This document shows, in pieces, positions 1 through 27,927 of a stretch of 27,927 nucleotides of DNA. This DNA is from a virus, in IMG/VR virus record IMGVR_UViG_3300009418_000088, positions 1-27,927 of that record; one strand, written 5' to 3'. The position numbers were made by a program, and so were the translations under genes. The first letter of the stretch is position 1. Each line of letters starts with the position of its first letter. Under the pieces are notes generated by a model. The model saw nothing but the letters and a program-made list of their open reading frames with translations. It ran no database searches and was not told the DNA's origin.

Positions 1-180
1 GACAGGGAGGACCGGCTTCGGTCCCTCATTCTTGGCAGAGAAACCCTCAAGGGGCTTGGAAAGCTGCTGACCTCTGAATCCTACGACAGTGATATGCGCC
101 AGATGGACCCTGCGTCGAGGCTTCGGGTTAGGGACGTCAGGGACGCTCACATGAGCAAATTGAAGGCATTGGAGGAATAA
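1..180 (+). CDS. 3' end of an unidentified protein (partial)
   Basis: An open frame enters from the left edge and ends in TAA at 178-180, giving a 59-residue charged, mostly helical-looking C-terminus ending KLKALEE. It carries no motif I recognise. Its last codons contain GGAGG, which sits 5 nt before the ATG of the next gene, so the two are probably translationally linked. The start lies outside the window, so function cannot be assigned. Confidence 0.6.
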   Translation, partial: DREDRLRSLILGRETLKGLGKLLTSESYDSDMRQMDPASRLRVRDVRDAHMSKLKALEE

Positions 181-450
181 ATGTTTCACCTACGAATCGG
201 CAACAAAGTGAATTGGCGTGGTGCTTGGGGGACATACCCTCCTGAGGAAGTCACTATCATCGGTGACGGCATGAAGGGTGGAGAGGTTGTCTACGACCTG
301 GACAACGGCCACTGGGCCTATGGGCGTCAACTTACCAACCGCGCCATGGATAAGGCGTTGGCAGAGGCTCAGGTTCTCGGAGAGGAATGGGTCAAGACAG
401 GCGGCTCACCTTGGAACGCCGTTCTTGACATCGTGGGGTATGGGAAATGA
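181..450 (+). CDS. Small hypothetical protein, beta-rich
   Basis: This is an 89-aa protein of unknown function. The ATG directly follows the upstream TAA and is preceded by GGAGG at good spacing, so the start is well supported. The N-terminal half (IGNKVNWRGAW, then GGEVVYDLDNG) alternates short strands and glycine turns and could be a small SH3-like barrel, which is only an impression. The stop overlaps the next ATG as ATGA, the coupling seen through this early block. Confidence 0.65.
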   Translation: MFHLRIGNKVNWRGAWGTYPPEEVTIIGDGMKGGEVVYDLDNGHWAYGRQLTNRAMDKALAEAQVLGEEWVKTGGSPWNAVLDIVGYGK

Positions 451-629
451 ACGGCTTGGCTCAGACAGAGACATTCTACCGGGACTACATCATCACCTTC
501 AATCCCAAGGCCGTCCCGTCCAAGGACTTCGGCTACGACTTCGTTCACAAGGACTATGACCCCACGCCAACGGATTACGAAGGGCCGTCAACCGATGGCC
601 GCTGTGGGAATGGCAAAGAAAGGGTTTGA
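447..629 (+). CDS. Small phage protein with YIITFNPK..DFVHKDYD motif
   Basis: A 60-aa protein beginning in an ATGA overlap with the preceding gene. The run YIITFNPKAVPSKDFGYDF followed by VHKDYD resembles a small unnamed family common in phage early regions. In the relatives I remember, the chain continues past a DGRCG-like motif for another 10-20 residues. Here it ends shortly after DGRCG at a TGA. The same frame stays open after that TGA down to a stop at 810-812, so the gene may be truncated. Function is unknown. Confidence 0.6.
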   Translation: MNGLAQTETFYRDYIITFNPKAVPSKDFGYDFVHKDYDPTPTDYEGPSTDGRCGNGKERV

Positions 630-814
630 AGTGCTGCACCTAAAAAGGCCGAGCCGAACTTGGCCGTGGTCGAAAAGCCTAATCCGCAGAACAGACTGGC
701 GTTCGCTGGCGAGGCACGGTCGCTTGCCACTCGGCTACCGTGTCGCCAGAATCCTTGGCCGTCCAACGCCATCGCTCCTGCCTCACGGCGGCACCTGGTT
801 GATGAGGTTTGAGA
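630..814 (+). other. 185-bp gap with possible remnant coding frame
   Basis: No confident gene lies between the stop at 629 and the ATG at 815. The frame of the preceding gene runs on, after its TGA, as an Ala/Pro/Lys-rich sequence (APKKAEPNLAVVEKPNPQ and onward) to a TGA at 810-812, just before the next gene's start. A second plus-strand frame (556-831) is also open, but it is Arg/Trp-rich and overlaps both neighbours, so it looks like a shadow. The best guess is the lost 3' half of the preceding gene or a short gene with a TTG or GTG start. Confidence 0.3.
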
Positions 815-1033
815 ATGACAAGCGGAATTGAAACGGAGCGTTTAAACCAAATTGAAACGGAGCGTTTAAACCAACGTGCCCTCGCTCGCTACATGGAAAT
901 GAATCCTCACAGCGACGAAACCATGTTGCTTCAGAAGGCAACCGACATTGAGGCAAGAGTGGAGACAGGCCAGCCCACTGAGCGGTGGGTGATTGAGGCA
1001 ACATACAGGGTTTTAGAAAGGTTATTGGGATGA
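815..1033 (+). CDS. Small hypothetical protein with duplicated IETERLNQ
   Basis: A 72-aa protein with no recognised family. I prefer the ATG at 815 over the upstream TTG at 809, because GAGG lies 7 nt upstream of the ATG. Near the N-terminus the octapeptide IETERLNQ occurs twice in a row, encoded by a perfect 24-bp tandem duplication (827-874). The rest (ALARYMEMNP, then IEARVETGQPTERWVIEATYRVLERLLG in two parts) looks helical. It ends in an ATGA overlap with the next gene. Confidence 0.6.
   Translation: MTSGIETERLNQIETERLNQRALARYMEMNPHSDETMLLQKATDIEARVETGQPTERWVIEATYRVLERLLG
827..874. repeat. Perfect 24-bp tandem duplication
   Basis: Two identical 24-bp units, 827-850 and 851-874, lie head to tail inside a small coding sequence and keep the frame, adding one extra IETERLNQ. 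The lack of any difference between the copies suggests a recent slippage event, or an assembly artefact. Confidence 0.9.
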
Positions 1034-1377
1034 CAGAAGCGAAGGAACTCACGTTCTACGTTCTTGCGGATCGTAACTATAGTTGTGGGGATGAATTGCC
1101 GGTGAAGTTGGTTGAGTGGAAGGTCCTCCTTGACGAAATCCTGTCGGAAGTGCCAGAGGAGTTCAGGGAGTCAGCCTTCCTCGAAGTCGATTATACCAGA
1201 GATTATGAGTGGGAACTTGAAGTATCGGCGGGGTGGAAGCGCACGGAAACCCCCACCGAAACCAGATTGAGGCTGGAAAAGGCAGCAGCGCACAACGCTG
1301 AAAACGCAAAGGCAGTAGAGGCGCAGGAACGCCAGACACTTGCCGACCTGAAGGCCAAATACGGAGAACTCGCATGA
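1030..1377 (+). CDS. Hypothetical acidic protein with coiled-coil C-terminus
   Basis: A 115-aa protein started from an ATGA overlap with the upstream gene and ended in another ATGA overlap with the Rad52-family gene. Residues 1-75 look folded (TFYVLADRNYSCGDELPV, WELEVSAGW). Residues 80-115 are a charged Ala/Glu/Lys helix likely to be a coiled coil. Its direct coupling to the annealing protein suggests a role in recombination or replication, but no family is recognised. Confidence 0.65.
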   Translation: MTEAKELTFYVLADRNYSCGDELPVKLVEWKVLLDEILSEVPEEFRESAFLEVDYTRDYEWELEVSAGWKRTETPTETRLRLEKAAAHNAENAKAVEAQERQTLADLKAKYGELA

Positions 1378-2126
1378 CATTTTGGGACGAACTGACTGCC
1401 CCCTTTGAGCCAAACGAGATTGAATGGCGCGTGGGGTCCGTAACGAAGGACAAGAAGAAGGGCATGGCCCTAGCCTACATGGACGCCCGAGCGGTGATGA
1501 ACCGCTTGGATGCGGTGTGTGGGCCTGATGGGTGGCAGTCACGCTACCCTATTATATCTGAGGGCAAGACTGTCTGTGAGATTGGACTTCGGGTTATGAT
1601 AGAGCAGGAGACGGTTCAGGGTGAGGTTCCCTTGTATAAAGGGGAGTGGCTTTGGAAGGCTGACGGTGCTGGCGACAGCAATATCGAAGGTGAGAAGGGT
1701 GCCCTCTCAGACTCATTCAAACGCGCTGCCGTCAGGTGGGGGATTGGCCGGTATCTATACAACCTGGATTCCCCATGGGTGAATCTGGACGACTTCAAAC
1801 GAATTCAGAAGTCCGAATACAAGATACTCAATCGCCTATTGCTTGGGGGGAGTGCCATCAAGGACATGAAGCCGCCAACTGTCGCAGAACTGCGGGAGCG
1901 GGATGGCAAGGTGAGGGCCGATATTGCAGATTGCAATAACGTGGAGCAACTTGACCACATCTTCGACAAGGCCAAGGACTTAATCATCGACATCAAGGCT
2001 CAGAAGCCGATGTGGTGGAACGGTGACGATGCCAACGGGATCGTTGGTCTATCAGACGAGTTCGACAACAAGCGCGAGGAACTCGCCGTGGCACGCAGCG
2101 GTGGAGACTTAATCAACGCAGGGTGA
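1374..2126 (+). CDS. Rad52/Rad22-family single-strand annealing protein
   Basis: A 250-aa protein of the Rad52/22 superfamily (Redbeta-like function), which anneals complementary single strands during phage recombination and replication in the cytoplasm. The N-terminal core carries the family pattern: GMALAYMDARAVMNRLD (residues 30-46), CGPDGWQSRYP (49-59), then DGAGDSNIEGEKGALSDSFK (97-116) and RAAVRWGIGRYLYNLDSPWV (117-136). The region after about residue 160 is a helical tail without a recognised domain. The start overlaps the previous gene as ATGA. Flanking genes (SSB-tip protein, DUF1367-like, HNH-like) fit a recombination module. No partner exonuclease is visible in the window. Confidence 0.88.
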   Translation: MTFWDELTAPFEPNEIEWRVGSVTKDKKKGMALAYMDARAVMNRLDAVCGPDGWQSRYPIISEGKTVCEIGLRVMIEQETVQGEVPLYKGEWLWKADGAGDSNIEGEKGALSDSFKRAAVRWGIGRYLYNLDSPWVNLDDFKRIQKSEYKILNRLLLGGSAIKDMKPPTVAELRERDGKVRADIADCNNVEQLDHIFDKAKDLIIDIKAQKPMWWNGDDANGIVGLSDEFDNKREELAVARSGGDLINAG

Positions 2127-2130
2127 ATAC

Positions 2131-2400
2131 ATGAGCAAACGATTAGACGCACTGAACCCCATCAAATACGAGAAGGATGGGCAGGAGAAGACGCAATGGA
2201 ACAAGGTCGGGGTTGCCTTTGAAGGCCGCAACGGGGGGTGGAACGTATCGCTCAACGCGATGCCCGCCCCGTCTGTCGATAACAAGGGGAACCTTGTCTA
2301 CAAGATCGTGCTGATGGAGCCGAAGTCCTTTGATGACGAGCGGCCTGCACGCCAACAGCGCCCCCAACAGGGTGGTCCTGACTCGGAGATTCCTTACTAG
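2131..2400 (+). CDS. Small DNA-metabolism protein with SSB-like C-terminal tip
   Basis: An 89-aa protein 4 nt after the annealing-protein stop, with AGGGTG upstream of the ATG. Residues 1-66 form a compact beta-rich region (KTQWNKVGVAFEGRNGGWNV, then LVYKIVLMEP). Residues 68-89 are a Gln/Pro/Gly-rich disordered tail ending DSEIPY. That layout and tip resemble bacterial SSB, whose tail ends in an acidic stretch plus IPF and recruits partner proteins. A role as a small ssDNA-binding or recruitment protein is an inference from tail and context. The folded part does not match a standard SSB OB-fold that I can recognise. Confidence 0.7.
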   Translation: MSKRLDALNPIKYEKDGQEKTQWNKVGVAFEGRNGGWNVSLNAMPAPSVDNKGNLVYKIVLMEPKSFDDERPARQQRPQQGGPDSEIPY

Positions 2401-2402
2401 GC

Positions 2403-2462
2403 ATGATCCACTATTGCGTCTCATTCGCTAACCCGGAAGACGGGGAGGAGGACTTGGGATGA
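2403..2462 (+). CDS. Possible 19-aa micro-ORF
   Basis: ATG at 2403 opens MIHYCVSFANPEDGEEDLG and stops in a perfect ATGA overlap with the next gene. It fills almost the entire gap between two genes and contains that gene's GGAGGA ribosome-binding site. It may be a translated leader that couples the neighbours, or it may be chance. No upstream ribosome-binding site of its own is convincing. Confidence 0.25.
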   Translation: MIHYCVSFANPEDGEEDLG

Positions 2463-2869
2463 AAGCCGCCTTTAGACGGTATGGTGACTGCCTAGACCCT
2501 GGGAACGAGAAGGCCAAGAAGTTGGTCAACTCTGTTGAACCCGGTGGATGGGTCACTGTCGAGGTCAAGAAGGTGCGGTCTATGCGTCAACTTAATCTGT
2601 GGTGGAAACTCATGCAGAAGGTGTCGGACAACACCTCGTACACCAAGCGGCAACTGCACAACAACCTTCTCAGTCACCTTGGGTTCTGCGACGAGTTCAC
2701 AGACAAGAACGGCGTGGTGGTCCGTGACCCGCACTCAATCTCCGCAGGGGAGATGCCTCAAGACGAGTTCAACGAGTTGATGGACAACGCGATTGATTGG
2801 ATCGTCGAGAACGTACTGCCTGTCGCTAAGGCAGACCTTAGAAGGGAAATAGAGGAGATGGTATTTTGA
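2459..2869 (+). CDS. DUF1367-like protein (NinB-type context)
   Basis: A 136-aa protein matching the layout of the DUF1367 phage family: an early VTVEVKKVRSMRQLNLWWKL stretch (about residues 33-52), a middle LHNNLLSHLGF, then DPHSISAGEMPQDEFNELMD and a C-terminal IVENVLP...LRREIEEM helix. Family members sit in phage recombination regions near NinB and NinG genes, but their biochemical activity is not settled. GGAGGA upstream supports the ATG at 2459. Its TGA overlaps a TTG start for the next gene. NinB proper is the main alternative. Confidence 0.65.
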   Translation: MKAAFRRYGDCLDPGNEKAKKLVNSVEPGGWVTVEVKKVRSMRQLNLWWKLMQKVSDNTSYTKRQLHNNLLSHLGFCDEFTDKNGVVVRDPHSISAGEMPQDEFNELMDNAIDWIVENVLPVAKADLRREIEEMVF

Positions 2870-3180
2870 GCGGATTAGCATTAGGCCATGAGGCCGCAGA
2901 AAGAGCGGCTGACCATGCGGAGCGGGAAACCCCGACTTGGAAGGAACAGGCGTTCACTGACTTCGTGAACTACGCCAAGCGGCATAGCCACTTCACAACC
3001 GAACAGGTGAGAGCGGCCTCTGAATCGCCCCCGCCGCCCGACCCGCGTGCTTGGGGTCATGTGGCCCTAAGGGCAAAGAAAGAGAAGGTCGTTGTTTCAG
3101 GAGAGTGGGTCCGCGCAACCTCAAAGACAGTTCACGGCATGGTCGTCACCCAATGGCAATCCCTGATTTTCGATGTCTAA
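2866..3180 (+). CDS. Hypothetical small protein, possible winged-helix fold
   Basis: A 104-aa protein starting at TTG in a TTGA overlap with the preceding stop. It has a helical N-terminus (ETPTWKEQAFTDFVNYAKRH), an HFTTEQVRAASESP segment that looks like a helix-turn-helix-type region, a Pro-rich turn PPPPDPRAWG, and a basic segment leading to GEWVRATSKTVHG. This pattern recurs in short unnamed phage proteins near NinG/HNH genes. DNA binding is an inference only. Confidence 0.6.
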   Translation: MSGLALGHEAAERAADHAERETPTWKEQAFTDFVNYAKRHSHFTTEQVRAASESPPPPDPRAWGHVALRAKKEKVVVSGEWVRATSKTVHGMVVTQWQSLIFDV

Positions 3181-3535
3181 AATCCTCCGCGATCCCAAGT
3201 ATCTCATGCACTTGAGGGACGAGCCATGTCTGTTCACAGGGCTGCGGGGGTCAGGCCAGGAAAGCGTGGTAGCCGCCCACATTGGAACGGCAGGGAAGGG
3301 GATCAAGAGCCCCGACAATGAGGCCATCCCTGTCGCTAACCATGTTCACCAACTGATGCACACGCAGGGTGAAATACACACGCTGCTGGTCTTCCTAACG
3401 CAGCGGGAAAATCACTCATTGCTTAGGGATATGGCAAGGGCCTACGCACGGGAACTGTATGCCGAATGGCTCACTCAATCCGCTGACACGACCTCTGCCG
3501 AAGGCTATAGAGGCCCTGTGGATCTTGCACGATAA
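3173..3535 (+). CDS. HNH-like nuclease, DUF968/NinG-type
   Basis: A 120-aa protein overlapping the previous gene by 8 nt. The pattern RDEPCLFTG, then VVAAHIGTAGKGIKSPDNEA (residues 32-51) and IPVANHVHQLMHTQGE is the AH...G-K-x-D-x-x-x-IP...H...H layout of small HNH-type phage recombination nucleases (DUF968-like). Such enzymes cut branched or single-stranded DNA. Family members often have a Cys pair at the N-terminus, but here CLFTG offers one Cys, so zinc binding at that site may be lost. It is the last gene of the rightward block and its 3' end overlaps the convergent leftward gene by 65 bp. Confidence 0.7.
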   Translation: MSKILRDPKYLMHLRDEPCLFTGLRGSGQESVVAAHIGTAGKGIKSPDNEAIPVANHVHQLMHTQGEIHTLLVFLTQRENHSLLRDMARAYARELYAEWLTQSADTTSAEGYRGPVDLAR

Positions 3536-3758
3536 TATGGTCTAAACACGCTTTCTCTGAATCGAAGATACGTGGCTCGACGCCCTCCCGGTTAGAGTAA
3601 GTAAACCAGCGGCAATCCAGCCTTGCCCCTGGGATGAAACCTTTTTCAACCGCTTCGATATATCCGGGCGGCCCCCGACAAATCTGAACCCCCATGATCC
3701 ACACCTCAGGGGGGGCTACCGCAACAGCAGCAGCCAGAATCACCCCAACTATGGACAC
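3471..3758 (-). CDS. Small secreted or membrane protein downstream of spanins
   Basis: A 95-aa protein starting at GTG (3758), overlapping the Rz1-like stop by 10 nt, with AGGTGAGG just upstream. The N-terminus MSIVGVILAAAVAVAPP looks like a signal peptide or membrane anchor. The remainder has three cysteines (QICRG, LDCRW and KACLD regions) and could be periplasmic with a disulfide. The function is unknown. Its place at the end of the lysis cassette suggests an envelope role. Its 3' end runs into the convergent HNH-like gene. Confidence 0.55.
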   Translation of the reverse strand: MSIVGVILAAAVAVAPPEVWIMGVQICRGPPGYIEAVEKGFIPGARLDCRWFTYSNREGVEPRIFDSEKACLDHIIVQDPQGLYSLRQRSCQRIE

Positions 3759-3976
3759 GCCCTCACCTGTGACCTGAGAACCGCGTAGTCCGACAAGACC
3801 TCAACAGTCAGTGGAAACTCATCACCAAAACGAACCACTTCCTCTGCGAGTGCGTCCTGAAACTCAGCGGTGTACTCCCGTGGGGGAGGGCATATGCTAG
3901 AACTCTTCGTTACGCAGGCGTTCAGCAAGATCGCGCTGGCCGCGAGGACGGTCATGTTCAGCCACGATCTGTGCAT
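3749..3976 (-). CDS. Rz1-like outer-membrane spanin lipoprotein
   Basis: The chosen start ([14 protein letters not shown]) gives a 75-aa lipoprotein. A hydrophobic signal leads to the lipobox-like LNAC, followed by [16 protein letters not shown] and ending VLSDYAVLRSQVRACP. A Cys after the signal, an early Pro run and the DYxxLRxQxRAC tail fit outer-membrane spanins, which link to the inner-membrane spanin to fuse envelope membranes at lysis. The frame is open upstream to 4069, but that part is antisense-like and charged, so a start at 3976 (or 3955) is more sensible. Asn at lipobox position -2 is slightly unusual. Its 5' end overlaps the Rz-like gene by 80 bp in another frame, the classic spanin arrangement. 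Confidence 0.72.
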   Translation of the reverse strand: MHRSWLNMTVLAASAILLNACVTKSSSICPPPREYTAEFQDALAEEVVRFGDEFPLTVEVLSDYAVLRSQVRACP

Positions 3977-4088
3977 TCTTTGCCTCCAGTGCTTTCTTCT
4001 CTCTCCGGTTTTCCGACCAAACATAGACGAATACATTCGCAGAAACGAAGGCCAGCATTCCAACGACAAGGAGTATACTAATCAGCAT
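3897..4088 (-). CDS. Rz-like inner-membrane spanin
   Basis: A 63-aa protein with one N-terminal membrane segment ([22 protein letters not shown], residues 3-24) and a charged coiled-coil tail ([20 protein letters not shown]). This is the topology of inner-membrane spanins, although it is short for the group. Its ATG lies inside the end of the holin-like gene (11-nt overlap), and the Rz1-like lipoprotein starts inside it in a different frame. It should act with that lipoprotein after holin and endolysin have worked. Sequence similarity to named Rz proteins cannot be judged by eye, so the call rests on topology and nesting. Confidence 0.65.
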
Positions 4089-4263
4089 TCTTGTTCTTGC
4101 CCACGTTCCCGGCGATTACGTTCAGGAACTTTAGAATGCCATTGATGATCTTGTCGTCTGACGTTGATGGGGTCAGGGCGGTGACGGCTGTAGCCGCCGT
4201 CAAAACCGTGGTGATTGCCACGATCCACGATGGGATCTGCTCAAAAATTCCAAAGATTTCCAT
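4078..4263 (-). CDS. Holin-like small membrane protein
   Basis: A 61-aa protein with one clear membrane helix (residues 11-30, [20 protein letters not shown]), then [20 protein letters not shown] and a polar tail [11 protein letters not shown]. The DDKI...LN..AGNxGKNKN pattern is a short family often found beside phage lysis genes and usually labelled hypothetical or holin-like. AGGAGA precedes the ATG at good spacing. It sits directly between endolysin and spanins, so a holin or pinholin role fits. A second holin candidate lies at 26393-26698. Confidence 0.65.
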
Positions 4264-4266
4264 AAG

Positions 4267-4695
4267 TTACTCTCCTAGTCTGATTAAAGCCGCGATCCGC
4301 TGAGCGCGGGCACCTACTTGCCTCGACCACTTACTATCCAGGGCCTCCTTGGCAGCGAGATCAAAGTCCCTCCGCTTCAGCGCGGCCCACATCATCTCGA
4401 ATCGTTGCAACCGAGGTTTCCCCAAATTATACGCCATGTTTAGGATTCCGCGTTCGACGCCTTCTCCCAAATCCATCCCCATGAACTTGATCCGCATCTC
4501 GTCAACCGTCGTCATCATATCGGTCTTCAGCATGGTGTTGGCTTCTTCCTGAGAAATCCCATTGTCAGTGAGGTTTCTCCCAAATCCGATGGTGATTTTC
4601 GGAGGATCAGCCGTGTCGAAGTAAGGATAAAGGGAGCAGCCCTCATCGCGTTTCAAGTCTTCAAGCAGAAGGGAAAGGTTGGCGGTAGTTGTCAT
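4267..4695 (-). CDS. Endolysin, T4-type lysozyme (GH24)
   Basis: A 142-aa muramidase that cleaves the glycan backbone of peptidoglycan at lysis. KRDEG places the catalytic Glu at residue 18. YFDT gives Asp27, nine residues on as in T4 lysozyme (E11/D20), and ITIGFG supplies Thr35, with a 2-residue insertion before it. The C-terminal SKWSRQVGARAQRIAALIRL matches the RW..Q...RA.R.......G signature of the family. There is no signal or SAR sequence, so it needs a holin to cross the membrane. AGGA sits 8 nt before the ATG. It lies between the micropeptide gene and the holin-like gene. Confidence 0.92.
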   Translation of the reverse strand: MTTTANLSLLLEDLKRDEGCSLYPYFDTADPPKITIGFGRNLTDNGISQEEANTMLKTDMMTTVDEMRIKFMGMDLGEGVERGILNMAYNLGKPRLQRFEMMWAALKRRDFDLAAKEALDSKWSRQVGARAQRIAALIRLGE

Positions 4696-4704
4696 GGGCG
4701 AATC

Positions 4705-4794
4705 CTACAGAAATACATTGAACCCGGCCAGTGACGCGCCGGTAGCAGCGGCCAAGGCCGCAGGGACCGAAAGCCAAAACAGAAATTTGTTCAT
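4705..4794 (-). CDS. 29-aa hydrophobic micropeptide
   Basis: A short frame, MNKFLFWLSVPAALAAATGA continuing to SLAGFNVFL, starts in an exact ATGA overlap with the stop of the upstream gene and ends 9 nt before the endolysin ATG. It begins with Lys3 and is hydrophobic throughout with no other charge, so it would be a single membrane helix or an export signal. The perfect coupling and position in the lysis cassette make translation likely. It could be a minimal holin, antiholin or regulator, and no family is known to me. Confidence 0.6.
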   Translation of the reverse strand: MNKFLFWLSVPAALAAATGASLAGFNVFL

Positions 4795-5069
4795 GGCATA
4801 ACCTTTTCAAAGACATAGACAACGCCAGCCCCAAGCCCGCCAAACAACAGGCCAAGGAGAACGAACATCCCTATCCCGCGCTGCTTCAGACGCTTGTAGT
4901 CGTCAACGTGGGGTTTCATGTCGGCCACATCTTCGGCCACGCCCTCCCACCTAGCGGCGTGCCTTTCGATTTCCTCCAGCTTTTCCCATTGGTCGCTCGT
5001 CTGATTAGTTAAGGTGCGGACGGAAGCAACCAGTTCGCCCAAGGTCTTTGAAACATCGTCGATGCTCAT
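4791..5069 (-). CDS. Tail-anchored membrane protein with coiled coil (lysis cassette)
   Basis: A 92-aa protein with an amphipathic, heptad-like N-terminal region (KTLGELVASVRTLTNQ, EKLEEIERHAARWEG) and a single membrane segment near the C-terminus (residues 66-86, IGMFVLLGLLFGGLGAGVVYV). This resembles small holin-accessory membrane proteins found next to phage endolysins. It starts in an ATGA overlap with the upstream gene and ends in one with the 29-aa peptide. A holin or antiholin role is possible, but the family is not certain. Confidence 0.65.
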   Translation of the reverse strand: MSIDDVSKTLGELVASVRTLTNQTSDQWEKLEEIERHAARWEGVAEDVADMKPHVDDYKRLKQRGIGMFVLLGLLFGGLGAGVVYVFEKVMP

Positions 5070-5509
5070 TTTGATTTTTTCTCTATCTTTTGGTGGAGCG
5101 CGATAACGTCCTCGCGTCTAGACTCAGTTTCGACCTTTAAATCTTCGTGGACTGATTTGATGTCCGCCTTTAGTTCACGCCGCGTTTGGTCCAGATCATC
5201 TCTCAGTTTCTCAGCCCGTTCCCGACCCTCTTTAGCATTCCTATCAATCACATTTCGGAGGTCATGTTCAGCGACATCATGGATCGTGTCGAGGCGGGCC
5301 ATACTCTCCTGGGCGGCGTCAGCACGAGATTGAATCGCTTCCATTATTTTTTCGGCAGAGGCGCTACGCTTGCCATTTCCGTTTGTCTTTGGCGCTTGTA
5401 ATAAACGCTTCCAGATCACATATCCCATGCCCGCGACCATCGCCAACAGAAGGGTAGTAGCCATCCCGTATTCGGCAACGGCTGTCTGAAAGAATGATTC
5501 GTCGATCAT
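5066..5509 (-). CDS. N-anchored membrane protein with long coiled coil
   Basis: A 147-aa protein with one membrane helix (about residues 15-36, TTLLLAMVAGMGYVIWKRLL) followed by a Gly/Asn/Lys linker and a long charged helix from residue 50 to the end, rich in Arg, Glu and Asp (RNAKEGRERAEKLRDDLDQ). The topology is like an inner-membrane spanin and mirrors the next gene, which has the opposite order of coil and membrane segment. Either could be an alternative spanin component or a holin partner. It ends in an ATGA overlap. Confidence 0.6.
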   Translation of the reverse strand: MIDESFFQTAVAEYGMATTLLLAMVAGMGYVIWKRLLQAPKTNGNGKRSASAEKIMEAIQSRADAAQESMARLDTIHDVAEHDLRNVIDRNAKEGRERAEKLRDDLDQTRRELKADIKSVHEDLKVETESRREDVIALHQKIEKKSK

Positions 5510-5570
5510 GGAATCTCATCACGTTTTTGAAATATCATCAATGTTCATGGGATTAGCCCTTAGTTTTTGC

Positions 5571-5987
5571 TTATTCTGCCGCTGCCTCGGCGGCAAGTGC
5601 CGCTGCTTCAGCCGCGTCTTCTGCGGCTTTGCAGTCAACCACCTTGCTTAAAGCGTGGGCAATATTCTCGGCTGAGTCTTCCCTGGCAACCAGTTTTGCG
5701 TGGTAAGCCCTTGCGTTTTCAGTTTTTTCAGGCAACAGATCAGCAACCTTTCGTTTCCAAACGGCCACGCGGGGGAGTGTATGTTCTTGGGCAGCAAGCT
5801 CCTTAACCCCCGGAGGTGCGCTTGAAACGTCATCTCCGGGGTGAAAAAAGCGTCTTCCTGCGGGCACTGCTGCTATTACAATTCCGTCGATCTCAGTAGT
5901 GTTAACTAACCGACAAGAGATCAGCCCATCATCCCTAACTTCATACCTATCAATAATCTGTGCATCAACTTTATTAACTAACGCCAT
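5571..5987 (-). CDS. Fibre-proximal hypothetical protein
   Basis: A 138-aa protein directly downstream of the tail fibre with a strong AAGGAG 8 nt before the ATG. Residues 1-55 look like strands (IIDRYEVRDDGLISCRLVN, IDGIVIAAVPAGRRFFHPGD), and the C-terminus is an Ala/Glu-rich helix (AAEDAAEAAALAAEAAAE). Genes in this position are often fibre assembly factors or chaperones, but no such domain is recognised. It is GC-rich like the adjacent half of the fibre gene, so it probably travelled with that fibre tip. Confidence 0.6.
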   Translation of the reverse strand: MALVNKVDAQIIDRYEVRDDGLISCRLVNTTEIDGIVIAAVPAGRRFFHPGDDVSSAPPGVKELAAQEHTLPRVAVWKRKVADLLPEKTENARAYHAKLVAREDSAENIAHALSKVVDCKAAEDAAEAAALAAEAAAE

Positions 5988-5999
5988 AATTTTCGCTCC

Positions 6000-8891
6000 T
6001 TAAATTCTATAATTAAATTGGACCCAGATATCGAAGGCTGCATCTACCCGACTCTCATCTACATTCTCATTCCCCCCGGCGTCAGTTAGATTTTGCCAGA
6101 ACGCTAGAGATGTACCCTCGGCAAATTCATGGAAAACATTTTCAAGTCCACTGTCTCCGTGACCAATTATTAGTAGGTCGAAGCTCCTCATGTTGTTGGC
6201 TTTTTCGGTTACTGTTGCCGCTGCAATAGGAAGAGTCATTCTGACGTATCCAGAAAGAGAATTGTCTGCACTGATTGTCAACTGCCCAAAGACGAAACAC
6301 ATATCTCCGATGACCCGGTAAGAAAGGGTACTAGCAGCAGCACTTATACCTAGGTTTCCTGAAGTACTTCCAGTAAGTGTTGGTTCATACTCGCCTTCCT
6401 CATAGTTATCAAAAACTTCACTTGTCAGGCCCGCATTGCTGTCGGCGGTTGCTGCGAAACTAATCCCTTTGCCGTTGGTCATAACAAGGTCGCTGGTAAT
6501 AGCAATGTCGCCACCAGCCTGGAACTCCATAACCTTGCTCCCAGCCGTAGCTGCGGCCCAGTTATTTGTACCAATTCTATAAAAGCCATTATCCAAGTCA
6601 TCAGCAAACGCAAGTCCGGGCGCACTAACTGCGCCATCGTCAGCGCCTATAATGTCACCGGATGCTAGGCCACCACCCGAAGCAGCAGCGGTGGCTGTCA
6701 CCCAATTGGTCGAACCGTCTGCCACATAAGTCCGTATGCCCCCCGCAGCTAACGTATTCGCATCCACTGCATTAGCAGAGCCGCCATCAATCGTGTCAGA
6801 GAAGCCGTTCCCAGGCCAAACTTGGAGCCGCTGGGCAGCGTCAGAGTTTATGATCGTGACTTCTTTGCCCGCCACAGCAGTCGGCAAAGCAACCCCGTCG
6901 TCGTCGCTGCCAACTACCGTCACGATATTAATATCTTTGGTTAAGGCCAGAGCCCCAGCCATGGTCTGTGTAGTTCCAGCAGTAAGACTCGTAGCCAGGG
7001 ACCGCTGTGTATGGCCGGTGGTCGTCAGGCCGGTGAATGTTGGACTGCCGCTACTAGTAACCCCCAGCGCATCGACATACGCTTTAATGGACTGCTGGGA
7101 GGCGACCTTCACGTCGGAATTAGAGCCCATGGCATCTTCGTCCAGCAGCCAAGCAGCACCAGACAGGCTGGTCATGTCATGCAGCCCATCGGGAGTTACG
7201 GCACGGGCAGCGTCAGTGCCAGTAGTAGTCTCAGCAGTAGTGGCTAGCTCCACAATTCCCGCTACCGTAGCACTAGCTGCGGGTTCGTCACTCGACTTGG
7301 TGTACCAGTTGGTCGCGTCAACACTAAAGTATGTACGGTCGCCACCAGGAGCCAAGGTGTTTGCATCAACCGCGTTAGCACTACCACCGTCGATAGCGTC
7401 ACCAGTCGCAGGCCAAATCTGGATTGTCTGAGCCGCGTCATCATTGATGATTTCAACCTTCGCTCCGGCAACTGCTGTAGGTAGCTTCACACCGTCGCCG
7501 TCCGTGCCTGACACGGTGACACGGTTGATGTCTGTCGTTAATGCAGTTGCTCCAGCTTGTGATTGTGTAGAGCCAGCCGTGATGGAATTGGTGACAGACT
7601 TTATTAGCGCCCCACTTATAGTGAGTCCCGTTAGTGTACCGACACTTGTTATATTAGCTTGTGCAGCCGTTGATAAAGTACCTACAAATGCAGTAGATGT
7701 GATACTAGTTGCACCTGTAACAACACCTGCGTCTACACTAATTGTACCATCTAATAAAATTGCTGAACCAGAAGCAGGTTCAATATTGATCGCTGCTCCA
7801 GAATCTAGAGTTAATACTCCTGCTGAATCAATATCTACCGTACCATCTGCTGTTATCTGAATATTACCTGCAGCAGCAGCATCATCAACTGTAACAAGAG
7901 AAAATGCACCATTTGCGGCAGCTGTCATAGTAACGGTATCGTCTGTATCACCAGTCATCACTATGACTTTACCGTTTAGATTAATATCATCTGCAACTAC
8001 ACTTCCACCAGTAATAGCACCAGTAGTGGTAATTGTGGAAGAACCAGTATTAATGGTACCAAATCCAGAGGTAATTGAACCACTATCTAAAGCCCCAACT
8101 GTTACAATACTTCCACCACCAACACTAGAAGATGCCATATATGTAGATACAGTATCAACATTGGTCATACGCATTGTACCAGCATCGTTAATAAGAATAC
8201 CATCGCCACTGGCTAGTGAGGTAGTACCTCTGGCAGTATCTCCGTCAATAAGATTTAACTCAGTCGTTGTTACCGAAGCACCATCAAGAATTTCTAGCTC
8301 TGCCTCACTAATTTCAGCACTACCAATAGTCACAGTTCCGGCAAAAGTTGCGTTAGCTCCAGAAAATGTTAGTGCGGTTGTAGTGCCAGATTTAAGGATT
8401 AGATTACCGCTTGTATTAGTAGCAGAACCAAAAGTTGTAGTAGCGTCCTTAAAGAATATATCACCACCATCAGCATCAAGAACGATATCACCAGCGGTAT
8501 CAAGAATTAAATCTCCAGTATCGTTCACTATATAAGAATTTGTTCCGCCATGATACAGATTCAAGTCTTCAGTTGCACCTAACGTCAAGCGTCCGGTAGC
8601 ACTATCGCCAGTTACATCATCAGCATCGGCATCAACATCAAGTTTAACTAAACCGCCTGAAGTTATGTTAGATGCTCCATTATCAATATTTCCAAATCCA
8701 GAAGTAATTGAGCCTACATTGAGAGCACCAGTCGCAACTAATAGTGGTCCCCCACCGGCAGTACCATCATGTGGATGTCCGGTTGTAGCATGGAATGCCG
8801 CAAGAATCGTATCAAATTCATCATTTGAATCATCGGCTGTGATGACATCCCCATCAACATATGTACTTTGTCGTGCGCTATAGACTGCCAT
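6000..8891 (-). CDS. Long tail fibre / receptor-binding protein
   Basis: A 963-aa low-complexity, beta-rich virion protein. The N-terminus (VITADDSNDEFDTILAAFHA, HPHDG) is typical of virion-attachment ends of marine phage fibres. The middle is a long Thr/Ser/Asp/Gly-rich shaft with repeats such as ITSGFGNI and ITSGFGTI. Two diverged ~95-residue copies of a domain (about residues 435-530 and 634-730) share DGV.LPTAVAG and GGSANAVDANTLA. The C-terminus has the FDNYEEGEYEPTLTGSTSGN motif seen in phage fibre tips. It likely sets host recognition. GGAGG upstream supports the start. The gene is compositionally split: AT-rich in the N-terminal ~430 residues, GC-richer afterwards. Confidence 0.85.
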   Translation of the reverse strand: MAVYSARQSTYVDGDVITADDSNDEFDTILAAFHATTGHPHDGTAGGGPLLVATGALNVGSITSGFGNIDNGASNITSGGLVKLDVDADADDVTGDSATGRLTLGATEDLNLYHGGTNSYIVNDTGDLILDTAGDIVLDADGGDIFFKDATTTFGSATNTSGNLILKSGTTTALTFSGANATFAGTVTIGSAEISEAELEILDGASVTTTELNLIDGDTARGTTSLASGDGILINDAGTMRMTNVDTVSTYMASSSVGGGSIVTVGALDSGSITSGFGTINTGSSTITTTGAITGGSVVADDINLNGKVIVMTGDTDDTVTMTAAANGAFSLVTVDDAAAAGNIQITADGTVDIDSAGVLTLDSGAAINIEPASGSAILLDGTISVDAGVVTGATSITSTAFVGTLSTAAQANITSVGTLTGLTISGALIKSVTNSITAGSTQSQAGATALTTDINRVTVSGTDGDGVKLPTAVAGAKVEIINDDAAQTIQIWPATGDAIDGGSANAVDANTLAPGGDRTYFSVDATNWYTKSSDEPAASATVAGIVELATTAETTTGTDAARAVTPDGLHDMTSLSGAAWLLDEDAMGSNSDVKVASQQSIKAYVDALGVTSSGSPTFTGLTTTGHTQRSLATSLTAGTTQTMAGALALTKDINIVTVVGSDDDGVALPTAVAGKEVTIINSDAAQRLQVWPGNGFSDTIDGGSANAVDANTLAAGGIRTYVADGSTNWVTATAAASGGGLASGDIIGADDGAVSAPGLAFADDLDNGFYRIGTNNWAAATAGSKVMEFQAGGDIAITSDLVMTNGKGISFAATADSNAGLTSEVFDNYEEGEYEPTLTGSTSGNLGISAAASTLSYRVIGDMCFVFGQLTISADNSLSGYVRMTLPIAAATVTEKANNMRSFDLLIIGHGDSGLENVFHEFAEGTSLAFWQNLTDAGGNENVDESRVDAAFDIWVQFNYRI

Positions 8892-10460
8892 TTACTTACG
8901 GCCTCCTTCTGTATATTCTATTTGAAATCCTAGAACAGTGAATGATGAATTAGTGCTGGTATCTGTAATTTTAAGGGCCACTGCAAATCCTGATCCTTCT
9001 ACCCATAAACGATCTAGTGCCATTGGATCTAGCGAGTACACAGAAGTTCCTCCATATGTTGTACTCGAAAAACCATAAGTAGAGATATGTGTTGGTGTAG
9101 TAATTGTATAAGCGGCGGGCTGTGCAATAGCCGTATTACCAAAATCATACTCAACATCTAATTTAGGAGCTATATAGCCTTCCCATTTAACATTGAGGGT
9201 AACGTGTTTAGGACGCTTACGTATTCCTGAATCCTGCATAATAATATCAGAAGAGCGCCAGATAGAAGGAATAGTTCCGCCACCAAACCCGGTACCAGTA
9301 ATATCAACTTCCTGTTGATAAATAAATCCATCATCCCAACCACCATGTAATACAGTCTCAACACCAGCGATATAATCACTAGTCGCATATGAGGGTTTAA
9401 TACCTTTCATATCCGAGTATTCCCATCCTGTACCTTCTGCTCCAGCAGCCCCTTTTAATACAGCAATAAGACCAGGGCTATTTGCCTCTAAAAGACTTAT
9501 GCCAGCTTCTGCATCATCTTTTGCAGACCACCATAGACGATACTGACTTTTATTTCTAACTAGATTAGAACTAAAGACATAGTTTGTTTCACCTAATCCT
9601 CTAATACGTTCTTGGACTTGCTTTGAAATAGAACTTAAGTTAATATCGTCAATTCTGGCAGTACCAGAAACAGGACGTAATCCATCAGGGGATAAGAAGA
9701 TTAGATCACCACCGACTTCCTGAATTGTCCATCCAGAAACACACCCAATATCGTCTGCAACATCTTTAATAGCAAAATTTTCTCTATTATCACCTATCAA
9801 TTTATAAATTGATTTTGCACAGAAAATATATAGTTCATCACGGAAAGATTTAAGCTTTACCCCAGTATCAGGTACTATAAACTCCATAGAACCATTAGCA
9901 GGATCAAAATCATTTGGTACAAATGGTGCAGATACTGTTATTGTATTACCTTGAAGGTAAAAGAAATGATCTTTATGCTCAACTACATCAGTAGGATTAG
10001 TAGGTGCAGTACCTTCTCCACTACCGAGTGCACCATTCATTAAGGTGTAAGTTGATCCATCCCACGTAGCAGCAGGGTTTGTTCCTGCTGTACCAGAGGC
10101 CATAATAATTGTTTCAGTACCGTTTAAATTGAACTTATCAAAGTGATATCTACCAGTAGAAGTACGGCCCGTTGTAATAGAAGTCCAACCTGATCCAGAA
10201 CCATATTGAACATTAGCCCCACGACAGGCAATAACATTAGTACCTAATGTAGTAATACCTAATACATTACCAGAACCTGTAAGTGCATTAGAATCATATT
10301 TTTTAAAGCCACTCATGCGACGATAGCCACCTGCTATATTGGCTTCATAGTTCTGTAATATTATAGCAGCGCCGTAAGGCATATCCTTACTGCTGTGATC
10401 TAGTAGTAAACCACCACCACACGCTACTTCAAGAAATTTAGCTTGGCCAGTATAAGGCAT
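8892..10460 (-). CDS. Tail nozzle / DNA-stabilisation-type protein (P22 gp10-like role)
   Basis: A 522-aa virion protein with repeated short beta motifs suggestive of a propeller: VLGITTLGTNVIACRGANV, VKLKSFRDELYIFCAKSIYK, EVGGDLIFLSPDGLRPVSG. The FRDELYIFC.KSIYK...D stretch resembles the part of P22 gp10 and podoviral nozzle proteins that plugs the head after packaging. The similarity is by pattern and position, between adaptor and fibre, not by confident alignment. Its ATG overlaps the adaptor stop as TAATG. A tail tube B-type protein is the alternative. Confidence 0.6.
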   Translation of the reverse strand: MPYTGQAKFLEVACGGGLLLDHSSKDMPYGAAIILQNYEANIAGGYRRMSGFKKYDSNALTGSGNVLGITTLGTNVIACRGANVQYGSGSGWTSITTGRTSTGRYHFDKFNLNGTETIIMASGTAGTNPAATWDGSTYTLMNGALGSGEGTAPTNPTDVVEHKDHFFYLQGNTITVSAPFVPNDFDPANGSMEFIVPDTGVKLKSFRDELYIFCAKSIYKLIGDNRENFAIKDVADDIGCVSGWTIQEVGGDLIFLSPDGLRPVSGTARIDDINLSSISKQVQERIRGLGETNYVFSSNLVRNKSQYRLWWSAKDDAEAGISLLEANSPGLIAVLKGAAGAEGTGWEYSDMKGIKPSYATSDYIAGVETVLHGGWDDGFIYQQEVDITGTGFGGGTIPSIWRSSDIIMQDSGIRKRPKHVTLNVKWEGYIAPKLDVEYDFGNTAIAQPAAYTITTPTHISTYGFSSTTYGGTSVYSLDPMALDRLWVEGSGFAVALKITDTSTNSSFTVLGFQIEYTEGGRK

Positions 10461-11563
10461 TAACTACTAAATATACTATTATGATGACCAGATCTAGCAC
10501 TCATACGAGAAGTCATTTCATCTTTACGGTTAATCATTTCGATACGCATTCGTTTTATTCCTTGCGCGGCTCTATTTTGTGAACGGTCATGAAATGAAGG
10601 ATCAGACAAATGCTCAAATGCATACATCTTAGCTTGTTCAACAACTACCCAAGCCCATTGATCAGGAATAATCATCTCACTGCCATGAACTGTTAGTTCT
10701 GCGGGAATAGTCCAGTAGTCATAGGAAACTTCCCAGTTACCCTGATTAGGTAAAGGTGTGATACCATAATAATCATTTTGAGTTTCATATACAAAATTAG
10801 GATATCCCATTTGAGATGTACTAGGAACATTATCTTGTCCCTGTTGCAATTCTCTCCATACATCTAGAGACTTAAAGGTAAGTTTTTGGCCTTCTCTATT
10901 CTCACGAATACGAATGAAGTCAATATCAACCGCAGTAGTAGATGTATTAGTGAAACTTATATATGTAGCAGTAGCTGTAGCTGTAAAAGAAAACTCTTTA
11001 AGTTCCCCTTCACCATCATCACCTAAAGCATATTCTGTCGAGGATATTTCTGTGCCACCAGACGTGGTACCTACTCTAACAGTAACTGCATTAGAAAGAT
11101 GTCTAAACAACGCATTATATTCTCTATTAATCACTGTACTGATAGACTGGGTAATGCCACCAATATCAGTTCCATCACCAGTTAAACGTGCACGACCATT
11201 TCCTGTAGAAGTATATGCAGCAGCACCAGAGCCAGCATTAATAGCAGTCCAACTAGTAATATTAGAAGTAAACTCTCCATTAGTAACTTCATTAATAGGT
11301 TGAATATAAAAAGAATCCCAGTCAACTGTACGATTTGTTTGTAACGCAATTGTACCAGTAGCCGGGATCAATGTATCAGAACGAGTAGCATAGTTAAATG
11401 GCCACTCAAGTTCTGCTCCTATGATATCTTTGATAGCCTGATTTACATCATTCTGTACTGTAAGTTGAATACCAACAGAGGTAGGAAAAGTAGTGGATGT
11501 AAGACTAGGTTCATTAATAGCTTTAAGGACATTATTGGTTAACGTAAGAAAAGTTGTAGCCAT
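10460..11563 (-). CDS. Head-tail adaptor / tail tube A-like protein with inserted jelly-roll-like domain
   Basis: A 367-aa protein. Residues 1-92 (FLTLTNNVLKAINEP, VQNDVNQAIKDIIGAELEWP, then strands with DWDSFYIQPIN) and residues 223-367 (KSLDVWRELQQGQ, ending in basic helices RIEMINRKDEMTSRMSA) match the layout of podoviral adaptor/gatekeeper proteins that sit under the portal. Between them, residues about 94-222 (GEFTSNITSWTAINAG ... VDIDFIRIRE) read like a carbohydrate-binding jelly roll inserted in a loop. AGGA precedes the ATG. It lies just upstream of the nozzle-like gene in the expected order. Confidence 0.68.
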   Translation of the reverse strand: MATTFLTLTNNVLKAINEPSLTSTTFPTSVGIQLTVQNDVNQAIKDIIGAELEWPFNYATRSDTLIPATGTIALQTNRTVDWDSFYIQPINEVTNGEFTSNITSWTAINAGSGAAAYTSTGNGRARLTGDGTDIGGITQSISTVINREYNALFRHLSNAVTVRVGTTSGGTEISSTEYALGDDGEGELKEFSFTATATATYISFTNTSTTAVDIDFIRIRENREGQKLTFKSLDVWRELQQGQDNVPSTSQMGYPNFVYETQNDYYGITPLPNQGNWEVSYDYWTIPAELTVHGSEMIIPDQWAWVVVEQAKMYAFEHLSDPSFHDRSQNRAAQGIKRMRIEMINRKDEMTSRMSARSGHHNSIFSS

Positions 11564-11577
11564 TTAATTTCCTTTTG

Positions 11578-12108
11578 TTACTTGTAGTAACCCCAGATAG
11601 TGGTAAAAGCAGCAGTCGCTGCCGTTACAAGATCAACGCCGATAGATTGATTATTTCCTAGAACAACAGCATTTTTCATATCAAACTGATTAGGAGTATT
11701 AGCTAATACTTTTGTATGAAATACAATGTTACCTTGAGTATTAGCTGTTTCATCACCTTTAGCTGTAGCAAATGCAATACCGCCAACATTGTTATTCAAA
11801 TTTGTAGCAACAATTGCTGTGCCAGTAGGGGTAAAAGTAGCACCATTTGTTAAGTGAACAGTAACTTCACTAGCTGTATCAGAAACAAATTCAATTTGCG
11901 AAATATGCAAATTTTTAGTTGCATGTGTATTCTGAACAAGAATAATAGTATCTGCAGCATCTGGGTCATACGTTACGTTAGACCACGCCCATGAGTCACC
12001 ACTTTCTGAATAATGTTCAAGAGAATTTTGGATAACTGATGTAGTTTCGGCACGACCGTCTACATCAACATTAAGGACGTTGCCGCCAGTTGCACCTTCT
12101 AATTTCAT
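11578..12108 (-). CDS. Beta-rich structural protein
   Basis: A 176-aa Thr/Ala/Asn-rich protein with alternating strands (AADTIILVQNTHATKNLHIS, EVTVHLTNGATFTPTGTAIV) and no charged helices, the look of a virion decoration or head-surface protein. It starts at a TAATG overlap with the 70-aa gene upstream and precedes the adaptor gene. The motif order ILVQN...L.I..I.F......VTV....G resembles the neighbouring 119-aa and 205-aa proteins, suggesting related folds. No family name is recognised. Confidence 0.65.
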   Translation of the reverse strand: MKLEGATGGNVLNVDVDGRAETTSVIQNSLEHYSESGDSWAWSNVTYDPDAADTIILVQNTHATKNLHISQIEFVSDTASEVTVHLTNGATFTPTGTAIVATNLNNNVGGIAFATAKGDETANTQGNIVFHTKVLANTPNQFDMKNAVVLGNNQSIGVDLVTAATAAFTTIWGYYK

Positions 12109-12320
12109 TATATTAATCCTTTTGTATCTTCAGTGTTAAAATCTTCATTTGTTATAGATGTTAAATGTAGTACAACTAATTTAAGTAACTCATTCGTATC
12201 ATCTTGTTTACTTCCTACATCATAATCAAAGACAGCGGATCGCTCAATATTTCCCTTATCAACGATTGTAGGATCACGAGCAATAGCTGAACGGGGTTTC
12301 CCCGTGCGCCAAATAGGCAT
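12108..12320 (-). CDS. Small hypothetical structural-operon protein
   Basis: A 70-aa protein between two beta-rich virion genes, with both ends joined by TAATG overlaps. The N-terminus is basic (MPIWRTGKPRSAIAR) and the C-terminal half is a Leu-rich helix (NELLKLVVLHLTSITNED) that could form a dimer or coiled coil. It could be a virion accessory or assembly factor. No known motif was seen. Confidence 0.6.
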   Translation of the reverse strand: MPIWRTGKPRSAIARDPTIVDKGNIERSAVFDYDVGSKQDDTNELLKLVVLHLTSITNEDFNTEDTKGLI

Positions 12321-12679
12321 TAGCCAGTCTTATCTCTTGCGCCATAGACTGTAAAAGTCAAGGCATTACTAACACTTGTTCTAACTGCAACATTACCTTG
12401 GCTTCTACCAATCATCCAAAATTCTTCTTCTATTGTTACTGTCTCACCTGCATCAATGGGACTATCCCAGAACAGTGCAGTAGTTTCATCATATGTAGAA
12501 CCATTATCGTCGTGAAAAATTCTGAAGGTTGCAGCATCTCCAGAAGTATTACATACTACAAACTTACGTATCTCAATTCTAAATTGAGATCTAGGGGCAT
12601 ATATAGAGGCAGCAGTAGTAGTCGATGGACGTGACTGCGCCAGCTGTTGCCCTGAAATTCTGTTTACTATTGTCGCCAT
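12320..12679 (-). CDS. Beta-sandwich-like structural protein
   Basis: A 119-aa protein. IRKFVVCNTSGDAATFRIFH, then a D-x-G loop, ALFWDSPIDAGETVTIEEEF and VRTSVSNALTFTVYG form a regular series of strands typical of small virion surface or decoration proteins. It is preceded by a GC-rich hairpin (12692-12711) that separates it from the decoration-like gene upstream, so it may be expressed at a lower level. No family name is recognised. Confidence 0.62.
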   Translation of the reverse strand: MATIVNRISGQQLAQSRPSTTTAASIYAPRSQFRIEIRKFVVCNTSGDAATFRIFHDDNGSTYDETTALFWDSPIDAGETVTIEEEFWMIGRSQGNVAVRTSVSNALTFTVYGARDKTG

Positions 12680-12691
12680 TAGTAGATTAGA

Positions 12692-12711
12692 GAGGGGGAA
12701 TTACCCCCCTC
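12692..12711 (-). terminator. GC-rich intercistronic hairpin
   Basis: Read leftward, GAGGGGG(G) and CCCCCTC pair around a TAATT loop, giving a seven-pair stem with one bulge between the genes at 12729-13187 and 12320-12679. No uridine run follows, so it is more likely a leaky attenuator or an mRNA-end stabiliser for the abundant capsid transcripts than a full terminator. Confidence 0.4.
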
Positions 12712-12728
12712 CCTTATCCATTTCTTAT

Positions 12729-13187
12729 TTAGGCCCAAGTCGAATTATCAGTGGTATTTCCAACAGGTTTAATGTCACTACAGATAGCCCACACTCGGAG
12801 CTTAGCATTAGTAGGATCATCAACCGAGATTAACAGATCAATAGTATCTGCTGATGCATACGTATGCCCAAGGGCAGACGTAGTAGCCACTGATGCACTA
12901 ACACCAGTTGCAGCAATTGTAGTAGATGCAACAAACCTATTAGGATCAACACCATCACCAAGCTCAACCTGAGCAGAGGTATTAGTTGTTTCGGCAGTCA
13001 GGATTTCGTAACCAGCACCACTAACGTGGGTAGAAGCTGGAAGTTTCAGTACCTGTACTGTATCAGTCGTACCAATTGTTACTGCCGCAGCAATAACAGC
13101 AAAGTCTACGACTTTTTCAAGAATATATGGAGTCCGCGCCGACGCTGGTTGACCAGCAGTAGGGGCGGCTGCAGCAATTGTAGCCAT
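12729..13187 (-). CDS. Capsid decoration or head-associated protein
   Basis: A 152-aa Ala/Thr-rich protein encoded immediately downstream of the major capsid gene. The core VVDFAVIAAAVTIGTTDTVQ, VLKLPASTHVSGAGYEILTA, then SAQVELGDGVDPNRFVAS is a pattern I associate with head-decoration or head-fibre proteins in marine phages, all strands and turns. AGGAAA precedes the ATG. High expression is expected because it is co-transcribed with the coat gene. Its exact position on the virion is inferred only from gene order. Confidence 0.68.
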   Translation of the reverse strand: MATIAAAAPTAGQPASARTPYILEKVVDFAVIAAAVTIGTTDTVQVLKLPASTHVSGAGYEILTAETTNTSAQVELGDGVDPNRFVASTTIAATGVSASVATTSALGHTYASADTIDLLISVDDPTNAKLRVWAICSDIKPVGNTTDNSTWA

Positions 13188-13210
13188 AATTTATTTTCCT
13201 TTCCTATCTA

Positions 13211-14146
13211 TTAGTCAATCACGTAGTAGCCAGTACCTAGAGTCTCGGTACGCAGCGTCTTGCGACCAAAAAGGTGCAAACCACGAGTTTTGTCCCCAAA
13301 GAAATCTTCTGAACGAAGCACTTCAGTTTTTGCAATCTGCGATGCAGTTGCAGTAGACGACATATGACCGAAAAGGATCGAATTGGTTGCAGAACTCGCA
13401 GCCGGTAGATTTCGGGACATATAGCAGCGGAAACCTCGGATAAGTCCTTCGGTTACGCGGCCATTACGAAGTTTAGAATCGCTATCGCTTGAGAAGTCAC
13501 GATCCAAAAGTTTCGAGTTTTCGTCTTCCATAATTTCCCAGAAGTCTGGGGGAGCAACGAACCAACGGTTATCCTCTGGTGCGTCTTGATCGTTAAGTTG
13601 GCGACGGGCACGAGCCATCATGCGGAGAGGGGAAACCTCACCAGCACCATAGCCAAGGTCCATAGCAGCAGATGTAGAAGTAATATCACCAGTTGACGTA
13701 GCAGAGTCAGAACCGACAATATTACCTGATGGAGCCTGACCACGCATATAGGAAAGAACAGCTGAGTCAAAGGTGTTACGTAGCGAGTACGCAGCAGACC
13801 CAATTGCCATATCCGTCCAATTAATGTGGGCAACCTTAGCTTCAATGTCATCAACAGCAAACTGGAAATAGTTTGCCTGATCAACAGTCAAGGTTAGCTG
13901 ATCATCAGCAAGTTGTTCAGTATTTAGGCTCAACCCTCGTGTGTAAGCCGTAACACTAATGGTTGGTTCTTTAATAATACGAACTGTATCACCAAAGTTA
14001 GCAATTTCACCGAAATAATCGGTGTTAGTAATGTCTGATACAACAGCAACTTTTCTAAGAAACTTTTGTACATTTTTAGAGTAGATTTCAGGGATGAAAT
14101 TACCTGATGGCAGATTGTTCCATCCTCCTGTATTAGCTACAGTCAT
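13211..14146 (-). CDS. Major capsid protein
   Basis: A 311-aa coat protein, presumably of the HK97 fold. The N-terminal IPEIYSKNVQKFLRKVAVVS, then GDTVRIIKEPTISVTAYTRG (around residues 53-72) and the helical YFQFAVDDIEAKVAHINW segment are characteristic of podoviral coat proteins. The C-terminal ILFGHMSSTATASQIAKTEV, then LHLFGRKTLRTETLG resembles the closing strands of that family. It follows the scaffold gene and has AAGGAG 7 nt before the ATG, in keeping with strong translation. Its codon use is more even than that of the AT-rich neighbours, as expected for the most expressed gene. Confidence 0.9.
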   Translation of the reverse strand: MTVANTGGWNNLPSGNFIPEIYSKNVQKFLRKVAVVSDITNTDYFGEIANFGDTVRIIKEPTISVTAYTRGLSLNTEQLADDQLTLTVDQANYFQFAVDDIEAKVAHINWTDMAIGSAAYSLRNTFDSAVLSYMRGQAPSGNIVGSDSATSTGDITSTSAAMDLGYGAGEVSPLRMMARARRQLNDQDAPEDNRWFVAPPDFWEIMEDENSKLLDRDFSSDSDSKLRNGRVTEGLIRGFRCYMSRNLPAASSATNSILFGHMSSTATASQIAKTEVLRSEDFFGDKTRGLHLFGRKTLRTETLGTGYYVID

Positions 14147-14167
14147 TTTTATTTCTCCTTAATTAAA

Positions 14168-15019
14168 TTATCCATTAATAATCCGCCCTTCTTTAATTGC
14201 CAAATTAAGGTCATCTTCGAGAGCTTCATATTGTCCCTGAGTCATGTTCTGAATCTCAGATCGTTTATAAACTCGCCCTTGTGAATTTTTAACGGATTGT
14301 CCGCTATTTGTTGGTACAAGGGAAGCTGCGGCTTTTTTATTTACATTATTGTTTCTGGTCTTGCCGCTTGAACCTGTTTCAGCTAAATAGAAGTCAATTT
14401 TTTCTGATAACAAACCTGCATCATCTGGGTTTTCATAAATCTCGTCTTGTGTCTTTTGAGATTTACTTGCTGCCCATTCATGGAAAGCATCACTTGTAGT
14501 AATCTCTTCCCAATTAGAATGTCTACGCAATAAAGCTTTCTCTGCCGCACTACGCTTAGATTCATTATCTTTTTCTATAAGAGTGTTTTTAAGCTTCGCA
14601 ATTTCTTTGTCGCGTTCTACTGACTCTCTTCGGATCAGACTATTAACAAGATTATAGGCATCAGGTTGATCGGTAATGAATTGTTGCAACGCTTCATCAG
14701 TTAAGAGAGGCCCAGATGGGGTAGTCTCATCGAGTTTAGCCCTCATAGTGGCTAATTCATCCTGGTACTTATTTTCAATGTCCGCTTTTTCTTTTGCTGA
14801 GAACTTACGAAGGTTAGCATAACGTGAGGCCCAAGTCTTTTCGGCCTTACCTAACTCTTGATCATTAGCAGCGGCGGCAATTTGCTTGTCTTCTTTCTGT
14901 TCTTCTGTTTCTTGAGTAGCTTTAACATATCCTCCACGAGTAGTTAAGACAACATTATCATCTTGTTCCGCTTCAGACTGGTCGGCACTCTTATACATTT
15001 GACGTTCTATATTAGACAT
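14168..15019 (-). CDS. Scaffolding protein
   Basis: A 283-aa acidic, helical protein directly upstream of the major capsid gene, which is the standard scaffold position. It has Glu/Lys/Gln-rich helices (ETEEQKEDKQIAAAANDQEL, KEKADIENKYQDELATMRAK), a middle TDQPDAYNLVNSLIRRESV and a C-terminal IQNMTQGQYEALEDDLNLAI helix, which is where scaffolds usually touch the coat. I chose the ATG at 15019 because GGAG lies 8 nt upstream. The frame's earlier ATG at 15058 has no ribosome-binding site and would add 13 atypical residues. Confidence 0.82.
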   Translation of the reverse strand: MSNIERQMYKSADQSEAEQDDNVVLTTRGGYVKATQETEEQKEDKQIAAAANDQELGKAEKTWASRYANLRKFSAKEKADIENKYQDELATMRAKLDETTPSGPLLTDEALQQFITDQPDAYNLVNSLIRRESVERDKEIAKLKNTLIEKDNESKRSAAEKALLRRHSNWEEITTSDAFHEWAASKSQKTQDEIYENPDDAGLLSEKIDFYLAETGSSGKTRNNNVNKKAAASLVPTNSGQSVKNSQGRVYKRSEIQNMTQGQYEALEDDLNLAIKEGRIING

Positions 15020-15119
15020 TTTATATTCTCCATGTGGGGCCAATAGTAGGGTAGCCACGAGAAATATTCTCAGAGAGGGGCCAATTTAATTCAACTGGGT
15101 AGCCTCCCAAACTATTGTG
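15020..15119. promoter_or_regulatory. Intergenic region with duplicated two-part motif
   Basis: This 100-bp gap before the scaffold gene holds two copies of a pair of words on the plus strand: GGGGCCAAT then GGGTAGCC at 15036-15056 (4 nt apart), and the same two words at 15077-15104 (11 nt apart). A small hairpin (GAGAATATTTCTC) lies between them. There is no clear sigma-70 promoter. It may hold binding sites or RNA elements that control scaffold and capsid expression. Confidence 0.4.
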
Positions 15120-17354
15120 TTAAATTCTTAGTTGAACAAGTGTTTTCTTAGGGGGTGGGATAGTCTCCAGTAAGTCCTCAAAAAACTTCTCTCCAAAATG
15201 ATCAACTATGTGTTTGGGAATTACGTATTCCCCTTCAGAAAGGTTGCGTAGTAAATCGTCTGCAACCCCTGCATTGGGTGGAGATTTTCCTTCCTTAGAC
15301 CGTCTATTGACTAAGCCACCTTCTGCGTAATTTTCACGAACGCGGACTAAGTCCTGACGTTCTTTTTGTTTCGCGTAAAAATCTTTTTTATCTTCTGCTA
15401 AATTATAATTCGGTAGTGGTGGATCTTGTGACTCTGATCCTGCACTAGAACCGGGAGTAAAGGCTAATGGAGCAAGAGCAGGTGCTTCAATATCAATATC
15501 TGTATCAATATCTGCAGGCAGTCTATCAACTAATCCACCTTCAGCATACCCACGCGCATCTTCATAATCTCTACGACTACGAATAAATTCTTCATGTTCT
15601 TTCAGCTTTTGATTATAATTCTCACGGGTACGAATAAAGTCTTCACGTTCTTTTCTTTTCTCGTAATAATCTTTTTTCGCTTCCTCTAAATTATAATTAG
15701 GCGCTGGGCCTTCTGCTTCTGGGGGTAAATTTGGATTAGAAACTAAGGGAATAGTACGGGGCTCTAGATCAGTAGGTAGTCTATCAACTGGCCCACCTCT
15801 AGCATATTTATAAGGATTACGTTTAACTAGGCCACCTCCAGCCATATCAGCATAAGGATCATCATCCATAGCAGCTTGGGCAGCAGCTTCACGCTCCTCA
15901 GCAGCTTGGGCAGCAGCTTGGGCAGCAGCTTCACGCTCCTCACGCTCCTTTTGCATTTCATCTGCATAATCAGCCTCAGCCCTAGCCTCAGCCCTAGCCT
16001 TTTCCTGATCTTCTTCATCTTGAGCTAATTGATAAGCCATATAATCTTCTTCTTCAGTTATAGGCTCAGGAGCACGAGGAACTAGAGGAGGAGGAGGAGC
16101 AATAGGAGCAGGTACAGGCTCAGGTACAGGCTCAGGTACAGGAGCAGGTACAGGAGCAGGTACAGGAGCAGGTACAGGCCCAGAACGAGGACCAAGAATA
16201 GCAGGAGCAGGAGCAGGACGAGGACCACTCCCAAACATATCATCGGTTATGAGTGGTCCTTCTGTAATATCGGGACGAGCAACATTAGGTATTGCTGAAG
16301 AAATCATATCAATACCAGTAGTAGCTTGTTCCCCTTCCTTTAAATTATAATCAGGACCAAGCTCCTGCTCTGGAGCAGTCTTAACCGAAGGAGCATCAGT
16401 TGCGCTACGTGCAGGATCTGTATCCAGCCCTAATATATTTGCAAGACCTCCTCCAGCATCAGCTGTAATATTAGCAACAGCTTGTTCAATACCTTTTCCT
16501 ATATTTATCCCTCCAGCAAGCATAGCATTGAAAAAATCTTCAAAAGTAGTAAAACTTGATTTTGACTCACCATATTTCGGGGCGAGAATCATCTTTCTTT
16601 CACCATCAACCCAGCCCCATACTTTTAAGCGTTTAAGTTCTGGATCCCATACTCCATCTGGATTATTAGGATCAGTCATTGCCTTTTCATAAATTTCTTC
16701 AGCTACTCTATCGTCTTCAGCTTGTTCTAATTCATATTCTTGGGCCCAAGCCTCATATTCTGGGTGACGATAATCACTACGATCTATTATTTGTGACTCA
16801 GGAGTAGGAGTAGTAGAAATAGTAGGAGGCCCAGGCTGAGCATCTCGATATGTAGGTGCTTCCGGTTGGGGATATGAACCTATTGGTCCTGCAGAATCAA
16901 TCGCAACCCTTGCTCTACGACCTCCATCAGTACCCCTTGCACCTTCAGCACGAATTCGTGGTACGGTAGCATAATATAAACCACCATTAACATCACGGTA
17001 TGCATTTAGACTTGTGATACCTTGATTTCTAAGATTTTGTGTAGCGTTAGTATCTAGTTGATCTCCACCTGCCATTGATGGTGTTGACGTTGCTGCTACT
17101 GCCTGAGCAGATCCTGGTGATATAGTACCATCGCCACTAGATGCATCTTGTTCTGGAGCAACCCATTGAGTATATCGTGATTCAGTACCTGCTGGTGGAG
17201 TACCCCTAACCCATCCTGGTCCTGGCGTAAATCCACCAATACTAGCCGTCCATGTCTCTCCTGTAGATGGATTATAAAATGGATCAAACGCCTGAGTAGA
17301 AATCCCACCTGAGTGAGTAAATCCTGGGGGTGTTCCTCTTTGTTGCTCAGCCAT
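15120..17354 (-). CDS. Large Pro/Ala-rich virion protein with GG(L/P)V-x-R repeats
   Basis: A 744-aa protein of modular, largely disordered design. The N-terminal third is Gly/Pro/Thr-rich. The middle has a Pro-Val-Pro-Ala/Glu repeat (PVPAPVPAPVPAPVPEPVPE) and an Ala/Glu coiled coil (EEREAAAQAAAQAAEEREAA). The last 220 residues hold three modules of NYNL..(A/D)KKD(Y/F)Y.K.KER plus GG(L/P)V(D/N)R. The C-terminus ADDLLRNLSEGEYVIPKHIV...GEKFFEDL resembles the GE(F/Y)V(I/V)P motif found at the ends of tape-measure-like and injected virion proteins. I chose the ATG at 17354, with AGGA upstream and an 8-nt overlap with the previous gene. It may be an internal or ejection protein. Confidence 0.65.
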   Translation of the reverse strand: MAEQQRGTPPGFTHSGGISTQAFDPFYNPSTGETWTASIGGFTPGPGWVRGTPPAGTESRYTQWVAPEQDASSGDGTISPGSAQAVAATSTPSMAGGDQLDTNATQNLRNQGITSLNAYRDVNGGLYYATVPRIRAEGARGTDGGRRARVAIDSAGPIGSYPQPEAPTYRDAQPGPPTISTTPTPESQIIDRSDYRHPEYEAWAQEYELEQAEDDRVAEEIYEKAMTDPNNPDGVWDPELKRLKVWGWVDGERKMILAPKYGESKSSFTTFEDFFNAMLAGGINIGKGIEQAVANITADAGGGLANILGLDTDPARSATDAPSVKTAPEQELGPDYNLKEGEQATTGIDMISSAIPNVARPDITEGPLITDDMFGSGPRPAPAPAILGPRSGPVPAPVPAPVPAPVPEPVPEPVPAPIAPPPPLVPRAPEPITEEEDYMAYQLAQDEEDQEKARAEARAEADYADEMQKEREEREAAAQAAAQAAEEREAAAQAAMDDDPYADMAGGGLVKRNPYKYARGGPVDRLPTDLEPRTIPLVSNPNLPPEAEGPAPNYNLEEAKKDYYEKRKEREDFIRTRENYNQKLKEHEEFIRSRRDYEDARGYAEGGLVDRLPADIDTDIDIEAPALAPLAFTPGSSAGSESQDPPLPNYNLAEDKKDFYAKQKERQDLVRVRENYAEGGLVNRRSKEGKSPPNAGVADDLLRNLSEGEYVIPKHIVDHFGEKFFEDLLETIPPPKKTLVQLRI
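15871..15950. repeat. Short tandem repeats encoding Ala-rich coiled coil
   Basis: The words GCAGCTTGGGCA and GCTTCACGCTCCTCA alternate several times, coding for the Glu-Arg-Glu-Ala and Ala-Gln-Ala-Ala heptads of the large virion protein. The unit copies are nearly identical at nucleotide level, so length variation between isolates is likely. Confidence 0.7.
16106..16180. repeat. 12-bp tandem repeats encoding Pro-Val-Pro-Ala/Glu
   Basis: About six consecutive near-identical copies of a 12-bp unit (GGTACAGGAGCA or GGTACAGGCTCA on the plus strand) encode the PVPA/PVPE tract of the large virion protein. Near-perfect copies suggest slippage-prone expansion. The stiff Pro-rich rod would space the flanking domains. 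Confidence 0.8.
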
Positions 17355-17595
17355 GGGTATCATCCTGTTTGTTATTAGCAAATTCGTTTTTTACAGTGTC
17401 AGATAAGGCTCTTAGTTGATTAATCAATTTCATTTTCCCTTGTGCCTGATATAAGTCTTGATTATTAGCGGATGTATCTTGAATACCCCTCTGTAATTTT
17501 TCTAATTCATCTAGATAGAGCAAAAAATTAGGCCAATCAGGAGAGTGGGCTATGTTATTGAGGCTGGGGAGGAGGAGCTTGGATATTGCCACCAT
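17347..17595 (-). CDS. Small helical protein between portal and large virion protein
   Basis: An 82-aa helical protein (MVAISKLLLPSLNNIAHSPD, WPNFLLYLDELEKLQRGIQD, KMKLINQLRALSDTVKNEFA). The frame extends to 17622, but AAGGAG lies just before the ATG at 17595 (and 6 nt before a GTG at 17592), so the start is probably there. Its first ~40 nt overlap the end of the portal gene in another frame, and its stop overlaps the next gene. The HSP.W..(F/L)...L......L...Q pattern occurs in short unnamed phage proteins after portals. The function is unknown. Confidence 0.6.
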   Translation of the reverse strand: MVAISKLLLPSLNNIAHSPDWPNFLLYLDELEKLQRGIQDTSANNQDLYQAQGKMKLINQLRALSDTVKNEFANNKQDDTHG

Positions 17596-19753
17596 TATCT
17601 CCTTCATTTCCAGAGAAGCCACTCTCTCCCGGTAGTTTTACATTAGCTGGGCTTATATTACCATTTCCTGTACCAGTTGATCCACCCGGTTCTGCCATAC
17701 CACCAGCCATTAAACCACTAGGGCCTAATGGTCCACCTTGATCAAGTGGTCCACCCTGACCACCTGGACCACCCATGGCAGATGCTTTACCAATAAGTTC
17801 AGCAATTACCTTCGCTTGATCAAGATCATTAATAACTTCTTCTGGATCTAGGTCTTGTGAATATGCATATTCTTTTAACAATGGCCCTGGATTAATCCAC
17901 GGTGCTAACATAGGATTACCAGTTAATTGTAAGAACTGTTGAATCCTTTGACTACGAACTTCCTTCTGCATCAGAGCATCAGTACCTAGAGCCTTAACTT
18001 TTAGATCACCCTGGATACGTACATCAGGATTGAATTGCATATTCCAGTAATAGAATCCCTCTCCAAGAGGCTTCAAATGATAATCATCAATGTTCTTAAC
18101 AACTGTCTTAATATTAAGAGCGGCTGCACCCATAAGCATTGACATACCAGCAGCAGTACGAGTAGTACTCTGAACTCTGGTTTGTCCATGACTATAGGAC
18201 GGGATGCCAGTCTCTTCGTCAGCAATCTGACGCCACTTATCAAACATGGCAAGATTTTCTGTTGTAGTAGACGGAAACTTAATTCCGTGTATTGCTTGTC
18301 CCGGTGCACCAGACTGGCGACGGAAAATCTTACCTGGATAAATATCAGTAGGCTGTCCTGGTACAAGAGCAGACTCATCAATATCAAATATCAAGTTGCC
18401 TGATAAAGCAAGGTTATCAATAGCCATACGTGCATGGCCATTCATCAGCATAGTGCTGTCAGCCATATTCTCAGGGACACCAACACCAAAGAATTCATGT
18501 GGGTCACGTTCGTATGGGCAACAGTGATAAGGAAGACGTTCAGGTTCAAATGGGTTAATGACCATACGCAATAATTGATTATTGCATACCCAGATATTAA
18601 CCTGTACTTCGTCTAACTCGGTAAGTTCTTCAATTCCGTCCATACCCATTTCAAGAGCAATAGACTTATCTAGTGTACCCCAATACTCAAGTACTTCATA
18701 GCGTGTCTCTTCTACCTGATCATCATTGTCATCATACCCAAGACTATTTTCATAGTGCTGCTTAACATAATTTGGACCTTGAGAAATTGCAGTATCCAAA
18801 GCACCTACATTAAAGTATGGCATTTTACGTAGACGACGAAGCATACTCTTCGTCATTTTGTGACGTTCAATAAAATGATCTAAGTCAAAAGAATCAGTAG
18901 CACCAGCATCTGGGAAAGCGTTCCAAACAGATACATGAGAAATAGCAGGTATTAACTTTGTTTTAGGTTCATACTCTTTCTCAGTTTCCCCATCTTCACT
19001 AACAACCATTCGCCATGCAGGGACAATTTCAGTTGTATTATATGGTCCTTTAATAATTCCAGTACCATATAAACATAGTTCAAAGTTAGATTTACGAAAT
19101 TCTCTTGATGCTTTAGTTTCTGTTAGTTGATCCTTAATAGTTTTCTGCATTTCTATTGCAGAAGCCTTGGCAGGACTAACCTGTGATTCATCTGTTGGAG
19201 CAGGTCCAGGTTTAAACTTAGCAACTCCCTCCATAAACTTCTGACGTAATCCCCCTAGGAAATGCATAGGAGGAATATTTTCATTCTCTCTCTTGCCATC
19301 CCCAGGATAACCAAAGTCTAGTTCTGGATTTAGTTCTGTAAGCTCTTCTTCTGGTGCATCCTCTTTAGCCACATGGGCGTATTCTGCAACACCCTCTGGG
19401 CGTTCAGTTGCAAATACTCCAATTGGAAATTTGCCACTACCAAATAATACTTCATTAATCTGGCCATAGGCAGCTAAAGTTTTAGACTTGGCAATCTTAA
19501 CAAAGACCTGAGATTTCTCATCTCTACGTAAGTTACGTTGAGCATTAACAATCCCACGATAATCTTCATAGGCCGTTAGATGACGAGCCTCAGAGGATAG
19601 CTTAGCAGTCTTGGCTCGTTCGTAACGAGTTAAGACTACACCTATAACAGCAGGAACATTTATATCAGAGTTTTCCTGCTCTTTAATAGACTTTTTTATA
19701 TCCTCTGGTTCGATGCCTTCTACACCACCAGAATATGCTACTACAGCATCCAT
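17555..19753 (-). CDS. Portal protein (large podoviral type)
   Basis: A 732-aa protein forming the dodecameric DNA gate at the unique capsid vertex. The early region (RHLTAYEDYRGIVNAQRN, FVKIAKSKTLAAYGQINEVL) and the central PYHCCPYERDPHEFFGVGVP, ENMADSTMLMNGHARMAIDN, then RTAAGMSMLMGAAALNIKTV form the pattern of large portals in P22-like and marine podoviruses, in which the helix near SMLMGAA lines the channel. The C-terminal 60 residues are a Gly/Pro-rich tail (GGPGGQGGPLDQGGPLGPSG). It lies two genes downstream of the large terminase. Its length fits the 700-plus class. Confidence 0.85.
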   Translation of the reverse strand: MDAVVAYSGGVEGIEPEDIKKSIKEQENSDINVPAVIGVVLTRYERAKTAKLSSEARHLTAYEDYRGIVNAQRNLRRDEKSQVFVKIAKSKTLAAYGQINEVLFGSGKFPIGVFATERPEGVAEYAHVAKEDAPEEELTELNPELDFGYPGDGKRENENIPPMHFLGGLRQKFMEGVAKFKPGPAPTDESQVSPAKASAIEMQKTIKDQLTETKASREFRKSNFELCLYGTGIIKGPYNTTEIVPAWRMVVSEDGETEKEYEPKTKLIPAISHVSVWNAFPDAGATDSFDLDHFIERHKMTKSMLRRLRKMPYFNVGALDTAISQGPNYVKQHYENSLGYDDNDDQVEETRYEVLEYWGTLDKSIALEMGMDGIEELTELDEVQVNIWVCNNQLLRMVINPFEPERLPYHCCPYERDPHEFFGVGVPENMADSTMLMNGHARMAIDNLALSGNLIFDIDESALVPGQPTDIYPGKIFRRQSGAPGQAIHGIKFPSTTTENLAMFDKWRQIADEETGIPSYSHGQTRVQSTTRTAAGMSMLMGAAALNIKTVVKNIDDYHLKPLGEGFYYWNMQFNPDVRIQGDLKVKALGTDALMQKEVRSQRIQQFLQLTGNPMLAPWINPGPLLKEYAYSQDLDPEEVINDLDQAKVIAELIGKASAMGGPGGQGGPLDQGGPLGPSGLMAGGMAEPGGSTGTGNGNISPANVKLPGESGFSGNEGDNGGNIQAPPPQPQ

Positions 19754-19762
19754 AGGTTAGTG

Positions 19763-20002
19763 CTAGGTTACATTACGATAAGAGGCTTTCTTATACACCT
19801 TTGCAAGCGAATGATCTTCTGCCATACGCTTAAACTCATTATCATTCTCAGCAACACTCTTAGTGGGATAAGCCTCACTAAAATTACTGGTATAACCCTT
19901 CGCAAGAGGCTTAGTCTTAGTATTACGATGATCATAACCAGCTTTCATATCTGGATTGAATGAACCGGCAGTGCGACCATCATCAATTTTAAAATTAGGC
20001 AT
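19763..20002 (-). CDS. Small hypothetical protein upstream of portal
   Basis: A 79-aa polar protein (MPNFKIDDGRTAGSFNPDMK, AGYDHRNTKTKPLAKG) with no hydrophobic core, probably disordered or an adaptor peptide. AAGGA (in the end of the preceding gene) lies 7-8 nt upstream of the ATG. Position between the terminase and portal genes suggests a minor virion or packaging role. No family is recognised. Confidence 0.6.
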   Translation of the reverse strand: MPNFKIDDGRTAGSFNPDMKAGYDHRNTKTKPLAKGYTSNFSEAYPTKSVAENDNEFKRMAEDHSLAKVYKKASYRNVT

Positions 20003-20013
20003 ATTAGGTATCC

Positions 20014-20178
20014 TTATTTAGTTTTTAATTTTGTAGCTTTAGTTTTAGTTAGTTTATTGGTTTTAGGTTTAAGTTTACCAGTTTTTTGTAACTGACTTGT
20101 AGCTATTGCATAAGCAGCACTCTTAGATTTACCTTTTTTTGATAATTTTTTAACAAGATCTTCTAAAATTTTTGGCAT
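20014..20178 (-). CDS. 54-aa basic protein with GKSKSAAYAIATSQLQKTG motif
   Basis: This short gene starts 3 nt after the terminase stop. It reads MPKILEDLVKKLSKKGKSKS, then AAYAIATSQLQKTGKLKPKT and a Lys/Thr tail. The LxxKGKSxSxAYAIA(T)xxLQKxG motif is a very small family I associate with marine phages and some bacteria, of unknown function. It is strongly basic and lies among packaging genes, so DNA contact is possible. Confidence 0.65.
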   Translation of the reverse strand: MPKILEDLVKKLSKKGKSKSAAYAIATSQLQKTGKLKPKTNKLTKTKATKLKTK

Positions 20179-20180
20179 AT

Positions 20181-21872
20181 TTAATAACCAAACTTAGTAT
20201 CTACTAGTGTAGGTTGTTCTAATGTGTATTTCTGTTCGTCCGGGTATAGAGTATAAGATGGACGATTATTCATACCATATCTAAATGAATCATATAAGTG
20301 ATCCTCAATAAACTTAGTATCAACATCTTCTGCATTAGAAGAATCAAGAGGCAGAATAGGCATAATTCTAATTAGATTTCTGCAATTCCTGAAAATCTTT
20401 ACTCCAACTTCATTGGTATAACTATTAACTTTTAACCTACGATGAAGTTCAATTTTACCACGAACTCTACTACCTTTACTCTTATCTGTTTTAGTCCACC
20501 TAACACCAGCTTGAATCATAGTCTCAGCGATGCTTGGTCCACGTTGACCGCGTTCTGCCCAACTCTCAGTATCTAATGGGCCAGTAAGTATTCCGGGGTC
20601 ATTCCATTCTAGTTCAATAATCTTTTCAGCTAGTGCATCTGCGTCTAAATTTTTTTGGTAAAGTTCCCTGTATACAAATACTGTTCCATTGGGAGCAACT
20701 GCATACCATAAAACAGCAGAAGGGGCTACATAACCATAATCACAAGATCTATACCGTTTCCAGTGGTTAGGAATTTCAAAAGGTTCACAGGTATGGACCT
20801 TATGATCAAACTCAGGAAAGGCTGTATCTTCAGCTACATCCCAATCTCCCTCCAATAGTCGTCTTCGTTGTACTTCTGGAAGAGAGGATAACATTGCCAG
20901 ATATTCTGGCGACTGCATAAGATATGGATTATCAGATAACCTAGCAGGAATAAATCGTCGTTTAAATAATGGTAGTCCGCGTAATTCTTGATCTACAATT
21001 GCAAGCTGTGGATAACGTAAAATATCTCCAGTCTCAATATCCGTTGCCCAGAAAGATTCATTATACGGAGCAGGATGAATAAACATCTTCTTAACCCACC
21101 AACCACCAATACCACCGGGGTTAGTTGTTGCTCTCATATACGTCTGGATAGTTTTATCTGTAGTACGAAGACGAGAACGTAGATAATCCCAAACATAGGG
21201 TGTAGCATAGTGGGTTAACTCATCAACACCAATCCAAGTAAAAGCTTGTCCTTGGTAACGGTGCACATCAAGATCATTCTCCACGAAGCTCATAATAAAC
21301 ACAGCACCGGATGGAAAGGTCCAACGAGACTTCTGTTGGTTCCATTTTGCTCCTGGGAAAGCTTTAGGATATAAGTCATGAGACTTATCAATAAGCTCTT
21401 GAAGTTCTGGCATACTCTTACGTAATAGAATCGGTTTGTGGTTTCTATTATGAATATACCTAAGTGGATCAATCAACATAGCGTATGATTTACCACCACC
21501 GGCTGCTCCACCATAGAGCACTTCTTTTTCAGGCGCTGCTAAGAAGGATTCCTGTGCTCCTGCATTTGGTCTAAAGATAACATCTGTATCTGGGTTATCA
21601 ACAATTGTTTGAGCAGTTGGTGTAGCGTCTTCAAGATCAGTAACTACATATCCAACTTTACTTTTACCAGATAACTTATCAGAGAAATCTTTAGTAGCAG
21701 TAAGTTTCTTCTTAGAAGCTGCTAATTTATCTTTAGCTTTCTTAGCAGCTTTGGCAGCTTTAACAGCATCATCTTTAGTGCGTTTAAGTACTCTTGCAGC
21801 AGAAAGCTTAGCTTTATGCTTTGAACTAAAATTATACTGTCGTTTCTTTGTCTCTTCAATTTTTTCTACCAT
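20181..21872 (-). CDS. Terminase large subunit (packaging ATPase and nuclease)
   Basis: A 563-aa motor that pumps DNA into the prohead and cuts it. Walker A is GGAAGGGKS (residues 121-129), Walker B is TWIGVDE (212-218) and the coupling motif is ATTNPGG (248-254). The RNase-H-like nuclease follows, with acidic residues in SCDYG (Asp378), GPLDTESW (Asp434) and EDHLYDSFRYG (Asp524/528). Residues 1-75 are an unusual Lys/Ala-rich basic extension (AAKAAKKAKDKLAASKKKL). No clear ribosome-binding site precedes the ATG. Instead a hairpin (21882-21904) sits about 10 nt upstream. Confidence 0.93.
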   Translation of the reverse strand: MVEKIEETKKRQYNFSSKHKAKLSAARVLKRTKDDAVKAAKAAKKAKDKLAASKKKLTATKDFSDKLSGKSKVGYVVTDLEDATPTAQTIVDNPDTDVIFRPNAGAQESFLAAPEKEVLYGGAAGGGKSYAMLIDPLRYIHNRNHKPILLRKSMPELQELIDKSHDLYPKAFPGAKWNQQKSRWTFPSGAVFIMSFVENDLDVHRYQGQAFTWIGVDELTHYATPYVWDYLRSRLRTTDKTIQTYMRATTNPGGIGGWWVKKMFIHPAPYNESFWATDIETGDILRYPQLAIVDQELRGLPLFKRRFIPARLSDNPYLMQSPEYLAMLSSLPEVQRRRLLEGDWDVAEDTAFPEFDHKVHTCEPFEIPNHWKRYRSCDYGYVAPSAVLWYAVAPNGTVFVYRELYQKNLDADALAEKIIELEWNDPGILTGPLDTESWAERGQRGPSIAETMIQAGVRWTKTDKSKGSRVRGKIELHRRLKVNSYTNEVGVKIFRNCRNLIRIMPILPLDSSNAEDVDTKFIEDHLYDSFRYGMNNRPSYTLYPDEQKYTLEQPTLVDTKFGY

Positions 21873-21881
21873 GGATAAAAT

Positions 21882-21904
21882 GGAGGTGTCATAAGGACAC
21901 CCCC
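21882..21904 (-). terminator. Hairpin upstream of terminase
   Basis: Read leftward, GGTGTC and GACACC pair around CTTAT with two outer G-C pairs beyond a mismatch, followed by CATTTTAT. It sits between the 205-aa structural gene and the terminase ATG. It could be a weak terminator or attenuator after the structural gene, or a structure limiting terminase translation. The T run is poor. Confidence 0.35.
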
Positions 21905-21910
21905 AATTAT

Positions 21911-22528
21911 TTAGCTTGTAATATTCTCTTCAGCCCAAGTGATACTAACTGAAAGATCAACAGTAGTTGTAGATAGCATATTCATCAGAGAGAGAACTCC
22001 TCCTGGTGGTACGATAATTGATCCATCAATTCTATCTTCTGATACACCTTGTGGCTGAGTAATAGCAGTACTTGCACCAGCAGCATTCAGAATAGTAATT
22101 GGTGAAGGACGAAGAATTCCAAGACTTCCACCAAGACCAGTCAATGCAGTACTCATTGCAAATGCTTTGGCAACTGAGCCAGACGATGCTAAAGTAGAAC
22201 AATTAACAGGAGTACTACCAGTCGAAATAGATGATTCTGATGTATCTTTATACCAAGTAAATCCACCTGGAGCTACAGCCGAATCGTCTATCGTTGTAGC
22301 AACAACAGTAGCATTTAGTACTACTAGATTTTTTCCAGTACCAGTGTCATTCCAAAGCCCAATAACAGGTTTAGAAGTAGCAGTTACTCCAGTAGCAACT
22401 GCATTAGCTGCTACTAGAGGTGTATTGCTGATACCGAATGTGTATACATTTCCACGAACATTCGCATCATAGTATTGTGCGAACGACTGACTTGTCCGTG
22501 AAATCGCATTTTGCATTCCTGTACTCAT
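21911..22528 (-). CDS. Beta-rich structural protein
   Basis: A 205-aa protein rich in Ala, Thr, Ser and Val with regular strands (GKNLVVLNATVVATTIDDSA, GSIIVPPGGVLSLMNMLSTT, VDLSVSITWAEE). The N-terminus (ISRTSQSFAQYYDANVRGNV) may be helical. The pattern resembles head or tail surface proteins common in marine phage genomes. Like the 119-aa and 176-aa proteins, it ends in paired strands after a PPGG turn. AAGGAG precedes the ATG. Function within the virion is not assigned. Confidence 0.65.
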   Translation of the reverse strand: MSTGMQNAISRTSQSFAQYYDANVRGNVYTFGISNTPLVAANAVATGVTATSKPVIGLWNDTGTGKNLVVLNATVVATTIDDSAVAPGGFTWYKDTSESSISTGSTPVNCSTLASSGSVAKAFAMSTALTGLGGSLGILRPSPITILNAAGASTAITQPQGVSEDRIDGSIIVPPGGVLSLMNMLSTTTVDLSVSITWAEENITS

Positions 22529-22543
22529 GATAACTCCTTATTG

Positions 22544-23665
22544 TTATTGTGTTGCAGGTCTAGCACCAGCAAAGTAGATGTAGTCTATTGATAGATCAGT
22601 ATTAGTTTGCGCATCAACTGCGGAATCCATTCCAATAAACGGAATGAGCAATGATGTAGTAGCAACAGCTGTGGTTACGGTATTAGTCAAAACACCATTA
22701 ACATAGAACCTAGCATCACCATCTTCATCAACTTCAATACGTAAAGTATAGTATTTATCTGCTGTCGTAGTAACGCCGGTTGATGTTTCAGCAGCAGATG
22801 CACCAATTGTACCCGCATTTTCAGATGAAACTTGCCATACAGTATTGGCAGTAGCATCAAAATCAAACAAGAACAGTGCAACATTGGTTACGGTTAGGCC
22901 ACCGTCTGCAACTGTACCACTATTGGCAAGATGCAGTAGGTTTTCTGAACTTTCCGCAAGTTTATCAGATAAACCAACATTAATAGTACACCCAGTAACA
23001 TGACTAGTAGAAACACGAGCTTCCATAACAGTAGTACCAAGACTTACCAAAGAACCCTTAGAAAGAAGAATTAAGCTAAGGACACTAGCATCATTAGTAC
23101 TGTTTCCATCACCAGAGCCTATAGTAATGATACCTTCTGGTACACCAGCAGTTGTTGCTGCAGCAGTAGCATCACCATCACTACCAGCAAAAGTAATCCA
23201 GTTATCAGGCACAACGCCAGATACAGAAATAGCTGCATTTGTAAAATCATCAAAGATTTCAAAATGGGTTTCTCGGCATGGTTGATTCTTAGTACGGTCT
23301 GCGTACCACTTAGTGGCACTAGTAGCCGAAAATACAGCGGTCTGACGCGGGCTAAGATAATAGGCCGTGTCTTCGGACAGGTCATTAATATTATCATTTC
23401 CGCCACTGACAGGATAAACCAACAGAGCGTAATTTGTATTGTCATTTACAATAGTGTACGGTCCTGCATTAGTCGCAGCAGCCGGTAATGCCACACCAGC
23501 AGCACCAGTGGCACCTGTAACAATATTATTAAAAGCCGTAATAACAGTAGCATCAGAAGCTGCTGTACCAGCAGCAGCTACAACATTAGTAGCATTTCGA
23601 TCAAGTCCCGCAGAATCTACTCTAAGCACGTAGGCTTCATGCGGGTCAGTAGTAATACTCGCCAT
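22544..23665 (-). CDS. Structural protein with fibre-type domain and LamG-like domain
   Basis: A 373-aa protein with two visible parts. Residues about 55-125 (GVALPAAATNAGPYTIVNDN, LLVYPVSGG, then FSATSATKWYAD) match the duplicated domain of the tail fibre (LPTAVAG...I.ND.AQ...WP...TNW). Residues about 135-373 look like a concanavalin/LamG-type sandwich (YYTLRIEVDEDGDARFYVNG, VLTNTVTTA), a fold that often binds sugars. AAGGAG lies 8 nt before the ATG. It is probably a surface-exposed virion or receptor-contact protein, although it is encoded near the terminase instead of the fibre. Confidence 0.65.
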   Translation of the reverse strand: MASITTDPHEAYVLRVDSAGLDRNATNVVAAAGTAASDATVITAFNNIVTGATGAAGVALPAAATNAGPYTIVNDNTNYALLVYPVSGGNDNINDLSEDTAYYLSPRQTAVFSATSATKWYADRTKNQPCRETHFEIFDDFTNAAISVSGVVPDNWITFAGSDGDATAAATTAGVPEGIITIGSGDGNSTNDASVLSLILLSKGSLVSLGTTVMEARVSTSHVTGCTINVGLSDKLAESSENLLHLANSGTVADGGLTVTNVALFLFDFDATANTVWQVSSENAGTIGASAAETSTGVTTTADKYYTLRIEVDEDGDARFYVNGVLTNTVTTAVATTSLLIPFIGMDSAVDAQTNTDLSIDYIYFAGARPATQ

Positions 23666-23727
23666 AATTTATCTCCTTAATTTACTTTATTAAATTTATA
23701 TAACATTATTTTTGAAGCCTAATAAAT

Positions 23728-23961
23728 TTAGTAGCTCCTATCTAGTATTTTTTTTATACCTCTAGGAGTAAGTTTTCGCCCAGTATTAGCTTCGACATAA
23801 CGAGATGCCTCACGTAAACTGAGAGTTCTACCTTTTTCCCGTAATTCTTGTAGTACTTTCTGATCCTGATCATTCTCAATAATTAAATGATCGTTTTCTG
23901 GATGCAGAACATATCCAAAAGGCACAGTTGAGGAAGTTCTATTCCTCGTCTTTATTGTCAT
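23728..23961 (-). CDS. Small protein resembling the post-catalytic segment of serine recombinases
   Basis: A 77-aa protein. SSTVPFGYVLHPENDHLIIE, then VLQELREKGRTLSLREASRY and TGRKLTPRGIKKILDRSY mirror the part of large serine recombinases after the catalytic domain (PFGY..., SLR-x-IA..LN, G..W....V..IL). No catalytic domain is present, so it cannot recombine DNA by itself. Stand-alone copies near terminase genes occur in marine phages. A DNA-binding role, perhaps in packaging-site recognition, is an inference. It overlaps the small-terminase-like gene by 23 nt. Confidence 0.6.
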   Translation of the reverse strand: MTIKTRNRTSSTVPFGYVLHPENDHLIIENDQDQKVLQELREKGRTLSLREASRYVEANTGRKLTPRGIKKILDRSY

Positions 23962-24322
23962 TTGTATTTATTTTACTTGGTATAATAACTAAACCACTCG
24001 AACTATCGACTGTTACATTCAGCCGATCCTTCTTTACTAATCCTATACGATCCAAAATATCTTTGGCATTAGTAGTATGGACCTTCTCATGCATATCAGT
24101 TCCTTCGGAACTTAATCCATCAGTAAGAATTTTAGCAGCTTTTCCAGCGTGGAGCACTAACTGTTGCTCAACACAATCTAGAAGATATTCCTTATAATTT
24201 CTTATAAGTTCATATCCATATCTATACGTATAATTTGCTTCTACAGTTGCATCCCGTACAGATGTACCTGCTGCAACAAGATCAAAGAATAATTTTTGTT
24301 GATCATTTTCTGGTGTCTTCAT
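23939..24322 (-). CDS. Terminase small subunit (probable)
   Basis: A 127-aa protein with the small-terminase layout: an N-terminal helix-turn-helix-like region (KLFFDLVAAGTSVRDATVEA, NYTYRYGYELIRNYKEYLL), a central oligomerisation helix (LVLHAGKAAKILTDGLSSEG), then HTTNAKDILDRIGLVKKDRL and a short C-terminal strand region. The NAKDILDRxGLxKKDRxNV pattern is typical of small terminases, which recognise the packaging site. It starts in a TAATG overlap with the upstream gene. The large subunit is four genes further downstream instead of adjacent. Confidence 0.68.
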   Translation of the reverse strand: MKTPENDQQKLFFDLVAAGTSVRDATVEANYTYRYGYELIRNYKEYLLDCVEQQLVLHAGKAAKILTDGLSSEGTDMHEKVHTTNAKDILDRIGLVKKDRLNVTVDSSSGLVIIPSKINTNDNKDEE

Positions 24323-24486
24323 TATTTCTTCTTCTTTTTAGCCATTCCAGCAGTACTAGTTCTTTTAAAGCTACGATTAGCAAATTTACTTTGTGGCTTT
24401 ACATTAGATCGCTTATTATCCGTAGATCTATTATTCTTATGCGTTACATCTTTCCCATCGCCCTTTGCAACGGCTCCTTCTTTCAT
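24322..24486 (-). CDS. Small HNH-like protein, 5' part apparently shifted out of frame
   Basis: A 54-aa basic protein. MKEGAVAKGDGKDVTHKNN, then NVKPQSKFANRSFKRT and a Lys run resemble the C-terminal half of a small HNH-like family (K-x-G-x-V-x-KGDGKDV-x-HK ... SK-x-NRSF). In that family the chain continues upstream in basic helices ending with a KR.L(M)K-type stretch. Here such a stretch, MTTIPRHPTKRALLL, exists at 24483-24530 in another frame and stops at ATGA exactly on this start. The gene is therefore either two coupled mini-genes or one gene broken by an indel or frameshift. There is no ribosome-binding site before the ATG. Confidence 0.5.
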   Translation of the reverse strand: MKEGAVAKGDGKDVTHKNNRSTDNKRSNVKPQSKFANRSFKRTSTAGMAKKKKK

Positions 24487-24530
24487 AAGAGCAGAGCGCG
24501 CTTAGTAGGATGGCGAGGTATAGTAGTCAT
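24483..24530 (-). CDS. 15-aa basic mini-ORF, likely N-terminus of the HNH-like gene
   Basis: MTTIPRHPTKRALLL, followed by TGA overlapping the next ATG. It begins 2 nt after the stop of the Pro-rich gene. A -1 slip at TTATGA would join it directly to the following MKEGAVAKG frame and produce a continuous 69-70-residue basic protein resembling the family's usual arrangement. Taken alone it is too short to judge. Confidence 0.35.
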   Translation of the reverse strand: MTTIPRHPTKRALLL

Positions 24531-24532
24531 AA

Positions 24533-25399
24533 TTATCTTTGTGCTGGGGCAGTCGTCGAAGGTTTATCAGATGCTAATTCAGTTTTGTATATATTTCCTT
24601 GCCATAAAAAGGTTGATTTTCCAGATTTTCTGGCGGCATCAAATGCTTCACGGAAACTTTGTGTATTAGCCTGTCCTTGCGATCTAGCACTAGCACCAAC
24701 ATCACCAGCATAACCTGGACCCGTTGCAGTAATTGGCGCTCTCTGCGGGGCAGCAGGAGCAATGCCTTGTTGCATAGGATTAACAGCAGGACCAGTAGGT
24801 GCTGTAGGCATAGGCATAGAACTTGGAGCACCAACCGGAAGTCTACGAGCTTGCATTGGTGGACCAGCTGGTGGTCGCTGCCTCATCTGAGGGGGAGGAG
24901 AAGGAGGAAGAGGAGCAGAAGGAGAGGGAGGAGGGGGAGGAGGAAGTGGTGGCTGTGCTAATGGGCGTATAGGACTAGGAGCACGCATACTCCTGCCACC
25001 TAGGGCTTCTGGAGAGTATGGATTACGGCTAGCATTTAATCTAATATTCTCTTCAGACTGTCCCTGTGGCAAGGCGTTATCCAGTGCTTCAATATTATCT
25101 ATCAATTTACCTTCCTGAGAAGGTGTAATATTTTTAGCCTTTTTATCACCAGATGGCATAAAGGGGCTTACAGCCCCCATTAAATCGTGGACAACACGAA
25201 AAGCCTTGGTTTCAGATCCAAGGTTCTCAACAAGACTAGGAAATTCTGTAAATGCCCGTTGTAAAGCATTCATACCGGCTTTAGAAGCCATAGATATAGA
25301 ATTATTACTAGTAGGTATATCTGGTGAAGTAATACGAGGTGCTTTGGTTAGAGCATTTAAGAGTTGTGGAGCTTCTGTAACTTCCGAAAGATTAGCCAT
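24533..25399 (-). CDS. Pro-rich virion protein with C-terminal FREAF..ARK.GK..F.W motif
   Basis: A 288-aa protein. The N-terminal 130 residues are polar and partly helical (MASKAGMNALQRAFTEFPSL). A Pro-rich segment (residues about 140-215, including PLPPPPPPSPSAPLPPSPPP) follows. The C-terminus QSFREAFDAARKSGKSTFLW, then QGNIYKTELA is a short module that recurs at the ends of phage virion and hypothetical proteins. AGGAG sits 6 nt before the ATG. It is the first gene after the late promoter and structured leader. Probably an internal or minor virion protein, without assigned function. Confidence 0.65.
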   Translation of the reverse strand: MANLSEVTEAPQLLNALTKAPRITSPDIPTSNNSISMASKAGMNALQRAFTEFPSLVENLGSETKAFRVVHDLMGAVSPFMPSGDKKAKNITPSQEGKLIDNIEALDNALPQGQSEENIRLNASRNPYSPEALGGRSMRAPSPIRPLAQPPLPPPPPPSPSAPLPPSPPPQMRQRPPAGPPMQARRLPVGAPSSMPMPTAPTGPAVNPMQQGIAPAAPQRAPITATGPGYAGDVGASARSQGQANTQSFREAFDAARKSGKSTFLWQGNIYKTELASDKPSTTAPAQR

Positions 25400-25439
25400 T
25401 AAAACTCCTAAATTTTCTATTGTGGGATTTAATCATTAT

Positions 25440-25536
25440 AAAAGTTACCTCCGGTAATGGAGTCAGTAATCAGATTATAGATAATATTCTGTTACCTGGA
25501 CTAACTTTTGTCACCTGGACTCGTCATTACCGGAGG
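25440..25536 (-). ncRNA. Candidate pseudoknotted leader RNA
   Basis: In the leftward transcript a perfect 12-bp stem forms between CCTCCGGTAATG (25536-25525) and CATTACCGGAGG (25459-25448), around a 65-nt loop. Within the loop AAAAGTTA (25509-25502) is an exact complement of TAACTTTT (25447-25440) immediately 3' of the stem, which would make an H-type pseudoknot. The loop also carries AGTCCAGGTGACA and AGTCCAGGTAACA 19 nt apart. It lies in the 5' leader, 41 nt before the ATG at 25399. It could be a regulatory RNA or a protein-binding site. The class is unknown. Confidence 0.5.
25492..25521. repeat. Direct repeat pair (T/C)ACCTGGACT
   Basis: TTACCTGGACT at 25492-25502 and TCACCTGGACT at 25511-25521 differ by one base and are spaced 19 nt start to start, inside the loop of the large inverted repeat. 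They could be operator half-sites on one face of DNA or paired protein-binding sites in the RNA. Confidence 0.6.
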
Positions 25537-25611
25537 CAAAGTAGTTGTTATAAAATTACACTATTCGTATGCTCAAATTAATTTTAATTGGTGTAGCACC
25601 TTGAATGTAGC

Positions 25612-25629
25612 GTATAATATATATTATAC
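25612..25629. repeat. 18-bp perfect palindrome over the promoter -10 region
   Basis: GTATAATAT/ATATTATAC is a perfect palindrome that covers the -10 hexamer of the leftward promoter (25623-25628). Because of the symmetry a TATAAT also reads on the plus strand. Without a suitable -35 on that side it is probably a repressor site or incidental to the AT-rich sequence. Confidence 0.55.
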
Positions 25630-25651
25630 AGTGTTTAAAGTATCTTGTCAA
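25623..25651 (-). promoter_or_regulatory. Consensus sigma-70 promoter for late block (P1)
   Basis: Leftward TTGACA (25651-25646) and TATAAT (25628-25623) are separated by exactly 17 bp, with TG directly before the -10 and ATTTTTTAC before the -35. Both hexamers are exact consensus. The likely start is about 25616, giving a ~217-nt leader before the ATG at 25399 that includes the structured RNA. It would transcribe the Pro-rich, terminase and virion genes using host RNA polymerase. Confidence 0.85.
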
Positions 25652-25696
25652 GTAAAAAATGCATACGTGGCGATATTATTTTTAATATTTTTATTA

Positions 25697-26005
25697 TTAG
25701 CTCTGTAACCCTTGCTCCTCCTTAGTTACAACTTCTTCAGCTAAATCTTCAATAGGGGCTTTCGTGGCAGCAGTATCAGGTGTATTATCACCTTTCAACT
25801 GCTTTATGGACATTCCAGTTAAAGCTTGGGTATATGCCATGCCCATAAGAAAGGAGTTTCCAAGCTGATTTGCAACAACATTGGCATTATCTTCCCTATC
25901 TAATGTTACACTAAAGTTAGCGTTAAGAGGGGTTACAATTTTATATTTACAAACACAGGCGTCACCTTCACCCTCTTCAACTTTCTCAATATTAAATATT
26001 TCCAT
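25697..26005 (-). CDS. Hypothetical protein coupled to the Tad2-like gene
   Basis: A 102-aa protein. The frame extends upstream to 26056, but the ATG at 26005 overlaps the Tad2-like stop as TAATG, which decides the start. MEIFNIEKVEEGEGDACVCK, then strands (YKIVTPLNANFSVTLDRED) and a helix (NQLGNSFLMGMAYTQALTGM), ending in an acidic disordered tail. The CVC pair is notable. No family is recognised. Tight coupling to the anti-defence candidate suggests either a partner or just a shared accessory operon. Confidence 0.65.
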   Translation of the reverse strand: MEIFNIEKVEEGEGDACVCKYKIVTPLNANFSVTLDREDNANVVANQLGNSFLMGMAYTQALTGMSIKQLKGDNTPDTAATKAPIEDLAEEVVTKEEQGLQS

Positions 26006-26364
26006 TAAATTAAAATCCAATCTTCTGTTAATAAATCTGTTTGAGAGGGTGTCCAAGGAACATACTTACCCTCAGTAGTCATCATAACAATAAAATCTTT
26101 AAATCCTCTGTAGTGGTTATTGCCATGATTATATAAAATAATCCATATATGTCGATTATTCCATCCTCGTCTAGATACTTTCTTACCTTCTTTTATATAC
26201 TCATATACTGTAGCAAAACTAAATACATTAGTATTCTTGGCAATAGTATGACCCGCCTCTATTTGGTCACTAGCTAATTCTCCCAATAGAGAGTGGCCCC
26301 ACTGTTCTGCTTTATCTTTAAACTCGTTCTGATCACCTTCATCTATATTAGTTGTATCTACCAT
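26005..26364 (-). CDS. Tad2-family (DUF2829) protein, candidate anti-Thoeris factor
   Basis: A 119-aa protein whose residues 48-119 match the DUF2829/Tad2 pattern: FSFATVYEYIKEGKKVSRRG, then WNNRHIWIILY, FIVMMTTEGKYVPWTPSQTD and LLTEDWILI. The conserved EG.KV.R.GWN, the FIVM segment and W.(P/A)SQTD.L..DW are all present. Known Tad2 proteins are phage sponges that bind the cyclic signalling nucleotide made by Thoeris, blocking the NADase effector. An extra ~47-residue polar N-terminus is not part of the usual compact domain. AGGAAA lies upstream of the ATG. Many DUF2829 proteins are untested, so activity is inferred from the family. Confidence 0.82.
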   Translation of the reverse strand: MVDTTNIDEGDQNEFKDKAEQWGHSLLGELASDQIEAGHTIAKNTNVFSFATVYEYIKEGKKVSRRGWNNRHIWIILYNHGNNHYRGFKDFIVMMTTEGKYVPWTPSQTDLLTEDWILI

Positions 26365-26392
26365 TATTTAACTTTCCTATTCTGTTCTCCTT

Positions 26393-26698
26393 TTATTTAT
26401 TCGAGGCGAATGCTGAACCTGTTAGAATCGCACCGAATGCTAAATGAAATAGTCCACCGCCCATAAGAGTAAACGGACTATGTTGCCCTGTTAGTTTCTT
26501 CATCAATTCCAGTTGGACTAGTACTTCATCGGTGCTATTAATTATGTCCATGAACAGTGAAATATCTGGTCTATTAATACCATACCATATTGGCACGAAC
26601 ATAAAATCATAGAAACAAATAAGCAGGTAAATACTTAATGCCATCCAGCGCCATGTCATGGTCGCCTTTTGTGCTGACGTTAAGTTCCCCTCTTTCAT
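26393..26698 (-). CDS. Second holin-like membrane protein
   Basis: A 101-aa protein with two membrane segments: about residues 16-40 (RWMALSIYLLICFYDFMFVP) and 77-97 (LMGGGLFHLAFGAILTGSAF), separated by a polar helical loop. W(R)W.A..IYL.IC..DF...P and PxTLxGGGLFHxxxGAILxxSA is a pattern I associate with putative holins of marine myo- and podoviruses. It is far from the endolysin cassette. It might be the original holin of the AT-rich lineage or an accessory. The start has no strong ribosome-binding site and lies 1 nt after the upstream stop. Confidence 0.62.
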   Translation of the reverse strand: MKEGNLTSAQKATMTWRWMALSIYLLICFYDFMFVPIWYGINRPDISLFMDIINSTDEVLVQLELMKKLTGQHSPFTLMGGGLFHLAFGAILTGSAFASNK

Positions 26699-26699
26699 A

Positions 26700-26804
26700 T
26701 TATACGCAAGGAGGGGTACACATAACTGAATTGGTTAATACAACAATAGTGACTATTACTGCTACTACTATTGCCCCAATTATTAATGCAAGTTTAATAT
26801 TCAT
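26700..26804 (-). CDS. 34-aa membrane micropeptide
   Basis: MNIKLALIIGAIVVAVIVTI, then VVLTNSVMCTPPCV. A single membrane helix spans residues 5-24 and is followed by a short tail with CTPPC. AAGGAT precedes the ATG at good spacing, and the stop is immediately before the holin-like ATG, so coupled translation is likely. The two cysteines near the C-terminus could bond in the periplasm. No family is known. Confidence 0.6.
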   Translation of the reverse strand: MNIKLALIIGAIVVAVIVTIVVLTNSVMCTPPCV

Positions 26805-26827
26805 GTTTTATCCTTATTATTTATAAG

Positions 26828-27166
26828 CTATAATATATTAAATGATTCTCCACAGCCACAACTAGATTCAACATTCGGATTCTCCAGTTGAAGGATTGAT
26901 CCAGAAATATCTCGCTTATAGTCAATATTCATGTTCATTAGATACATTAAAGACATGCTATCTAGAACAAGTTTATTTGTATCGTTTATATTTATCACTT
27001 CATCAAGTTGTTCGGGGCCCTCAGTAAACTTCCACTGATATGAGAAGCCCGCACAGCCACCCCCTTTTACTGATAAATGTACGTATGTCTGATCTTCTTT
27101 CTCACAGATAGTCTGTAGATAATCTTTAGCTGCATCCGTTAAGGTTACAACTTCCTCATTAAGCAT
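26828..27166 (-). CDS. A-type iron-sulfur carrier protein (IscA/ErpA/HesB family)
   Basis: A 112-aa protein with all three cluster-binding cysteines in the family positions: Cys38 in VKGGGCAGFSY, and Cys103 and Cys105 in SSCGCGESF. The N-terminal VTLTDAAKDYLQTICE helix also fits. A-type carriers receive Fe-S clusters and deliver them to target proteins in the cytoplasm. Phage copies are known auxiliary metabolic genes of marine phages and may support host Fe-S enzymes during infection. It follows the 64-aa membrane protein by 3 nt and belongs to the operon from the promoter at 27724-27752. Confidence 0.93.
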   Translation of the reverse strand: MLNEEVVTLTDAAKDYLQTICEKEDQTYVHLSVKGGGCAGFSYQWKFTEGPEQLDEVININDTNKLVLDSMSLMYLMNMNIDYKRDISGSILQLENPNVESSCGCGESFNIL

Positions 27167-27169
27167 TGG

Positions 27170-27364
27170 TTACGGAGTCCTAACATCAGCAGCATTAGCA
27201 TCAGGTAATTGCTCATTCTCAAAAGGATACATCTCATAAGCTAACCAACCAATAGAAGCAGCAATAGCTAACCCTACTACAAACTTAAGCTTACGCCCCA
27301 TTCGATTGTAGAGATTACTAACTCCATCCCATACCATATTATTCAAATATCTAATTATTTTCAT
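27170..27364 (-). CDS. Single-pass small membrane protein
   Basis: A 64-aa protein with a basic amphipathic N-terminus (MKIIRYLNNM, LYNRMGRKLK), one membrane helix (about residues 27-42, KFVVGLAIAASIGWLAYEMY) and a short acidic tail. GGGAG lies 8 nt before the ATG. It is the second gene of the accessory operon, ahead of the Fe-S carrier. No family is recognised; its role could be membrane targeting or lysis control. Confidence 0.6.
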   Translation of the reverse strand: MKIIRYLNNMVWDGVSNLYNRMGRKLKFVVGLAIAASIGWLAYEMYPFENEQLPDANAADVRTP

Positions 27365-27380
27365 TTATCTAACTCCCCCA

Positions 27381-27686
27381 TTATTCAATATGTACATTCT
27401 CCGGCATAGATTCAATAAGTTGCTTAATCCTACGCTCTTGTTTTCTAATTGTCTTATTAATCTCATTAAATTTAGCCTGATGGTCGTTCAATTTATATTT
27501 ATAGCTATCAATAGAATTATTAAGTGCTTGGATATTCAACATAGTCTTATCTAGAATACTAAAAACAGTACTCATACCCCATGCTACCCATTGATTATTC
27601 GCACGATCAAATAGAGATTGCCCGTGTACCTTACCAATATCAGCACTTTTAATATGGTCGATCTCTTGATCTGTGTATTGTTCCAT
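27381..27686 (-). CDS. Coiled-coil hypothetical protein, first gene of accessory operon
   Basis: A 101-aa protein. MEQYTDQEIDHIKSADIGKV, a region with NNQWVAWGMSTVFSILDK, then a heptad helix (YKLNDHQAKFNEINKTIRKQ, ERRIKQLIES). The frame is open to 27752, but that extension would begin inside the -35 element of its own promoter. The ATG at 27686 has GAGG 11 nt upstream and lies about 30 nt after the predicted transcription start, so it is the real start. No family is recognised. Confidence 0.65.
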   Translation of the reverse strand: MEQYTDQEIDHIKSADIGKVHGQSLFDRANNQWVAWGMSTVFSILDKTMLNIQALNNSIDSYKYKLNDHQAKFNEINKTIRKQERRIKQLIESMPENVHIE

Positions 27687-27723
27687 GTATGTGTATTCCT
27701 CTCTGCTGTATTTCCATATCTCT

Positions 27724-27752
27724 ATTATACTACGGTATAGCACTTTTGTCAA
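27724..27752 (-). promoter_or_regulatory. Consensus sigma-70 promoter for accessory operon (P2)
   Basis: Leftward TTGACA (27752-27747), 17 bp, TATAAT (27729-27724), both exact. ACGATTATGC lies upstream of the -35, closely matching the same region of the divergent promoter P3. The predicted start near 27717 gives a short leader to the ATG at 27686. It would serve the coiled-coil, Fe-S carrier, holin-like and Tad2-like genes. Confidence 0.87.
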
Positions 27753-27857
27753 GCATAATCGTGTGCCAAAGTGTGTTTTTTCTAAAGTACCCAGTAAGAG
27801 GTTTTTATTAACTATAAAAAAGTTTTAGGTTTGTGTACGATTTTACTTGACAAAACC
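27742..27857. repeat. Inverted repeat across divergent -35 regions
   Basis: TTTTGTCAAGCATAATCGT (27744-27762) and the reverse complement of ACGATTTTACTTGACAAAA (27837-27855) agree at 17 of 19 positions. The match extends well beyond the -35 hexamers into the upstream parts of P2 and P3, so the two divergent promoters appear to be copies of one element facing opposite ways, or to share an upstream binding site. Confidence 0.7.
27753..27846. promoter_or_regulatory. Divergent intergenic spacer between P2 and P3
   Basis: About 95 bp without a gene, AT-rich, containing A and T runs (GTGTTTTTTC, ATAAAAAAGTTTTAGG) upstream of both promoters that could act as UP elements for host RNA polymerase. No further motif is evident. 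Confidence 0.5.
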
Positions 27858-27875
27858 GTCAAACGGGTGTATAAT
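27847..27875 (+). promoter_or_regulatory. Consensus sigma-70 promoter facing right (P3)
   Basis: TTGACA (27847-27852), 17 bp, TATAAT (27870-27875), both exact, with TG right before the -10 and ATTTTAC before the -35 as in P1. The predicted start, about 7 nt after the -10, falls on or near the A of the ATG at 27882. It faces a rightward gene or block lying outside the window, presumably early genes. Confidence 0.87.
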
Positions 27876-27881
27876 AAAACT

Positions 27882-27927
27882 ATGGTTGCCCCAAAAGGTA
27901 ATCTATACCCCCCTCCCCCCTTATACC
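27882..27927 (+). CDS. Start of a rightward reading frame (partial)
   Basis: ATG at 27882 opens MVAPKGNLYPPPPLY and runs off the window edge without a stop. MVAPKGN resembles the first residues of some phage small-terminase or DNA-binding proteins, but the following Pro run comes from a C-rich stretch and does not fit. The ATG coincides with the predicted transcription start, so translation would be leaderless if used. Too short to identify. Confidence 0.3.
   Translation, partial: MVAPKGNLYPPPPLY

Follow-up and report, generated by a model that had tools for sequence, protein, structure and literature searches.

The virion-block leader and its genes

The stretch of DNA analysed in this study, hereafter the window, is a 27.9-kb record of an uncultured virus whose terminase most resembles, at up to 54.7% identity, those of the HMO-2011-like marine podoviruses, placing it in the same phage group as Puniceispirillum phage HMO-2011 (54.7% identity). 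On the minus strand, a sigma-70 promoter stands ahead of the packaging/virion block, as the preliminary description of this locus had noted, and the leader between this promoter and the first gene, which encodes a proline-rich protein of 288 aa, contains the structured element considered here (Table 1). On its other side, the leader is bordered by a 119-aa gene (25697-26056). The promoter, together with an extended upstream context resembling GCATTTTTTACTTGACAA, is conserved in three relatives (L018:698, L021:1286, and L027:4323) whose terminases are only ~53-70% identical to that of the window, and all three are devoid of both the hairpin and the pqqA gene described below. Promoters similar to that of the virion block also occur near 27750-27876 on both strands. 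A search for a conserved fold in the leader's first 60 nt gave z-scores that were weak and inconsistent among relatives.

The 288-aa gene shares 70-87% amino acid identity among the window and the related contigs L003 and L004, whereas the terminases share 97-100%, and this far faster divergence suggests that recombination or fast evolution may have acted next to the leader. Elsewhere on the minus strand, the product of positions 26005-26364 has a domain resembling Thoeris anti-defense 2 (PF11195, E 1.6e-19), and positions 26828-27166 encode a protein resembling iron-sulphur cluster carriers (PF01521, E 2.8e-18), possibly an auxiliary metabolic gene.

Table 1. Features of the leader, the element, and the adjoining gene in the window
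Feature	Position	Strand	Evidence or remark
Promoter TTGACA-17-TATAAT	25623..25651	minus	Exact sigma-70 consensus, 12/12; upstream stretch GCATTTTTTAC recurs in relatives
Site of 120 extra bases in L003, including pqqA	25540..25541	minus	Window compared with L003
P1, 5' arm of stem	25525..25538	minus	Fold energy; compensatory C-G to U-A in L003
P2, 5' arm (GAGUC), predicted inner helix	25518..25522	minus	Energy only; invariant in two copies
Loop word AGTCCAGGTGACAAAA, first copy of direct repeat	25506..25521	minus	Repeat comparison
Loop word AAAAGTTA, proposed pseudoknot side 1	25502..25509	minus	Exact complementarity
Loop word AGTCCAGGTAACAGAA, second copy of direct repeat	25487..25502	minus	Repeat comparison
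P4, predicted inner hairpin	25465..25496	minus	Fold energy; 4/12 pairs broken in L004
P2, 3' arm (GACUC)	25460..25464	minus	Energy; same in half copy L004
P1, 3' arm of stem	25446..25459	minus	Fold; comparison with L003
TAACTTTT 3' of stem, proposed pseudoknot side 2	25440..25447	minus	Overlaps two outer P1 pairs and T-rich tract
Site of 54 extra bases in L003, common to L004	25437..25438	minus	Absent from window
288-aa proline-rich gene after leader, function unassigned	24533..25399	minus	No match in Pfam or PHROG

A structured non-coding element

Read from the minus strand, the element RNA contains a stem, P1, made of 12 perfect pairs with a G-U and a U-A pair at its base. The perfect part (CCTCCGGTAATG/CATTACCGGAGG, 25448-25459/25525-25536) encloses a loop of 65 nt, and both are present in the sequence exactly as first described. 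It is the sole perfect inverted repeat of at least 12 bp with a loop of at most 120 nt within the window, for which 0.13 would be expected, and a leader of the same length and make-up would contain one by chance in ~0.7% of cases. The minus strand folds with an energy of -38.6 kcal/mol, whereas shuffled sequences average -20.7 (z -5.8), the predicted structure comprising P1, P2, and inner hairpins. The two near-identical loop words reported earlier are confirmed as 16-nt direct repeats, 88% alike and 19 nt apart.

No coding signal was found in any frame of the element, in line with the original view that nothing in it codes. A hidden frame of 38 stop-free codons, shared by L003 and L004, was considered and rejected, since it has no start codon, it has 6 synonymous versus 12 non-synonymous codons, and its changes by codon position (6, 8, and 9) show no synonymous bias. 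This frame (L003:1470-1586, L004:6-122) runs from the loop to past the hairpin and has a hydrophobic end; 54 nt of the frame are deleted, in phase, in the window. A search of the Rfam 15 families, including riboswitches, ribozymes, and leaders, as suggested in the preliminary description, gave no match at the gathering thresholds, and relaxed matches lay far below them. Nor was an intrinsic terminator, in the sense of a compact GC-rich hairpin followed by a U run, returned by the scan; the loop spans 65 nt and the tail reads UAACUUUUAU.

Copies in related contigs and stem covariation

Scanning IMG/VR by pattern and by protein recovered only three carriers of the element: a twin contig (3300025296_000282) identical to the window across the leader, a sister contig bearing pqqA (IMG/VR 3300030392_000252; loci L003, L008, and L012), which provides the only other distinct full copy, and a half copy (IMGVR_UViG_3300028925_007901; L004 and L013), whose contig ends inside the loop so that the 3' half only is present. 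Other IMG/VR matches to a loose 3'-half pattern lay in unrelated sequence and were attributed to chance, and blastn against phage records gave short chance matches only. The phage collection and the segment of HMO-2011 that was searched contained no copy.

The window and the sister differ at four of 99 element columns. Two of these changes are partners in one P1 pair, converting C-G to U-A, so that the covariance check proposed for the 12-bp helix finds the stem preserved by compensation in the sister; a third turns G-U into A-U at the base of P1, and the fourth, in the 3' flank, turns U-A into U-G in the proposed pseudoknot. The chance that two of four random changes fall on partners of one P1 pair is ~1.8%, and the compensatory change appears to support P1 modestly, with a shuffle control for covariation being powerless with two sequences. 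Templated DNA mutation could be an alternative source of the same change.

The half copy differs from the sister element at ~16% of positions, no less than the remaining leader does. Its identity of ~84%, compared with ~90% for terminase third codon positions (L004 versus the window), indicates that the element in L004 changes at least as fast as those positions. On this sequence comparison, purifying selection and conservation of the inner structure are unsupported by the half copy, because its rate is below neither that of the leader nor that of the terminase third positions and four of the 12 P4 pairs are broken. P1 itself cannot be assessed in this copy, which lacks the 5' arm; its 3' arm differs from that of L003 at three positions.

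pqqA next to the element and elsewhere

In the sister contig, the leader from the promoter to the hairpin includes a stretch that resembles a ribosome-binding site and also pqqA (L003:1331-1408), the 25-codon gene for the precursor peptide of the cofactor PQQ, whose 25-aa product (MAWKMPNIAEISIGMEINCYACAEL) matches Pfam PF08042 at 24.2 bits, above the cut-off of 21.1, and has the conserved E-x3-Y core. The hairpin starts 14 nt past the pqqA stop codon (z -5.7; the sister copy of the element itself folds with z -6.3). The bases of the sister that are missing from the window fall on the two sides of the hairpin, so that both flanking deletions in the window spare it, and no PqqA was found in the window record, which is probably incomplete. 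Since L004, which is more distant by terminase (97% amino acid identity versus 100% for L003), has the 54-base stretch, its loss in the window would be the simpler reading of these sequences; pqqA may have been lost in the window as well.

Further phage contigs (L051-L058) carry pqqA, and about three genomic settings can be distinguished when the sister is included. The pqqA contigs G022 and G023 have HMO-2011-like terminases that are 50% identical to that of the window, and therefore pqqA was gained at different sites within a broad group. Downstream of pqqA at another site (L051, L052, and L053), a hairpin of 15-17 bp stands ~40 nt away (z -3.7 to -4.8), and the third setting (L055) has no strong hairpin (z -1.2). 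Regions downstream of bacterial pqqA genes had fold z-scores of -2 or lower in 16 of 22 cases, many with terminator-like stems.

The element itself was absent from 23 host genome loci with pqqA. Origin from a host pqqA locus was also pursued with a covariance model over ~390 alphaproteobacterial genomes and rejected as a candidate, the one weak match (E 0.017, one genome of 385) being taken as chance; the model was built from two sequences, and its empty result is weak evidence. The papers found on pqqA transcript ends did not settle the question. In SI047_bin100, a marine alphaproteobacterial bin, three pqqA genes lie on separate contigs (L066, L068, and L072), one directly ahead of an apparent pqqB and two alone.

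Origin and possible role of the hairpin

The element looks like an ordinary gene-spacer hairpin. Our tentative preference, put at a little short of an even chance, is that it is a hairpin from the end of the pqqA cistron in a mobile cassette and stayed in the leader once pqqA had been lost. A small pqqA cassette would have been inserted between the virion-block promoter and the first gene of what would be a single transcription unit. As long as pqqA was there, the pqqA portion of the transcript would have had its 3' end marked by the hairpin, which might act as a barrier to 3' exonucleases, a processing site, or a weak attenuator. The short PqqA message could in this way exceed the message downstream, either by being produced or by being preserved in greater amount, a role that would parallel the terminator-like hairpins behind bacterial pqqA genes. 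In the window, pqqA would have been deleted and the hairpin would stay in the 5' leader as a relic or a protective 5' hairpin.

This reading is favored because the stem follows the pqqA stop codon so closely in the sister, because the compensatory and G-U/A-U changes are found among so few differences, because the element was spared by two flanking deletions with the 54-nt stretch shared by L004, because hairpins also follow pqqA in L051-L053 and in most of the bacterial regions, and because the pqqA-less relatives L018, L021, and L027 also have no element. It is weakened because there are only two distinct full copies and the window has the element without pqqA, because pqqA in L055 has no strong hairpin, because the loop greatly exceeds that of a usual terminator and only a short T tract is present, because the half copy changes at or above the rate of terminase third positions with four P4 pairs broken, and because the element was not found behind host pqqA genes.

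Two rivals to the cassette reading are serious. The hairpin could belong to the 5' leader of the virion transcript as a general feature independent of pqqA, serving as an mRNA stabiliser or a site of RNase III-type processing, with pqqA inserted upstream of it in the sister. The presence of the hairpin without pqqA in the window, its strong fold, and its place between the promoter and the first gene all suit this account, and the direction of the pqqA change is unproven either way; nevertheless, relatives with the same promoter and a similar gene order have no such leader hairpin, the element thus being no general part of this late leader, and we consider this account rather unlikely. Alternatively, the element might be a relic or a chance inverted repeat with no present function, its compensatory change having arisen by templated (quasi-palindrome) mutation. 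Such an origin would fit the at least synonymous rate of change and the broken inner helix in L004 and the confinement of the element to three relatives' contigs. However, the fold z-score of about -6 in both copies, the low probability that a leader of like make-up would contain such a stem, and the survival of the element between two deletions make it unlikely.

A DNA-level site, at which a protein of the phage or the host recognizes the repeated words within the inverted repeat close to the promoter, seems improbable. The two 16-bp direct repeats and their position ~80-175 bp past the expected start site would be compatible with it, but the words do not recur as a pair elsewhere in the window, they are missing from relatives that share the promoter, and the G-U/A-U interchange at the stem base suits RNA.

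The preliminary description had proposed a pseudoknot RNA in the late leader, of which the structured non-coding element is supported and the pseudoknot is not. Such a pseudoknot or switch, in which the loop word AAAAGUUA pairs 3' of the stem for antitermination or for ligand or protein sensing, is to our judgment very improbable. The complementarity between the 8-nt loop word and the 8 nt after the stem is indeed exact and is retained via a G-U pair in the sister, and the right-hand deletion in the window stops just past the post-stem word. It is only mildly unusual, because its chance is 0.4% when exactly adjacent and 3% anywhere within 15 nt on either side of the stem. The variation of this helix between the two full copies is the single one-sided U-A/U-G change, none being compensatory; the duplex is AU-rich and weak (~-4.1 kcal/mol free) and was not energetically preferred over the nested structure with which it competes, since keeping its bases unpaired costs the nested structure ~3 kcal/mol before any pseudoknot penalty. 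By a geometric estimate, the 8-nt linker looks too short for the stem base when the GAGUC/GACUC helix is formed, and no Rfam relation was detected. Most improbable of all is a phage-specific cis RNA switch in which the P1 3' arm would take part in two competing pairings, with P1 or with the loop word, and thereby couple PqqA expression or host PQQ state to the virion genes.

Comparison with known systems and implications

The put antitermination RNAs of phage HK022 form two separate stem-loops at early promoters. Compared by description only, the element resembles them as a structured RNA soon after a phage promoter; kinship is not supported by sequence or structure, and the relatives that lack the element use this promoter to drive a similar operon. 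The element shares with the terminator-like hairpins behind bacterial pqqA genes a strong stem-loop close after pqqA and before the next gene. Those hairpins, however, are compact, rich in GC, small in the loop, and often followed by a T run, whereas the element, which is unrelated to them in sequence, combines a structured loop of 65 nt with a weak T tract.

PqqA has been reported in a virus from Lake Baikal, a phage of Methylophilaceae (PMC7678222), so that a phage-borne PqqA precursor peptide is common to that virus and the sister phage described here. The Baikal pqqA lies in a T4-like genome together with methanol dehydrogenase (PMC7678222), whereas the phages here are HMO-2011-like, and pqqA heads the virion block in the sister and is missing in the window.

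The pqqA context is the most useful result of this analysis, and the hairpin alone is minor. Uncultured HMO-2011-like marine phages took up pqqA at about three sites, once directly behind the virion-block promoter, and a strong hairpin often follows the gene. This uptake suggests that such phages may support PQQ-dependent oxidation in their hosts, as has been proposed for the Baikal methylotroph phage (PMC7678222).
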